Positions 1-64,000 of a stretch of DNA of 64,000 nt are shown piece after piece. Below the pieces are notes generated by a model. It worked only from the letters and a program-made list of their open reading frames with translations. It was not told where the DNA came from and searched no databases. The stretch's first letter is position 1. Each line of letters begins with the position of its first letter. This DNA comes from Candidatus Nitrotoga sp. LAW. Its GTDB lineage: Bacteria; Pseudomonadota; Gammaproteobacteria; Burkholderiales; Gallionellaceae. The position numbers and the translations under genes are program-made. The stretch is from positions 62,001 to 126,000 of the forward strand of contig QFXI01000028.1 of NCBI GenBank assembly GCA_003402315.1. Reading direction: 5' to 3'.

Positions 1-3000
1 CGTGCCGCACGTATTGAATTGCTTGCTCCAATCGAGTTTCCGCTTGACCTGCCGGTAGTATTGCGGCGTGAAGAATTAGCGCAAGCCATCGTTGCCAATC
101 AGGTGGTCATCGTTTGTGGTGAGACAGGTTCTGGTAAAACCACGCAGTTACCTAAAATCTGTTTGAGTCTGGGCCGGGGTGTGCAAGGCGTCATTGCCCA
201 CACCCAGCCACGCCGTGTCGCAGCGCGGTCTGTGGCAACGCGCATTGCGGTTGAACTGAAAACCGAGTTGGGTGGCTTGGTGGGCTATAAGATTCGCTTT
301 AATGACAAGGTATCGCCAGATACCTGCATCAAGCTGATGACTGATGGCATTTTGCTGGCGGAAATCCAGAGCGATCGGCTGTTAAAAAAATACGACACCA
401 TCATTATCGACGAGGCGCATGAGCGCAGCCTGAATATCGATTTTCTGTTGGGTTACTTCAAGCAGCTGTTGCCGCGCCGCCGTGATCTCAAGCTCATCAT
501 CACTTCTGCAACGCTGGATGCGGAGCGCTTCGCTAAACATTTCAGCGGCGCGCCGATCATGCAGGTCAGTGGCCGCAGTTATCCGGTGGAGGTGCGTTAC
601 CGTCCGTTGCAGGAGAATACCGAAGGCGAGATGCAGGACATTCCGCAGGCGGTATGTGCCGCGCTGGACGAACTGGCAGTGGATGGCTTGCGCGGCGACA
701 TTTTGGTGTTTCTGCCGGGCGAGCGAGAAATCCGCGACACGGCGGAAGCGTTGCGCAAGCATCATCCCGTTGGCGTGGAAATCTTGCCGCTGTTCTCGCG
801 CCTGTCGGCGGCTGAGCAGGATCGCGTATTCAAAACTTCTGGCATGCGTCGTGTCGTGCTGGCCACCAATGTCGCGGAAACTTCCTTAACCGTACCGAAT
901 ATCGGCTATGTGATCGACAGCGGGCTGGCCCGCATCAATCGTTACAGCATCCGGCAAAAAGTCGAGCAATTGCGCGTGGAGAAAATCGCGCGTGCCGCCG
1001 CCAATCAGCGCGCCGGGCGTTGTGGACGGGTGATGAGCGGGATATGCGTGCGTTTGTATGACGAGCCAGATTTTCTGGCGCGCACAGAATATACCGATGC
1101 GGAAATTTTCCGTGTGTCATTGGCAACCGTAATTTTGCGTATGAGTGCGTTGGGCTTGGGCGAAGTCGAACAATTCCCGTTCATCGAGTCGCCCGGATCG
1201 CGTTCAATTGCCGATGGCTATCAGTTGCTGGCGCAATTGAATGCGATAAACGAAGAGCGGCAGCTGACGCCGTTGGGACGCGAGCTGGCAAAGTTGCCGC
1301 TCGACCCAAAAATTGCTCGTCTGCTGCTGGCGGGAAGGCAGTATCACTGCCTGCAGGAAATTCTCATCATCGCCAGCGCACTGTCATTGCAGGATCCGCG
1401 TGACCGTCCTTCGGAGTGGCGCAAAGCGGCGGATGACGCGCATCAGCGTTTTAATGATGAGCGCTCGGATTTCTTGGCCTATTTGAAGTTATGGGCATGG
1501 TTTCAAGAGGCGGTGAAGCATAAAAAATCCAAGCGCTTATGGGCAAATGAATGCCGCGAGAAATTCTTGTCGCCACTGCGTTTGCGCGAATGGCATGAGT
1601 TGTATCAACAGTTGCATGCGCAGGTTGCCGAGATGGGCATGCGGCTGAATGAAATTCCTGCCAGCTACGGGGAAATCCACAAGGCGCTATTAACTGGCCT
1701 GCTGGGTAATGTCGGCTGCAAGAGTGTGGACCGCGAAGCGTATTATCAGGGCGCGCGCGAAATAAAATTTTTTATCGTGCCGAATTCGGCGCTGGCGAAA
1801 AAAAGCCCAAAATGGGTCGTGGCAGCTGAATTAACCGAAACGACGAAACTGTATGCCCGTTGTGTGGCGCGCATCGAACCGGAATGGCTGGAAGAAGTGG
1901 GGGCGCATCTGATCAAGCGCCACTATTTTGATCCGCACTGGGAGAAGAAGGCGGCGCAGGTAGTGGCATTCGAACGCAGCACCTTGTATGGCTTGATTAT
2001 CAATCCGAAAAAACGCGTGCATTACGGCCCGATGAACGTACCGGAATCGCGCGCGGTGTTTATTCGCCAGGCGTTAGTGGCGGGCGAATTTCATACGCTC
2101 GCGCCCTTTTTTTCGCACAACCAGCAATTAATCCGGGATATTGAGGCGCTGGAGCATAAAGCGCGCCGACCGGATGTGCTGGTAGATGACGAATTGATAT
2201 TTGCCTTTTACGACAGCATCATTCCGCCGCATATTTATAATGGCGCGGCATTCGAGGCATGGCGCAAGGAGGCGGAACGTGCCAATCCGCGCCTGCTGTA
2301 TCTGCAACGTGATGACCTGATGCGCCACGAGGCAGCAGGCATCACCACCGATCAATTCCCACCGCAACTGGTGATGAACAACATCAGCTATGTGCTGGCT
2401 TATCATTTTGTGCCGGGCAAGAGCGACGATGGTGTGAATCTCACCGTGCCGCTGGCCCTGATTAATCAGGTATCCGCTCCGCGTTGTGAGTATTTGGTGC
2501 CCGGCCTGCTGGCAGAAAAAGTGGCGCAATTGATAAAGACTTTGCCGCAGAAGCTGCGCCGCCATATGGTGCCGGTGCCGGAATTCGCCGCCTTGTTTTG
2601 CCGTGCGGTGCCGCCTTCGGATACGCCATTGTTGCAGGCTTTGGCACGCTATATCCGCGAACAAAAACAATTGGAAGTTTTACTGGATGCATTTCGGTTA
2701 GAGCAATTGCCGGCCCACCTGCTCATGAACTTTTATGTAGTAGACGAGCATGGCAGACAGCTGGGGGTTTCGCGTAATTTTATTCAGTTGCGTGCCGAGC
2801 TTGCGCCCAAGCTTGCTTCTGTCACGGCGAAGGGTGTAGCCGTAGAACAAAAGCGTGTGCATTTTACCGATTGGAGTATGGGTGAAAATGGTTTGGGTGA
2901 ATTCAAGGAAACTTCAGAAATTCACCGCGCCGGACAAGTTGTAACGCTGTTCAACGCTTTGGTGGATGAAGGCGATGCGGTATCTTTACAAACATTCGAT

Positions 3001-3708
3001 ACCCGCGATGAGGCGTTGAGCGCCCATCGTGCCGGGCTGCGGCGCTTATTTATGCTGGCGCTCAAGGAACAGATCAAATTTCTGGAAAAAAATCTTGGCT
3101 TGCAAGCAATGGCAATGCAGTTTTTGTCCTTTGGTAGCATCCAGGATTTGCGCCGCCAGATTTTGGCGGTCACCTTTGATCGTTGCTGTATGAACGAGCC
3201 CTGGCCAACAAATGAAACCGAATTCGTTGCGCGTTGCAAGGAAGCCAAGAGCCGTTTGACGTTGGTGGCGCAGGAAATCGCGCGGCTGGTCGGCGTGATC
3301 CTGACCGAATATCAACTCGTGCACAAAAAAATACAAGCTACCAAATCAAACGGGCAGGCCGTCCAGGATATGCGCATGCAGTGCGAATGGCTGCTGCATA
3401 AGGAGTTTATTGCGCGCATTCCTTACGAGCGCTTACAGCATCTGCCACGCTATCTTAAGGCGATCAATGCGCGGTTGGAAAAGTTGCGCGCCGACGCGGC
3501 ACGTGATGCGCGTCAATACGCGCAAATGCAATCCTTGCAGCAAGCTTGGCAACGTAAAGTAACTGCGCAACAAGGCAACATCGATGCGCGGATGGAAGAG
3601 TTTGGTTGGCTATTGCAAGAATTGCGCGTGTCGTTGTTTGCGCAGGAATTGAAGACGCCAGTGATTGTGTCGGTGAAGCGGCTGGAAAAGTTGTGGGAGA
3701 CGATGTAA
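1..3708 (+). CDS. hrpA: ATP-dependent RNA helicase HrpA (5' end outside window)
   Basis: DEAH-box RNA helicase of the HrpA family, a cytoplasmic enzyme tied to mRNA processing and ribosome rescue in Escherichia coli. The reading frame is open from base 1, so the true start lies upstream. A TTG at 19 is only a chance in-frame start. The visible part is about 1235 residues against about 1300 for the E. coli protein, so roughly 70-90 N-terminal residues are missing. Seen in order: Walker A GETGSGKTTQL, the DEAH box in IIIDEAHERS, the SAT motif (ITSATLD), the helicase C motifs VLATNVAETSLTVP and NQRAGRCGRV, then the long HrpA-specific C-terminal region. It ends with TAA at 3706. No gene overlaps it on this side. 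Family assignment is very secure. Confidence 0.95.
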   Translation, partial: RAARIELLAPIEFPLDLPVVLRREELAQAIVANQVVIVCGETGSGKTTQLPKICLSLGRGVQGVIAHTQPRRVAARSVATRIAVELKTELGGLVGYKIRFNDKVSPDTCIKLMTDGILLAEIQSDRLLKKYDTIIIDEAHERSLNIDFLLGYFKQLLPRRRDLKLIITSATLDAERFAKHFSGAPIMQVSGRSYPVEVRYRPLQENTEGEMQDIPQAVCAALDELAVDGLRGDILVFLPGEREIRDTAEALRKHHPVGVEILPLFSRLSAAEQDRVFKTSGMRRVVLATNVAETSLTVPNIGYVIDSGLARINRYSIRQKVEQLRVEKIARAAANQRAGRCGRVMSGICVRLYDEPDFLARTEYTDAEIFRVSLATVILRMSALGLGEVEQFPFIESPGSRSIADGYQLLAQLNAINEERQLTPLGRELAKLPLDPKIARLLLAGRQYHCLQEILIIASALSLQDPRDRPSEWRKAADDAHQRFNDERSDFLAYLKLWAWFQEAVKHKKSKRLWANECREKFLSPLRLREWHELYQQLHAQVAEMGMRLNEIPASYGEIHKALLTGLLGNVGCKSVDREAYYQGAREIKFFIVPNSALAKKSPKWVVAAELTETTKLYARCVARIEPEWLEEVGAHLIKRHYFDPHWEKKAAQVVAFERSTLYGLIINPKKRVHYGPMNVPESRAVFIRQALVAGEFHTLAPFFSHNQQLIRDIEALEHKARRPDVLVDDELIFAFYDSIIPPHIYNGAAFEAWRKEAERANPRLLYLQRDDLMRHEAAGITTDQFPPQLVMNNISYVLAYHFVPGKSDDGVNLTVPLALINQVSAPRCEYLVPGLLAEKVAQLIKTLPQKLRRHMVPVPEFAALFCRAVPPSDTPLLQALARYIREQKQLEVLLDAFRLEQLPAHLLMNFYVVDEHGRQLGVSRNFIQLRAELAPKLASVTAKGVAVEQKRVHFTDWSMGENGLGEFKETSEIHRAGQVVTLFNALVDEGDAVSLQTFDTRDEALSAHRAGLRRLFMLALKEQIKFLEKNLGLQAMAMQFLSFGSIQDLRRQILAVTFDRCCMNEPWPTNETEFVARCKEAKSRLTLVAQEIARLVGVILTEYQLVHKKIQATKSNGQAVQDMRMQCEWLLHKEFIARIPYERLQHLPRYLKAINARLEKLRADAARDARQYAQMQSLQQAWQRKVTAQQGNIDARMEEFGWLLQELRVSLFAQELKTPVIVSVKRLEKLWETM

Positions 3709-3866
3709 TTCTGCTAATTTTTTCCTTGATTCCCGGCTTGTTAATGGGAGTCTGGAGAGGATTCGCTGTCAGGTATAATCCGCGCAACCTCACCGCGTGT
3801 GCGTCGTATCGAGAATATGAGTGCGCTGGCGGTAACGGGGGTTCAAATTCATTGTAAGGAGGCTAT

Positions 3867-4124
3867 ATGCCGGACAAATTAAATGCTCAAGAAGTTGCCA
3901 TGCTGCGCGAGGAGCTGGAGATATTGATGTATGAGCGCACCGGTTTACTGAAAGTGGTGGGAGCCGCCGCTGTGTTGGTGGCCAATACCGATGGCCGCAA
4001 CCTGCCGCCGGAGGCTGCGGAAGCGGCCGAGATGCTATCGAAGTGCGTCAATGATCTGTCGGAAGAAACATTGAAAGATGCGCTGGAAACTGTGCATGCT
4101 GAGGTTGGCCCCGGCGATTTGTAA
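3867..4124 (+). CDS. hypothetical protein, 85 aa
   Basis: Small acidic protein that I do not recognise. It is preceded by a strong ribosome binding site (AAGGAGG, 8 bases before the ATG), which supports both the start and the reality of the gene. The sequence is mostly helical in character, Ala/Glu/Leu rich, with no signal peptide, no membrane segment and no cysteine pair. It sits between hrpA and a patatin gene on the same strand, 21 bases before the patatin start, so it is probably co-transcribed with the patatin gene. A TATAAT at 3774-3779 in the gap after hrpA could be a -10 element, but no good -35 box is visible. Function unknown. Confidence 0.75.
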   Translation: MPDKLNAQEVAMLREELEILMYERTGLLKVVGAAAVLVANTDGRNLPPEAAEAAEMLSKCVNDLSEETLKDALETVHAEVGPGDL

Positions 4125-4145
4125 ATCCTTGATGGGGGGAGTCAG

Positions 4146-5315
4146 ATGAGTGTGCCAGAAAAGCTTGGCTTGATTCTGACCGGAGGGGGCGCGCGTGTCG
4201 CTTATCAGGTGGGCGTGCTAAAGGCCATCGCTGAATTTTTGCCGCGTAATGCACATAACCCGTTTCCTATTATCTGCGGAACCTCGTCAGGTTCGCTTAA
4301 TGCAGTGACGCTTGCGGTGAATGCCCGGTCTTTTCGCAAGGGGGTTAAATATCTTCTTAACATCTGGAAAAATTCCCGCGTTGACCATATTTATCGCACC
4401 GACCCGGTTGGCGTCTTAAAGAACAGTACGCGCTGGTTTGCGGGGCTGATCTTGAGCAGCATGGGTATCAATAAGTTGAACCAGGTGTCGCTGCTTGATA
4501 ATGCGCCGATGGTAACGATGCTGGAAGCAACGCTGCCGTATGAAAAGATCCAGGAGAATATTGATGCAGGCCACCTTGACGCACTGAGTATCACTGCCTC
4601 GGGCTATGGTTCGGGGTGCTCCGTGACTTTTTACCAGGGAGTGGAGGACATTCTGCCCTGGAATCGGGCGCATCGTCTAGGCATTCCAACCAAGATCGAA
4701 CCTAAACACTTATTAGCCTCTTCAGCCATTCCGTTTATTTTTCCAGCGGTACTCATCAACCGTGAGTATTTTGGCGATGGCTCGATGCGCCAGATTGCGC
4801 CTATCAGCTCTGCGCTACATCTGGGCGCTACCCGCGTGCTAGTCATCGGCTTAGGCCATAATGAGGAGGAACAACCTAGCCGTAGCAATCAATGTGATTA
4901 TCCTTCGCTAGCGCAGATTGGCGGCCATCTTATGGATAGCATTTTCCTCGATAGTCTGGAGGTCGATTTGGAGCGGGTGCGGCGCATCAATCATTCGATT
5001 GGAATGTTGTCAGAAGATGTTCAGGAGCAAATAAATTGGCGTCATGTCAATGTCTTGGTGATTAAGCCTAGCCAGGCTATTGAGCAAATTGCTGAGCGCT
5101 ATGCCATGAATTTGCCGTGGACTATCCGTTTTTTGTTGCGCGGGATAGGCGCGATGCGCCGTAGCGGGGCAAATCTGATGAGTTATCTGTTGTTCGAAAA
5201 GAATTTTTGCCGTGCGATGATCGAGCTGGGATATCAGGATGCGCTGAAACAGAAGCAAGAAATCCTGGCTTTTATAAATAAGCGCGAAAAAGCGGCGGAA
5301 AGCTTGCCGCAATGA
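4146..5315 (+). CDS. patatin-like phospholipase
   Basis: Predicted lipid acyl hydrolase of the patatin family, which uses a Ser-Asp dyad. Visible motifs are the glycine-rich oxyanion loop (TGGGARVAYQVG, residues 12-23), the nucleophile elbow GTSSG (45-49, Ser47 the nucleophile) and the DG motif in YFGDGSMRQ near residue 210 that supplies the aspartate. There is no signal peptide, so a cytoplasmic or membrane-associated role is likely. The length of 389 residues is normal for bacterial members with an extended C-terminus. A GGGG-type ribosome binding site precedes the ATG. The stop overlaps a possible upstream start of birA (ATGA at 5312), so the two genes probably share a transcript. The substrate cannot be read from the sequence. 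Confidence 0.9.
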   Translation: MSVPEKLGLILTGGGARVAYQVGVLKAIAEFLPRNAHNPFPIICGTSSGSLNAVTLAVNARSFRKGVKYLLNIWKNSRVDHIYRTDPVGVLKNSTRWFAGLILSSMGINKLNQVSLLDNAPMVTMLEATLPYEKIQENIDAGHLDALSITASGYGSGCSVTFYQGVEDILPWNRAHRLGIPTKIEPKHLLASSAIPFIFPAVLINREYFGDGSMRQIAPISSALHLGATRVLVIGLGHNEEEQPSRSNQCDYPSLAQIGGHLMDSIFLDSLEVDLERVRRINHSIGMLSEDVQEQINWRHVNVLVIKPSQAIEQIAERYAMNLPWTIRFLLRGIGAMRRSGANLMSYLLFEKNFCRAMIELGYQDALKQKQEILAFINKREKAAESLPQ

Positions 5316-5353
5316 AAGCTGCCAGCATGGGCGTTCCCCGCCCATATACCACA

Positions 5354-6346
5354 ATGAAACCGCTTACTTTCACCCTACTACGTTTGTTGGAGGATGGAAA
5401 ATTTCATTCCGGGGAAATGTTGGCGCAACGTTTGGGCATATCGCGCGCTAGTGTGAGCAATGCCTTGCATGGGGTAGAGGGCTATGGCTTGGCTTTATAC
5501 AGCGTCCCCGGTCGTGGCTATTGCCTGGGCAATCCGCCGCAATGGCTGGATGCCACACTTATCGCCCGCCACTTAGATGGGCAGGCGGGACAATTTCAAA
5601 TTGAAATTTTCGACAGCTTGCCCTCCAGCAATACGCTGCTGTTACAGCGCGCAACGCAGGGCGCACCCAGCGGTAGCGTGTTGGCGGTGGAACTGCAAAG
5701 CGGCGGACGCGGGCGATTGGGACGTCCATGGCACTCTGGCTTGGGCAACGCGCTTACGTTTTCGTTGTTGTGGCGTTTTGAACTTGATTTGTCGGCATTG
5801 TCTGGTTTGAGCTTGGCAGTCGGGGTGGCGTTGATTCGTGCGTTGCATGCGCTTGGCGTAGCAAATGCACGGCTTAAATGGCCGAATGATGTGCTGGGTG
5901 GGGATGGCGGTAAACTAGCTGGCATTCTGCTTGAGGCACAGGGTGACATGTTGGGGCCGAGTGCTGTAGTAATTGGCATTGGCCTCAACCTGACCACGCC
6001 TAAGCACCTGTTGCCGCAGATTGACCAGCCGGTGTCGAGCCTGGAAGACGTGGCGGCTGACATGCCTGGAATTAATGTGCCGGAACGCAATCATTTATTC
6101 GCGGTAATTTTACGAGAGTTGCAGGCAGTACTTCATGAATTTGCCAGTAATGGTTTTGCGGCGCTGCGTGCGGAATGGGAAAGCCATCACGCTTTGCAAA
6201 ACCAGACGGTACGGCTACTGCTGCCGGACGGCAGAGTTGAAATTGGCATCGCACGGGGTGTAACCGAGAATGGCGCGCTTATTCTGGAAACGGTGGGCGG
6301 AATGCAAGTTTTTAATGCGGGAGAAATTGGTTTGCGCGCAGCATGA
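5354..6346 (+). CDS. birA: bifunctional biotin ligase / biotin operon repressor
   Basis: Biotin--[acetyl-CoA-carboxylase] ligase, which activates biotin to biotinyl-AMP and attaches it to carrier-protein lysines. An N-terminal winged helix (LLEDGKFHSGEMLAQRLG onward) suggests a DNA-binding role as in E. coli BirA. The ligase core shows the GRGRLGRPW biotin/ATP loop, the KWPNDV motif, the KLAGIL motif and the C-terminal SH3-like domain. An upstream in-frame ATG at 5312 would add 14 residues. I prefer 5354 because MKPLTF sits at the same distance from the winged helix as the E. coli start. Neither start has a strong ribosome binding site. The stop codon overlaps the coaX start (ATGA at 6343), indicating an operon. 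Confidence 0.93.
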   Translation: MKPLTFTLLRLLEDGKFHSGEMLAQRLGISRASVSNALHGVEGYGLALYSVPGRGYCLGNPPQWLDATLIARHLDGQAGQFQIEIFDSLPSSNTLLLQRATQGAPSGSVLAVELQSGGRGRLGRPWHSGLGNALTFSLLWRFELDLSALSGLSLAVGVALIRALHALGVANARLKWPNDVLGGDGGKLAGILLEAQGDMLGPSAVVIGIGLNLTTPKHLLPQIDQPVSSLEDVAADMPGINVPERNHLFAVILRELQAVLHEFASNGFAALRAEWESHHALQNQTVRLLLPDGRVEIGIARGVTENGALILETVGGMQVFNAGEIGLRAA

Positions 6347-7071
6347 AAATGTTACTGATTGATGCCGGTAATAGCCGTGTCAAGTGGGCCATGGTAGAAG
6401 GTGGCCTGTGGTTGCAGCAAAACGTACTTGAAAATACGCACGCGTCAGAATTGAGTAGGGCATTCTTGAAATTGCCGCCGCCGGACAGAATCCTCATCGC
6501 CAATGTCGCTGGCGAGAACATGGCGCAATTGCTATCCGCAGCCTGTGCCGCTTGGCAGTGCCCTATCGAATTCATCGTGGCCCAAGTAGAGCAATGTGGC
6601 GTGCGTAACTTGTATGAACGCCCTGCACAGCTTGGCAGCGACCGTTGGGCGGCGCTCATCGCAGCCTGGCAGCAAGAGCGCGCATCCTGCCTGGTGGTAA
6701 ATTGCGGCACAGCAACGACTGTGGACGCACTGTCTGCCGAGGGCGAATTTTTGGGCGGGCTAATCCTGCCGGGTGTGGATATGATGCGTAGCAGTCTGGC
6801 CGTAGGCGCTGCCCAATTAGCACAGATAGAGGGTATCTGGCGCGAATTTCCGCGCAATACCGCTGATGCCACGTTCAGTGGTTCAATCCAGGCGACCATA
6901 GGCGCTATCCGTTTGCAGTTCGAGGCGTTAGCCATGCGTGGGGGCGTGCGCTGCCTGTTAAGCGGGGGCGCAGCGGATAAGGTACGGCAGCATCTCAACT
7001 TACCGTCGGTGCGGGTGGATAATCTGGTATTGCGTGGCTTGCAAATTATTGGACAGGATAATTTATCCTGA
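6343..7071 (+). CDS. coaX: type III pantothenate kinase
   Basis: Phosphorylates pantothenate in the first step of coenzyme A synthesis. Type III enzymes belong to the ASKHA fold and are not inhibited by CoA. Visible motifs are the N-terminal phosphate loop LIDAGNSRVKW (residues 5-15), GSDRWAALIAAW around 105, the NCGTATTVDAL motif that carries the catalytic region, and GGLILPGVDMM. The 242-residue length is usual. It overlaps birA by the ATGA at 6343. The order birA-coaX-SPOR protein is common in betaproteobacteria and supports all three assignments. Confidence 0.94.
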   Translation: MKMLLIDAGNSRVKWAMVEGGLWLQQNVLENTHASELSRAFLKLPPPDRILIANVAGENMAQLLSAACAAWQCPIEFIVAQVEQCGVRNLYERPAQLGSDRWAALIAAWQQERASCLVVNCGTATTVDALSAEGEFLGGLILPGVDMMRSSLAVGAAQLAQIEGIWREFPRNTADATFSGSIQATIGAIRLQFEALAMRGGVRCLLSGGAADKVRQHLNLPSVRVDNLVLRGLQIIGQDNLS

Positions 7072-7155
7072 ACGCGTTCTGTAGTTTTTGAATAAACTGC
7101 CTGCCTTTCTGATGAATATATTTTCAGGTTTAAAAACCAAATAAAAAATGGGGTA

Positions 7156-7845
7156 ATGATGAGGTGGCTATTCTGGCTATTGCTGCTGGCAAATTTGATA
7201 TTTTTTTCATTTATTCAATGGGGTGAGTTATTGACAGGTGAAAATAAAAATTTGAAGCATCAACCGTTGCTGAATGTGGAAAAGATCAAGTTACTGGATG
7301 CGCCAAATGTAGCGTCAGCAACTTCGCTGCCTTCTTCCGCTGTATTGGCAACATCGCAGGATCAGCGGGCATTTACGGATGTTTGCCTGGAGTGGGGAGA
7401 GTTTTCCGGTACCGATAGCGCACGTGCCACGGCGGCTTTGACCACATTGAAACTGGCGGACAAACTGGCGCAGCGGCAGACTGAATATGCGATTGGTTAT
7501 TGGGTCTACATGCCGCCCGCGCACACCCGTGTGGAAATGGATAAAAATATCGCCGAACTCAAGGCGCATAATGTTAAGGACTACTTCACCGTGCAGGAAG
7601 CCGGACCATGGAAGAACGCTATTTCGCTGGGCGTATTCAAAACAGAAAAGGCCGCGCGTAAAGCTTTTGATAGCCTCCGGGCAAAAGGCGTAAAAACTGC
7701 CGTGATGGGAGAGCTTATGAGCAAGTTTAAACTGACGGTATTTGTGCTGAAATCCCCGGATGCAGTGACAATTGAAAAAATGGTAACCTTACAAAAGGAG
7801 TTTGCCGGTAGCGCGGTGCATTTAGTGGCATGTGACCAGACTTAA
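7156..7845 (+). CDS. SPOR-domain protein with N-terminal membrane anchor
   Basis: 229-residue protein with one N-terminal hydrophobic segment (about residues 4-20, WLFWLLLLANLIFFSFI), a polar linker, and a C-terminal SPOR-like region (about 145-205, with YFTVQEAGPWKNAISLGVF and KAARKAFDSLRAKGVK). SPOR domains bind denuded peptidoglycan, often at the septum. The position 84 bases after coaX on the same strand matches the usual betaproteobacterial birA-coaX-SPOR arrangement. Two tandem ATGs (7156 and 7159) are possible starts. Its exact role in the envelope is not known from sequence alone. Confidence 0.8.
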   Translation: MMRWLFWLLLLANLIFFSFIQWGELLTGENKNLKHQPLLNVEKIKLLDAPNVASATSLPSSAVLATSQDQRAFTDVCLEWGEFSGTDSARATAALTTLKLADKLAQRQTEYAIGYWVYMPPAHTRVEMDKNIAELKAHNVKDYFTVQEAGPWKNAISLGVFKTEKAARKAFDSLRAKGVKTAVMGELMSKFKLTVFVLKSPDAVTIEKMVTLQKEFAGSAVHLVACDQT

Positions 7846-7955
7846 GCACTTGGTGCAAGTACCAGCGCAATTGACAAGTAGCGGCTAAATCTGGAAAATG
7901 CCGCGCTTCCCGTGGCAATTTAGGGCGGCTTGACTAAAGCGACGGCATGATTTCA

Positions 7956-8032
7956 GGTGATATAGCTCAGATGGTTAGAGCGCAGCACTCATAACGCTGA
8001 GGTCGGTGGTTCAACTCCACCTATCACCACCA
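7956..8032 (+). tRNA. tRNA-Met (anticodon CAT)
   Basis: 77-base cloverleaf. The acceptor stem GGTGATA (7956-7962) pairs with TATCACC (8022-8028), followed by discriminator A and an encoded CCA (8030-8032). D-loop TAGCTCAGATGGTTAGAGC, anticodon CAT at 7990-7992, and T-arm GGTGGTTCAACTCCACC are all present. The overall sequence fits elongator tRNA-Met. The last pair of the anticodon stem is A-C (7987/7995), where I would expect A-T. Confidence 0.93.
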
Positions 8033-8064
8033 ATAAAATGTAGAGAAATTCAAAGAAATACATA

Positions 8065-8098
8065 ACCCGCGTTCTCCTGATGAGTGCGCGGGTTTTTT
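8065..8098 (+). terminator. rho-independent terminator after tRNA-Met
   Basis: Inverted repeat ACCCGCG (8065-8071) and CGCGGGT (8087-8093) with a 15-base loop, followed by a run of T. It lies 33 bases after the tRNA and ends its transcript before the restriction operon. Confidence 0.85.
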
Positions 8099-8219
8099 GT
8101 TGCATACATGTTTTTTATATCCATTCATATCCAAGGTTTTTGTCCGACAACATTGATACCAGTTATATTAGCGCCTGTAGCCTCATACAGTCTGTCATCC
8201 CGGAATAGCGACCGCCCCC

Positions 8220-9675
8220 ATGTTCGAACAAGCTTTCAAAAATATCGACGACGTCCTCTGGAAAGAGGCAGGTTGTGCCAGCGAACTGGACTACACCGAG
8301 CAGACCTCTTGGCTGCTATTCCTGAAATTTCTGGATAGCCTGGAGCAGGACAAGGCCATGGAGGCCGGGCTAGAAGGCAAGAAATACACCTTCATCCTCG
8401 ACGCGCCCTACCGCTGGGAAAGCTGGGCCGCGCCCAAAGGAGCCGACGGCAAGCTTGACCACAACAAAGCGCTGACCGGCGACGACCTGTGCGATTTCGT
8501 CGACCGCAAGCTCTTCCCCTACCTGCACGGCTTTAAGCAGAAGGCCAGCGGGCCGAATACCCTCGAATATAAGATCGGCGAAATTTTCGGCGAGATCAAG
8601 AACAAGATTCACAGCGGCTACAACCTGCGCGAGATCATCGACCACATCGACGAATTGCGCTTCCGCTCGCAAACCGAAAAGCACGAACTATCGCACCTGT
8701 ATGAAGCCAAGATCAAGAACATGGGCAACGCGGGCAGGAACGGCGGCGAGTACTACACCCCGCGGCCGCTGATTCGCGCCATGGTGCAAGTGGTGCAGCC
8801 AACAATCGGCGAGCGCATCTACGACGGCGCCTGTGGCTCGGCGGGCTTCCTGTGCGAAGCGTTCGATTACCTCAAGGCCAAGCCCGGCCTTACCACCAGC
8901 AACATCAAGACGCTGCAAGAGCGTACCTTCTACGGTAAGGAAAAGATCGCTGGCCTACGTCATCGCGACCATGAACATGATTCTGCACGGCATCGAGGCG
9001 CCCAACATCGCCCACACCAACACCCTGGCCGAGAACCTCGCCGACATTCAGGACAAGGACCGCATGGACGTGATCCTGGCCAATCCGCCCTTCGGCGGCA
9101 AGGAGCGCAAGGAAGTCCAGCAGAACTTCCCCATCCGCACCGGCGAAACGGCTTTTCTCTTCCTCCAGCACTTCATCAAAATGCTCAAGGCCGGCGGCCG
9201 AGCCGGTGTGGTCATCAAGAACACTTTCCTGTCCAACACCGACAACGCTTCGGTGAGTTTGCGCAAACTGCTGCTGGAAAGTTGCAACCTGCACACCATC
9301 CTCGATTGCCCCGGCGGCACCTTCCAGGGCGCGGGCGTGAAAACCGTCGTGCTGTTCTTTGAGAAGGGCGCGCCAACCAGAAAGGTCTGGTACTACCAGC
9401 TCGACCCCGGCCGCAACATGGGCAAGACCAACCCGCTCAACGATGCCGACCTGATCGAATTCGTGAAACTGCAAAAGACCTTCGCCGACTCGCCCAAGAG
9501 CTGGTCTGTTGATACCCTCGCCCTGAGCGCAGCCGAAGGGTACGATCTGTCGGTGAAGAACCCCAACGGCGGCGAGGAAATCGCGCATCGCAGCCCGCAG
9601 GACATCATGGACGAAATCGCCGCATTGGATACCGAGAGTGCGGACGTACTGACAAACATCAGGTTGCTACTATGA
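8220..9675 (+). pseudogene. hsdM: type I restriction-modification DNA methyltransferase HsdM, frameshifted
   Basis: Modification subunit of a type I restriction system (N6-adenine methyltransferase). The N-terminal part (8220 to about 8946) has the HsdM_N helical domain and the start of the methylase domain (GEYYTPRPLIRAMV, DGACGSAGFLCEA). The rest (about 8947-9675) is in the +1-shifted frame and carries the catalytic ILANPPFGG motif and the C-terminal domain. The break is at 8941-8949: the run reads GGTAAGGAAAAGATCGCTGGCC where family members encode KEKKSLAYVI. A net change of +1 or -2 bases restores the frame. Either the gene is inactivated or the base call is wrong. The end overlaps hsdS by ATGA at 9672, as in an intact operon. 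Codon use is more GC-rich than in the flanking core genes. Confidence 0.88.
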
Positions 9676-10703
9676 AGTCAGGGTGGCAAACCAAGATGCT
9701 TGGCGAAGTTATCCAGCTCGAGTACGGCAAGCCACTTGACCGAGCAGATCGCAATCCAAACGGTCGCTACCCAGCATATGGGGCCAACGGCATTAAAGCT
9801 CGCACTGATAAGTTCTACAAGGATAACGCTAGCATCGTCGTCGGAAGAAAGGGCTCGGCTGGTGAAATCACGCTGACTGAAGAAAAATTCTGGCCGCTTG
9901 ATGTTACCTACTTTGTTGAATTCGACAGGCAACATTACGATCTGCGGTTTCTCTATCACCTACTAACCACCCTTAACTTACCGAGTCTGGCAAAAGGCGT
10001 GAAACCGGGCATCAACCGGAACGAGGTTTATGCACTCCCCGTGCATGTCCCCCCGCTTCCCGAACAGCAGCGCATCGTCGATATCCTCGACGAAGCGTTT
10101 GACGGCATCGCCGCCACCAAAGCCAACGCCGAAAAGAACCTTCAAAACACCCGCGCGCTGTTCGAAAGCCATCTGCAATCCGTCTTCAAGAAGCGCGGCG
10201 AGGGCTGGGTGGAGAAGACTTTGGGAGAGATGGCTACATTTAGGAATGGAATCAATTTCAACAAATCGAGCAAGGGTGAGCCGATCAAAATTCTCGGGGT
10301 AAAAAACTTTCGGAATTGCTATTGGGCTCCGCTAGATGATTTTGATTCAATTATTCCTGATGGGACTCTCGCAGATTCAGACACATTGAAGCAAAACGAC
10401 ATAGTTTTTGTTAGGTCAAACGGCAACCCCGAACTTATCGGCCGCTGTCTCTTGGTTGGAGAAGTCAGCGAAAGGGCGGTACACTCAGGCTTTACGATCA
10501 GAGCTCGTCTGCACACTTCTGAAATTTCACCGGACTACCTATGTCGCTTCTTGAAGTCAAACAAGGCACGTAGGGAGATGATTGATGGCGGCAATGGCCT
10601 GAACACTAAAAGTCTAAACCAAGGGACACTTTCTCGCTTAGTCATCCCGTTTCCTTACGCCGCAGAGCAATCTCAGATCGTTGATTCACTTGAAGAGTTA
10701 TAA
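9672..10703 (+). CDS. hsdS: type I restriction specificity subunit HsdS, C-terminally shortened by a stop codon
   Basis: DNA-recognition subunit of the type I complex. Two target-recognition domains are visible (about residues 1-125 and 185-335), each followed by a conserved helix region (PPLPEQQRIVDILDEAFDGI; PYAAEQSQIVDSLEEL). The frame stops at TAA 10701-10703. The same frame then continues for 33 codons to TGA at 10803-10805 and encodes AETLRLESIYQRKL followed by LKKSLLHQAFSGAL, the normal HsdS C-terminus. So this is a single in-frame nonsense codon, not a natural end. The lost helix normally pairs with its mirror and contacts HsdM. The start overlaps hsdM by ATGA. Confidence 0.88.
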   Translation: MKSGWQTKMLGEVIQLEYGKPLDRADRNPNGRYPAYGANGIKARTDKFYKDNASIVVGRKGSAGEITLTEEKFWPLDVTYFVEFDRQHYDLRFLYHLLTTLNLPSLAKGVKPGINRNEVYALPVHVPPLPEQQRIVDILDEAFDGIAATKANAEKNLQNTRALFESHLQSVFKKRGEGWVEKTLGEMATFRNGINFNKSSKGEPIKILGVKNFRNCYWAPLDDFDSIIPDGTLADSDTLKQNDIVFVRSNGNPELIGRCLLVGEVSERAVHSGFTIRARLHTSEISPDYLCRFLKSNKARREMIDGGNGLNTKSLNQGTLSRLVIPFPYAAEQSQIVDSLEEL

Positions 10704-10805
10704 GCTGAAACCCTGCGTCTCGAATCCATTTACCAGCGCAAGCTCACCGCCCTCGACGACCTGAAAAAATCCCTGCTGCACCAGGCCTTCAGCGGGGCGC
10801 TGTGA

Positions 10806-10959
10806 CTCGGGGGCGTCGATGGCCTGGACTTGTACACGCCATCGACATATCGACGCCACGTGTCGATGAAATGCCGAAAAATCGACACATCCTCGCCCGA
10901 ACCCAATCCGGCTTGACGCAAAACTTGACTTATGCTTGACAGTAATTTAGCCTGCGGCC
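10806..10959 (+). promoter_or_regulatory. operator-like GTCGAT repeats and TTGAC repeats upstream of fic
   Basis: The 154-base gap between the original hsdS end and fic is full of short repeats. GTCGATGGC (10815-10823) pairs with GCCATCGAC (10838-10846). A single ATCGAC lies at 10849-10854. GTGTCGAT (10860-10867) pairs with ATCGACAC (10881-10888). Then CTTGAC occurs three times at 10912, 10924 and 10935, spaced 12 and 11 bases. Such symmetric and phased repeats usually bind a repressor or provide a -35 element. The regulator is not identified; the winged helix of the Fic protein itself is one candidate (inference). Confidence 0.5.
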
Positions 10960-11967
10960 ATGGCGTATGTCCCGCAATTCACCATCACCCCAGCGCTGCT
11001 GACGCAAGTCGAGCAGGTGGCGGCCTTGCGTGAGCGGATTCAGGGCGCGGTGGTGGATCTGGCCTGGGTGCCGGCCTTGCAGAAGGACACCCGCACCCGC
11101 AATGTGCATGCCTCCACCGCCATCGAGGGCAACCCGCTGACGCTGGAGCAGGTGCGCGCGCTGGAGGAAGGGCGCGAGCTGTCCACCCCCGGCGTGCGGG
11201 CCAAGCGCGAGGTGTTCAACTACTTTGCCGGGCTGCGCTACGTGGAAAAGCACGCGGCCAAAAAGAAGATAGGCCATGCCGACGTGCTGGAGCTGCATCG
11301 CATCCTGGCTGGTCAGGTGATGGACCAGGGCGAGGCCGGCAAGTACCGCATGATCGCGGTGCGCGTGGGTGCCTACCGTCCGCCGCCGGCGGACGCCGTG
11401 TCGGGCCTGATGTTCGAACTGCTGGAATGGTGGAACACGGCGGCACGGACGCTCTCGCCGGTGCTCAGCTCGGCCATCCTGCATTACCGCTTTGAGGCCA
11501 TCCACCCCTTTGCCGACGGCAATGGCCGCACGGGCCGGGCGCTGGCCTTGTGGGAGCTGTACCGGCGCGGCTTTGACACGCACCACATTTTTTCAGTCGA
11601 TGAATATTACTGGGAAGACCGGCCCGCCTACTATGCCGCGCTGCAAGGCGTGCGCGAAGCGGGCGAGGACATGAGCGCCTGGCTCGAATACTGCGCGGCC
11701 GGCTTGCGGCAAACGCTGGAGCGGGTCTGGTTGCGGATTCAGACCTTGCAGGTGAAGTCTGCTGACAAGCTGGTGTTGCGCCCGCGGCAGGAGCAACTGC
11801 TGCATTTGCTGCGCGACCACGGCGGCATGGCGCCGGCGGACATCTGGGCGGCGCTGGGCGTGTCACGGCAGGGAGCGATGGACTTGCTGCGCCCGCTGCT
11901 GGACGCGGGGGTGGTGGAGAAGGTCGGCGGCAGTAAGACCGGGCGCTATGTGCTGAAACACTTATGA
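10960..11967 (+). CDS. Fic family protein (putative AMP-transferase) with C-terminal winged helix
   Basis: 335-residue Fic protein. The catalytic motif HPFADGNGRTGR (182-193) is complete and predicts nucleotide transfer, usually AMP from ATP to a hydroxyl side chain of a target protein. An N-terminal inhibitory helix motif STAIEGN (52-58) with Glu56 is also present, so it is a self-inhibited class II Fic. The C-terminus (about 270-335) reads as a winged helix-turn-helix (MAPADIWAALGVSRQGAMDLL). It sits inside the type I restriction operon, between hsdS and hsdR, and its stop overlaps the hsdR start (ATGA at 11964). Fic genes occur in several hsd operons, but their role there is not settled. 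No convincing ribosome binding site precedes the ATG. Confidence 0.9.
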   Translation: MAYVPQFTITPALLTQVEQVAALRERIQGAVVDLAWVPALQKDTRTRNVHASTAIEGNPLTLEQVRALEEGRELSTPGVRAKREVFNYFAGLRYVEKHAAKKKIGHADVLELHRILAGQVMDQGEAGKYRMIAVRVGAYRPPPADAVSGLMFELLEWWNTAARTLSPVLSSAILHYRFEAIHPFADGNGRTGRALALWELYRRGFDTHHIFSVDEYYWEDRPAYYAALQGVREAGEDMSAWLEYCAAGLRQTLERVWLRIQTLQVKSADKLVLRPRQEQLLHLLRDHGGMAPADIWAALGVSRQGAMDLLRPLLDAGVVEKVGGSKTGRYVLKHL

Positions 11968-14300
11968 ACGAAGCCGAAACCCGCGCCGAACACATCGATC
12001 CAGCCCTTGCGGCGGCGGGCTGGGGCGTGGTCGAAGGCAGCCGCATCCGCCGCGAGTATCCGATCACGCTCGGCCGCATCGAGGGCCATGGCAAGCACGG
12101 CAAAGGGCTCACCGCCGATTACGTGCTCGAGTATCGCAATACCAAGCTGGGTGTGATCGAAGCCAAGGCGTGGGGCAAGACGCTGACGGAGGGTGTGGGG
12201 CAGGCCAAGGATTACGCGGGTAAGCTGGCCGTTCGTTTCACCTATTCCACCAATGGTCAAAACATCTACGGCATCGACATGCACACCGGCATTGAGGGTG
12301 AGTTGCCGCATTATCCTTCGCCGGAGGAATTGTGGAATCGCACCTTTTCCGCTCATAACGTTTGGCGCGAACGCTTTGCGGCCGTGCCGTTCGAGGATCG
12401 GGGCGGCTACTTTCAGGGACGCTATTATCAGGACATCGCCATCGAGCGGGTGCTTGAGGCCATCGCCGACCAGAAGCAACGCATTCTGCTGACACTGGCG
12501 ACCGGCACGGGCAAGACCTTCATCGCCTTCCAGATCGCGTGGAAACTATTCCACAGCCGCTGGAACCTGAACGACCGGAAAATAGAAAGCGAACCGACGC
12601 GGCGGCCGCGCATCTTGTTCCTGGCTGACCGCAACATTCTGGCCGATCAGGCGTTCAACTTCTTTTCCGCTTTTCCCGAAGATGCGCTGGTTCGCATCGC
12701 CCCGGAGGACATCCGCAAGAAGGGCAGGGTGCCGAAGAACGGCAGCATTTTCTTCACTATCTTCCAGACATTCATGGCTTCGGCAGGCTCAGCCACCGGG
12801 CCTGCCGAGGGGTATTTCGGCGAGTATCCGCCGGATTTCTTCGACTTCATCGTGATCGACGAGTGCCATCGGGGCGGGGCGAATGACGAAAGCAACTGGC
12901 GCGGCATCCTCGACTACTTTGCCCCCGCCGTACAGCTTGGCCTGACTGCTACGCCCAAGCGCCGCGACAACGTGGATACCTACGCCTATTTCGGCGAGCC
13001 GGTGTTCGTCTACTCGCTCAAGGACGGCATCAATGACGGATTTCTGACGCCGTTCCGGGTGAAGCAGATTTCCACAACGCTGGACGAGTACGTCTATACG
13101 CCCGATGACACGCTGGTCGAGGGCGAGATCGAGGCGGGCAAGCGCTACGAGGAAGCCGACTTCAACAAGATCATCGAGATCAGGGAGCGGGAGAAAAAGC
13201 GGGTTGAAATTTTCATGTCGCAGATCGACCAGCGGGAGAAAACGCTGGTCTTCTGCGCAAACCAAGCGCACGCGCTGGTAATACGGGATCTGATCAACCA
13301 GACGAAGAGCAGTACTGATCCGAATTACTGCCAGCGGGTGACGGCCGATGATGGCGTGTTGGGCGAACAAAACCTGCGGGATTTTCAGGATAACGAGAAG
13401 ACCATTCCCACTATCCTGACCACCTCGCAGAAGCTCTCGACCGGCGTGGACGCCCGCAATGTGCGCAACATCGTGCTGCTGCGGCCTATCAATTCGATGA
13501 TCGAATTCAAACAGATCATCGGGCGCGGCACGCGACTCTATGACGGCAAGGACTACTTCACGATCTACGATTTCGTGAGGGCGCACCATCATTTCAACGA
13601 CCCGGAGTGGGACGGCGAGCCGCTTGAGCCGGAACCAAGAGAAGCTGTGCCGGTTCCCGCGCCACGAGCGCCCATTGAGGCGCAAGAACCGGCGGCGGAA
13701 TACCAGGCTCGACAAAAAATCAGGATCAAACTCGCCGACGGCAAGACGCGCACCATTCAGCACATGATGGTGACCAGCTTCTGGCACCCGGACGGCACGC
13801 CGATGTCGGCGCAGCAGTTCATGGAAGCGCTGTTCGGCAAGCTGCCCGAATTCTTCAAGGACGAAGAAGAGCTGCGCGCCTTGTGGGGTGCACCGGATAC
13901 ACGCAGGAAACTGTTGGAGGGACTCGCCGAAAAAGGCTTCGGCAAGGATCATCTGGCCGAAATGCAGAGGATCATCGACGCAGAGAAAAGCGACCTGTTC
14001 GATGTGCTGGCCCATGTAGCTTATGCTTTGGCTCCGCTTACCCGCGAAGAACGCGCTGCCCAGGCGATGGCATTCATCAGCACCCACTTCAACAGCAAAC
14101 AACAGGTCTTTCTCGATTTCGTGCTCTCGCACTACGTCAGCGTCGGCGTGGAGGAACTCGATTCGGCAAAGCTGAAACCGCTGCTGTGCCTGAAGTACCA
14201 CGATTCAATTGCGGATGCTGTGGCTGATCTTGGCAAGCCGGAAGAGATTGGCAAGGTGTTCAGCGGCTTTCAGAAATACCTTTACCAGGAAACGGCTTGA
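11964..14300 (+). CDS. hsdR: type I restriction endonuclease subunit HsdR (EcoEI-like)
   Basis: Motor and nuclease subunit that translocates DNA and cleaves it when bound to HsdM2-HsdS. The N-terminal nuclease domain shows Asp52 in TADYVLEY and Glu66-Ala-Lys68 in GVIEAKAW. The superfamily 2 helicase region has Walker A ATGTGKT (179-185), DECH in VIDECHRGG, TATPKR, and the motif VI region IIGRGTRLYDGKDYF. The C-terminus matches the EcoEI R C-terminal domain. The length of 778 residues is normal and no break is seen. It is the only fully intact subunit of this system, because hsdM and hsdS are damaged. Without HsdM-HsdS the R subunit should not cut DNA. Confidence 0.93.
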   Translation: MNEAETRAEHIDPALAAAGWGVVEGSRIRREYPITLGRIEGHGKHGKGLTADYVLEYRNTKLGVIEAKAWGKTLTEGVGQAKDYAGKLAVRFTYSTNGQNIYGIDMHTGIEGELPHYPSPEELWNRTFSAHNVWRERFAAVPFEDRGGYFQGRYYQDIAIERVLEAIADQKQRILLTLATGTGKTFIAFQIAWKLFHSRWNLNDRKIESEPTRRPRILFLADRNILADQAFNFFSAFPEDALVRIAPEDIRKKGRVPKNGSIFFTIFQTFMASAGSATGPAEGYFGEYPPDFFDFIVIDECHRGGANDESNWRGILDYFAPAVQLGLTATPKRRDNVDTYAYFGEPVFVYSLKDGINDGFLTPFRVKQISTTLDEYVYTPDDTLVEGEIEAGKRYEEADFNKIIEIREREKKRVEIFMSQIDQREKTLVFCANQAHALVIRDLINQTKSSTDPNYCQRVTADDGVLGEQNLRDFQDNEKTIPTILTTSQKLSTGVDARNVRNIVLLRPINSMIEFKQIIGRGTRLYDGKDYFTIYDFVRAHHHFNDPEWDGEPLEPEPREAVPVPAPRAPIEAQEPAAEYQARQKIRIKLADGKTRTIQHMMVTSFWHPDGTPMSAQQFMEALFGKLPEFFKDEEELRALWGAPDTRRKLLEGLAEKGFGKDHLAEMQRIIDAEKSDLFDVLAHVAYALAPLTREERAAQAMAFISTHFNSKQQVFLDFVLSHYVSVGVEELDSAKLKPLLCLKYHDSIADAVADLGKPEEIGKVFSGFQKYLYQETA

Positions 14301-14566
14301 AATTGTTTTTTCAGGTTGAACGGCATGCGGTTGATTTCAAGCAGGCTGAAAATTACTCGATTTTAGAGGCGTCCTATTGCAATTAACTATATAGAAACGT
14401 ATATATATATCGTTGAATGATATTATTGGGCGCATGGTCGCTTATGGATATTTGCCACACTGGCAATGCGCAACGCCATGATTCGAAAGTTGAAGGGCGC
14501 AGTATAAAATTATATGTATCAAAAACAATTCAATCTACAGCACAACACGAACAGGAGAACAAAACT

Positions 14567-14977
14567 ATGGCATTTGTGAACGAATACGTCCCGGAGGAGG
14601 ACATTAAGAAATACGGATTAGAAGAAATTAATCAGTGTTATGGCAAAGCGAATGTGCGGCCTGATTGGACTATTGATCGTGAGAATGACGTCTATCTTCG
14701 ATGGATCGTGTCAGGTGAAGACGAATTCAAGAATCAACACGACTTCACTTTTTATTGGAAAGGAACATTGATATTTGTCCGGCTTAGGATTAGCAATGGA
14801 AAAGTGTTGGGTTCCAGAGGGTGGGCAAACTGGAGGCTGGTTATAATGAACCTGCCAGATGAGTTAGAGGAAAAAAAATCGGAAATTATTGCTGATTTGA
14901 AAGCAGCTTTGGCGGTTTATAAAGATTTTGGAGTGTATTCGACCCTGGTTGAACACACGGCCACTTTTGAGTTTTAA
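14567..14977 (+). CDS. hypothetical protein, 136 aa
   Basis: Unrecognised protein starting MAFVNEYVPEEDIKKYG. An AGGAG ribosome binding site (14552-14556) precedes the ATG at 14567. An in-frame ATG at 14417 would add 50 low-complexity residues and has no such site, so I reject it. The protein is acidic with a central beta-rich stretch (DFTFYWKGTLIFVRLRI) and an amphipathic C-terminal half. It has no signal peptide or membrane segment. Base composition is clearly more AT-rich than the hsd operon just before it. The upstream 14301-14566 stretch holds an alternating TA run (14402-14410) and no other gene. Confidence 0.7.
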   Translation: MAFVNEYVPEEDIKKYGLEEINQCYGKANVRPDWTIDRENDVYLRWIVSGEDEFKNQHDFTFYWKGTLIFVRLRISNGKVLGSRGWANWRLVIMNLPDELEEKKSEIIADLKAALAVYKDFGVYSTLVEHTATFEF

Positions 14978-15060
14978 AAAGCCGATGTTGATGAGTGTGA
15001 ATATTTAAGCTGAATAAACAAGAGGAGTGTTTCGATTTTTAGACGGATATCCGCTTTGGA

Positions 15061-15100
15061 AAACAAGGGGCGCTTCCGCCAAGCGTAAACACCCCTCCTT
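15061..15100. repeat. inverted repeat in gap before the first gldC-like gene
   Basis: GGGG-CGCTT (15067-15075) faces AAGCG (15081-15085) and CCCC (15092-15095), which would fold as a bulged hairpin. No T run follows, so it is not a clear terminator. It could be a recombination scar or a weak transcript end for the 136-residue gene. Confidence 0.35.
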
Positions 15101-15199
15101 GAAACCCCCAAAGCCCGGCTCGTTAACGGCACTGGAATATATTGTCACTTTGGCCAATAAACAGCTAGTGCTCCAAAATATTTTTAAATCAACACCAAA

Positions 15200-15553
15200 A
15201 TGAAAAAAATCGAAATTAAATTCACCATAACGCTTGATGATAAAAAAGTACCTGAAAAAATCGATTGGAGTTCATCTGATATTCAAGCACAAACTACAGC
15301 CAACGCAATAATGATTGCCCTGTGGGATGCCGATGCGGTAAATACGCTACGCATTGATTTGTGGACCAAAAGTATGATGAAAGAGGAGATGAAAAAGTTT
15401 TATCATCAAAGCCTTTTATTCATGGCGGATAATTTTGAGCGTGCTACCGGAGATGTGGAAACCTCGCAAGCGATGCGAAATTTTGCCCAAATGCTGGGCG
15501 AAAAAATGAATCTGGTTATGGAAAATAAATTTGTTGCCCTAAAAAATAATTGA
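15200..15553 (+). CDS. GldC-like protein, copy 1
   Basis: 117-residue protein matching the gliding-motility-associated GldC family. The family pattern is clear: EIKFTITLDD at the start, PEKIDW, the central LRIDLWTKSM, and the FYHQSLLFMAD/ERATGD region. GldC is a small cytoplasmic protein best known in Bacteroidetes, where gldC was found with gliding genes, although its biochemical role is unclear. No other gliding or type IX secretion genes are in the window. A paralogue lies 313 bases downstream; by hand alignment about 67 of 113 positions are identical. AT-rich composition and taxonomic oddity suggest horizontal transfer followed by duplication (inference). Confidence 0.75.
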   Translation: MKKIEIKFTITLDDKKVPEKIDWSSSDIQAQTTANAIMIALWDADAVNTLRIDLWTKSMMKEEMKKFYHQSLLFMADNFERATGDVETSQAMRNFAQMLGEKMNLVMENKFVALKNN

Positions 15554-15866
15554 ATCAATCTAAAGTTACTACCTATCCCCAGCACAACGATAACTCGGCG
15601 CCATTACTTCAGGATTGCTACATATTGCAGCCTGAATTCTCTTATGCATAATATTTTTTCTTTATTTCATTTTAAGTTAAGCTTACAAACTTTTTTCCGC
15701 TGCATCAATATTCGCAATTTCAACAGCCTGTAGTGCGCATAATGGACTGGTGCAGGCTTCAAGAGGGCAGGAATACCGCATCAAGACCGCTCCGATGGAA
15801 TATGTTACCGGGGAACCAATAGTTTAAAGCCTTACAATTGACATTTATTTAGGGGATTAATTAAAA
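15554..15866. other. intergenic gap between the two gldC-like genes
   Basis: About 313 bases of AT-rich DNA with no open frame of note, no terminator with a T tail, and no repeat that I could detect. A promoter for copy 2 may lie near its end (TTGACA at 15838-15843), but only a poor -10 box is visible. Confidence 0.5.
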
Positions 15867-16208
15867 ATGACGAAATCTGAAATTAAATTTACGGTCACTC
15901 TTGATGACAACATGGTGGCAGAAAAAATAGACTGGAGCGCTTCTGACGCAAAAGAGCACAACACAAGTAAAGGGGTCATGATTTCAGTTTGGGACGCTAA
16001 GGAAAGCAATACAATGCGGATTGATTTCTGGACCAAAGACATGATGGTTGATGAAATGTGTCAGTTTTATCACCAGACTTTTTTATCAATGGCTGATACT
16101 TTCGAACGTGCTACCGGCGAAATGGAAGCAGCGAAATCAATGCGAAATTTTGCCCAGCAGTTTGGCGAAAAAGTGAATCTGTTTACGAAAAAGAAATTTG
16201 ATGCATAA
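15867..16208 (+). CDS. GldC-like protein, copy 2
   Basis: 113-residue paralogue of the gene at 15200, starting MTKSEIKFTVTLDD and carrying the same family landmarks (AEKIDW, MRIDFWTKDMM, FYHQTFLSMADTFERATGE, MRNFAQQFGEK). It is closer than copy 1 to the typical GldC pattern at several places, such as TVTLDD and WTKDM. A weak GGGG ribosome binding site lies before the ATG. It is on the same strand as copy 1, with its own upstream gap, so it may be transcribed separately. The function is unknown. Confidence 0.75.
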   Translation: MTKSEIKFTVTLDDNMVAEKIDWSASDAKEHNTSKGVMISVWDAKESNTMRIDFWTKDMMVDEMCQFYHQTFLSMADTFERATGEMEAAKSMRNFAQQFGEKVNLFTKKKFDA

Positions 16209-16281
16209 CGTCAACATAAGCAGGGTGTAGTGGTACGTTCTTTCACCGTTAAACTAAATTATTACAATAAAGAGGAAAGTT

Positions 16282-16503
16282 ATGAAAACAATCGGTGAAT
16301 TAAGGCAGGCTCTTGAAGGCGTGCCGGATGATCGTGTGTTGAAGGCGCAGGTAATAGCCATAGATGGGGGCTCGTGGACACTGAATGTCGATTTTTGCGC
16401 GTTGGTACCGGCTGGCTCAAGTATGCCAGGAGGCACTATGGCGGTGCTGAAGCTAACCCACCCTGAATTGGAAACCATGCCAGAGTGGCCAGCGCCTACA
16501 TGA
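16282..16503 (+). CDS. hypothetical protein, 73 aa
   Basis: Small protein beginning MKTIGELRQALEGVPDDRV, with a GAGGAAAG ribosome binding site just before the ATG, so expression is likely. The fold may be alpha-beta with the segment GGTMAVLKLTHPELETMP at the end. I do not recognise the family with confidence. It ends 17 bases before uppP on the same strand. Confidence 0.65.
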   Translation: MKTIGELRQALEGVPDDRVLKAQVIAIDGGSWTLNVDFCALVPAGSSMPGGTMAVLKLTHPELETMPEWPAPT

Positions 16504-16520
16504 TACGTATTTAAATTATT

Positions 16521-17339
16521 ATGGATGTCACCCCGCTTATCCTGGCCTTCATTCTCGGTATTATTGAAGGCCTGACCGAATTCTTGCCCATTTCCAGTAC
16601 TGGCCATCTGATTATTGCTAGCGACTTGCTCAACTTTAATGATGAGAGGGGCAAAGTATTTATGATCGTAATTCAGTTGGGTGCGATTTTGGCAGTGGTA
16701 TGGGAATTCCGAGCCAAGCTATTGGCAGTAACGCGTGGCTTAGCGGCACGTGAATCTGCTGCTTGGCGCTTTGCCAGTAACGTGTTGGTGGCATTTCTGC
16801 CAGCAGTCGTGCTTGGGCTGATATTCCACCACTGGATCAAGACCTATCTGTTTAATCCTTACACCGTGGCGATGGCGCTAATCGGGGGTGGGTTGGTGAT
16901 TCTGTGGGTGGAAAAACGAGCGTTTCACCCGCACATCAAAAGTGTTGAAGATATGCGTTGGCAGGATGCGATCAAGGTGGGATTGGCCCAGTCGGTGGCC
17001 ATGTTCCCTGGTGTTTCCCGTTCTGGCGCAACCATCATGGGCGGGATGATTTTTGGACTTGACCGACGGGTTGCAACAGAGTTTTCTTTCTTCCTTGCTA
17101 TCCCTACCATGTGCGGGGCAACTGTCCTCGACCTTTACAAGAACTGGCATCTGTTATCAGCCGCAGATTTGCCAGTATTCGCAGTAGGCTTTATTGCCGC
17201 GTTCGTTAGCGCCTATTTGGCCGTAGCGGCCTTACTTAAATTTATTTCCAATCATACTTTTGTGGGGTTTGCCTGGTATCGTATTGTTTTCGGCCTGCTG
17301 GTGCTGGTTACCGCCTATAGCGGTGTTGTTAAATGGTAA
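16521..17339 (+). CDS. uppP: undecaprenyl-diphosphate phosphatase
   Basis: Integral membrane enzyme (UppP/BacA family) that removes a phosphate from undecaprenyl pyrophosphate, recycling the lipid carrier for peptidoglycan and giving bacitracin resistance when overproduced. Visible signatures are [16 protein letters not shown] (residues 16-31) and the second active-site motif [14 protein letters not shown]. About eight hydrophobic segments span the 272-residue protein, a normal length. It faces the rhodanese gene convergently, with 35 bases between stops. Confidence 0.96.
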
Positions 17340-17374
17340 TTTCCAAGTAATTAGCCACGGCTAGCCCTTTCCGC

Positions 17375-17827
17375 TTAACTCTGTTCCCACGGCAATTCAC
17401 GTGCGCGCCAACCGCCGAGCACATTGCGGTGCTTGTTGGCGTCTTTGTCGCCTTCAAAGCCTTCCAACACATTGTAGGATTCGGTATAACCGGCTTCGGT
17501 TGCGGCTATAGCGGCAGTATGGGATCGGGCACCGCTGCGGCATATGAATAATACCAATGCCTCCTTGTCCACCTGTTGTTCAAGCTCTGTTATGAAATAT
17601 GGATTGGGTTTCATGCCGGGATAGGTAGCCCATTCAATTTCCACTGCATCGGGGATATGCCCCACCCAGTTCAGCTCGGCATGTGTGCGTACATCAACCA
17701 GCTTGGCGCCGGGCGCAGCTTGCAGTAGTTCGTAAGCCTCGTTCGGCAGCAGGGCACCCTCATAGGGTACGTTCATTTCTTTGGCGCGTTTCTGTGCGGC
17801 GTTTAAAATTTCTGTAATTTTCCCCAT
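17375..17827 (-). CDS. rhodanese-like sulfurtransferase domain protein
   Basis: 150-residue single-domain rhodanese. The active-site loop CRSGARS starts at Cys96, which would carry the persulfide. The upstream conserved features LVDVRTHAEL and GHIPDAVEIEW are present. There is no signal peptide, so it is cytoplasmic. The short N-terminal extension before the domain (ITEILNAAQKRAKEMNVPYEG) recurs in a subgroup of proteobacterial rhodaneses. The sulfur donor and acceptor are unknown. Confidence 0.9.
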   Translation of the reverse strand: MGKITEILNAAQKRAKEMNVPYEGALLPNEAYELLQAAPGAKLVDVRTHAELNWVGHIPDAVEIEWATYPGMKPNPYFITELEQQVDKEALVLFICRSGARSHTAAIAATEAGYTESYNVLEGFEGDKDANKHRNVLGGWRARELPWEQS

Positions 17828-18027
17828 GACATTTCTCCGCTATTGTTCGATATATAACCCACAAGCACTGCTTGGGGAGGACAGCCCATACTATACTTAA
17901 CGTAGCAAAAATCCTACCCGCTTGGATCCTGTAAACGACTAGATCGGGACTTTATAATAATGCGAGTTTAGCGAGATTATAACGTTGATATGCTTACTAC
18001 AGCTTCTTGCGCCCAGATCAATGGTCA

Positions 18028-18044
18028 TGCACAAAAATGGTGCG
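18028..18044 (+). promoter_or_regulatory. NtrC binding site upstream of glnA
   Basis: TGCACAAAAATGGTGCG matches the NtrC enhancer consensus TGCACC-N5-GGTGCA, with imperfect outer bases. It lies about 95 bases upstream of the sigma-54 -24 element, a usual enhancer distance. This implies nitrogen control of glnA. Confidence 0.75.
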
Positions 18045-18139
18045 CGACTATGGCATGTGCCCCGAAAAAGAGCGCATATTTAAATCCATTTATTCTTATG
18101 GATATGGCAAAATGCTCGTTTTAGGCCTGGAATGTGGGG

Positions 18140-18156
18140 TGGAACACTTCGTGCTT
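18140..18156 (+). promoter_or_regulatory. sigma-54 promoter of glnA
   Basis: TGGAACACTTCGTGCTT has the invariant GG (18141-18142) and GC (18153-18154) exactly 10 bases apart and resembles TGGCAC-N5-TTGCW. The predicted start is near 18166, giving a leader of about 64 bases before the glnA ATG. The rest of the 17828-18229 gap shows no gene. Confidence 0.72.
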
Positions 18157-18229
18157 GATTTCCGGGCGTAAGTTTGTTTAATTTCCAGTTTATTTTTGGT
18201 TTAGTCGTTAACGTTTATGGAGAATTATT

Positions 18230-19651
18230 ATGTCGAAGTCGGTTGCTGATGTTCTTAAGTTACTTAAAGACAGCGAAGTTAAATTCGTTGACCTACGCTT
18301 CACTGATACCCGTGGCAAAGAACAGCACGTTTCGATTCCGGCACATGTGGTATCAGATAGTGACGACTGGTTCGAATCCGGCCACGCTTTTGATGGTTCT
18401 TCCATCGCTGGCTGGAAAGGCATACAAGCATCCGATATGCTGCTGATGGCTGATCCTGGATCCGCTTTTCTCGATCCTTTTATGGACGAAACAACATTGG
18501 TGATGACCTGTGACGTCGTGGAGCCTTCCGATGGCAAAGGTTACGACCGCGATCCACGTTCTATCGCCAAGCGTGCTGAAGCCTATTTGAAATCCACCGG
18601 GCTAGGCGATATTTGTTACTTTGGCCCTGAACCTGAGTTTTTTATTTTTGATTCAGTAAATTGGCAAGTAGATATGTCTGGTTGCTTCTGCAAGGTTAAT
18701 TCTGAAGAAGCAGCCTGGTCTTCCGCAGAAAAATTTGATGGTGGCAATACTGGCCATCGGCCCACTGTTAAGGGCGGTTACTTCCCTGTCCCTCCTGTCG
18801 ATTCGCTGCAAGACATGCGCTCTGCAATGTGCTTAATATTGGAAGAAATTGGCGTTCCTGTCGAAGTGCATCACCATGAAGTGGCAACCGCCGGACAATG
18901 TGAAATTGGCACCCGCTTTGACAGTTTGGTGCATCGCGCCGATCAAACCCAGAAGCTTAAATATGTAGTGCATAACGTCGCACATCAATATGGCAAGACT
19001 GCGACCTTCATGCCCAAGCCGATTGTCGGTGATAACGGCTCAGGCATGCATGTCCATCAATCCATATGGAAGGATGGCAAAAACCTGTTTGCAGGCAATG
19101 GCTATGCCGGGTTGTCCGAATTCGCCCTGTATTATATTGGCGGTATTATCAAGCATGCCCGTGCGCTTAACGCCATTACCAACCCCGGCACTAACTCCTA
19201 CAAACGTTTGGTTCCCGGGTTTGAAGCCCCTGTAAAGTTGGCTTACTCGGCGCGTAACCGCTCTGCCTCGATCCGCATTCCTTTCGTGCAAAGTGATAAG
19301 GCACGTCGTATTGAAGTGCGTTTCCCGGACCCTACTGCTAACTCTTATCTGGCTTTTACCGCCTTGATGATGGCTGGCCTGGATGGCGTACAAAATAAAA
19401 TTCACCCGGGCGATCCTGCGGACAAAAATTTGTATGACTTGCCGCCAGAAGAGGATGCAAAAATCCCAACCGTATGTTCCAGCCTCGAGCAGGCTTTGGA
19501 AGCGCTGGATAAGGATCGTGAATTCCTGACCCGTGGCGGTGTATTCTCCAATGACTTCATTGATGCCTACATTGAGTTAAAAATGGAAGAAGTGACCCGC
19601 TATCGCATGACAACGCATCCTGTTGAATTTGATATGTATTACAGCCTATAA
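18230..19651 (+). CDS. glnA: glutamine synthetase type I (GSI-beta)
   Basis: Makes glutamine from glutamate, ammonia and ATP, as a cytoplasmic dodecamer. The beta-grasp N-terminus ([21 protein letters not shown]), the DGSSIAGW loop, metal ligands in the [11 protein letters not shown] strand, the [14 protein letters not shown] motif and the [19 protein letters not shown] region are all visible. The adenylylation segment NLYDLPPEE holds Tyr402, so GlnE control is expected. The length of 473 residues is standard. An NtrC site and a sigma-54 promoter lie upstream, and a GGAG ribosome binding site precedes the ATG. A hairpin (19671-19695) follows the stop. Confidence 0.97.
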
Positions 19652-19670
19652 CAACGGTTAATATATTTGC

Positions 19671-19695
19671 AACGGGCTTTCCTTGGAAGCCCGTT
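19671..19695 (+). terminator. hairpin after glnA
   Basis: AACGGGCTT (19671-19679) and AAGCCCGTT (19687-19695) form a perfect 9-base stem with a 7-base loop, 20 bases after the glnA stop. There is no T run after it, so termination may be partial or the hairpin may protect the 3' end. Confidence 0.6.
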
Positions 19696-19779
19696 CGCCC
19701 GATGCGTACCATTTGCATGCTTGCAACAGGGCAAGGCGCAAATATTGCGTAAGTAAACAAAAGCCGTTATATTTCAGCT

Positions 19780-19860
19780 ATGCACTTCTCTCGCCACATC
19801 TTGCAATTACATTCTACATCCAGCCTCCTAGCAGCGCTGCTGCTGCGCGTCGCGCGCTAA
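19780..19860 (+). promoter_or_regulatory. leucine-rich leader peptide upstream of leuA (putative attenuator)
   Basis: A 26-codon reading frame starts at ATG 19780 and ends at TAA 19858-19860. It has seven leucine codons, including three consecutive CTG codons, in a C-terminal stretch LLAALLLRVAR. Leader peptides rich in the end product's amino acid are the hallmark of ribosome-mediated attenuation of leu operons. It lies 95 bases before the leuA start, on the same strand. The ribosome binding site is weak and I could not define a strong terminator with a T run between it and leuA, so the attenuation mechanism is an inference. Confidence 0.5.
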
Positions 19861-19955
19861 ATATACTTTTCCCCCTAGTTTTGAAGCAAATGACATCCGG
19901 CCGAATTTTATTCGACATGGATCGTGCAAATTAAATAATTGCGATGGAGTTCAGC

Positions 19956-21491
19956 ATGAAAGAAAAATTAATAATATTTGATACTACCTTGCGCGATGGC
20001 GAACAAAGCCCAGGCGCATCCATGACGAAGGAAGAAAAGCTCCGTATCGCGCGGCAATTGGAAAAGCTCGGCGTTGATGTTATCGAGGCAGGGTTTGCGG
20101 CTGCCAGTCCGGGCGACGCAAATGCAGTCCGTAGTGTTGCGCAAATCATCGAGAGTTCTACGGTTTGCTCGTTGGCGCGCGCCACTGAAAACGATGTCCG
20201 CGCTGCGGGTGAAGCGATCAAGCCAGCCAAGTCTGGCCGCATCCATATCTTTATCGCTACTTCACCCATCCACATGAAAATGAAGTTGCGTATGCAGCCT
20301 GACCAGGTGGTGGAAGCGGCGGTGAAGGCGGTAAAGCTCGCATCGGAATATACCGACGATATTGAATTTTCTGCCGAGGATGCGGTGCGCTCGGAAATGG
20401 ATTTTCTCATCCGCATTTTTGATGCAGTGATTCAAGCGGGAGCAAAGACCCTGAATGTGCCGGATACGGTTGGTTACAGCATCCCCGTTTTGTGGGGCGA
20501 GCGCATCAAACAGCTGATCGAACGTGTGCCGAATTCTGGGAAAGTAGTGTGGTCCACCCATTGCCACAACGATCTCGGCATGGCGGTAGCCAATTCTCTT
20601 GCTGCCGTAATGAACGGTGCGCGTCAGGTAGAATGCACCATTAATGGTTTGGGTGAGCGTGCCGGGAACGCTAGTCTGGAAGAAATTGTGATGGCGGTTA
20701 AGACGCGCCGTGATGTGTTCAGTTGTGATTCGCGCATCGATACCACGCAGATTGTGCCGACTTCTAAACTTGTGTCCAGCATCACCGGTTATCCAGTGCA
20801 ACCTAATAAGGCGATTGTCGGCGCGAATGCTTTTGCCCATGAATCCGGCATTCATCAGGACGGTGTGCTCAAGCACCGCGAAACTTATGAAATTATGCGT
20901 GCCGAAGATGTTGGCTGGAGCATGAATAAATTAACCTTGGGAAAACTTTCCGGTCGCAACGCGTTTCGCACGCGGTTGCAGGAACTTGGTATCGTGCTGG
21001 AAAACGAGGAGGTGGTAAACGATGCCTTTGCCCGTTTCAAAGAATTGGCTGACCGCAAGCGTGAAATTTTTGATGAGGACTTGCAAGCCTTAATCAGTGA
21101 AAGCGTGGTAGCGCAAGTTAATGAGCATTATCGCTTGGTATCTTTGCGCGCGCATTCGGAAACTGGTCTTTTGCCTGTGGCGCAGGTGCGATTGAATGTA
21201 GGTGGAAAGGAGTTTGTCGCCGAGGGTCAGGGAGGTGGGCCGGTCGATGCGACGTTCAAAGCCATTGAACAGATCGTGCAAAGTGGTACCGAATTGCAAC
21301 TTTATTCAGTAAACAACATCACTAGCGGTACAGATGCACAGGGTGAAGTGACTGTGCGGCTATCCAAGGGTGGCCGTATAGTCAATGGACAAGGTGCAGA
21401 CACTGATATCGTGGTGGCTTCCGCCAAGGCTTATCTGCATGCGCTGAATAAATTGGACAATGAAGCGGAGCGTACGCATCCGCAGGTGTGA
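19956..21491 (+). CDS. leuA: 2-isopropylmalate synthase
   Basis: Condenses acetyl-CoA with 2-ketoisovalerate in the first committed step of leucine synthesis. The HMGL-like TIM barrel begins [18 protein letters not shown]; metal-binding HCHNDLGMA and the [14 protein letters not shown] motif follow. The C-terminal LeuA allosteric domain (about residues 385-500) provides leucine feedback control. I place the start at 19956 because a GGAG site (19946-19949) precedes this ATG at proper spacing. The ATG at 19944 would add four residues and overlap that site. A leucine-rich leader lies upstream, and a strong terminator follows. Confidence 0.96.
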
Positions 21492-21515
21492 TTTACTGAT
21501 TGATTTTAGGCATGG

Positions 21516-21545
21516 ACGGCACGCCAGTAGGCGTGCCGTTTTTTT
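21516..21545 (+). terminator. rho-independent terminator of leuA
   Basis: ACGGCACGCC (21516-21525) and GGCGTGCCGT (21530-21539) make a perfect 10-base stem with a 4-base loop, followed by seven T. It stands 25 bases after the leuA stop. Confidence 0.93.
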
Positions 21546-21857
21546 GCCCTTACGCATAACGGCTTAATGCTAAATCCTCACGGATATGGTGTAAGACCTA
21601 TTGATACGGCCAGATTATGTTTGAGGTCGGTTCGTCTTGAGCCTGTCAAAAGGTAAATGGGATCAATACTTCATCATGCTGGATCAAGAGTCTCTTTTAA
21701 TCCGATGGTCGAGTGCGAGATGTTTCTGACCCACGCGAAGGTGCGAAGTCGCGAAACAGATAAAGAAATGTTGAAAGGCTTTCGGCTGAAGTGGTAGACG
21801 CAGTATTCCACCTACGCAAGAGGTAAATTTTTAAGCGAACTGAGGTTTTTTACAGCC
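21546..21857. other. intergenic gap between leuA and the acyltransferase gene
   Basis: 312 bases without a supported gene. GTTCGTCTTGAGCCTGTC at 21629-21646 resembles a degenerate copy of a short dispersed repeat common in proteobacterial intergenic DNA (GTTCGTCCTGAGCTTGTC type). Nothing else stands out. Confidence 0.4.
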
Positions 21858-22994
21858 TCAACGCCGCATGCGGATAAATGGCCGTTCAATAAACGCATAG
21901 GATACTGAAGCTATGGCAACTGTCCCCACCGTAGTAGCCAGTAGTAGCAAGGGTAACCTGTTATCCTGAAGCGCGCTAAATAATTCGGTTTCCGAAAGCC
22001 ACCTGAGCAGGGGAGCATGCCATAAATAAATGCTATAGCTCACAATGCCGGCAAAAACGATAACTGAATTCCCAAATAACCAGCCTATCAGCCGATTGCC
22101 ATTCATACCCGCGATTGCCACCAACATTACCGCGAAGCTGTATATCGTTGTCCAAGTATAAAAAATCAGGCTGTGGTTCCAATAGTCCATCCATTTATAT
22201 TGCATCCAACACAGACATAGGAGCAAGATGGCCAAGCCTGCCATTGCTATCAAGTTATGGTGTTTCGACAACCATGTAGATACGCTATTTTTATTGACAT
22301 GTAGCATTGCCCCGAGCATTCCCATGCCAAATGAATCCATGGAACCAGGCAATTGAGATGACATCAAAAAATTACCCGGGCCGGTGTATATGATTGTTCC
22401 AGCGCGCCACAACCACGTACTTGTCAACATAAGAACCAGCAATAATAACCAGCGTCTTGGATTGATCAGTCCTGCCAGAAATGGCAGCGCCAGATAAAAC
22501 ATGAATTCAATGGGCAATGTCCACCACACAGTATTGATTGGATCGATGCCTATGGGGGGAGGCACAAACAACATGGACAAGTGCCGCAAAAACGATCCCA
22601 TATTGGCAATCGGATTGGCTTGGCCCAGTAAATAAGCCCCCCCAAGCAAGATAGCTAACTGGACGTAATAAGCCGGAAATACCCTGGCGACCCGTCGGAA
22701 CAAATAACGTTCCAAGTTAGGTTTTTCGCGTGTTCCTGCCTGCCATTGGGCAAACGGTAGACTAAGCAAAAATCCAGAAAGCACAAAAAAAATTTGCACT
22801 CCCGACCAACCTAATGAGAAGAAAGGCGTTAAGTTAATATTCCATTTGCCAATGGGAACAGTAACAAGACTATGTTGTGATGCTTCATAAACGTGAAAGA
22901 TTAATACCCATAAAGCCGCCCATCCACGAAGCCCGGTTAATACACGCAAATGTGATTTGTCTTCTGTAAATATATGCTTTTCCGGTGAAGTCAT
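21858..22994 (-). CDS. acyltransferase 3 family membrane protein (OafA/YrhL-like)
   Basis: 378-residue integral membrane O-acyltransferase that probably modifies a surface polysaccharide or lipid. The family signature RVLTGLRGWAALWVLIFHV, with the catalytic His in the first helix, is visible, followed by FFVLSGFLLSLPF and about ten hydrophobic segments. The FRRVARVFPAYYVQL loop is also typical. The gene is alone on the minus strand and borders the defence region. Acyltransferases of this kind are often variable between strains because they alter surface antigens and phage receptors. The acceptor molecule is unknown. Confidence 0.9.
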   Translation of the reverse strand: MTSPEKHIFTEDKSHLRVLTGLRGWAALWVLIFHVYEASQHSLVTVPIGKWNINLTPFFSLGWSGVQIFFVLSGFLLSLPFAQWQAGTREKPNLERYLFRRVARVFPAYYVQLAILLGGAYLLGQANPIANMGSFLRHLSMLFVPPPIGIDPINTVWWTLPIEFMFYLALPFLAGLINPRRWLLLLVLMLTSTWLWRAGTIIYTGPGNFLMSSQLPGSMDSFGMGMLGAMLHVNKNSVSTWLSKHHNLIAMAGLAILLLCLCWMQYKWMDYWNHSLIFYTWTTIYSFAVMLVAIAGMNGNRLIGWLFGNSVIVFAGIVSYSIYLWHAPLLRWLSETELFSALQDNRLPLLLLATTVGTVAIASVSYAFIERPFIRMRR

Positions 22995-23187
22995 AGTTGG
23001 GATTTTTTTAGTTTTTTCAACGGGAGGGTTGCATGTTACTTTGTTACGGCCAAAGAAAACTACGTCAGATCATAAAAAAACGGAGTTCAAAGTTTCAGCA
23101 AAATATTGGGAACGGAGGGCGAAGGTGGAAGGATTGCCAAGAGGAATGTACAGTCTGTAGGACTTAAGGCCAAGAGGTTCTCCCCAT

Positions 23188-23480
23188 ATGGGTAATGCCA
23201 TCTTGGCATGGCCACGGTACATTCTTGTCGTTGGAAATGTGGATGAACTGGATTGGATGAGTGCCACCGAACTGGCGGCCAACCAGTTCCCCATGACGCA
23301 AATGCGGGACAAACTGACCTGTAAAGGTATTCGCAATCAAACTCAAGTCATTCAGGCCCACGAGCAGGTTGAAAAGGAAGTGTGTGACACTATCAAGTAT
23401 ATTGGTGGCACCTGCCGGAACAAACCCCTCCGGCAGAGCACATCAAGGAAATTGAAAAGTGGTTAAAAATACAATGCTAA
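23188..23480 (+). pseudogene. DinD-like protein, C-terminal remnant with frameshift
   Basis: The reading frame from 23188 contains MSATELAANQFPMTQMRDKL and EVCDTIKYIGGT, which match the C-terminal half of DNA-damage-inducible protein D (DinD: GSTELAANLFRATQT..KVR.TI.ELGGTMPE). After 23411 the family sequence continues in another frame (LPEQTPPAEHIKEIEKWLK, stop TAA at 23478), so a frameshift broke it. The N-terminal half of DinD is absent upstream (22995-23187), which holds no recognisable gene. It stands at the left edge of the defence island. The function of DinD is poorly known; it inhibits RecA in E. coli. Called from memory of the family, so moderate certainty. Confidence 0.6.
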
Positions 23481-23553
23481 AGTTGGAGCTGGGTGACCGT
23501 GAAACAGGCGGTTTATTGGGCGGAATAACGAAGAAATCCAGAAAGGATGAAGC

Positions 23554-24855
23554 ATGACCGAACCAACTATTACCTGTCCAAGTTGCAAGACTGAGATCAA
23601 ACTCACTGAATCGCTCGCCGCTCCTTTGATAGCGGCGACACGCAAGCAGTTCGAGCAACAACTGGCGCAGAAGGATAATGATATCGCACAGCGCGAACAG
23701 GCCATGCGTGAGAAGGAAAAGCAGCTTGCAGAAGACAAGCGCAAACTTGACGATCAGGTCGCTGATCAAGTCGCGGCACAGTTAAAAGAAGAACGCGCCC
23801 GCGTTATTGCTGAGGAATCCAAGAAGGCTAAACTTGCCAGTGCAGTCGAATTGGAAAACAAGGCACGTGAATTGTCCGAATTGCAAGCGGTAGTAAAGGT
23901 AAACAATGAAAAGCTGGCCGAGGCACAGAAGGCGCAAGCCGAACTCATCAAGAAGCAGCGTGAACTCGATGATGCCAAGCGCGAACTGGAACTTACGGTA
24001 GAAAAGCGGGTACAGGATGGATTGACCCACGTTCGCACGCAAGCCAAAAAAGAAGCCGAGGACGAACAAAAGCTCAAGGTAATGGAGAGGGAGCAGACCA
24101 TTGCCGCGATGCAGAAACAGATTGAAGACCTCAAGCGCCGGGCCGAGCAAGGATCACAACAATTGCAGGGCGAAGTCCAGGAGTTGGAGCTTGAAAATCT
24201 GTTGCGCACCAAATTTCCTTTTGATGACATCGAGCCAGTACCCAAGGGGGAATTTGGCGGGGATGTGCTGCATCGCGTTGTTGGCGCAGGCGGCCACTCC
24301 GGTGGCACCATTTTGTGGGAGTTCAAGCGCACCAAAAACTGGAGCGATGCCTGGCTGGTAAAGCTTCGCGGAGACCAGCGCACCGCAAAGGCAGAAATCG
24401 CCGTGATCGTGAGCCAGATATTGCCGAAAGGCGTTGAAACCTTTGAAATGGTAGATGGCGTCTGGGTAACACATCCCCGCGCCGCATTGCCGGTAGCGAT
24501 GATTTTGCGCCAGTCATTGCTGGAACTCGCCCTTGCGCGGCAGTCCATAGAAGGCCAGCAGACCAAGACCGAAATGGTCTACCAGTACCTCACCGGCCCG
24601 CGTTTTCGCCAGCGGGTAGAAGCGATAGTCGAAGCGTTTTCCACCATGCAGGAAGACCTCGACAAGGAAAGAAAAGTTATCATGAAACAATGGGCCAAGC
24701 GAGAAGAGCAGATCGAGCGGGTGATGGGGGCAACGGTGGGGATGTATGGGGACTTGCAGGGGATTGCGGGGAAATCGTTGCAGGAGATTGAGGGCTTGGA
24801 GTTGCAAACATTAGACACTGAAAGTAAAACACCAAAGGCACTGACCAACTCATGA
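23554..24855 (+). CDS. DUF2130 protein: coiled coil plus PD-(D/E)xK nuclease-like domain
   Basis: 433-residue protein. An N-terminal CPSC motif (residues 8-11) looks like half of a zinc ribbon. Residues about 30-215 are a long charged coiled coil. The DUF2130 core follows, with Asp237 in GGDVLHR and Glu256-x-Lys258 in LWEFKRTKNW, the layout of a PD-(D/E)xK nuclease. Activity is not proven for this family. A second helical segment closes the protein. An AAAGGA ribosome binding site precedes the ATG. Its stop overlaps the SIR2 start by ATGA (24852-24855), so the two are translationally coupled. It is the first gene of the four-gene cluster and may act as the nuclease or sensor of the system (inference). 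Confidence 0.85.
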   Translation: MTEPTITCPSCKTEIKLTESLAAPLIAATRKQFEQQLAQKDNDIAQREQAMREKEKQLAEDKRKLDDQVADQVAAQLKEERARVIAEESKKAKLASAVELENKARELSELQAVVKVNNEKLAEAQKAQAELIKKQRELDDAKRELELTVEKRVQDGLTHVRTQAKKEAEDEQKLKVMEREQTIAAMQKQIEDLKRRAEQGSQQLQGEVQELELENLLRTKFPFDDIEPVPKGEFGGDVLHRVVGAGGHSGGTILWEFKRTKNWSDAWLVKLRGDQRTAKAEIAVIVSQILPKGVETFEMVDGVWVTHPRAALPVAMILRQSLLELALARQSIEGQQTKTEMVYQYLTGPRFRQRVEAIVEAFSTMQEDLDKERKVIMKQWAKREEQIERVMGATVGMYGDLQGIAGKSLQEIEGLELQTLDTESKTPKALTNS

Positions 24856-26126
24856 GCACACAATCGCACTGCCCATACCGGCAATCAAATAATCTTTTAG
24901 ATGCACTTGCTTCAGACAAGACAAAGGTTGCTTTTCTTCTCGGCGCTGGATGCCCAGTTTCTATTCCGCATCCAGATGGTGACGTGACAAAATCATTGAT
25001 TCCTGACATTCGTGGGCTCACTGCGGTCGTCAAGAATAAACTCGGTGAGTCAAAAAATCACATAGACAGCTTCAATGCCATCTTGAAGCGGATTGCGGAA
25101 GGGGAACCAGCCGATCCAACGATTGAAGATATCCTGAGTCATATCCGCGCGCTTCAGGAAGTAGTGCGGAATGGCGACATGCATGGTTTAACTAGAACCG
25201 CGCTCGCTGAACTCGATGAAAAAATATGTGAGATCACCACTGAAGTCGTCGGAGCTGAACTACCTGACTTCAATACGCCCTACCATCAGCTAGCAAAATG
25301 GATTGGTGGAATTCAGCGTGCACAGCCAGTCGAAGTATTCACACCAAACTACGACTTGTTGGTAGAACAGGCCTTCGAAGCGCACAGAATTCCATACTTT
25401 GACGGGTTTGTCGGTTCTAAGGAGGCTTTCTTTGACCTAACCTCAATGGAGGAAAATGTATCTCTTCCGGCACACTGCTTACCGGTGCGCTGGAGCCGAT
25501 TGTGGAAACTACATGGATCCATAAATTGGTGGGGCAGGTATGAGGATGAGAACAAGAAAAATATTAAGGTAGTGCGGACAGGTACCGAAAAACCAATTAA
25601 AGGTGATCGCCAGATGATTTATCCGTCACACCTTAAATACGACCAGAGTCGAAGATTGCCGTATTTGGCTATGCTTGACCGCCTAAAAAATTTCCTGTCT
25701 CGAGGTCAAGCAGTCTTAGTAACCTGTGGATATTCCTTTGCTGATCAGCATTTGAACGAGGTTATTTTTCATGGTTTGAGAAGCAATCCATCAGCAATTT
25801 GCTTTGGGCTCTTGTACGGTCCACGGTCGAACTACTCAGATGAATTGATAAAAAAACAAAAGCACCCAAACCTTAGTCTGTTCGCGAGCGATGGTGCAGT
25901 TTTAGGCACGATAGAACGCGATTGGCGAAGTGACGAAAATTTAGAGCATGTGATGCATGGGTTGAGTGTCATTAAAAAAGAACCTACCGGAGTCGATGAT
26001 ACATTCCTTACAAACTGCGAGTTTCAGCTAGGGAACTTCAAACATTTTGGTGATTTTTTAGAACAACAGCTTTCCCGCTGCGATGATGAGAAGCAAAGCG
26101 AAAAGAAGGTCGGCAATGCTGCGTGA
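24852..26126 (+). CDS. SIR2-domain protein of a SIR2-HerA defence pair
   Basis: 424-residue SIR2-like protein. The NAD pocket landmarks are present: LLGAGC (29-34), FTPNYD with Asn166 and Asp168, and the catalytic histidine in LHGSINWW (His221). Defence SIR2 proteins hydrolyse NAD+ rather than deacetylate. With a HerA ATPase they form the SIR2-HerA (Nezha) complexes, shown in other bacteria to deplete NAD+ or cut DNA on phage infection. The C-terminal 100 residues are helical and of unknown role. The start is coupled to the DUF2130 stop, and the end overlaps herA by 11 bases. No frameshift is seen, so the gene appears intact. Confidence 0.88.
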   Translation: MSTQSHCPYRQSNNLLDALASDKTKVAFLLGAGCPVSIPHPDGDVTKSLIPDIRGLTAVVKNKLGESKNHIDSFNAILKRIAEGEPADPTIEDILSHIRALQEVVRNGDMHGLTRTALAELDEKICEITTEVVGAELPDFNTPYHQLAKWIGGIQRAQPVEVFTPNYDLLVEQAFEAHRIPYFDGFVGSKEAFFDLTSMEENVSLPAHCLPVRWSRLWKLHGSINWWGRYEDENKKNIKVVRTGTEKPIKGDRQMIYPSHLKYDQSRRLPYLAMLDRLKNFLSRGQAVLVTCGYSFADQHLNEVIFHGLRSNPSAICFGLLYGPRSNYSDELIKKQKHPNLSLFASDGAVLGTIERDWRSDENLEHVMHGLSVIKKEPTGVDDTFLTNCEFQLGNFKHFGDFLEQQLSRCDDEKQSEKKVGNAA

Positions 26127-28029
26127 TCCCACCTTCATTGGAACCGTGCAAGACGTACATGGCGCAACGATAACTGTTGAGCTTACCAACGATACGGTGA
26201 GAGGACTTAGCTTCGTACGTGGCGAGGGCTACCGCATTGGCCAAGTGGGAAGTTTTGTTCGTATTCCGTTAGGGTTCGTCGATTTATATGGAGTGGTCTC
26301 ACAGGTGGGCGCGGGCGCAGCACCCCAGCGAGAACAAGAACTACGGGTTTACGGTAACCGTTGGGTTACGGTGCAAATGGTTGGTGAAGGTCAGCGCAGA
26401 GGCCAGTTCAAGCGAGGAATATCTCAGCATCCAACAATTGATGACCGTGTTCATATCGTTACCGAGGCCGATCTTCGCGCAATTTATGGAGCTGGCGAAC
26501 CGGATGATTTCGTGGCTGTAGGCCATCTTGCTAGCGCTGAATCCATTCCGACGCTTGTTAACATCAATAAGCTCGTTACACGGCACTCGGCCGTTGTAGG
26601 GACCACCGGGTCAGGCAAGTCGACGACTGTGGCGGGCCTGCTAAATTCTTTGTCTGAATCATCTCACTATCCGTCGGCCAGAATTGTCGTCCTCGATATT
26701 CATGGCGAATACTCTAAAGCACTCTCTGATAGAGCGGCAGTATTTCGCGTCGCCGAAGATGCTGACAAAGGCCAGAAGGCGTTACGCGTTCCGTTTTGGG
26801 CACTTAGTTTTGATGAGTTGACTGCGCTCGCGTTTGGCAACCTAAGTGAAGCCCAAAAGCCAGCCGTGGCCGACGCTGTTGTGCAACTAAAGAAAGAGTC
26901 TCTGAAAAATCAAGCTAGAGAAGGCATAGATGAAGCACGGATAACAGTTGATTCCCCAATCCCGTTTTGCCTGCACAAACTCTGGCTTGAGCTACATAAA
27001 CGTGAGCATTACACGATAGTACCGAGGCCAGGGACTGCGACGGATGAAGTGGATCCAGCGTATGTACTTGGGACAGATGGTAAGCCGCTGCAACAAGGTG
27101 ATGCCATGTCTGTTACGCCCCCTCTTTATCGGACGATTAAGACAACTGGCACGGCTAGTGAGCGAGTACAACAAGGCAGTGGCTCAGTTGGAATTCGTCA
27201 ACATCTAGCTGGTTTGGCATCGAGGCTTCGCGACCCTAGAATGAGCTTCCTCTTCAATCCTGGGGACTGGTTACCCGATATTGATGGCAAAATTAACAAA
27301 GACTTAGATGCTCTTCTTGAAGAATGGATTGGTGGGCCACAACCGATCACGATTCTCGATCTATCAGGCATCCCATCTTCTGTACTTAACGATCTGATTG
27401 GTGCGTTGCTGAGAATTCTTTATGACGCCATTTTTTGGGCAAGGGATCTGCCGGAGGGTGGGCGGTTACGACCACTACTGTTGGTGCTTGAGGAAGCGCA
27501 TGCATACTTGTCCAAAGAGAACGCTGGCACTGCCGCAGTCGCCGTCAGAAGGATTGCCAAAGAGGGGCGCAAGTATGGCGTAGGCATGATGATCGTAAGT
27601 CAACGTCCATCCGAAATTGATTCAACCATCCTCTCGCAGTGCGGAACCATATTTGCGATGCGCCTTGCGAATGATACTGACCGAGGCCACGTTGCCGGTG
27701 CGGCATCTGATAATCTCAAAGGTCTCTTTGACATGCTTCCGATTTTACGAACGGGTGAGGCCATTATTGTAGGCGAGGCGGTAAGCCTTCCGGTACGAAC
27801 TCTCATTTCCCCGCCACCACTAAACAGGCGTCCTGATAGTGAAGACCCATGTGTGGTCGAACGCCGAGACGCGGACGGCGGCTATCAAGGTCCAGCTGGG
27901 TGGAGTCAGCCTCGCGACCCACCCAATTATGTACCAATGGTGAGACAGTGGCGAAAGCAAAGCCACCATTACGAGCACAATCCGATTGCCGTAAACGCGA
28001 TCAAAGAATCAGATGATAAAAAGGAGTGA
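26116..28029 (+). CDS. HerA-like DNA translocase/ATPase (DUF87) of a SIR2-HerA pair
   Basis: 637-residue FtsK-HerA superfamily ATPase, expected to form a hexamer that partners SIR2. An N-terminal HAS-barrel (about residues 5-75) precedes the ATPase core. Walker A GTTGSGKS is at 162-169, and Walker B ends in the acidic pair of LLLVLEEAHAY (near 459). The motif GRKYGVGMMIVSQRPSEI and the arginine-containing RLANDTDRGHV follow. I choose ATG 26116 because an AGAAGG site lies 6 bases upstream and MLRDPTFIGTV starts the family fold. An ATG at 26083 would overlap SIR2 much more. The stop is 3 bases before the KTSC gene. Confidence 0.9.
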   Translation: MLRDPTFIGTVQDVHGATITVELTNDTVRGLSFVRGEGYRIGQVGSFVRIPLGFVDLYGVVSQVGAGAAPQREQELRVYGNRWVTVQMVGEGQRRGQFKRGISQHPTIDDRVHIVTEADLRAIYGAGEPDDFVAVGHLASAESIPTLVNINKLVTRHSAVVGTTGSGKSTTVAGLLNSLSESSHYPSARIVVLDIHGEYSKALSDRAAVFRVAEDADKGQKALRVPFWALSFDELTALAFGNLSEAQKPAVADAVVQLKKESLKNQAREGIDEARITVDSPIPFCLHKLWLELHKREHYTIVPRPGTATDEVDPAYVLGTDGKPLQQGDAMSVTPPLYRTIKTTGTASERVQQGSGSVGIRQHLAGLASRLRDPRMSFLFNPGDWLPDIDGKINKDLDALLEEWIGGPQPITILDLSGIPSSVLNDLIGALLRILYDAIFWARDLPEGGRLRPLLLVLEEAHAYLSKENAGTAAVAVRRIAKEGRKYGVGMMIVSQRPSEIDSTILSQCGTIFAMRLANDTDRGHVAGAASDNLKGLFDMLPILRTGEAIIVGEAVSLPVRTLISPPPLNRRPDSEDPCVVERRDADGGYQGPAGWSQPRDPPNYVPMVRQWRKQSHHYEHNPIAVNAIKESDDKKE

Positions 28030-28032
28030 AAA

Positions 28033-28245
28033 ATGGATTGGATTGAAACACCCGAATCTTCAAACATTACTCGGTTTGCCTATGACGATACAAGCTATGT
28101 CCTGAAGGTGGAATTTAAAAACGGTGGCCTATACGATTACTTTGATGTGCCACAGCATATCTTTGAGGGGATGCGTAGCGCACCATCAAAGGGACAATAC
28201 TTGGCACAGCAGATTAAGGGGGCTTATCGGTATGCAAGAGCCTAG
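28033..28245 (+). CDS. KTSC domain protein, 70 aa
   Basis: Single KTSC domain: SSNITRFAYDDTSYVLKVEF, then GGLYDYFDVPQHIFEGMRSAPSKG. The fold is small and beta-rich; it is named for its occurrence at the end of some lysyl-tRNA synthetases and also stands alone in many bacteria. Its biochemical role is unknown. It begins 3 bases after the HerA stop with an AAAAGGAG site in the herA end, so it is the fourth gene of the DUF2130-SIR2-HerA cluster. It may be a regulator or target sensor of that system (inference), or a passenger. Confidence 0.85.
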   Translation: MDWIETPESSNITRFAYDDTSYVLKVEFKNGGLYDYFDVPQHIFEGMRSAPSKGQYLAQQIKGAYRYARA

Positions 28246-28271
28246 CTGGCTGGCTTCTCATATTCACTGAC

Positions 28272-28580
28272 ATGCTCTGCCTGGAAAGTACGATGCGTAA
28301 GCAAAAACTCGAACTTACTTGGATTGGCAAGAGGAACCAGTACAAGCTGGGGTCGGATATCTTGCTGGAAGACCCGGCGAAGAGTTATTACGTGAAGCAT
28401 AGGGTGAAGAATAACGGCATATTAGACAATCAAGTGGTGCAAAAATGCTTCGGACTACGCGGTAGCCAAAGGCGGCAAGCCTTGGAGTTGTCTGCAGATC
28501 CACCAACCGTGATTGCGACCAATATGATGCTAAAGGGCCGGTTAGGGCAGTTTGGATGCTATCAGGACATGCGAAGTTGA
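28272..28580 (+). pseudogene. type III restriction-modification relic: start of mod joined to end of res
   Basis: The open frame looks like one protein, but it is a composite. MRKQKLELTWIGKRNQYKL and LLEDPAKSYYVKHRV (from 28293) match the N-terminus of type III Mod methyltransferases. At about 28431 the Mod match ends. In another frame from 28432 the DNA encodes KWCKNASDYAVAKGGKPWS, the usual end region of the type III Res subunit (WCK.AS..A...GGKPW.Y.LIPHD), and a further frameshift brings in MMLKGRLGQFGC, resembling the final Res residues. So the middle of a mod-res operon, about 4-5 kb by family lengths, is gone. No active protein is expected. Confidence 0.7.
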
Positions 28581-28630
28581 TGATGCCATATGTGTAATGG
28601 CAGTAGCTTAAAACGTGAATTGTTTTTTCA

Positions 28631-29254
28631 ATGAATTTCGACTTTGCCACTCTTGATCTATTGCGCCAAAGCCATCCGGCGTGGCGTTTGTTGCGCTCGG
28701 ATCACGCACCGCTGGTAGCAAGTTTTTTGCAGCGAGTGTTTATCATGCCGAATGTGCGTGTTATGGCGCAAGCTGATTTGGCAGAATCACTCGAAGACGA
28801 ACTGTTTGCCATGCGCGAGAGTCTAGGCTCAGATGTTTTTCCCAAGTCTGCACTTGAATACCTCAACGACTGGGCGAGCACTGAGAAGGGGTGGTTACGC
28901 AAATTCTATGTTCAAGGTTCGGATGAGCCGTATTTCGATCTTTCCCCGCCGACCGAAAAAGCGATTACTTGGCTTGCAACGCTCACCCAGCGCAGCTTTG
29001 TTGGCACTGAGTCCCGCTTGCTTACGCTGTTCGAGTTGCTTAAGCAGATGAGTGAAGGATCTGAATCTGGTCCTCAAACGCGTGTTGCTGAATTACACAA
29101 ACGGCGTGATGAAATTGATAGGGAAATCGAGCAAATATTATCGGGTGATATTCCGCTGTTAGATAACACCGCATTGAAAGACCGCTTCCAGCAAATCACG
29201 CAATTGGCGCGGGAGCTGCTAAGCGATTTTCGTGAGGTAGAGCATAACTTTTGA
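28631..29254 (+). pseudogene. JetA (DUF3375) N-terminal fragment of a type I Wadjet system
   Basis: 207 residues that read as the N-terminal part of DUF3375, the JetA (kleisin/MukF-like) subunit of Wadjet plasmid-defence complexes: LLRQSHPAWRLLRSDHAPL, RVMAQADLAESLEDELF, ALEYLNDWASTEKGWLRKF, TERSFVGTESRLLTLFELLK-type helix (here TQRSFVGTESRLLTLFELLK). Normal JetA proteins are roughly 480-500 residues, so more than half is missing. The frame ends at TGA 29252-29254, right after REVEHNF, in the middle of a conserved helix. Directly beyond it the DNA reads as the last residues of another gene. The fragment cannot form a complete Wadjet by itself. Confidence 0.82.
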
Positions 29255-29295
29255 TTGAGGAATATCGCGCGGAGAAGGCGAGGATTTCGGGATGA
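29254..29295 (+). pseudogene. probable last codons of jetC overlapping jetD
   Basis: From ATT 29254 the frame reads IEEYRAEKARISG and stops at TGA 29293-29295. That stop overlaps the jetD start as ATGA (29292-29295), the expected jetC-jetD coupling. The fragment is too short for certain identity; the position and overlap are the main support. If right, the C-terminal part of jetA, all of jetB and nearly all of jetC were deleted. Confidence 0.45.
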
Positions 29296-30467
29296 GTTGG
29301 ACAAGACCGGGAGACTTCCGTATTCAGTTAGAAAAGTTATGGGAACGAGGGGATATATTGTCCAGCCTTGCCACAGGGGAATCATTGTTCCCGCGACGTT
29401 TGATACTCAAGTGTCCCACCTCGGCTGAGATGGCTGATCGCTTTGACGAGGTTCGTGCCTGGGTCGGAGAGATTCGAGCCGTTCCGCACTGCCGGGTAGA
29501 GACGCGTGCGTTCAAACACCGTATTTTCGGGACGAATTCCGTTCCCGCCGAGGTGTAGATAGACAGCTTTGATGCTGCCGCAACATTCATATCCAAGCGC
29601 AAAGATGCTGCCCGATTTGTTGTCTTGATAGAGGAAACAAAACAGTCCCAGCCGAAGCTGCTGGATTGGCTGGCAAGACGCCCCATGCGCGCGCTGGAAT
29701 TGGCAAATGATTGGAGCCGGTTGCTGGGGGTTGTCGCTTGGATGCAGGCTCATCCCAGGCCAGACGTGTATCTGAGGCAGGTCGATATTCCGGGCGTCCA
29801 CAGTAAATTCATTGAAGCGCATCGTAGCGTGCTGACTGAATTGTTCGATAGGGTTTTAGATCCCGAAATGATTGATACTGCGTCCGGCGTGAGCGGATTT
29901 GCATCGCGCTATGGATTCCGCGATAAGCCGCTACGCATTCGTTTTCGCTTGCTTGATCCTGACTAAACGCCATCGGCATACGTACCAGACATCACGCTTG
30001 ATGCCGCGAGCTTCGCCCAGCTCAATCCTATGGTTTCACGGGTTTTTATTACTGAAAATGAGATCAATTTTTTAGCTTTCCCACTGCTAAATGAAAGTTT
30101 GGTAATCTTCGGCGCGGGGTATGGATTTGAAATGTCGGGACATGCCAATTGGTTATCGCGCTGCCGCATTTATTATTGGGGTGATATTGATACGCACGGC
30201 TTCGCAATTCTCGATCAGCTGCGCAACCAGTTCGCGCACGTGGAATCGTTATTGATGGATCGAGCCACTTTATTTAAATTCGAGCCGCTCTGGGGTGAGG
30301 AAGAGAAGCAAACGTTGCGCGACTTGCCTAGATTAACCCCTGAAGAGCTTTCTCTTTATAACGATTTGCGGGATAACCGGATACGTAAAAATATTCGGCT
30401 TGAGCAAGAAAAAATCGGCTTTGGATGGTGCGAAACCGCTTTAAAAAGGCTCTCAGATAACCGATGA
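29292..30467 (+). pseudogene. JetD (DUF3322/DUF2220) nuclease of Wadjet, with two in-frame stop codons
   Basis: The full-length 391-codon frame encodes a JetD-like protein: DUF3322 N-terminal part (TRPGDFRIQLEKLWERGDIL, FPRRLILKCPTSAEM) and DUF2220 toprim part with the Glu in VFITENEINFL and the acidic DxD in YYWGDIDTHGFAIL. JetD cleaves plasmid DNA in type I Wadjet. The frame is interrupted twice without any frameshift: TAG at 29556-29558 (a Trp position in relatives, TGG to TAG) and TAA at 29964-29966. The toprim residues themselves are intact. Read as three pieces, it is a decaying gene; stop-codon readthrough is a less likely alternative. Confidence 0.8.
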
Positions 30468-30496
30468 ATTGCAACAAATGCCTTATCGTTGGCCTG

Positions 30497-31264
30497 CTAA
30501 ACAATTTCCCGCCAAGAAAATCCTTCGTCTTGCGTGGCTACCGCAACCCATGCTGGGTTGCAATTGAGCGCTGTGCTTAACGCGTGTACCGCCAGTTCAG
30601 GTGTATTATTTTTACGGCTTAGATGTGCAGCCACGATGTGCTGCAAACGGCTATAGTCTAACCGTGCCAGCAGCGCTGCCGCGTCTGCATTATTCAGATG
30701 GCCGAATCGGCCACCTACACGTCGCTTAAGGCTTAACGGATAATCACTGTTGGCCAATAGCGCAGCGTCATGGTTACATTCCAGAACCAACGCATCACAG
30801 CCACTTAGCGTTGTTTCAATATGGGGAGTAGAGCAGCCAATGTCGGTTAAGACCCCCAGTCGTTTTGCACCATCGCTGAACATGTATTGTACTGGTTCAG
30901 CAGCATCATGCGGCACGGGAAAAGGATGCACCAATAGTCCATCGATGGCAAAAGGAAGGTGCGGGTCAATTTTGGTCAGCTGGGGCAAGTTACCCAGCAA
31001 TTTGAATTGTGCCCGAAGTGTGCCGTGGGTTAGCCATACCGGGATTGAATGTTTCCTTGCCAACCGTGCTACCCCGGCAATGTGGTCGCCATGTTCATGC
31101 GTTACCACGATGCCATTAAGAGAGTCAGGAGCCAAGCCAAGCCGCGCCAGGCGCGCACAGGTGTCAGTTAGGGGAAAGCCGCAGTCCATTAATACGCAGG
31201 TACTCCCCGCTTGCACTACCAGTGCGTTACCTTCGCTGCCGCTACCAAGTGAAGCAAAGCGCAT
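30497..31264 (-). CDS. metallo-beta-lactamase-fold hydrolase (YycJ/WalJ-like)
   Basis: 255-residue enzyme with the metal motif HEHGDH (His56 to His61) in VVTHEHGDHIAG, followed by ECNHD and the C-terminal AAHLSRKNNTPE motif of the YycJ-type exonuclease/hydrolase group. The start MRFASLGSGSEGNALVV is typical. Cytoplasmic, likely acting on nucleic acid. It begins 16 bases after the bamC stop on the same strand, so it is the third gene of dapA-bamC-hydrolase, a usual betaproteobacterial order. It ends opposite the Wadjet relic, 29 bases away. Confidence 0.9.
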   Translation of the reverse strand: MRFASLGSGSEGNALVVQAGSTCVLMDCGFPLTDTCARLARLGLAPDSLNGIVVTHEHGDHIAGVARLARKHSIPVWLTHGTLRAQFKLLGNLPQLTKIDPHLPFAIDGLLVHPFPVPHDAAEPVQYMFSDGAKRLGVLTDIGCSTPHIETTLSGCDALVLECNHDAALLANSDYPLSLKRRVGGRFGHLNNADAAALLARLDYSRLQHIVAAHLSRKNNTPELAVHALSTALNCNPAWVAVATQDEGFSWREIV

Positions 31265-31280
31265 AAATTAAGGACGAACG

Positions 31281-32414
31281 CTATTTGGTCAACTGTTTGT
31301 ACAATAGTTCTGTGATACGCTGCGTGGCTTCGTCCTTGCCAGCATCTCCATTGAGCGCACTGACTTCAGTGACAGCCTTATTTTCATGCACGGTCACCCG
31401 ATAGCGAGCTCCATCAACCGAATTTTTAGTGGATTTTTGGTCGTTATCATTACGCCAGAACATCAAATTATTGGCCCAGCTTTTTTTCTTCGCCATATCC
31501 TTGTCCGCGCTCACAAAGTATATGCCGCTTGCCCTGTCCTTGTCCTGCACCTCAATGCCCGCCTGATCTAACGCGAGTCCAATCTGGCGCCAGCTTTTGT
31601 CAAATGGCTCGTTCAATATTATGATTTTATGGCCGTTAATTTCTTGTAGTTTTGGCATGGTGGCCGCTGTCAATGACGAGCCGGCGACACTCTCTTGCGA
31701 TTTAGGTGTTTGCTCGCCGCCCAATTTGGCCATCAACAACTGCAACATGCTGGCTTCCAGCCCAGGATCATTCGGGCGCGGCCTCCATTTATAGCCGTTC
31801 TTATCCACGTCCAGCACTTCTTCCATCCCGCGATGGCTAATATAAATTTCCGCACTGCTGCCATCTTTGCTACGCTCCAAGCGAGTGCGATACATATCCT
31901 GTTCGCCAGATGAACTAAGCTGATCGAATACTTTGCTAAGTATTTTACTTAAACCACTTTTTTGGACTTTGGCTTGTCTTTCGGTCCAGTCTGTTTCGAT
32001 GATACCAGCCACAGGATTATCTAATTTGATGATAAAACCTTGTTCCTGCCAGAATTCTTTAACCAGCGGCCATACATTTTCTACCTTACCCCCTACGACT
32101 AGCCAACGTTGGGTGCCGCTACGTTCTATATGCGCATTTTTCACTTCCGGCAGTACAGTGGCGCCAGTACCCGCTTGCGTTACTTGACCGCCCTTAACAA
32201 AATCTGAGAAGTTTGCCGCGACCTCGCCGTCACTACCTGGGATGATATGTTGATTTTTAGTGACAGGGGTGGTTAGGTCAGGTGGAACTTCTAGGGTCGG
32301 CATTTTGTTTGCGGCAGATTTATAATCAACGCGCTTATTTTCAATGCCAACGGCACTGCATCCAGCCAAAATCAATAATGAAATAAATAATGCAGTTAAA
32401 TGTAGTGTTCTCAT
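31281..32414 (-). CDS. bamC: outer membrane assembly lipoprotein BamC
   Basis: Accessory lipoprotein of the BAM complex that inserts beta-barrel proteins into the outer membrane. The start at 32414 gives MRTLHLTALFISLLILAGC, a lipoprotein signal with lipobox LAGC, and a proper AGGGA site upstream. The longer frame from 32531 would add 39 residues in front of the signal and is rejected. The mature N-terminus has the VDYKSA/LEVPPDL pattern that binds BamD. Two NlpB/DapX domains follow. The length is 377 residues. It lies downstream of dapA (156-base gap), the usual nlpB position. Confidence 0.92.
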   Translation of the reverse strand: MRTLHLTALFISLLILAGCSAVGIENKRVDYKSAANKMPTLEVPPDLTTPVTKNQHIIPGSDGEVAANFSDFVKGGQVTQAGTGATVLPEVKNAHIERSGTQRWLVVGGKVENVWPLVKEFWQEQGFIIKLDNPVAGIIETDWTERQAKVQKSGLSKILSKVFDQLSSSGEQDMYRTRLERSKDGSSAEIYISHRGMEEVLDVDKNGYKWRPRPNDPGLEASMLQLLMAKLGGEQTPKSQESVAGSSLTAATMPKLQEINGHKIIILNEPFDKSWRQIGLALDQAGIEVQDKDRASGIYFVSADKDMAKKKSWANNLMFWRNDNDQKSTKNSVDGARYRVTVHENKAVTEVSALNGDAGKDEATQRITELLYKQLTK

Positions 32415-32570
32415 GCCATCCCTGAAATTGATTATTACCGTAAGTTCAATTAGTTGAGCATTGCATAATTTAAAAATGCCCTGACATTTAGGATGCGCAG
32501 TAATAGGCGAAAGTTCCGTCACTTCTCCCATTATGGCGAGGAACTGTACTGGTGCTTGGTCTGAAGTAAG

Positions 32571-33449
32571 CTAATTGATCGCTCCTGCCTGGCGCATCGC
32601 ATTTTCCACTATATTTTGGGAGGCTGCGGACAGTGGCGTAAGTGGTAGGCGCAGCACATTCTTCATTTTGCCCATAGACGACACAGCCCATTTTACCGGT
32701 ATGGGGTTGGCTTCAATAAATAAGTAACGGTGTAATCCAAGCAAGCGGAAATTGATCTCGCGCGCCTTGGCCACATCACCGTTCAAGGCGGCTAAACACA
32801 TTTCATGCATTAACCTGGGCGCCACGTTGGCGGTAACGGAAATCGTGCCATGTGCGCCCAACAGTATCAGCGCCAATGCGCTTGCATCATCACCACTGTA
32901 TACCGCGAAATCTTTTGGCGCCCGCTGCAACAGGTCACTCCCGCGCTCGATATCACCGCTCGCATCTTTGATGCCAACGATATTGGGAATCTGCGCCAAA
33001 CGCAGCACAGTATCGTTATTCATGTCCGCACAGGTGCGTCCAGGTACGTTATATAGGATATGCGGCATATCCACAGCCTCGGCAATGGCTTTGAAGTGCA
33101 AGTACAAGCCTTCCTGTGTCGGCTTGTTATAGTATGGCACTACTGTCAGTGAAGCGTCTGCGCCTGCCTTTTTTGAAAAAGCCGCCAATTCGATAGCTTC
33201 TTTGGTTGAATTCGCGCCTGTTCCGGCAATTACTGGAATGCGTCCGGCCACATGATCCACTGCCACCTGAATTAACAATTCATGCTCGGCTAAGTCTACC
33301 GTAGGTGATTCACCCGTGGTGCCAACTACTACAATGCTATCCGTGCCTTGCATAATATGAAAATCAATCAATGCGCGGAAGGCGGCCAAATCCAGGCTGC
33401 CGTCCTCGTTCATTGGGGTCACGATTGCAACAATGCTGCCCTTAATCAT
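32571..33449 (-). CDS. dapA: 4-hydroxy-tetrahydrodipicolinate synthase
   Basis: Condenses pyruvate with aspartate semialdehyde at the head of lysine and diaminopimelate synthesis. The start is ATG 33449 ([13 protein letters not shown]), which gives the classic 292 residues. A TTG four codons upstream is rejected. Motifs are [11 protein letters not shown], the Tyr region [19 protein letters not shown] and GIKDASGD with the Schiff-base lysine. First gene of dapA-bamC-hydrolase. Confidence 0.96.
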
Positions 33450-33623
33450 GGTGTCCAACAATACAGAAATTGGATCGATTATCTGGCGAACTGTCTACTT
33501 TTGAATTATGTATACGCATAAGATATTGTTTTTTTAAAGAAAAATATTCTATCTGGGTAGGAAAAACAGATAGTTATCATTTATTACGGTAAAACCCCGG
33601 CAAACGCCTAGATCATTTATGTT

Positions 33624-34073
33624 TTAGCGGACACCGAACAATTCAACATCAAAAATCAATGCTGCATTTGGCGGGATGGCGCTTCCTGCGCCTCTTGCGC
33701 CATAACCCAAGTCAGCTGGAATAATCAGTGTGCGTTGACCGCCGACTTTCATACCAGCAACGCCTTGATCCCAACCTTTAATTACGCGCCCTTCGCCTAA
33801 TGGGAAGGAAAAATGCGCGCCACGATCAAGAGAGCTATCAAATTTTGCCCCTTTGTTGCTTGGAGCGGTCGCACTATAAAGCCAACCTGTGTAATGTACG
33901 TCAACCGTTTTACCTGCTACGGCTTCTTTGCCATCGCCTACTTTGAGATCTTTTTTAATAAGTTTTGTAACGGCAGCCGCCACATTATCAGTGGCAGAGA
34001 ATGCGCTTTGGGTTAGCGACATCATAGGCAGAAGAAACATGCCAGAAAAAAATAATGCTTTAATTTTATGCAT
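33624..34073 (-). CDS. FKBP-type peptidyl-prolyl isomerase, exported
   Basis: 149-residue protein with an N-terminal signal peptide (MHKIKALFFSGMFLLPMMSL, cleaved probably after AFSA) and one FKBP domain: VDVHYTGWLY, GAKFDSSLDRG, PLGEGRVIKGWDQGVAGMKVGG and YGARGAGSAIPPNA. It should act as a periplasmic folding catalyst. ATG 34073 is preferred to an upstream TTG because a TGAGGT site stands just before it. It is a single gene upstream of dapA, on the same strand, with 174 bases in between. Confidence 0.93.
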   Translation of the reverse strand: MHKIKALFFSGMFLLPMMSLTQSAFSATDNVAAAVTKLIKKDLKVGDGKEAVAGKTVDVHYTGWLYSATAPSNKGAKFDSSLDRGAHFSFPLGEGRVIKGWDQGVAGMKVGGQRTLIIPADLGYGARGAGSAIPPNAALIFDVELFGVR

Positions 34074-34434
34074 AATCAAACCTCAGAAAAAATTTAAGTT
34101 TGCAATAATATCATTATTAAGCTGTATCTAGCAGCCCTAGCCTCTTCATCAATATGAGATGAGTCTAAAAGGATAGGCTGTAAAAACAGGCTCCAACGTT
34201 TCGGTAACAAACCGAAAACGAATGACTCAGAGTATTTGGTTTAGTCAGCGCCATAAATTTTAAGACAGACAAGCAAGGGTACGATGCGGTATATTCAATG
34301 CTGCTAGCCGTATGCGACGTGTAAATTTTGAATATGACAAATTATTTCAATGCGCATGACCACCCCCCAAAAAATACCCCTCACAATATACGTGTGAAAA
34401 TTAATTTCAATTTAATCAAACTAGTTAAAGCTGT
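34074..34434. other. divergent intergenic region fkbp / xth
   Basis: 361 bases between two divergent genes; it must hold both promoters. It is AT-rich near xth. ACGTTTCGGTAACAAACCGAAAACG (34196-34220) is a short inverted arrangement (TTTCGGT and ACCGAAA). I see no open frame, RNA gene or terminator. Confidence 0.4.
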
Positions 34435-35202
34435 ATGAAAATTGCAACTTGGAATGTGAATTCGCTTAAAGTACGCCTGCCGCATACATTGGACTGGCTG
34501 GCGGCTAATCAGCCGGATGCGCTGTGTTTGCAGGAAACCAAGCAAGAGGACAGTAAATTTCCCTTGGCAGAGTTACAACAGGCTGGTTACCAAGCTGTGT
34601 TCAGCGGGCAAAAGACCTATAACGGTGTTGCCATTATCAGCAAGGCTGTGCCTGAAGATGTAATGCACGGCATACCGACTTTCCCGGATGAACAAAAACG
34701 AGTAATTGCTGCCACGCTCAACGGTGTGCGTGTGGTATGCATTTATGTACCGAACGGTCAGAGCGTAGACTCAGACAAATATCAATATAAATTGGCATGG
34801 CTGACTGCTTTGCAGCAGTGGTTAAAGGACGAGTTGGTTCGCTATCCTAAACTTGTGCTGCTTGGCGATTATAATATCGCGCCTGAAGACCGTGATGTGC
34901 ATGATCCTCAAGCATGGGTAGGTAATGTGCTGGTGAGCGAACCTGAACGCGCGGCATTCAGAGCGCTCGAACAACTTGGATTGCGCGATAGTTTCCGCCT
35001 GTTCGAGCAGTCGGAGAAATCCTATACTTGGTGGGATTACCGCATGATGGCTTTCCGCCGCAATATGGGATTGCGCATTGACCACATTTTAGTGAGTGAG
35101 GCGCTGGTACCAAATTGCACTGCCTGTTCAATAGACCGCACATTACGAAAGCTGGAGCGTCCATCAGATCATGTGCCAGTGGTGGCGGACATCGCAATTT
35201 AA
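34435..35202 (+). CDS. xth: exodeoxyribonuclease III
   Basis: Mg-dependent apurinic/apyrimidinic endonuclease and 3'-exonuclease of base excision repair. The exonuclease-endonuclease-phosphatase fold is clear: TWNVNSLKVRL, the metal Glu in LCLQETKQED, YVPNGQ, the GDYNIAP motif and the final SDHVPVVADI with the catalytic His. 255 residues is the normal length. Convergent with trpE. Confidence 0.96.
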   Translation: MKIATWNVNSLKVRLPHTLDWLAANQPDALCLQETKQEDSKFPLAELQQAGYQAVFSGQKTYNGVAIISKAVPEDVMHGIPTFPDEQKRVIAATLNGVRVVCIYVPNGQSVDSDKYQYKLAWLTALQQWLKDELVRYPKLVLLGDYNIAPEDRDVHDPQAWVGNVLVSEPERAAFRALEQLGLRDSFRLFEQSEKSYTWWDYRMMAFRRNMGLRIDHILVSEALVPNCTACSIDRTLRKLERPSDHVPVVADIAI

Positions 35203-35345
35203 ATACCTGGCAACTCATAAATCTAGATGATATTTTGAGCAACGCAAGATAACAGCATCGCAGTCTGCCTCAATGAATCTTGTCGGCAAACGAAAGAACT
35301 TTAGTCCAATCTTGTTCTTGAAAAACGTAAGTTCTGCCGCACAAG

Positions 35346-36845
35346 CTACAAGCCAATTCCTGTTTCGCCAGCATTATCCAGTCCAGCCAGCACCATCTCG
35401 GCGGCACGTAGCACGGCGCGTGCTTTATTCTGGGTTTCTGTCCATTCGCTAGCCGGTACCGAGTCGGCTACCAAGCCCCCCCCAGATTGGACGTAGAGAG
35501 TGCCTGCTTTGACCACCGCAGTGCGAATGGCAATGGCAAGATCCATGTCGCCGTTGAAGCCAAGATAGCCGACTGCGCCAGCGTAGATGCCACGCTTGGT
35601 AGGCTCCAGTTCGTCGATGATTTCCATCGCGCGTACTTTGGGTGCACCGCTCACCGTGCCAGCCGGGAAGGTGGCTTTCAATACCGCAATTGCATCCAGC
35701 CCTGGTTTGAGCGTGCCTTCGACATTGGACACAATGTGCATCACGTGCGAATACCGCTCAATTACCATTTTCTCGGTGAGCTTCACCGTGCCCTGCTGCG
35801 CGACGCGGCCAACATCATTACGCCCGAGGTCTATAAGCATCAGGTGCTCCGCCAGCTCCTTTGGATCGGTCAACAGTTCTTGCGCTAATTGGGTATCCTG
35901 TTGCGGTGTTTTGCCGCGCGGACGTGTGCCAGCAATGGGGCGCACGGTTACGTTGTCACCTTCCAGCCGCACCAGAATTTCCGGTGAAGCGCCGACCACA
36001 TGGTGGTCACCCATGTTGTAATAGAACATGTAGGGTGAGGGGTTGATGGAGCGCAGCACCCGGTAAAGGTTGAGCGGTGACGCAGGGAATGGCTGGCTCA
36101 TGCGCTGCGAAGGCACAACTTGCATGATATCGCCATCGAAAATATAGCGCTTGGCCTTTTCTACCGCCTGTTTGTAGGCTTCTTCACCGAACTCGGATAT
36201 GGCCTGCTGAGGGGGAAATTGTGGGGCACGGGGTATTTCAACCGGTTGGCGCAGCAATTGTGACAGTTCTTGCAGGCGTTGCCGAGCCAGAGCATACGCA
36301 TTGGGCAGTTCTGGATTGGCATATACGATGAAGATAAGCTTGCCGGACAGATTGTCCACTACCGCCAATTGCTCGGTGAGCATTAGCAGTATATCCGGCG
36401 TGCCGAGCACATCCTGTTTTTGCGTTTTGGCCAGACGTGGTTCGATATAGCGTACGGTGTCATAGCCGAAATAGCCGGCTAACCCGCCAGTAAAGCGCGG
36501 CAGGCCGGGCAGTGGCGCAACCTTGAAACGCGACTGGTAGTCCTTGATGAAATCCAGCGGGTTGTCCGCATTTTGGACGGTTTCGCCAGTCGCAGTGGTG
36601 AGTGTAATGTGCTTGCCGCGCACCGTAATGCGTGTATCGGCGGGTAGCCCGATAAAGGAATAGCGGCCGAAGCGTTCACCACCCTGCACTGATTCCAGTA
36701 GATAGGAATAAGGTTTGTTGGCGAGCTTAAGATACAGCGACAGTGGCGTATCCAGATCAGCAAAGGTCTCTGCCACCAGCGGGATACGGTTATATCCTTG
36801 CTCAGCAAGTTGATCGAAAGCTTGTTTAGAAATGGGATTCAACAC
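35346..36845 (-). CDS. trpE: anthranilate synthase component I
   Basis: Converts chorismate to anthranilate with ammonia from TrpG, at the head of tryptophan synthesis. The feedback site [18 protein letters not shown] is visible at the N-terminus. The chorismate-binding domain shows [46 protein letters not shown] and [15 protein letters not shown]. The length is 499 residues. A Trp-rich leader peptide lies between gph and trpE. In most betaproteobacteria trpG, trpD and trpC follow trpE directly, but here trpE is followed by the convergent xth gene, so those genes must lie elsewhere. Confidence 0.96.
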
Positions 36846-36861
36846 GAATGGCTCCTAACTC

Positions 36862-36972
36862 AAAAAATGGGAAGACGGCAGCACTAAAACGGGGCAGCCA
36901 CACCGAACGGAGTGGTGGTCACCATCGCCATGCAGTAGTTTCTCTCCAGATTTTGAAATTTTCGTGTGTCAT
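36862..36972 (-). promoter_or_regulatory. trp leader peptide and putative attenuator before trpE
   Basis: On the minus strand a 17-codon frame (36972 down to stop 36919) encodes MTHENFKIWRETTAWRW, with three Trp codons, two of them next to the stop. It begins five bases after the gph stop. The sequence after it contains pairing segments (CCACC and GGTGTGG, 36898-36918) and a run of six T on the transcript strand (36862-36867). This is the layout of ribosome-mediated attenuation by tryptophan supply. The exact terminator stem could not be resolved by eye. Confidence 0.65.
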
Positions 36973-36976
36973 CAGG

Positions 36977-37663
36977 TCATGCTTTTTGAATCAGCTTGAT
37001 CACATCTGGCAGTGTGTCAATCACAGCATCCAGATCTAGTTTATCCACTGGCTCGCCATGATTGTAACCGTATGGTACGCAGACTATTGGACAACCGGCG
37101 GCCCGTGCCGCAACCGAGTCATTGAGTGAATCGCCGATCAGCAGCACTTGCTCCACCGGAACGCCAAAAAACTTTGCAGCGTGCAGTAACGGCAACGGGT
37201 GTGGCTTTTTTTCCGGAAGGCTGTCGCCGGACAGCACAATCTCGAAATAATGCGCAAGTCCTAAACCCTCAAGCAGAGGCTCGGTGTAGCGTTTTACCTT
37301 ATTGGTAATGCAGCCTAGGCGGAAACCCGCCGCTTGCATGGCATCCAGCCCGGCGATCACTCCATCAAACGGTTTACTCTGTAATAGCAGTTCCTTGTAA
37401 TGCTGTTCGAAAATCGGCAGCGCCTGCTCATATAGATTTGCATCCGGCTCGGCATGCATGTCACCGGTCAGCGCGCGTTTCACCAGCCAACTGACACCAT
37501 TGCCGATGTAACTTGTCAGCAAATCTTGCGATACGGCAGGACGACCCAGGTCACGTAACATGCGATTAGCGGAGGCCACTAGCTCAGGCGCAGTGTGAAG
37601 TAACGTGCCATCCAGATCGATGAGAATAGCGGAGATGCTCAGTGGGAAATGGGCGCGCAACAT
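36977..37663 (-). CDS. gph: phosphoglycolate phosphatase
   Basis: HAD-superfamily hydrolase that removes 2-phosphoglycolate. Motif I is LIDLDGTLLHTAPEL, the cap follows, then CITNKVKRYTEPLL with the motif III lysine region (KKPHPLPLL) and GDSLNDSVAARAAGC (motif IV). The length is 228 residues. The start codon shares one base with the rpe stop (TAATG at 37661-37665), so rpe and gph are coupled. Specificity for phosphoglycolate rests on the rpe-gph-trpE context shared with relatives. Confidence 0.92.
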   Translation of the reverse strand: MLRAHFPLSISAILIDLDGTLLHTAPELVASANRMLRDLGRPAVSQDLLTSYIGNGVSWLVKRALTGDMHAEPDANLYEQALPIFEQHYKELLLQSKPFDGVIAGLDAMQAAGFRLGCITNKVKRYTEPLLEGLGLAHYFEIVLSGDSLPEKKPHPLPLLHAAKFFGVPVEQVLLIGDSLNDSVAARAAGCPIVCVPYGYNHGEPVDKLDLDAVIDTLPDVIKLIQKA

Positions 37664-38346
37664 TATTTGCTTACTTTGGCTAGTTCGGCGCGCAAAGCGG
37701 CGATGATGGAATCATAGCGGTGCGGATCCGTGTTCTTGCCGGCACCATACACAGCGGAGCCAGCTACGAAGGTATCGCAACCCGCAGCGGCAATTTCCGC
37801 AATATTGCCGGTGTTCACACCGCCGTCGATTTCCAGCATGATGTCGCGTCCGCTTTCATTAATTTTTTGGCGCGCAGTGCGCAGTTTGTTTAGCGCGTCG
37901 GGGATAAATTTCTGGCCGCCGAAACCGGGGTTCACTGACATTATCAGGATCAGGTCAATTTTGTCCATAACATGGTCGAGATAGCTCAAGGGTGTGCCAG
38001 GATTGAATACCAGTCCGGCCTTGCAGCCGTTTTCTTTGATCAAGCTCAGAGTGCGGTCGATATGCTCGGACGCTTCCGGGTGAAAGGAGATAATGTTGGC
38101 GCCGGCTTTGGCGAAGTCTGGAATGATACGGTCCACTGGCTTAACCATCAGGTGTACGTCGATCTCTGCTTGGGTAACCGGACGAATGGCAGAACACACC
38201 AGCGGACCAATGGTCAGGTTGGGTACGTAATGGTTGTCCATCACGTCGAAGTGGATAATATCCGCGCCGGAGGCAATGACATTGGTAACCTCTTCACCGA
38301 GCTTGGCGAAATTGGCGGAGAGAATGCTAGGTGCAATTTTGTACAT
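37663..38346 (-). CDS. rpe: ribulose-phosphate 3-epimerase
   Basis: Interconverts ribulose 5-phosphate and xylulose 5-phosphate in the pentose phosphate and Calvin pathways. The TIM-barrel signature is complete: [34 protein letters not shown], the metal His in [19 protein letters not shown] and [12 protein letters not shown]. 227 residues. A 111-base gap separates it from the upstream pabB gene on the same strand. Confidence 0.96.
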
Positions 38347-38457
38347 GGCGACGCCTTTAACAAGTTTGAATTTGAAGCACGCATTCTACCCGAAACTTTC
38401 CCGATGAATAAATCCAACAGGTGCAGCTCACTGCTTTCCCAAAGTAAATGGCTAGCG

Positions 38458-39831
38458 TTATGCTTCCCGTTCATGTTCACCGCCATACTGTTGCAAGAGC
38501 TTCAGCATTGCCGCCGCTTTATCTAACGTCTCTTGGTATTCCGCATCTGCGTCGGAATCCGCTACGATCCCGCCACCTGCCCAAAAACGGATTTCGCCAT
38601 CGGCAAATACCAAAGTACGGATAGTGATGTTGCTATCCATGTTGCCATCGAAGCCGATATAACCAATCGCACCGCAATATATCCCGCGTTGATGTGGCTC
38701 CAATTGTTCGATGATCTGCATGGCGCGTTGTTTAGGCGCGCCCGTTACAGAGCCCCCGGGGAAGCAATCGCGTAACAATGCCAACGCATCGTGCCCCGCC
38801 GCAAGCTGACCCGTGACGGTACTTACCAGATGGTGTACTTGGGCAAAGCTTTCAACTCCGAATAGCTTGGGCACTTGCACTGAACCAGGTGTACAACTCT
38901 TGCCCAGGTCGTTACGCAGTAAATCAACAATCATTAAGTTCTCTGCGCGGTCTTTGTCGCTATGGCCTAGTTCTTGTGCCATCTTTGTATCCTCGTGCGG
39001 ATTGTTTAGACGTGGGCGCGTGCCTTTGATCGGATTGGTTTCGACGCGCCCCTGCTGTACTTGCAGAAATTGTTCGGGCGAGGCGCATAGAATTTGCGCG
39101 TGCGGAAAATTGAGAAAAGCCGAATAAGGTGCCGGGCTCAGGCGGCGCAATTCGAGATATGCTTGTAGAGAATTACCGGAAGCGCGTGCTGCATAGCGTT
39201 GCGCCAAATTGACTTGATAACAATCACCCGCGTGTAAGTAGCGTTGTATGGCATTAAAAGCGGATTTATACCTCGCGCGGGTAAAATTCGACTGAATGCG
39301 GCCATGCACCTTAAATTTTTCCTGGGGCGCGTTGCTGTTCTGTTGCAATCGCGCAAAGATTTGCGGCAGCACTTGCTCTGTTCCTTGTTCGCGTTGCTGC
39401 GATACCAGACGTGTCGTTTTTTCCTGATGGTCCAGCACAATCGCCCAGTCGTAGATGCCAACCATCATGTCCGGCAGATGTTCAGTTTCCTGTGCCTGTG
39501 TGGGTAAAGTAAACAGGCGGCGCGCCAGATCGTAACCCCAGTAGCCTAATGCGCCGCCCAAAAAGGGAATGCCCGGTATTGCTACGACAGGCGTACCCAA
39601 TTGCTGGCGCAAAAGTTCAAATGGATCACTGGCTGAACGCTGCACACCGGTTGCATTTGTAATTTCCGTGTAGGTGTCTTGTGTAACCAGCGTGGCGATG
39701 GGTTGTGCACATAGAATGTCGTAACGCCCCCGTCCACCGCTGTCCAGCCACACCGCCCAAGGCAAATCCGCGATGGCCGCGAAGTAGGCGGCGGCATTGG
39801 CAGCATAGGGAAGGGAAGCGCTATAAAGCAT
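38458..39831 (-). CDS. pabB: aminodeoxychorismate synthase component I
   Basis: Makes 4-amino-4-deoxychorismate for folate synthesis. It is a 457-residue chorismate-binding enzyme with GDCYQVNLAQRY, PAPYSAFLN, IKGTRPRLNN, AENLMIVDLLRNDLGKSC and GSVTGAPKQRAMQIIEQL. The IKGT lysine (PIKGTRP) separates PabB from TrpE, which has an IAGT motif there. It has no fused PabC lyase domain, unlike some betaproteobacterial proteins. It is the first gene of pabB-rpe-gph-trpE on the minus strand. Confidence 0.93.
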   Translation of the reverse strand: MLYSASLPYAANAAAYFAAIADLPWAVWLDSGGRGRYDILCAQPIATLVTQDTYTEITNATGVQRSASDPFELLRQQLGTPVVAIPGIPFLGGALGYWGYDLARRLFTLPTQAQETEHLPDMMVGIYDWAIVLDHQEKTTRLVSQQREQGTEQVLPQIFARLQQNSNAPQEKFKVHGRIQSNFTRARYKSAFNAIQRYLHAGDCYQVNLAQRYAARASGNSLQAYLELRRLSPAPYSAFLNFPHAQILCASPEQFLQVQQGRVETNPIKGTRPRLNNPHEDTKMAQELGHSDKDRAENLMIVDLLRNDLGKSCTPGSVQVPKLFGVESFAQVHHLVSTVTGQLAAGHDALALLRDCFPGGSVTGAPKQRAMQIIEQLEPHQRGIYCGAIGYIGFDGNMDSNITIRTLVFADGEIRFWAGGGIVADSDADAEYQETLDKAAAMLKLLQQYGGEHEREA

Positions 39832-40110
39832 CGGTGTGGGTGGATGAGGAGGAAGACTTAATCGCTCCGCAGTCTGCTCGATCAGCTCAAGTCCTGTATT
39901 GTGGGCTCAAGCTAGCAATTCGATTTATTAGGTAAGGGTGGATAGAGTGAGTTTGGATAAATAATGGGTGTATTTTTATACAACAGAATTACAGAGCGAA
40001 TAAATCAATTTTGCGCGACCTAATCCCCCTTTAAATTCTGACATTTTTATTCAGGTCGCTTATCTATTGCAGCTAAAGTTGCAAGTGCAAATAGCTGGGA
40101 ACTATGATGC

Positions 40111-40317
40111 CTAGGCTATTCCACGAATGAGAATTTCCAGCCCTACCTTTCCTTCACTGATTTCACGCAAGGCGATTACAGTGGGCTTATCTTTACATTC
40201 TGCCACTAGATAGCTGGCGCCATTGGCCAACTGGCGTGCGCGGTAGGCGGCAGCCAAGGTGAGTTCAAATCGGTTAGGGATGTTTACCAAACAGTCGTCT
40301 ATCGTTACACGAGCCAT
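40111..40317 (-). CDS. rpoZ: RNA polymerase omega subunit
   Basis: 68-residue subunit that stabilises the beta' subunit of RNA polymerase. The start [21 protein letters not shown] is typical, followed by [12 protein letters not shown] and [16 protein letters not shown]. Its first codons overlap the end of gmk by 13 bases, as in many proteobacteria. The spoT/relA gene that usually follows rpoZ is not here; a 279-base gap with no gene separates it from pabB. Confidence 0.95.
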
Positions 40318-40940
40318 AGTGTAGTGTCTCCTTTTTGCAGTTGATTAATTAAAGTTTGCTGGCGTGCGAGCTGTCTATCGCGGCGAAGTCCTGCGGCAAC
40401 GACGATGGCATTAAGCTGTTGTAAAGCAATGTCCAGATTGTCGTTAATGATAACATAATCAAACTCTACGACATGGGCGATGTCTTCTTTCGCGGCGCAC
40501 AAACGTTGTGCGATCACTTTGGCATCATCTTGTCCGCGCGCATGCAGGCGGTCTTGCAATGCTTGTAAAGAGGGGGGCAGGATGAAGATGCTGATGCAAT
40601 CCGGAAATGCGTGCCGTACTTGCGCCGCGCCCTGCCAATCAATTTCTAATAATATGTCACGTCCGCTCAAAACTTCAGCTTCAATCCAGGATTGCGAAGT
40701 GCCATAGAGGTTGCCATATACCTCAGCGCTTTCTAAAAAATCACCATGCTTGGCCATATTCAAGAAAGTTTCACGGCTCACAAAATGATAATCTTCCCCC
40801 TCGGTCTCGCTTGGGCGGGGCGCTCGGGTGGTGTAGGAAACAGAAATATCAACTTGTTGATTGCTGGACAGCAGCGCACGGACCAGGCTGGTTTTTCCTG
40901 CACCCGATGGTGCGCTGACGATGAAGAGATTTCCTGGCAT
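40305..40940 (-). CDS. gmk: guanylate kinase
   Basis: Phosphorylates GMP to GDP. P-loop [14 protein letters not shown]-binding [20 protein letters not shown] and [11 protein letters not shown] are present. I choose the start at 40940 ([13 protein letters not shown]), which gives 211 residues, the family length. In-frame ATGs at 40955 and 41078 would add 5 or 46 residues; the ribosome binding sites do not decide. The stop lies inside the start of rpoZ. Confidence 0.94.
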
Positions 40941-41453
40941 ATTATGTATAGGCATCTTTAAAAAATGAGCAGCAATTTCAATACAAAACGCCACTGCAAA
41001 CCGCAATGTGATTTTATCATCAACTGGAGAGGGCTTCTGAAAATTCAATATTTTCCCAAATCCAAGCCATATAAACAATTTCGTACTACTTTAGTATGCC
41101 TGAGATGTGAGCCAAAAAATTTTGGTGAAGAGCGCGCTACGTAAACAAATGTTGGTGAATACGGATTTGAGAGATCCTTGATCATAATGTTGCATGGTGC
41201 AAACTAAATGGGGGCGCTAGCGTGTGACTCAGGGTGCTGTATCTTTATGACTTTTCTTTAGTGGAGATACACCGCTATCCAGCCTGAATTTCATATTCGA
41301 CTAGGTTCTAGGTTGCTGTTCGTCCCGAGACAAGGTAATATTTCCGCCCTTTCGCCTTGTATTTTTGCGGGCATAGATTGTATAAATAGCGCTGTGGCGA
41401 TATGTGTGTCGCCACTTTTTTTGGGGTTAGTGATTTTTAATGAGGAACAACGT
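40941..41453. other. divergent intergenic region gmk / gltB
   Basis: About 510 bases with no supported gene. The long frame that continues upstream of gltB has no ribosome binding site or family support. TTGCATGGTGCAA (41190-41202) is a small palindrome that could bind a regulator. Promoters for both genes must be here, but I cannot assign boxes with confidence. Confidence 0.4.
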
Positions 41454-44400
41454 GTGAGTCATTCTTCGTTGCCGGTCCAGCAGGGTTTGTATGACCCGCG
41501 CCATGAGCACGATGCTTGCGGAGTGGGCTTTGTGGCGCATATCAAGGGTAAGCAGAGCCATGACATGATCTGTCAAGGCCTACAGATACTCAAAAATCTT
41601 ACTCATCGCGGTGCGGTGGGCGCTGACCCCTTGGCGGGAGATGGTGCGGGTATTCTGATCCAGATTCCAGATACATTTTTGCGTAAATCGTGCGCTGCAC
41701 AGGGTATATCCCTGCCGGCAGCGGGCAAATACGGGGTAGGCATGTTGTTCCTGCCGCGCGACACGGCGGCACGTGCCGCCTGCGAGCAGGTGATTGCCGA
41801 CAAGATTGCTGCGGAAGGACAAATTTTGTTGGGCTGGCGTGATGTGCCGGTGGACAATAGTAGCTTGGGCGAGAGCGTTAAGGTGGTTGAGCCATTGGTA
41901 CGCCAAGTATTCATTGGATGCGGTTCGAATTGCGTGGATGTCGATAGCTTTGAGCGTAAGTTGTTTGTCATTCGCAAGATTGTAGAACACGCTGTGCGCG
42001 GCCTGCCCAATGAACAAGGACAAGGTTTCTATATACCGTCGTTTTCTGCGCGCACTATCGTATACAAGGGAATGTTGTTGGCCGATCAGGTCGGCGAGTA
42101 TTACCTTGATCTGCAAGATGAGAATATGGTGAGCGCATTGGCGCTGGTGCATCAACGTTTTTCTACCAATACTTTCCCCTCCTGGGATCTGGCGCATCCA
42201 TTCCACATGATTGCGCACAATGGTGAGATCAATACCTTGCGCGGTAACGTGAACTGGATGACAGCGCGTCATGCAGCGATGTCATCCAGCTTGCTGGGCG
42301 CAGATCTGGAAAAATTGTGGCCGTTAATTGTAGAAGGCCAATCTGATTCCGCCTGTTTTGATAATGCACTGGAACTGCTGGTGGCAGGCGGTTATTCGTT
42401 GCCGCACGCGATGATGCTGCTGATTCCTGAAGCGTGGGCAGGCAACCCATTGATGGATGAAGAGCGCCGCGCATTTTATGAATACCATGCTGCATTGATG
42501 GAACCCTGGGATGGCCCCGCTGCCGTGGCCTTCACGGATGGCCGTATGATCGGCGCGACGCTGGACCGCAACGGCTTGCGCCCGGCGCGCTATCTGATTA
42601 CAGATGATGATTTGGTGTTGATGGCATCTGAAATGGGTGTGCTGGATATTCCGCAAAACAAAATTGTGAAAAAGTGGCGACTACAGCCCGGCAAGATGTT
42701 CCTCATCGATTTGGAAGCCGGTCGTATTGTAGACGACACCGAATTAAAGCAGCAGCTCGCTACCGCAAAACCGTATCGCGAGTGGATCGAGAAGTCACGT
42801 TATTTCCTTGGCGACCTGCCAAATGTAGACGTAAAGAAAAACTTATTAGATACCAGTCTGCTGGATACCCAACAAGCATTTGGCTATTCGCAGGAAGACA
42901 TTAAATTCATTCTTGCGCCCATGGCTGCTGCGGGAGAAGAGGCAACTGGCTCTATGGGTAATGATGCCACCTTGCCTGTGCTGTCGGATAAAAACAAAGT
43001 TCTGTACAGCTATTTCAAGCAGCTTTTCGCCCAGGTGACTAATCCACCTATCGATCCGATCCGTGAAGAAATCGTCATGTCGCTTACTTCGTTTATTGGC
43101 CCAAAACCCAATTTGCTCGGTATCGACGAGACCAATCCGCCGCTGCGCCTTGAGGTGCATCAGCCTGTGCTATCTAATGAAGATTTGGCCAAGCTGCGCG
43201 ACATCAGCACATTAACTCAAGGGCGTTACAAGGCGCTGGTACTGGATATTACTTATCCTGCGGTACAGGGTGCGGCGGGTTGCGAAGGCGCGATCAAGGC
43301 GCTGAGTGCCGCAGCCGATCAGGCGGTGGCGGATGGTTACAACGTGCTGATTTTGTCCGACCGTGCGGTTTCAAGCAAACGCGTGGCGATTCCGGCTTTG
43401 CTGGCTTGTGCGGGCGTGCACCATCATTTGGTGCGCGAAGGGCTGCGCACCAGCACCGGACTGGTGGTGGACTCTGGTTCTGTGCGTGAAACCCATCATT
43501 TCGCACTGCTTGCCGGTTATGGCGCTGAGGCGATATGCCCGTGGCTGGCCTATGAGACTATTGCTGCCATGAGTGATTATTTACCTGCGGGTCTATCGAG
43601 CAAGGATGCAAATAAACGTTTCATTAAAGCAATAAACAAGGGGCTACTCAAGGTAATGTCCAAAATGGGCATCTCCACTTATCAGTCTTATTGCGGTGGG
43701 CAGATTTTCGAAGCAATCGGCCTGAACGCTGATTTTGTATCGCAGTATTTCACCGGCACGGCGACCCAGATCGAAGGCATTGGCTTACATGAGGTGGCGG
43801 AGGAAGCGATGCGCATTCATCAAGCCGCTTTCGGAAATGATCCGGTGTTGTCTAATGCGTTGGAAGCGGGAGGTGAATATGCCTACCGTGTGCGGGGTGA
43901 AGAGCATATGTGGACACCGGATGTCGTCGCCAAGCTGCAACATGCCACGCGTTCTAACAATGGGCAAGCGTATAAAGAATACGCGAAACTGATTAACGAC
44001 CAGACACAGCGCATGAAGACATTGCGCGGTTTGTTCGAGATCAAGCCCGCCGGCGCGCCCGTGCCGCTGGCAGAGGTTGAACCGGCAAAAGAAATCGTCA
44101 AACGTTTTGCTACGGGAGCAATGTCGCTTGGATCTATTTCCACCGAGGCACACACCGCTTTAGCCATCGCAATGAACCGTATCGGGGGGAAATCCAATAC
44201 GGGCGAAGGTGGCGAAGACCCGATGCGATTCAAATCAATTAAAGGTGGCGAGAAACTATCTGAAATTATAGGTAAAGGACGTATTGAAGCTGATCTGACT
44301 TTATTGTCAGGCGATTCATTGCGCTCCAAAATAAAACAAGTGGCCTCGGGTCGCTTTGGTGTAACAGCGGAATACTTGACGAGCGCCGATCAAATTCAAA

Positions 44401-46127
44401 TCAAGATGGCGCAGGGCGCAAAGCCGGGTGAAGGCGGCCAGTTGCCCGGCCACAAGGTGTCAGAATACATCGCTAAACTACGTTTCGCCATACCTGGTGT
44501 AGGGTTGATTTCACCGCCGCCGCATCACGATATTTATTCCATCGAAGACTTGGCACAGCTCATTCATGATCTGAAAAACGCCAATCCGCACGCCTCCATT
44601 TCGGTCAAGCTGGTGTCTGAAGTGGGTGTTGGCACGGTGGCGGCCGGTGTGGCCAAGGCCAAGGCGGATCATATAACGGTTGCCGGCCATGATGGCGGTA
44701 CGGGCGCCTCGCCGTTGTCTTCCATTAAGCATGCCGGCACCCCATGGGAACTCGGGCTGGCGGAAGCTCAGCAAACGTTGGTGTTAAACCGGTTGCGTGG
44801 ACGGATTGTTTTGCAGGTGGACGGCCAGTTGAAAACCGGGCGCGATGTGTTAATCGGTGCGTTACTCGGCGCGGATGAATTCGGTTTTGCCACAGCGCCA
44901 CTGGTAGTAGAGGGCTGCATCATGATGCGCAAATGCCATCTCAACACCTGTCCGGTGGGCGTGGCTACGCAAGACCCCGAGCTACGTAAGAAATTCACCG
45001 GTCAACCTGAACATGTGGTGAATTATTTCTTCTTCGTGGCTGAAGAAGTACGCGAATACATGGCGCAGATCGGTATCCGCAAATTCGATGATCTAATCGG
45101 TCGTAGTGAATTGCTTGACGCAAAGCATGTCATTGCACATTGGAAAGCCAAGGGTTTGGATTTCTCCAAAATTTTCCATCAGCCTGACGTACCGGTTAGC
45201 GTGGCGCGCCGCCATGCCGAAGAACAGGATCATGGACTGACTCAGGCCTTGGATCATCGGCTTATTGTAGAAGCCATGCCTGCGTTGGAAAACAAGCTAC
45301 CGGTAATAATAGAAGGCCACATTCGCAATGTTAACCGCACCGTCGGCGCAATGCTGTCGCATGAAGTGGCAAAGCGCTATGGTCAAACGGGATTGCCGAA
45401 CGATACGATTACGGTGAAATTACAAGGCACGGCCGGGCAGAGCTTCGGCGCGTTTCTTGCGCATGGCATTACCTTCGAGTTGTCTGGAGAAGGCAATGAC
45501 TATGTCGGCAAGGGATTGTGTGGCGGCCGCATCGTGGTGCTACCACCCAAGGAATGCAACATCGTGGCCGAGGAAAATATTATCGTTGGCAATACCGTAT
45601 TGTACGGTGCGACCAGTGGTGAATGCTATTTCCGAGGGGTGGCTGGCGAGCGTTTCGCGGTGCGCAATTCCGGCGCTATTGCGGTAGTGGAAGGTTTAGG
45701 CGACCACGGTTGCGAATATATGACCGGCGGGTTAGTGGTTGTGCTCGGTCAAACCGGGCGCAATTTTGCTGCAGGCATGTCCGGTGGCATTGCTTATGTA
45801 CTGGATGAGGATGGCGGCTTCGAACACCGTTGCAATTTGGCGATGGTGCAACTGGAACCGGTACCCGATGAGGCTGCTGCGAGCGACCTGGGTGAAGTCG
45901 AGACGCATGGCCGGGTGCATTTTAACCACCTCGGCAAGGCCGATGAACATGTGTTACACGACATGGTGAGTGCGCATCTGCGCTATACCAACAGTGTCCG
46001 TGCTCAGGCTATTCTAAATAATTGGGCGCACTACTTGCCAAAATTTGTCAAGGTTATGCCGACTGAATACCGCCGTGCTTTACAGGAAGTCGCGGCGGAA
46101 CAAACCAAGCAATTGGAGGCTGTATAA
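41454..46127 (+). CDS. gltB: glutamate synthase (NADPH) large subunit
   Basis: Transfers the amide of glutamine to 2-oxoglutarate, giving two glutamates. With GltD it completes the GS-GOGAT cycle together with glnA in this window. The start is GTG 41454, which has a GAGGAAC site 8 bases upstream and places the N-terminal nucleophile Cys22 ([11 protein letters not shown]) after a normal 21-residue propeptide. Domains in order: class II amidotransferase, central domain, FMN-binding synthase domain ([31 protein letters not shown]), the 3Fe-4S cluster region [15 protein letters not shown] and the GXGXG repeat domain at the C-terminus. 1557 residues. gltD follows without a gap. Confidence 0.96.
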
Positions 46128-47555
46128 ATGGGTAAGATTACCGGATTTATGGAATTCCGCCGCTTAAGCGAGCACAGCTTGCCGGTCGCGGAACGCCTGA
46201 AAAACTATCAGGAATTCATCCCGCGTTTGACCGACCCGCAGGCTTCCGTGCAGGGTTCGCGCTGTATGGACTGTGGCATTCCATTTTGTACTACGGGCTG
46301 TCCGGTTAATAACATCATCCCGGACTGGAATGATTTGGTTTATCGTGGCAACTGGAAACAGGCGCTGGACGTCCTGCATTCCACTAACAATTTCCCAGAG
46401 TTTACTGGACGCATTTGCCCTGCACCATGTGAAGCGGCCTGCACATTGAACATCAATGACGATGCGGTAGGCATCAAATCAATCGAGCATGCCATTATCG
46501 ACAAAGGTTGGGAAGAAGGCTGGGTGGCGCCACAACCAGCACAGACCAAGACCGGCAAAAAAATTGCCGTGGTTGGCTCTGGCCCGGCAGGCTTGGCTTG
46601 TGCGCAACAATTAGCACGCGTCGGGCATGACGTGGTGGTATTCGAGAAAAATGACCGAATTGGTGGCCTTTTGCGTTATGGCATTCCCGACTTCAAACTC
46701 GAAAAGTCGCACATCGACCGTCGCATGGAACAGATGCGCGCTGAGGGTGTGGAATTCCGTGTCAAGCAGCATATCGGCGTGCAGGTGTCGGCACAAAAAT
46801 TGAAGGATGAGTTCGACGCCGTAGTATTAACGGGTGGGGCTGAACAGCCACGCGACTTGCCAGTACCAGGACGTGAGTTGCAGGGAGTACACTTTGCAAT
46901 GGAATTTTTGCCGCAACAGAATAGAATCGTGGCGGGAGACGTGGTACCCGATCAGATTAAAGCGACTGGCAAACATGTGGTGGTGATCGGCGGTGGCGAC
47001 ACAGGTTCTGACTGTGTCGGCACGTCCAACCGCCAAGGCGCGGCTTCGGTAACCCAGTTTGAGGTCATGCCGCGCCCGCCCGAACAAGAGAATAAGCCGC
47101 TAATTTGGCCATACTGGCCAATGAAGCTACGCACTTCCAGCTCTCATGATGAAGGCTGTCAGCGTGATTGGGCTGTGGCGACCAAAGAATTAACCGGCAA
47201 CAATGGCAAGGTCGAAAAATTGCGTGCCGTACGCGTCGAATGGAAAGACGGAAAGATGCAAGAAGTGCCGGGCAGCGAAATTGAGATGAAGGCCGATCTC
47301 GTGCTTTTGGCTATGGGCTTCGTCAGCCCGATGCAGCAAGTCCTGGAAGCGTTTGGCGTTGAAAAGGATGGCCGCGGCAATGCCAAGGCTGTCACTGAGG
47401 GAGCGGGCTATTATCAGACATCGGTGGATAAGGTTTTTGCTGCTGGTGATATGCGACGCGGCCAGTCACTAGTCGTGTGGGCAATACGCGAAGGCCGCCA
47501 GGCGGCACGTGCAGTGGATGAATATTTGATGGGTAGTTCCAGTTTGCCGCTCTAA
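46128..47555 (+). CDS. gltD: glutamate synthase (NADPH) small subunit
   Basis: Flavoprotein that passes electrons from NADPH to GltB. The N-terminal cysteine clusters ([25 protein letters not shown]) bind 4Fe-4S centres. The FAD site is [15 protein letters not shown] and the NADPH site is [14 protein letters not shown]. The end [21 protein letters not shown] is typical. 475 residues. It starts directly after the gltB stop (TAA then ATG), so the two are one operon. Confidence 0.96.
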
Positions 47556-47955
47556 ATTGAGTTGTCCATAATCAGGCGCTGAATGACGGGTTTCAATCAG
47601 CCCAGCTGCGCTGGCTTCTCTATAATAGCAGCTATTCCGGGGGGTCTACCCGGTACGCTCAGAGTATCGGTGCTATGGAATATGTGGTGCACTGCACCCG
47701 CGCTTGGGCACCCAAAAATCCTTCTCCATCTATGGGATGATGCACAACAAAATACCGTAGGGCATCCATTCATTTCAAGATATTGATGCTTGAAGACGAT
47801 ATTATCTTCCTGGCTTTTTGCATTTATCTGCTTCACCAATGATGTAGATCCTTTGCATAACCAAGTTACCTAGCTAAGCTCCCTGATAAGGGGAGTTTGG
47901 GAGGTCAGGGATAAAGCTGCTTAAATTTAGTCAATATAAATTAAAAGAGAACAAC
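47556..47955. other. gltD-hemE intergenic region with structured segment
   Basis: 400 bases with no supported protein gene. TATAAT occurs at 47621-47626. After it lie a hairpin CCGGG/CCCGG (47637-47653) and a 13-base palindrome GGTGCA-C-TGCACC (47686-47698). A small RNA is possible, but I do not recognise a known family, and no terminator with a T run is seen. hemE has an AAGAGAAC site before its ATG. Confidence 0.35.
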
Positions 47956-49020
47956 ATGAATTTCAAGTTAAAAAATGACACCTTCCTGCGTGCTTTGCTA
48001 CGTCAACCGACTGACTATACTCCCGTGTGGATGATGCGTCAGGCCGGACGATATCTGCCGGAATACTGTGCCACGCGTAAGCGCGCCGGCAGTTTTTTGG
48101 ATTTATGCAAAAGCCCCGACATGGCTACGGAAGTTACATTGCAACCGCTGGAGCGATTCCCTCTGGATGCTGCAATTCTGTTTTCCGACATTCTCACCAT
48201 ACCGGATGCGATGGGTCTTGGACTGTACTTTTCCGAAGGAGAAGGGCCCAAGTTTGAGCGCCCCTTGCGCGACGAGGCGGCTATCAAAGCGTTAAAGGTG
48301 CCAGACATTAACAAAGATCTGCGTTACGTCACCGATGCCGTGTCGCAAATTCGCAAAGCGCTAAATGGTAGCGTGCCATTAATTGGTTTTTCGGGCAGCC
48401 CGTGGACGTTATCTTGTTACATGGTGGAAGGCGGCGGCAGCGACGATTATGCACGCGTAAAAACGTTGATGTATAAAGAACCCAAGCTGATGCACCACAT
48501 TCTGGAAGTTACTGCACAAGCGGTAACACAATATCTTAACGCTCAGATTGAAGCAGGTGCACAGACTGTGATGATTTTTGATTCCTGGGGTGGCGTACTT
48601 TCGCATGCCGCTTACTATGAGTTTTCACTGCCTTACTTGCAGAAAATCGTGCAAGGGCTAAAGCGAGAATATGATGGCGTGAAAATTCCAGTGATTGTAT
48701 TTACCAAGGGTGGTGGGTTGTGGTTGGATAGTATTGCCGATATTGGCTGCGATGCGGTGGGGTTGGACTGGACCATGGACATTGGTGTAGCGCGACAAAA
48801 AGTGGGCCATAAGGTTGCACTGCAAGGTAACCTGGATCCAGCCGTGCTGTTTGCCACGCCGGAAGTTATCCGTGCCGAGACGGAACACGTGCTGGCTAGT
48901 TATGGCTATGGCAGCGGACATGTATTTAATCTGGGGCATGGTATTTCTCAATTCACCAACCCTGACCATGCTGCGGTGTTGGTACAAGCAGTCCATGAGT
49001 TAAGCCGCAAATATCATTAA
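47956..49020 (+). CDS. hemE: uroporphyrinogen decarboxylase
   Basis: Converts uroporphyrinogen III to coproporphyrinogen III in heme synthesis. The signatures [15 protein letters not shown] (residues 22-36) and [17 protein letters not shown] are present, with the catalytic Asp in the [14 protein letters not shown] stretch. The length of 354 residues is normal. It lies downstream of gltBD on the same strand, but far enough to have its own promoter. A DnaA-box cluster follows it. Confidence 0.97.
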
Positions 49021-49042
49021 AAATGCTTGACATTTTGCCTGG

Positions 49043-49241
49043 TTATACACAAATCGCGCAGCTATCCATGATGAGGATAATTTTTATTATGGTATTAGAG
49101 CGTTAAATTTAACTAGTTGTTTTTATGTGTAAAAAATTCTGCCTATGAAATGAGCGGCTGGACAAAACTGTATATGGCATTAGTAGTTAGCCTAGTTATA
49201 TTGGAATTGTCCACATTGTTATCCACAGCTTATGTGGACAA
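49043..49241. promoter_or_regulatory. cluster of DnaA-box-like motifs between hemE and priA
   Basis: Two exact matches to the DnaA consensus TTATNCACA occur: TTATACACA (49043-49051) and TTATCCACA (49219-49227). Two near matches TTGTCCACA flank the second as an inverted repeat (49207-49215 forward, 49233-49241 reverse; arms TTGTCCACAT and ATGTGGACAA). A weaker one (TTTTACACA, reverse) lies at 49126-49134. The region is AT-rich. A small open frame across it (49117-49311, one hydrophobic segment) lacks a ribosome binding site and is doubtful. The cluster could be an origin, a DnaA-titration site, or a DnaA-controlled promoter for priA. Confidence 0.5.
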
Positions 49242-49311
49242 TAAAAAATACTCAATTAAGTCAGTTGGCTTAGCTCAGTATGATAGAAATGGCTGGAGCA
49301 AATTTTATTAA

Positions 49312-51489
49312 ATGACAATTGTTCGCGTCGCGCTAGATGTGCCATTGTCAACACTATTTGACTATTCATTAGGCAGCAGTATCGAGATCGTCCCGGGGAC
49401 GCGCGTATTGGTTCCATTTGGACGCAAAAAAATGGTAGGCGTAGTAATGGAATGCGCAATGGATTCTGTCCTTTCTCCAGAACGTATCAAGCCCATTTTG
49501 CAAGTGCTGGAGGATATCCCGCCACTGCCCGATGAGCTGCTTGTTTTGCTGCGCTTCTGCAGCGACTATTACCACTATCCCCTTGGTGTTACTGTACTGT
49601 CTGCCTTGCCGGCATGTTTGCGTACCAGCCAGTTGGTCACGCTCAAAGAAGTGATGCAATACAGACTAAGCGCTAGCGGCCATGCGCTCGACTTGAGTCT
49701 ACTGTCTAAGCGCAAGGTGGTGCAGCACCGCATCCTAACAGCCTTAAAGTTAAATGTATTAACTGCCGCGCAAGTGCGCGCGTTATCACCCAGCGCAGCA
49801 TCTGCACTTAAAGCGTTGTCGCAAGCGGGATGGATTGAGACGTGTGCGGTGCCTGCGGTTTCCAGTACATTTACATTCAATAATACCCATACGTTGACCT
49901 TGGAGCAGCAGCAAGCCGTGGATGCAATTACTAAAGCGTTATGCTTTAGCTGCTTCCTGCTACACGGTATTACCGGCAGCGGTAAGACCGAAATTTATGT
50001 GCATCTGATGAACCGGATATTGCAGCAGGGAGGGCAAGTGTTGTTGTTGGTGCCGGAAATCAATCTTACGCCTCAGCTGGAAAATTATTTTCGCAGCCGC
50101 TTGCCGGATGTTGAGCTGATCAGTTTGCACAGTGGCTTAAGTGACGGTGAACGTATGCAGAACTGGCTGCGTGCGCAGTCCGGCCAGGCGCGTATCATAC
50201 TGGGTACGCGTCTGGCAGTGTTCACGCCACTGCCACAATTGGCACTGTTGATTGTGGATGAGGAACATGACACTTCGTTCAAGCAGCAGGAAGGCTTACG
50301 TTACTCGGCGCGAGATGTGGCAATCTTTCGTGCTAGCCAGCGTGGCATACCGATTGTATTAGGATCCGCTACTCCTTCTCTTGAAAGCTATTACAACGCG
50401 CAAAGCGGGCGCTATCAAATGTTACGCCTGACCCAGCGTGCGGCGGCACAGGCGCGGTTGCCGACGGTAAGCTGTATAAACACCAGTAATATAGTTATGC
50501 AACACGGTCTCAGTGAGCCGCTTCTCAAAGCCCTGTCCGAGCGGTTACAGCGCGGGGAACAGAGCCTGATATTCATTAATCGGCGCGGTTATGCACCCGT
50601 GTTGATGTGTGGCGCGTGCGGCTGGCTGTCCGGCTGTTCAAATTGTGCGGGCAAGTTGGTGCTGCATCTTAAAGATCGCCGCCTGCGTTGTCACCATTGT
50701 GGCCACCAGGAGCGTGTGCCGCACGCCTGTCCATCGTGCGGCAACGCCGACTTGCAACCAGTTGGTATCGGTACGCAACGGGTGGAGAGTGCGTTGCAGG
50801 AGCACTTCCCCAAGGCGCGCATCCTGCGCGTGGACCGTGACAGCACGCGTAATAAAGGAACATGGCAAGCTATGCGTCAGCAAATTCAGGAAGGCGCGGT
50901 GGATATTCTGGTGGGTACGCAAATTTTGGCGAAGGGACATGACTTCCCTAATCTAACGCTGGTGGGTGTACTTAACCCGGACGGTGCGTTATACAGTAGT
51001 GATTTTCGGGCATCGGAAAAATTGTTTGCCCAACTTGTTCAAGTAGCGGGGCGCGCAGGCCGTGCCGACAAGCTGGGCGAAGTGCTAATCCAGACCGCAT
51101 TTCCTGATCATCCATTGTTCCGCGCGTTACGGGAACATGATTACGATACGTGGGCAAAAACACTGCTCGCGGAACGCCAATCCGCCGGTTTCCCACCATT
51201 CATGTATCAGGTGATGCTGCGTGCTGAAGCTAAGAATGAGACCCACATGTATACTTTCCTGCAACGAGCGCGCGATGCTGCAATTGAACTCGCCATGCCA
51301 GTTGACATTTACGGTGTGGTTCCAGCGGCCATGCCGCGTCGTGCTAACCATTTTTTAGCGCAATTGCTGGTGCAAAGTGAAGCGCGAAAACCCTTGCAGC
51401 AATTCTTGCGCGAGTGGCGGCCCTTGCTGGATGCGCTACCTGCACAAAAACTGCGCTGGTCGCTAGACATTGATCCGATTGATTTCTAG
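49312..51489 (+). CDS. priA: primosomal replication protein PriA (helicase)
   Basis: Superfamily 2 helicase that reloads the replisome at stalled forks. The N-terminal DNA-binding domain is followed by Walker A GITGSGKTEIYVHL, DEEH in IVDEEHDTSFKQQEGLRYSARD and GSATPSLESYY. Zinc-binding cysteines follow (MCGACGWLSGCSNC, RCHHCGHQERVPHACPSCG). Then come the helicase C motifs VGTQILAKGHDFPNLTLVG and QVAGRAGRADKLGEV. 725 residues, normal length. The start directly follows a TAA. Confidence 0.96.
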   Translation: MTIVRVALDVPLSTLFDYSLGSSIEIVPGTRVLVPFGRKKMVGVVMECAMDSVLSPERIKPILQVLEDIPPLPDELLVLLRFCSDYYHYPLGVTVLSALPACLRTSQLVTLKEVMQYRLSASGHALDLSLLSKRKVVQHRILTALKLNVLTAAQVRALSPSAASALKALSQAGWIETCAVPAVSSTFTFNNTHTLTLEQQQAVDAITKALCFSCFLLHGITGSGKTEIYVHLMNRILQQGGQVLLLVPEINLTPQLENYFRSRLPDVELISLHSGLSDGERMQNWLRAQSGQARIILGTRLAVFTPLPQLALLIVDEEHDTSFKQQEGLRYSARDVAIFRASQRGIPIVLGSATPSLESYYNAQSGRYQMLRLTQRAAAQARLPTVSCINTSNIVMQHGLSEPLLKALSERLQRGEQSLIFINRRGYAPVLMCGACGWLSGCSNCAGKLVLHLKDRRLRCHHCGHQERVPHACPSCGNADLQPVGIGTQRVESALQEHFPKARILRVDRDSTRNKGTWQAMRQQIQEGAVDILVGTQILAKGHDFPNLTLVGVLNPDGALYSSDFRASEKLFAQLVQVAGRAGRADKLGEVLIQTAFPDHPLFRALREHDYDTWAKTLLAERQSAGFPPFMYQVMLRAEAKNETHMYTFLQRARDAAIELAMPVDIYGVVPAAMPRRANHFLAQLLVQSEARKPLQQFLREWRPLLDALPAQKLRWSLDIDPIDF

Positions 51490-51535
51490 ATCATTAGATT
51501 AATTGTGAAATAAGGCATTTCAAGGAAATTTTTTT

Positions 51536-52933
51536 ATGCTTCCAATTTTGATAAATTTACTACGTAACATAGTCGGCACCGACTACGTGCTGAGTGGCGA
51601 AACCGCAGCACCTTATTGTACCGACTGGCGTGGGCGCTACAGCGGCCAGGCGTTGGCTGTGGTGCTGCCTGGCGATACGCAACAAGTTGCTGCGGTAGTC
51701 GCGCTGTGTACCGAACACCGCATCGCCATCGTTCCGCAAGGCGGCAACACCAGTTTAAGCGGGGGGTCAGTACCGTTACCGCAAGGCCAACAGATCGTGA
51801 TTAACCTATCACGCATGAATAAAATTCATGCGCTAGACACCACTAACTATACATTAACCGTGGAGGCAGGCTGCACCTTGTCCATGGTACGAGAGGCGGC
51901 AGAGCAGGCTAACCGCCTGTTCCCTCTTGGCCTCAGCGCCATCGCAACGCAATGTGAAATCGGCGGCAATATTTCCACTAATGCCGGTGGTATCGGCGTG
52001 CTGCGCTATGGCAACATGCGCGATCTCGTGCTTGGGCTAGAAGTTGTCTTGCCAGATGGTCGCATCTGGGATGGATTACGCAGTTTGCGCAAGGACAACA
52101 CCGGCTATGATTTGAAGCACTTATTCATCGGCGCAGAAGGCACGCTGGGCATCATTACGACCGCTGTGCTGAAGTTGTTTCCACGTCCGCAATCGGTCGT
52201 AACCGCGTGTGTGGCAGTGCGCGATCCGGCAGTGGCGGTAGAGCTGCTTGCCCATTTGCGTGCTAATTGCGGCGACAAAATAAGTGCCTTCGAGATTATT
52301 TCGAGATCTTGCCTGGATCTCGTTTTAGAGCATATCCCCGATACGGTTGAGCCATTTGCTACGCGTTATGAATGGATCGTGCTGATCGAACTGTCGGAGG
52401 TGCTGCAAACGCCCTTAGACGCACCTTTGCTCAATGCGCTGCAAGCGTTCGATGCGGGCATCCTCGAGTTTGCCGTAAATTCGAAAGATAACGCCGTAAG
52501 CTGGTGGAATTTGCGCAAAAATATCAGCGAAGCGCAGAAACGCGAGGGCATTAGCATCAAACATGATGTCGCCGTGCCGATCAGCCACGTGGCAGAATTT
52601 ATCGCCCAAACGAATGCTGCCCTGCGTACCGTATTCAATGGTCTGCGCATTGTTGCTTTCGGCCATATCGGCGATGGCAACATCCATTACAACATCTCAA
52701 TGCTGGATTCTGCGCAAAATCCGGCATTCATTGCGCAAAGCCAACAGGTCAACAGCATCGTGTACGACATCGTGCATGGATTAAACGGCAGTATCAGCGC
52801 CGAGCATGGGCTGGGGCAACTCAAGCGTAGCGAGATACGTCATTACAAAAGTGCGCTGGAATTGGAGTTGATGCACAGCATCAAGCACGTGCTCGACCCA
52901 AATAGTTTAATGAATCCTGGGAAGCTAATGTAG
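51536..52933 (+). CDS. FAD-linked oxidase (D-2-hydroxyacid dehydrogenase / GlcD-like)
   Basis: 465-residue flavoprotein of the vanillyl-alcohol-oxidase fold. FAD-binding features are VPQGGNTSLSGGSVP and GGNISTNAGGIGVLRYGNMRD. The C-terminal FAD-oxidase domain contains FGHIGDGNIHYNIS (metal or substrate histidines) and SAEHGLGQLKRSEI. Relatives oxidise D-lactate, glycolate or D-2-hydroxyglutarate. The substrate cannot be told apart here, and no glcE/glcF partner is adjacent. It stands alone 46 bases after priA. Confidence 0.9.
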   Translation: MLPILINLLRNIVGTDYVLSGETAAPYCTDWRGRYSGQALAVVLPGDTQQVAAVVALCTEHRIAIVPQGGNTSLSGGSVPLPQGQQIVINLSRMNKIHALDTTNYTLTVEAGCTLSMVREAAEQANRLFPLGLSAIATQCEIGGNISTNAGGIGVLRYGNMRDLVLGLEVVLPDGRIWDGLRSLRKDNTGYDLKHLFIGAEGTLGIITTAVLKLFPRPQSVVTACVAVRDPAVAVELLAHLRANCGDKISAFEIISRSCLDLVLEHIPDTVEPFATRYEWIVLIELSEVLQTPLDAPLLNALQAFDAGILEFAVNSKDNAVSWWNLRKNISEAQKREGISIKHDVAVPISHVAEFIAQTNAALRTVFNGLRIVAFGHIGDGNIHYNISMLDSAQNPAFIAQSQQVNSIVYDIVHGLNGSISAEHGLGQLKRSEIRHYKSALELELMHSIKHVLDPNSLMNPGKLM

Positions 52934-53094
52934 CGGGTGCTCTTTGAGACTTCCCACCAGTGAAAAAACATTGGTATAGCGTGGTTTGATGAAGCTGATC
53001 GTTCGCTCCCTGAGCACGTCGCTTATAAAGCACTCGGGTTAATATCGTAGCCGTCCCACTTGGATGACTACGATAGCAATCTCCCATGCCAGTT

Positions 53095-53406
53095 TTACTT
53101 AAGCCGCATGTCATTTATGATTGATTTTACGCCTTTAACGTTACGAGCAACCTCTTCCGCCCTATTAATATCGGACTGGGAACTCACAAAGCCGCTTAAT
53201 TGGACGACCCCCTTGTAGGTTTCGACATTTATTTCGGTAGCTTTCAGCGTAGGTTCATTAAAAACCGCTGCTTTAACCTTCGTTGTAATTACGCTATCAT
53301 CTAAATATTCACCTGTCCCTTCTGACTTCGTAGTAGATGCGCAACCTAAAATTGACATGAATACGATAGCAGTGAAAGTAATAAACAAATGCCTTAATTG
53401 CTTCAT
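53095..53406 (-). CDS. BON-domain lipoprotein
   Basis: 103-residue protein with a signal peptide and lipobox (FMSILGCAS, Cys22 after processing) and one BON domain (DDSVITTKVKAAVFNE to GVKSIINDMRLK). BON domains bind membranes, as in OsmY; such proteins are often induced by envelope or osmotic stress. Single gene, convergent with the preceding oxidase. Its upstream gap (53407-53698) is shared with a divergent Crp/Fnr regulator, which could control it. Confidence 0.88.
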   Translation of the reverse strand: MKQLRHLFITFTAIVFMSILGCASTTKSEGTGEYLDDSVITTKVKAAVFNEPTLKATEINVETYKGVVQLSGFVSSQSDINRAEEVARNVKGVKSIINDMRLK

Positions 53407-53698
53407 GATGAATTCTCCTGATTATTTAAAGAAGTCGTCTGAGTAACCCCTTCTTTCGGTTGTAGGTGTTCCAAGCTGCTCGCGCAGATTTCCACCATGC
53501 CATAGGAAAGCTGGTGGAGTGTTACTGTAGCATGTTTGAAATGGGTCTAACCATATGTATAGACTACTATCCAAGTGTATACACAGTCTGTGCGGTATCG
53601 TACATAACTTAAGCCAATAACTCTAACTATGAATTTCGCCTAATTATTTAATTAACGGAATATGCCTATAAAATTTCAAATATTTTAATGAGTGGCTC

Positions 53699-54457
53699 AT
53701 GTTTACTACCCCGTCACAGACAATAAATAGAAATCATCTCCTTACAGCGTTACAAGTAGATGAATTGGAACGTTTGAGACCACATCTGGAGTTGGTTCAG
53801 ATGCCGCTCGGCAGCGTTCTTTATGAATCCGGTGATCGGTTACAACATGCCTGGTTCCCCACAACTGCCATCGTGTCTCTGCAATACATCATGGAAAATG
53901 GCGCTTCAACAGAAATTGCAGGGGTAGGCAATGAAGGCGTATTGGGTATTTCACTTTTTATGGGCAGTACAACCACATCTAGTCGGGCAATTGTGCAGAC
54001 TGGTGGCTGCGGTTACCGTATAAAAGCTGGAGCGATGCTACAAGAATTCAATCGCGCTGAATCGCTGCAGCGGTTGTCACTACTTTATATTCAAGCATTA
54101 ATTACACAGATGACACTGACTGCAGCGTGCTATAGACACCATTCGATCGAACAGCAGCTTTGCCGTTGGTTGTTATTAACCGCCGATTGGCTGACTTCTA
54201 ATGAGTTGACCATGACGCAGGAGTTAATTGCCAGCATGCTTGGTGTTCGCCGCGAAGGCATTACGGAAGCTGCCGGAAATTTGAAAGATGCTGGTTTTAT
54301 TAATTATCGTCGTGGGCACATTACAGTACTCGATCGGTCTGGACTGGAAACCCTCTCTTGCGAGTGTTATCAGGTGGTCAAGAAAGAATATGATTCCTTG
54401 CTTTCAACTTACGCAAGCACCAGACACTCACATTCTCAAGCGTACAGAAAAAAATAA
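53699..54457 (+). CDS. Crp/Fnr family transcriptional regulator
   Basis: 252-residue regulator. A cyclic-nucleotide-binding-like N-terminal domain (MPLGSVLYESGDRLQHAWFPTTAIVSL, residues about 36-62) is joined to a C-terminal winged helix (LTMTQELIASMLGVRREGITEAAGNLKDAG). It lacks the N-terminal cysteines of oxygen-sensing Fnr. The combination with FPTTAIVSL and GNEGVLGI matches a large group of uncharacterised proteobacterial Crp-like regulators. Divergent from the BON lipoprotein. The ligand is unknown. Confidence 0.87.
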   Translation: MFTTPSQTINRNHLLTALQVDELERLRPHLELVQMPLGSVLYESGDRLQHAWFPTTAIVSLQYIMENGASTEIAGVGNEGVLGISLFMGSTTTSSRAIVQTGGCGYRIKAGAMLQEFNRAESLQRLSLLYIQALITQMTLTAACYRHHSIEQQLCRWLLLTADWLTSNELTMTQELIASMLGVRREGITEAAGNLKDAGFINYRRGHITVLDRSGLETLSCECYQVVKKEYDSLLSTYASTRHSHSQAYRKK

Positions 54458-55140
54458 AATCCACTTCGTTATTTAATTCACCAGAATTCCAGTTATTGAA
54501 CCTCCAAAATATGCAAAGTACGGTTCGACAGATTGCCAGTGCCTATCGTCCTCCTCACATGTCCAAAACGTGCTGACCAGCTAGCACAACGCACCCTAAA
54601 CAGTTTGCCTCTGCCAAAGCATAGGCGTTTCGCTCAGTGCTACATTTGCAATGTCTTACGGTCATGGTAAAAATATCGAATCACATGTTGAAGAGATAAA
54701 GCTCTATGTGCGTAAACGCACAGAAAATAGACGCTACAAATGATATTTTTCCTATTAAAAGCATTATTCATTAATTTGTATGTAGTAAGAAGGTCAGTCC
54801 GCAATGAAAAGTACGGGTATGGATCTGTATGCTACCAAAGTGGCGCGGACAAAATATCGGATTTTGATATGCATATATTCATCAGTGATTGCGTGTAATT
54901 GGCAGGGAGCATTTCTATAAATTTCGCTCAGTCATGTTAAAATGTTCGGCTGTTTTTTCCAACTTACTGCTAATTTAAACAATATGAGATGCCTTAAAGC
55001 ATTTTAGTTAGCAGCCGTTACAAATCATGCTGAATAAAATTGAACCATGCATGCCATAACGGCGTACACCTCAAAACGAGATTGGGAATGCGGAGAAATT
55101 TGTATTGGCAATTGTTATTCAGTTTTAAAGGTGTTTTTAA
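54458..55140. other. intergenic region crp-like / REC-PAS, with palindrome
   Basis: 683 bases without a supported gene. The clearest feature is a 16-base palindrome TGTGCGTAAACGCACA (54707-54722, arms TGTGCGT and ACGCACA), which resembles a regulator site of the Crp/Fnr type in symmetry. No RNA gene or insertion-sequence remnant is recognisable. Confidence 0.4.
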
Positions 55141-55977
55141 ATGATGCTTAGTAGGCCTGATATTCTTAACGCCAACCTCCTTATCGTTGATGATCAAGAG
55201 GTTAATATACGCCTGCTTGAGGTAATGCTACGTGGCGCTGGCTACACGCGCATTGCCTCGACGCAGAATCCTTATGAAGTCTGCGAGTTGTATCGCAAAA
55301 ACCATTATGACCTGATTCTGCTTGATTTGCAGATGCCCGGCATGAATGGCTTTCAGGTGCTGGAAGGCTTGAAAAAAATTGAAACAGACGGCTACCTTCC
55401 GGTACTCGTTATTACTGCCCAACCGGATCACAAACTGCGCGCGTTACAAGCCGGTGCTAAAGATTTTATCAGTAAGCCTTTTGATCTGACCGAAGTACAA
55501 ACACGCATCCAGAATATGTTGGAAGTGCGCCTTTTATATAAACAAATTGAAAATCACAACAAGGTGTTGGAGCAGACGGTGGAAGCGCGAACCGCAGAGC
55601 TGCGGGAAAGCGAAGCTCGTTTTCGCCGTCTGACCGAGCTATCATCTGACTGGTATTGGGAGCAGGACGAGACTGGGCATTTTACAAAAGTTTACGGTCT
55701 GGTTCTTGAGATGCTCGGAATTAAGGTCGACGACTTATTGAGTGAATCCAGTGAAACTCAAGTAGCACATTGGAATAAAGATGAGCAAGCGATGCTAGTA
55801 GAATATATAGCAGCCAGACGGCCATTCCTGGATTTCGTCTACAGGCGGCATAATCCAGATGGTTCGCAGCAATATTTTATGATTAGCGGAGAACCGATGT
55901 TCGATTCATCCGGTCGCTTTACAGGTTACCGTGGGGTGGGCAAGGACGTTACTGGAAGCATACGCGCCGCCTCATAA
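55141..55977 (+). CDS. response regulator with REC and PAS domains
   Basis: 278-residue signalling protein. The receiver domain has the acidic pair in LLIVDDQEV (Asp17, Asp18), the phosphorylation site Asp62 in LILLDLQMPGMNG and the lysine in FISKPFD. A coiled-coil linker (LYKQIENHNKVLEQTVEARTAELRESEARF) leads to one PAS/PAC domain (DWYWEQDETGHFTKVYG to FTGYRGVGKDVT). No GGDEF, EAL, kinase or DNA-binding domain follows, so the output is unclear. Relatives often continue into GGDEF. A tandem ATG at the start leaves either codon possible. A hairpin follows the stop. Confidence 0.88.
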   Translation: MMLSRPDILNANLLIVDDQEVNIRLLEVMLRGAGYTRIASTQNPYEVCELYRKNHYDLILLDLQMPGMNGFQVLEGLKKIETDGYLPVLVITAQPDHKLRALQAGAKDFISKPFDLTEVQTRIQNMLEVRLLYKQIENHNKVLEQTVEARTAELRESEARFRRLTELSSDWYWEQDETGHFTKVYGLVLEMLGIKVDDLLSESSETQVAHWNKDEQAMLVEYIAARRPFLDFVYRRHNPDGSQQYFMISGEPMFDSSGRFTGYRGVGKDVTGSIRAAS

Positions 55978-55985
55978 TAATTAGA

Positions 55986-56018
55986 CATTAGCCGTCATGG
56001 TGGCGAATGCGGCTAATG
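55986..56018 (+). terminator. hairpin after the REC-PAS gene
   Basis: CATTAGCCG (55986-55994) and CGGCTAATG (56010-56018) make a perfect 9-base stem with a 15-base loop, 8 bases after the stop. No strong T run follows, so termination is likely but not certain. Confidence 0.55.
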
Positions 56019-56152
56019 GGTGTTCATCTTTAACCTTGGCAACTATTTTTCTTCGGCACGTTTTCCTGAGCTATATCAACGGGTAGAAAACTTTTAATTT
56101 CTCACTCTGGTGACGATGGTAAAATTTTAGCTGTAACTGTCATTTCGCCACC

Positions 56153-59100
56153 ATGCCCCAACCCTCTTTCATCCATCTGCGTCTGCACAGCGAATACTCC
56201 ATTGTCGATGGCATTGTGCGCATTCCTGAGGCGATTGCCGCCGCCAAGCAGGATGTCATGCCCGCGTTGGCGCTTACCGACCTCAATAATGTATTCGGTT
56301 TGATCAAATTCTATCAGGCAGCGCGCGCAGCTGGGATCAAGCCTATCATCGGCTGTGATGTGTTCATCAGTAATCCAGCCGAACGCGACAAGCCTTCGCG
56401 TCTGTTATTGTTATGCCAGTCCAATGTTGGCTACTTGCGCTTGTGTGATTTGGTGACACGCGCTTATCTGGAAAGGCAAAATAGTGGTCGCATCGAGATA
56501 CACAAACAATGGTTGCGCGACGGTACAGATGGGCTGCTCGCATTATCTGGTGCGCATCTTGGTGAGATCGGCACGGCGCTGCTGAATGGTAATCAGGCAA
56601 CGGCACGTCAGTTGGCGTTAGAGTGGGCGGAGCTGTTCCCTAGTCGATATTATCTGGAAGTGCAGCGCACCGGCATGGCACGCGAAGAACTGCACGTGAG
56701 TGAAACGGTCAAACTGGCCGTAGAACTGGCGTTACCGGTAGTGGCGACACATCCAATTCAGTTTCTAAGTCGTGAAGCTTACAAAGCGCACGAGGCGCGC
56801 GTGTGCATCGCCGAAGGCTATGTGCTGAATGACAAAAGGCGCGTGCGCCAATTTACACCGCAGCAGTATTTCAAAACTCAGGCCGAGATGATGGCACTGT
56901 TCGCCGATTTTCCTGAAGCGTTGCAAAACAGCGTGGAGATCGCCAAGCGATGTAATTTGACCTTGCAACTGGGTAAACCCTATTTGCCGGATTTCCCCAC
57001 CCCTAATGGCGAAAGTCTGGATGATTTTCTGCGTACTGAATCTGAACTCGGTTTGCATCAGCGCATGCTGCAGTTGTATCCAGATGAAACTATGCGCGCC
57101 GCGAAGATGGAGGAATATACCTCACGCTTGGTATTCGAAATCGAGACCATTATAAAAATGGGGTTCTCCGGTTACTTTTTAATCGTGGCAGATTTCATCC
57201 GCTGGGCCAAGCTCAATGACGTGCCAGTTGGCCCTGGCCGCGGCTCTGGCGCAGGCTCACTAGTGGCTTATAGTCTAAGCATCACCGACCTTGACCCGTT
57301 ACGCTATGCCCTGTTATTTGAGCGCTTCCTGAATCCAGAACGCATATCCATGCCCGACTTCGATATAGATTTCTGCCAGGATGGGCGCGAGCGCGTTATC
57401 GAGTATGTGAAACAAAAATACGGCGCGGCGAGTGTGTCTCAGATTGCCACCTTTGGCACCATGGCGTCCAAAGCGGTTATCCGCGATGTCGGGCGCGTGC
57501 TGGATTTTCCTTACGGGCTGTGCGATCGCCTGTCCAAGCTCGTTCCGCTGGAAGGCGTCAAACCGGTATCACTTAAAAAAGCACGTGAGCTGGAGCCGGA
57601 ATTTAATGCGATCATCAGCAGCGAAGAAGGCGTGGAAGAGCTGCTTGAACTAGGTACACGGCTGGAAGATTTAACGCGCAATGTCGGCATGCACGCAGGC
57701 GGGGTACTGATCGCACCGGGCAAGCTAACCGACTTTTGTCCGCTATATTACGCCGAGGGCAGCGACAAGGGCATCAGTCAATTTGACAAAGACGATGTAG
57801 AAAAAATCGGTTTGGTGAAATTTGACTTTTTGGGGTTGCGTACGCTCACCATCATTGATTGGGCGGTGAAATATGTAAACAAGATGCCAACAGGCAACGG
57901 TTTCTCCATTGAAAATCTTCCATTGGAGGACAAACCAACTTACGCCTTGCTCAAGGCAGCCAACACCACGGCGATATTTCAGCTTGAATCTCCCGGCATG
58001 AAAAAGCTGATTATCAAGCTGCAACCGGATACCTTTGAAGACATCGTGGCGCTGGTTGCGTTATATCGCCCAGGTCCGCTCGAATCAGGCATGGTAGAGG
58101 ACTTCATCAACCGCAAACATGGCCGTTCCAAGGCTGATTATTTTCATCCCGAACTGGAAATTTCGCTCAAGCCAACTTACGGTGTAATTGTGTACCAAGA
58201 GCAAGTGATGCAGATCGCGCAGATCATCGGTGGTTATTCGCTGGGAGCGGCGGACTTGTTGCGCCGAGCAATGGGTAAAAAAAATGCTGAGGAGATGGCG
58301 TTGCAACGCAGTATCTTCGTGGACGGCGCTGTAGCGCGTGCTGTCAACAAGCAACTAGCAGAGCAACTGTTCGACTTAATGGAAAAATTCGCTGGGTACG
58401 GCTTCAATAAATCGCATTCTGCTGCCTATGCGTTGGTGTCCTATCAGACGGCCTATCTAAAGGCGCATTACCCGGCGGCATTCATGGCCGCCACATTGTC
58501 ATCGGACATGGATAATACCGACAAAGTCCATATTTTCTATCTTGATAGCCTGGCACAAGGAATATGCATTTTGCCGCCGGATATTAACTCATCTGTAAAC
58601 CGCTTTATGCCGGTGGACGAAAAAACGATTGCATATGGATTAGAAGCCATTAAGGGAACAGGTAAAGCTGCGATAGATAGCATTGAAGATGCCCGTAAAC
58701 TCGGTGGGCCATTCCGCGACCTGTTCGACTTTTGCCATCGCGTAGATAAGCGCGTAGTGAACCGTCGCGCGACTGAAGCGCTAATTCGCAGTGGCGCCTT
58801 TGATACAATTTCGGATCATCGCCATCAGTTGCTGGCGTCACTCGAGGTCGCGCTGTGCAGCGCGGAGCAGAAAGCACAGTCCATCAATCAAAATAGCCTA
58901 TTCGAAGACGATGCAAGTGTGACGATGTCGGTGCAAGTGAAGAATGTCCCGCGCTGGACGTTGCGCGAGCAATTGCAACACGAAAAAACTAGCTTGGGCT
59001 TTTATCTCAGCGGCCACCCCTATCAAGAATATGCCAGCGAATTGGAAAATTTCGTCAAGACACGCCTGGCCGATATCACGTCGCAAGCGCTGCCCCAAAA

Positions 59101-59623
59101 CGGCAACAACAAACGCGGTGGAATGCCGGTAGTATTGGCTGGCATAGTGTCTGCCGTACGAATTCAGCAGACGCGGCGTGGACGCATGGCAATTGTCACA
59201 CTGGACGATGGCAGCGCACAATTGGAAATGATGGTATTCAACGAAGTATTCGAGGCCAATCGCCCGTGGATACGTGAAGATGAATTGTTAGTGGTGCGCG
59301 GCAAAGCCAGTCTCGACGAGTATTCCGGCAATATGCGCGTCAATGGTGAAGAGTTACTCGATTTCGCCTCGGCGCGTTCTACTTTCGCGAAGCGCCTGGA
59401 ACTTACTGTTTCATCTGACGCACGTATTAGCGTGACGCAGTTAAAAGAAATACTCACTCCCTACCGCGAGGGGAAATGCATGGCAGTAGTGTGTTACCGC
59501 AATGTAAGCGGAAGCGCAAACTTGAAGCTGGGCGAGCCTTGGAGTGTCACGCTGCACAGTGATCTAATGAGCGGATTAAAGAACCTGCTGGGCGAACAGA
59601 ATGTTCATATCGTTTATTCTTGA
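56153..59623 (+). CDS. dnaE: DNA polymerase III alpha subunit
   Basis: Replicative polymerase. The N-terminal PHP domain (FIHLRLHSEYSIVDGIVRIP) is followed by the polymerase core with GPGRGSGAGSLVAY and the catalytic acids in PDFDIDFCQDGRERV. Then come GMHAGGVLIAP, the KSHSAAYALVSYQTAYLK motif, the helix-hairpin-helix region and a C-terminal OB fold (MPVVLAGIVSAVRIQQTRRG). 1156 residues is the normal DnaE1 length. The start ATG at 56153 lacks a good ribosome binding site but matches the family N-terminus. Its end overlaps the end of sulP by 10 bases (convergent). Confidence 0.97.
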   Translation: MPQPSFIHLRLHSEYSIVDGIVRIPEAIAAAKQDVMPALALTDLNNVFGLIKFYQAARAAGIKPIIGCDVFISNPAERDKPSRLLLLCQSNVGYLRLCDLVTRAYLERQNSGRIEIHKQWLRDGTDGLLALSGAHLGEIGTALLNGNQATARQLALEWAELFPSRYYLEVQRTGMAREELHVSETVKLAVELALPVVATHPIQFLSREAYKAHEARVCIAEGYVLNDKRRVRQFTPQQYFKTQAEMMALFADFPEALQNSVEIAKRCNLTLQLGKPYLPDFPTPNGESLDDFLRTESELGLHQRMLQLYPDETMRAAKMEEYTSRLVFEIETIIKMGFSGYFLIVADFIRWAKLNDVPVGPGRGSGAGSLVAYSLSITDLDPLRYALLFERFLNPERISMPDFDIDFCQDGRERVIEYVKQKYGAASVSQIATFGTMASKAVIRDVGRVLDFPYGLCDRLSKLVPLEGVKPVSLKKARELEPEFNAIISSEEGVEELLELGTRLEDLTRNVGMHAGGVLIAPGKLTDFCPLYYAEGSDKGISQFDKDDVEKIGLVKFDFLGLRTLTIIDWAVKYVNKMPTGNGFSIENLPLEDKPTYALLKAANTTAIFQLESPGMKKLIIKLQPDTFEDIVALVALYRPGPLESGMVEDFINRKHGRSKADYFHPELEISLKPTYGVIVYQEQVMQIAQIIGGYSLGAADLLRRAMGKKNAEEMALQRSIFVDGAVARAVNKQLAEQLFDLMEKFAGYGFNKSHSAAYALVSYQTAYLKAHYPAAFMAATLSSDMDNTDKVHIFYLDSLAQGICILPPDINSSVNRFMPVDEKTIAYGLEAIKGTGKAAIDSIEDARKLGGPFRDLFDFCHRVDKRVVNRRATEALIRSGAFDTISDHRHQLLASLEVALCSAEQKAQSINQNSLFEDDASVTMSVQVKNVPRWTLREQLQHEKTSLGFYLSGHPYQEYASELENFVKTRLADITSQALPQNGNNKRGGMPVVLAGIVSAVRIQQTRRGRMAIVTLDDGSAQLEMMVFNEVFEANRPWIREDELLVVRGKASLDEYSGNMRVNGEELLDFASARSTFAKRLELTVSSDARISVTQLKEILTPYREGKCMAVVCYRNVSGSANLKLGEPWSVTLHSDLMSGLKNLLGEQNVHIVYS

Positions 59624-61293
59624 GTAAGTTTTTTCTCTTCCAATAATTTGGTAGCACGGCGTAATGCGCTGTCCAGATCAGCCGTTACATTGTCGCTTCC
59701 CATTTCGCCAAAAAATCCTGCTTGATGCATCATGAAATAGGGTTGTGTATGTGCGCCGCACAGGACGAGATATTTGCCATTTTTGCGCAGTTTGCGCTGC
59801 ATCGATGTCAGTGTGTGTAGCGCGCTCGCGTCCATGGAGATGACTTCGTCCATTTTCAAAATTAGCACGTCTGGCTCGTTTTGTTGTTGCCGCAAGATGG
59901 TTTCCAACTTGTCAGCCGCACCAAAGAACAAGGCACCGAATACGCGGTAGATCATCACGCCTTTTGGCACGGCTTTGCGTGCCAGAGGCATCTCGCTATC
60001 GTCATGGTGTGGCAATTCTTGTGCCACGCTGACATGAGTCAAGTCGGTGATGCGACGGATGAAGAATAATACCGCGAGCACCATACCAATTTCCACCGCT
60101 ACGGTAATGTCGAATACCACCGTAAGCATAAATGAAATGAGCATGACAGCACTATCGCTGGCCGGATACTTTTTCAACGTTGTAAATGCTTCCCACTCGC
60201 CCATATTGATGGCAACCACCATCAGAATGGCGGCTAGCGTGGCAAGTGGAATGTGCTTGGCTAACGGGGCTGCGATGAGAATGATGAGCAGTAAAGTAAT
60301 GGCATGCACCATTCCGGCGACCGGACTGTTCGCTCCCGCGCGTACACTGGTAGCGGTGCGCGCAATTGCGCCAGTGGCGGGAATGCCGCCAAAGAATGGG
60401 CAGACAATATTGGCGAAACCTTGGGCAACAAGCTCCTGATTCGGATCGTGTTTGTCATCTATCATGCCATCTGCCACCGTAGCGGAAAGCAAGGATTCAA
60501 TCGCGCCGAGCAGGGCGATGGTAAGAGCAGGGGAAAACAGATAGCGCACAGTGGCGAAGGTAAATTCGGGCATCTCAAATGCGGGCAAACCCTGTGGAAT
60601 CCCGCCGAAACGCGTACTTATGGTTTCCACCGGCAGATCGATTAATGCCACTATGACGGTGCCCAGCACCAATGCCACGATGAGCGAAGGTATGTGCCGT
60701 GCCCAGTTCTTGGGATAAAACAGGATCAGTAGCATGGTCAACGTTGCCAGGACAATGCTTGTCAGGTCGAAGCTAGGCAGTGCCTGGTAAAGTGCATTTA
60801 ACTTGTGCGAAAACTCTGCGGGCACGCTGTCCATTTTTAGGCCGAGAAAATCCTTCACCTCGCTTAGCATAATCAACACTGCAATGCCGTTGGTAAAGCC
60901 GATAACCAGAGGATGCGGAATGAGTTTGATCAGGCTACCCAGTTTAAACAACCCCATCAACAGCAACATAATGCCCGACATGATGGTGCAAATGAACAGG
61001 TTGGCCAGCCCATACTGCATCACGATGCCATACACAATCACGATGAATGCGCCGGTGGGGCCGCCAATTTGCACACGCGAACCGCCCAATGCAGAAATGA
61101 TAAAGCCGGCAATGATGGTGGTGAAAATGCCCGCCTCAGGTTTAACGCCGGAGGCAATAGCGAAGGCGATGGCTAATGGCAGCGCTACGATGCCGACAGT
61201 AACACCGGCGGTTAGGTCAGAGACAAAAAGCTGGCGGTTATAACCCCGTAGTGTGTCAAGCAATTTGGGGTGAAAAAATTCGGCCAGCTTCAT
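59614..61293 (-). CDS. SulP family anion transporter with STAS domain
   Basis: 559-residue membrane protein with about 11 hydrophobic segments and a C-terminal STAS domain (about 440-550; VLILKMDEVISMDASALHTL). The SulP signature LTAGVTVGIVALPLAIAFAIASG is near the N-terminus, and the conserved core GGIPATGAIARTATSVRAGANSPVAG is visible. Relatives carry sulfate, bicarbonate or other anions; the substrate cannot be decided here. Only 8 bases separate its start from the metG stop, so both may share a transcript. Confidence 0.92.
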   Translation of the reverse strand: MKLAEFFHPKLLDTLRGYNRQLFVSDLTAGVTVGIVALPLAIAFAIASGVKPEAGIFTTIIAGFIISALGGSRVQIGGPTGAFIVIVYGIVMQYGLANLFICTIMSGIMLLLMGLFKLGSLIKLIPHPLVIGFTNGIAVLIMLSEVKDFLGLKMDSVPAEFSHKLNALYQALPSFDLTSIVLATLTMLLILFYPKNWARHIPSLIVALVLGTVIVALIDLPVETISTRFGGIPQGLPAFEMPEFTFATVRYLFSPALTIALLGAIESLLSATVADGMIDDKHDPNQELVAQGFANIVCPFFGGIPATGAIARTATSVRAGANSPVAGMVHAITLLLIILIAAPLAKHIPLATLAAILMVVAINMGEWEAFTTLKKYPASDSAVMLISFMLTVVFDITVAVEIGMVLAVLFFIRRITDLTHVSVAQELPHHDDSEMPLARKAVPKGVMIYRVFGALFFGAADKLETILRQQQNEPDVLILKMDEVISMDASALHTLTSMQRKLRKNGKYLVLCGAHTQPYFMMHQAGFFGEMGSDNVTADLDSALRRATKLLEEKKLTQE

Positions 61294-61301
61294 AGAGCGG
61301 A

Positions 61302-63395
61302 CTACTTAATCCTCATGCCCGGTTGTGCGCCATCGTCTGGACTGAGGATGAATAAACCGGGCGTATCGCCGGAAGCCGCCAGCACCATGCCTTCCGACAA
61401 TCCAAATTTCATCTTGCGTGGTGCAAGATTAGCAACCATCACGGTCATGCGACCCTTTAATTTTTCCGGATCGTAAGCCGATTTGATGCCCGCGAACACG
61501 GTACGCGGTTGTGCTTCGCCGATGTCCAACGTGAGTTTCAATAACTTCTCCGCACCCGCTACATGCTCTGCGTTGACGATGTGTGCCACACGCAGATCGA
61601 CTTTCATGAAGTCGTCGATGGAAATGTAGGATTCAGACTCTTTGCTGGTTTCAGTCATTTCTTTCTTTACTTCGTTTTGTTGATGAGCCGCGTGGCGCTG
61701 TTCGGATTGCACCGGGACCGCGGGTTGTAGACTTTCTTGATTGGCGGCGACCATGGCTTCGATGAGTTTGGGGTCGAGGCGGGTCATCAGGTGTTCGTAG
61801 GGGTTGATTTTCTCAGTTAGCGTGATTGCATCGTCCCATACAAAATTGCGATTAAGGCCAAAAAATTCTTTAGCAATTCGTTCGGTAAGAACAGGTAGTA
61901 TCGGTGCCAATAGCACCGAAATTACTTTGAACTCGTGCAAGATAAGAGAGCATCGTTGTTGCAATTGATGATGGTTATTGGGGTCTTTTGCAAGAACCCA
62001 CGGCTTTAAAGTATCGAACCCTTCGTTTAGTTCGTCGGCACGTTTCATTATGCGTCTAACGACATGTGCGTATTCTCGAGCTTCATATAGCTTTTCAACT
62101 TCTTGCCGGAGATGCTCGTCGTACTGTTTAAATTCAGGTGTATTTTCAACCTGAGTGTAGTTGATTTCACCATTGAAATGCTTGGTGATGAAGCCCGCAG
62201 TTCGACTCGCAATATTGATGTACTTTCCAATCAAATCACTGTTTACCTTCGCCACAAAATCCTCAAGGTTCAGGTCGAGATCTTCCATCGTGCCGTTGAG
62301 TTTAGCGGCGTAGTAGTAGCGCAGGTATTCGGTATTCTTGATATGGTCGACATAGCTCTTCGCGGTGATGAAGGTGCCGCGCGATTTGCTCATCTTCTCG
62401 CCGTTAACGGTAAGAAAACCGTGCGCGAATAGTTTAGTCGGGGTGCGGAAACCCGCGTGTTGTAGCATCGCAGGCCAGAACAGTGCGTGGAAGTAAAGGA
62501 TATCCTTGCCGATGAAATGGTACAGCTCAGCATCGGAATCTTGTTTCCAGTAGTCATCAAAGTTGATGTTATTGGCGTTGCAAAACTGCTTGAAGCTGCC
62601 CATATAGCCCACCGGCGCATCCAGCCATACATAAAAATACTTGCCCGGTGCATCGGGTATCTCGAAACCAAAATAGGGAGCGTCGCGCGAAATGTCCCAG
62701 TCGGTAAGTTTGTTCTCGCCCATAGTGCCCAGCCATTCCTGCATCTTGTTGGCGGCTTCAGGTTGCAGTGTTCCGCTGCGCGTCCACTCGCGCAGAAACT
62801 GTTGGCAGGTGTCGGCGGAGAGCTTGAAAAAGTAATGGTCGGAGTTACGCCGTTCGGGTTGTGCACCAGACACGGCAGAGTAAGGGTTGATCAGTTCGAT
62901 GGGTGAATAAGTAGTGCCGCACACTTCGCAGTTGTCGCCGTATTGGTCCTTGGCGTGGCATTTGGGACATTCGCCTTTGATGAAACGATCCGGTAGGAAC
63001 ATATTCTTGACGGGGTCATAGAATTGCTCGACTGAACGCACTTCAATTAAGCCAGCGGCTTTAAGTTTGCGATAAATCGCCTGTGCGAATTCCTTAGTCT
63101 CGGCGCTGTTAGTGCTGCCGTAGTGGTCGAACTCTACATGAAATCCGTCGAAGTCTGTCTTGTGTTCGTGCCACACGCGATCTATCAATTGTTCCGGGGT
63201 AATACCTTCCTTTTCGGCGCGAAGCATGACAGGCGTGCCGTGAGTATCGTCAGCACAGACGTAATAACATGTGTTGCCCAGCATTTTTTGGAATCGCACC
63301 CATATGTCAGTCTGAATGTATTCGACCAAATGACCCAAGTGGATGCTGCCATTGGCATAAGGCAATGCGGACGTAACCAGTATCTTGCGCGACAT
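61302..63395 (-). CDS. metG: methionyl-tRNA synthetase
   Basis: Charges tRNA-Met. The class I signature is [15 protein letters not shown] (HIGH form HLGH), followed by the zinc knuckle cysteines in [20 protein letters not shown], the KMSKS loop in [11 protein letters not shown] and a C-terminal tRNA-binding (EMAP-like) domain from about residue 595 ([17 protein letters not shown]). The start is ATG 63395 ([16 protein letters not shown]), giving 697 residues; an upstream extension of 13 residues is rejected. It is divergent from mrp. Confidence 0.96.
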
Positions 63396-63509
63396 ATATG
63401 GAAAACCCCTTGTAAAGGGCCGTAATTGTAGCAAAATTGAACTATAGGCGTGACAGGGAATCTTGGGTAGAATGCTTGCCCCCTATCGTTTTAATTGCAG
63501 GAGCAGTAC

Positions 63510-64000
63510 ATGAGTTTTACCGACGCAGAAGTACAGGCCGCACTGACAAAGTTGATTGACCCCAACACAAAAAAAGATTTTGTAGCGGGCAAATCGGTAA
63601 AAAATATAAAGATCAGCGGTGAAAATTTATCACTCGACATTCTGCTTGGCTACCCTGCAAAAAGCGTGTGGGACGAAATCCGGTTGATGGTAGAAAATCA
63701 CCTGCGTAGTGCTTTACCCGGTATCAAAACTCTTTCCGTGAATGTGGGCAGCAAAGTAGTTCCCCACGCAGTGCAACGCGGTGTAAAGCTGGTTGATGGG
63801 GTAAAGAATATTATTGCGGTAGCCAGCGGCAAAGGCGGTGTGGGCAAATCCACTACGGCGGTGAATCTGGCGCTGGCATTGGCGGCGGAAGGCGCGCGCG
63901 TCGGAATTTTGGATGCAGATATTTATGGCCCTTCCATACCCACCATGATGGGCATCAAAGGCGAGCCTGTATCGCGCGATGGCAAGTCGGTCGAACCAAT
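63510..64000 (+). CDS. mrp: Mrp/ApbC family iron-sulfur carrier ATPase (3' end outside window)
   Basis: The frame starts at ATG 63510 with a GCAGGAG ribosome binding site and stays open to the window end, 163 codons. An N-terminal MIP18/DUF59-like domain (about residues 5-85) is followed by the deviant P-loop of MinD-type ATPases, [17 protein letters not shown], and the switch region [16 protein letters not shown]. These proteins bind and transfer Fe-S clusters. Divergent from metG, a common pairing in proteobacteria. The rest of the gene lies beyond 64000. Confidence 0.93.

What the first reader, a model, noticed from the sequence alone, without database searches (positions are those of the whole stretch)
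23554..28245. Four-gene coupled cluster DUF2130-SIR2-HerA-KTSC as an extended defence system
SIR2-HerA pairs are known antiphage systems acting through NAD+ loss and/or DNA cleavage. Here the pair is flanked by two extra genes with operon-tight spacing: DUF2130 overlaps SIR2 by ATGA, SIR2 overlaps HerA by 11 bases, and KTSC starts 3 bases after HerA. DUF2130 has a PD-(D/E)xK-like Asp237...Glu256-x-Lys258 arrangement and a long coiled coil, so it could add a nuclease or sensor. All four frames are intact in an island where neighbouring systems are decayed, suggesting selection keeps this one.
Basis: partly seen in the sequence, partly recalled or inferred. Interest (0 to 1): 0.85.

Follow-up and report, generated by a model that had tools for sequence, protein, structure and literature searches.

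The report
Swappable defence cassette behind DUF2130 nuclease
Three of the four genes form a recognisable anti-virus module (SIR2-HerA-KTSC), and the fourth, a predicted DNA-cutting enzyme, marks the edge of a genomic slot in which close relatives carry quite different defence genes.

Summary
In detail: four intact genes with the stated overlaps. KTSC is core: it follows HerA or is fused to it in 29 of 29 HerA loci of this clade (fused in 3), and the closest solved HerA (PDB 8wiv) has KTSC fused at its C-terminus. SIR2-HerA-KTSC also occurs on plasmids without DUF2130. DUF2130 is linked beyond chance but is not a dedicated fourth subunit: directly upstream in 9 of 29 loci, none seen nearby in 16. 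In eight same-genus relatives DUF2130 is 90-96% identical, yet the DNA diverges within its last ~60 bp and other genes follow (another SIR2-HerA-KTSC lineage, another SIR2-HerA, AAA ATPase, Schlafen fragment, ImmA/IrrE and others). Homology resumes in six of the eight, at a type III methyltransferase or Wadjet gene. DUF2130 has an invariant PD-(D/E)xK motif, models as that fold and is under purifying selection whatever follows it. Best reading: a nuclease gene forming the left wall of a hot-swap defence slot in a type III R-M/Wadjet island, now loaded with SIR2-HerA-KTSC. Embedded defence cassettes are known; the three held papers that mention DUF2130 are not on defence by title and abstract. 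A working four-protein system is not excluded.

The parts
23554..24855 (+). DUF2130: CxxC N-terminus, long coiled coil, PD-(D/E)xK-like nuclease domain, helical C-terminus; left wall of the cargo slot
   Evidence: Pfam 272 bits; D237/E256/K258 and C8/C11 invariant in 62 + 26 rows; domain model with alpha-beta-beta-beta-alpha-beta order, pLDDT 71; about 16 of the first 20 Foldseek hits are nucleases that I recall as PD-(D/E)xK, none below E 0.001
24795..24855 (+). exchange zone: 3' end of DUF2130 where homology to same-genus relatives stops
   Evidence: homology ends at 24795-24848 in 8 of 8 same-genus loci; tail similarity goes with cargo
24852..26126 (+). SIR2-family NADase-like effector
   Evidence: PADLOC 414 bits; PDB 8w9l 329 bits; N166, Y167, D168, H221 conserved in at least 23 of 24 clade members
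26116..28029 (+). HerA-family ATPase/translocase
   Evidence: PADLOC 546 bits; PDB 8wiv 723 bits; Walker A G165-S-G-K-S169 and E459/E460 conserved in at least 22 of 23
28033..28245 (+). KTSC domain protein, integral to this SIR2-HerA clade
   Evidence: Pfam 79 bits; fused to HerA in L015, L077, L079 and in PDB 8wiv at residues 631-695
28272..28432 (+). 5' remnant of a type III DNA methyltransferase (Mod), right wall of the slot in relatives
   Evidence: PADLOC MTase_III 34 bits; nucleotide homology about 28299-28432 to L002, L064, L118, L120
23188..23466 (+). remnant of a BRO-N protein upstream of DUF2130
   Evidence: nucleotide homology to L003 and L066 from 23249/23257; 65% over 62 aa; longer BRO genes before DUF2130 in L003, L066, L130
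28631..29254 (+). truncated JetA (Wadjet), far right flank of the slot
   Evidence: PADLOC JetA 332 bits; JetA-JetD without visible breaks in L115, nearly so in L116
29292..30467 (+). JetD in three pieces (decayed Wadjet)

Best explanation
The cluster is two things joined. (1) SIR2-HerA-KTSC is a complete three-gene anti-phage module. By homology to solved systems a HerA hexamer joins layered SIR2, whose NADase then depletes NAD+ and aborts infection; KTSC probably sits at the HerA C-terminal face, where it is fused in other members, and may contact nucleic acid. (2) DUF2130 is a separate coiled-coil PD-(D/E)xK-type nuclease gene that forms the left wall of an exchangeable cargo slot; the right wall is the 5' end of a type III methyltransferase gene, then Wadjet. 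Cargo is swapped by recombination in the last ~60 bp of DUF2130, so new cargo arrives in operon with it. SIR2-HerA-KTSC is the present cargo. Shown here: gene content, conservation, fusion, break points, independent evolution. Inferred: biochemistry, the role of KTSC, nuclease activity of DUF2130, and recombination as the cause of the swaps.
For: KTSC in 29 of 29 clade HerA loci, fused in 3, and fused in PDB 8wiv. Copies on Paracoccus, Pseudoalteromonas, E. coli and Enterobacter plasmids show no DUF2130 in the flanks, and none of those genera is among the 38 plasmid records with a close DUF2130. Eight same-genus loci with 90-96% DUF2130 and other content behind it; homology ends at 24795-24848 in 8 of 8 and resumes at the Mod or JetA region in 6 of 8. 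Over 20 loci with identified first cargo, tails of same-cargo pairs are alike (median 53%, 23 pairs) against 27% for 167 other pairs; 0 of 5000 label shuffles reach this. Nine DUF2130 with SIR2-HerA-KTSC directly behind need nine changes on the tree and are rejected as one clade, p-AU 4.5e-8. Window v L118: DUF2130 91%, SIR2 36%, HerA 50%; L002 v L006: DUF2130 82%, SIR2 92%, HerA 91%. Partial second copies of the DUF2130 3' end behind a first cargo in L066 and L117. DUF2130 dN/dS 0.08-0.10 against four same-genus loci, three of them without SIR2-HerA.
Against: Three SIR2-HerA-KTSC lineages sit behind DUF2130; four family genomes, window included, have both genes and all four have them adjacent, co-occurrence without the window p = 0.03. 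A divergent DUF2130 lies 15 bp upstream of DUF4297-HerA in L062. L005, L007 and L059 have DUF2130-SIR2-HerA-KTSC without Mod-Res downstream in the flank held (L007 has a Mod-Res pair of another type upstream). L115 and L130 share an 80% identical tail although their first cargo genes differ. 35 of 53 DUF2130 loci not found through HerA show none of the defence genes searched, so the slot is not general to DUF2130. No swap was observed; it is inferred from sequence breaks.
Confidence: 0.72

Rival explanations
1. A true four-subunit system: DUF2130 is a functional nuclease or sensor subunit that works with SIR2-HerA-KTSC.
For: ATGA coupling in window, L002, L003, L005, L006, L008 and L105; DUF2130 directly upstream in records titled Pseudomonadota, Planctomyces and Hydrogenedentota; a divergent DUF2130 15 bp upstream of DUF4297-HerA in L062; 5 of 15 HerA hits in the order sample, window included, have some DUF2130 within about 2.2 kb, random expectation without the window 5e-12 (island clustering not controlled).
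Against: 16 of 29 clade HerA loci show no DUF2130 nearby, and for 9 of these the genome as held has none; other cargoes are coupled as tightly to DUF2130 (L106, L107, L116 at -4, L066 at -8, L065 at +3); DUF2130 and the cassette do not co-evolve.
Confidence: 0.2
2. Plain defence-island neighbourhood: DUF2130 and SIR2-HerA-KTSC are unrelated passengers that happen to be adjacent.
For: The surroundings are a decaying island; 35 of 53 DUF2130 loci not found through HerA show none of the defence genes searched.
Against: Tight junctions with three SIR2-HerA-KTSC lineages and with other cargo; break points confined to the same ~60 bp of DUF2130 in 8 of 8 same-genus loci.
Confidence: 0.08

Closest known systems
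SIR2-HerA with KTSC-fused HerA in PDB 8wiv/8wld/8woc/8wod/8wof, SIR2 8w9l
   Same: best PDB match of both SIR2 (329 bits) and HerA (723 bits); KTSC is part of the HerA chain, residues 631-695
   Different: KTSC is a separate 70-aa gene here, and DUF2130 stands in front. I could not confirm the paper or organism of these entries
SIR2-HerA of PDB 8j4u/8su9/8uaf (8uaf is called Sir2-HerA in PMC11263360, passages read)
   Same: SIR2 and HerA partners
   Different: distant: SIR2 47 bits, HerA 101 bits; KTSC there not examined
HerA-KTSC conflict systems in PMC9503650 (2022; passages read; authorship by Aravind's group recalled)
   Same: HerA ATPase coupled to a KTSC gene
   Different: that paper has an endonuclease in place of the sirtuin and calls the two mutually exclusive; here KTSC goes with the sirtuin, and DUF2130 adds a likely nuclease beside it
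DUF4297-HerA (PMC11291478, passages read)
   Same: HerA hexamer activating a layered effector; a DUF4297-HerA pair lies behind DUF2130 in L018
   Different: effector is a nuclease, not SIR2; blastp with the window KTSC found none in L018
Defence genes embedded in R-M systems (DarTG2 between hsdS and hsdR, PMC12255303, passages read; Payne 2024 preprint, not held, seen as its citation)
   Same: a defence cassette inside another system's operon at a suspected recombination hotspot
   Different: type I R-M there; here relatives are type III R-M with SNF2, DUF2130 and Wadjet, and the break lies in DUF2130

Membership tests
SIR2-HerA anti-phage system (broad) | adjacent SIR2 and HerA genes matching PADLOC models | tested here: met
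   11-base overlap
SIR2-HerA anti-phage system (broad) | NADase residues and Walker motifs intact | tested here: met
   N166, Y167, D168, H221; G165-S-G-K-S169, E459/E460; role of N/Y/D/H in a related SIR2 from PMC11263360 passages
SIR2-HerA anti-phage system (broad) | NAD+ depletion on infection | not testable with these tools
   needs an assay
NCBIfam equivalogs NF042942 (SIR2), NF042943 and NF042944 (HerA) | score above the curated cut-off | tested here: not met
   73 v 500, 186 v 800, 234 v 850 bits: not a member of these equivalogs
KTSC as core gene of this HerA clade | KTSC next to or fused with HerA | tested here: met
   29 of 29 loci, 3 of them fused
PD-(D/E)xK nuclease (DUF2130) | conserved D...ExK on an alpha-beta-beta-beta-alpha-beta core | tested here: met
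   62 of 62 and 26 of 26 rows; model with that order
PD-(D/E)xK nuclease (DUF2130) | significant structural match to a solved member | tested here: inconclusive
   best hits HindIII, SPARDA, Hjc, McrBC; best E 0.011
Dedicated DUF2130-SIR2-HerA-KTSC system | DUF2130 present wherever the other three are | tested here: not met
   directly upstream in 9 of 29, none seen nearby in 16 of 29
Dedicated DUF2130-SIR2-HerA-KTSC system | co-inheritance of all four genes | tested here: not met
Type III R-M with embedded cassette | cassette between DUF2130 and a full-length Mod-Res pair | tested here: not met
   in the window only a Mod 5' fragment remains; seen in relatives L002, L003, L006, L118

The most novel reading that the evidence does not exclude
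DUF2130 is an interchangeable nuclease chassis: one coiled-coil PD-(D/E)xK enzyme partnered in turn with different motor ATPases (HerA pairs, OLD-type, SNF2/Res), its variable C-terminal tail, which is exchanged together with the cargo, serving as a cargo-specific docking adaptor.
Probability: 0.15. Interest if true: 0.8.

Novelty: new variant of a known kind. Interest (0 to 1): 0.5.

Why it matters
It separates what is core (KTSC) from what is locus architecture (DUF2130) in a defence cluster, and gives a natural series within one genus in which nearly the same nuclease gene precedes different defence genes. That makes it directly testable whether nested defence modules work together or merely share an operon and a recombination site. 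It also bears on the published idea that sirtuins and endonucleases exclude each other in HerA-KTSC loci: here a sirtuin and a predicted nuclease stand side by side.

Tried and rejected
Full-length DUF2130 model from 10 sequences: pLDDT 63, no useful PDB fold match; the nuclease domain alone did better. PDB sequence search with the DUF2130 profile gave only chance hits, best E 0.51. Promoter and terminator scan: no more sites than in shuffles. Viral contigs: two with DUF2130, six with distant HerA only. Genome-level co-occurrence in the family sample is weak (p = 0.03 without the window), so I rely on junctions. Random-placement figures ignore island clustering and assume genomes of 3.0-3.6 Mb.

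Corrected on re-checking: L015 first seemed to lack KTSC; a profile search shows it fused to the shortened HerA. In one search some cargo labels (L122, L127, L119) had been given partly from tail likeness, which is circular; one search repeats the test on 20 loci without them, and L007 was in neither. The correlation of body and tail (r = 0.03, 24 loci) does not depend on labels, but its alignment scores unrelated tails near zero. The 'DUF4276' of L116 and the 179-aa protein of L117 are known only by position and size, so I do not name them.

Limits: HerA relatives L002-L016 were found with the window's own HerA and favour close kin. Not counted among the 29: second copies of the same loci (L026-L030, L036, L057, L126, L134, L135, L137), L105 (SIR2 cut at a contig end), and distant HerA of about 25-35% identity (L017-L025, L031-L035, L141-L146). 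In one search four rows (L105, L009, L012, L097) were left out of the count of changes. The DUF2130 sets hold only proteins aligned over 300 residues, so broken genes are left out. Gene calls in fetched loci are mechanical longest-ORF calls.

Full report
What is there. The four genes are real and intact, with the overlaps described. They match DUF2130, SIR2, HerA and KTSC. Around them lie a BRO-protein remnant upstream, a type III methyltransferase 5' fragment just downstream of KTSC, and pieces of Wadjet JetA and JetD.

KTSC is core. I assembled 29 loci of the HerA clade (38% identity or more to the window HerA): the window, L002-L016, five others from an order sample of 399 genomes, five plasmid loci and three more of the family. 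A KTSC profile finds KTSC behind or within HerA in all 28 besides the window. In L015, L077 and L079 it is fused to the HerA C-terminus. SIR2 is seen in 27 of 29: L013 begins inside HerA at a contig edge and L015 has a shortened HerA with no SIR2 before it. The closest solved HerA, PDB 8wiv, is 696 residues long with KTSC at 631-695, and the closest solved SIR2, 8w9l, shares entries with it. The nine more distant HerA of the order sample have no KTSC beside them. PMC9503650 (passages) already mentions HerA coupled to a KTSC gene, but with an endonuclease in place of the sirtuin.

DUF2130 is linked but not dedicated. A close DUF2130 lies directly upstream in 9 of 29 loci (window, L002, L003, L005-L008, L059, L118), downstream in 3 (L009, L012, L097), a divergent one downstream in 1 (L060), and none is seen nearby in 16. 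For nine of the 16 (L004, L010, L011, L013, L014, L016, L077-L079) the whole genome as held has none (the genome of L079 is 68% complete). L136 and L138 gave no match at E 1e-40. L101-L104 show none in the flanks, and their genera are not among the 38 plasmid records with a close DUF2130. L015's genome has one on another contig. In 150 family genomes DUF2130 is in 25 and clade HerA in 6; both in 4, adjacent in all 4; without the window the co-occurrence has p = 0.03.

Other cargo. In the same genus nine sampled genomes have DUF2130, the window's included, and ten do not. Behind a DUF2130 of 90-96% identity lie: a second SIR2-HerA-KTSC lineage then Mod-RhuM-Res (L118), another SIR2-HerA type (L114), an AAA_21 ATPase 89% like that of L066 (L116), an ImmA/IrrE-like protein (L115), a Schlafen-like fragment and a protein with a weak GHKL-ATPase match below Pfam's cut-off (L058), an AAA_15 ATPase with a D12 methylase a little further on (L117), an HTH protein and one with no match (L120), and opposite-strand genes (L119). 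JetA lies to the right in 7 of 9. Farther relatives show SNF2-DUF2130-SIR2-HerA-KTSC-Mod-RhuM-Res (L002), SNF2-DUF2130-DUF4297-HerA-Mod-Res (L018) and SNF2-DUF2130-OLD-Schlafen-Mod-Res (L064). Of 53 DUF2130 loci not found through HerA, the window included, 18 have any of the searched defence genes within 10.5 kb: 8 Mod, 6 Res, 5 SIR2, 5 HerA; 35 have none, though unsearched cargo may be there.

Junctions. Against the window, homology ends between 24795 and 24848 in 8 of 8 same-genus loci and resumes between 28299 and 28586 in 6 of 8; in L114 and L119 it does not resume in the 6 kb examined. Over 20 loci with an identified first cargo gene, the last 45 bases of DUF2130 plus 60 beyond are alike in same-cargo pairs (median 53%, 23 pairs) and not in others (27%, 167 pairs); none of 5000 label shuffles reaches this. 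One pair goes against it: L115 and L130 are 80% alike with different first cargo. L066 and L117 keep a partial second copy of the DUF2130 3' end behind a first cargo. On a tree of 62 DUF2130 proteins the nine with SIR2-HerA-KTSC directly behind need nine changes and are rejected as one clade (p-AU 4.5e-8). Identities disagree too: window v L118 DUF2130 91%, SIR2 36%, HerA 50%; L002 v L006 DUF2130 82%, SIR2 92%, HerA 91%.

What DUF2130 is. The D...ExK residues and the CxxC pair are invariant in 62 of 62 rows, and in 26 of 26 rows (25 genes) of a branch that is about 22-26% identical. The domain model (pLDDT 71, pTM 0.46) has the PD-(D/E)xK order, with the aspartate just before the second of three core strands counted from 27-30 and ExK at the end of the third. 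The first Foldseek hits are HindIII, SPARDA nuclease, Hjc and McrBC; unrelated folds also appear, and none passes E 0.001. dN/dS is 0.08-0.10 against four same-genus genes, three of them without SIR2-HerA, so DUF2130 is selected for itself.

Against my reading. The divergent DUF2130 branch also lies near HerA pairs: 15 bp upstream of DUF4297-HerA in L062 and 308 bp behind KTSC in L060. Of 15 HerA hits in the order sample, 5 have some DUF2130 within about 2.2 kb, beyond random placement (5e-12 without the window), though island clustering is not controlled. L005, L007 and L059 keep DUF2130 with SIR2-HerA-KTSC without Mod-Res downstream in the flank held. A working partnership is therefore possible.

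Mechanism. Passages in PMC12198126 say that SIR2 forms two layers of six, that a HerA hexamer binds below, and that HerA binding opens the NAD+ pocket in a Staphylococcus system. The window proteins keep the catalytic residues, so NAD+ loss is the likely output. KTSC at the HerA C-terminus would lie on the far side from SIR2; that placement is inference.

Literature. Three held papers contain DUF2130; by title and abstract none is on defence, and I did not read them. Two contain KTSC and HerA as whole words. Embedding of defence genes in R-M systems is known (PMC12255303 passages). The host family is probably that of Sideroxydans, because L126, called same family, lies on a contig of the same length as L002's with 100% matches to its genes.

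Noticed in passing
window 8220-14300: Type I R-M-like genes right after tRNA-Met: the methylase appears split over two frames (8220-9362 and 8833-9675), then a specificity-like gene, a Fic-like gene (10960-11967) and a restriction-like gene (11964-14300); names from reading the translations, not searched.
   Followed up: no
L062:7816-12302: A divergent DUF2130 gene ends 15 bp before a DUF4297-HerA pair.
   Followed up: partly
L043, L046, L050, L087: An OLD-like ATPase ends 2 bp before a divergent-branch DUF2130; in L046 a type III Mod-Res pair follows.
   Followed up: partly
L015:8034-9593: Granulicella HerA, shortened at its N-terminus and without SIR2, with KTSC fused at its C-terminus: probably a remnant.
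   Followed up: partly
L107:8254-9141: A Lit-like peptidase gene overlaps DUF2130 by 4 bases in a phylum-level relative.
   Followed up: no
L097, L009, L012: Bradyrhizobium loci have DUF2130 downstream of SIR2-HerA-KTSC, the reverse order.
   Followed up: partly
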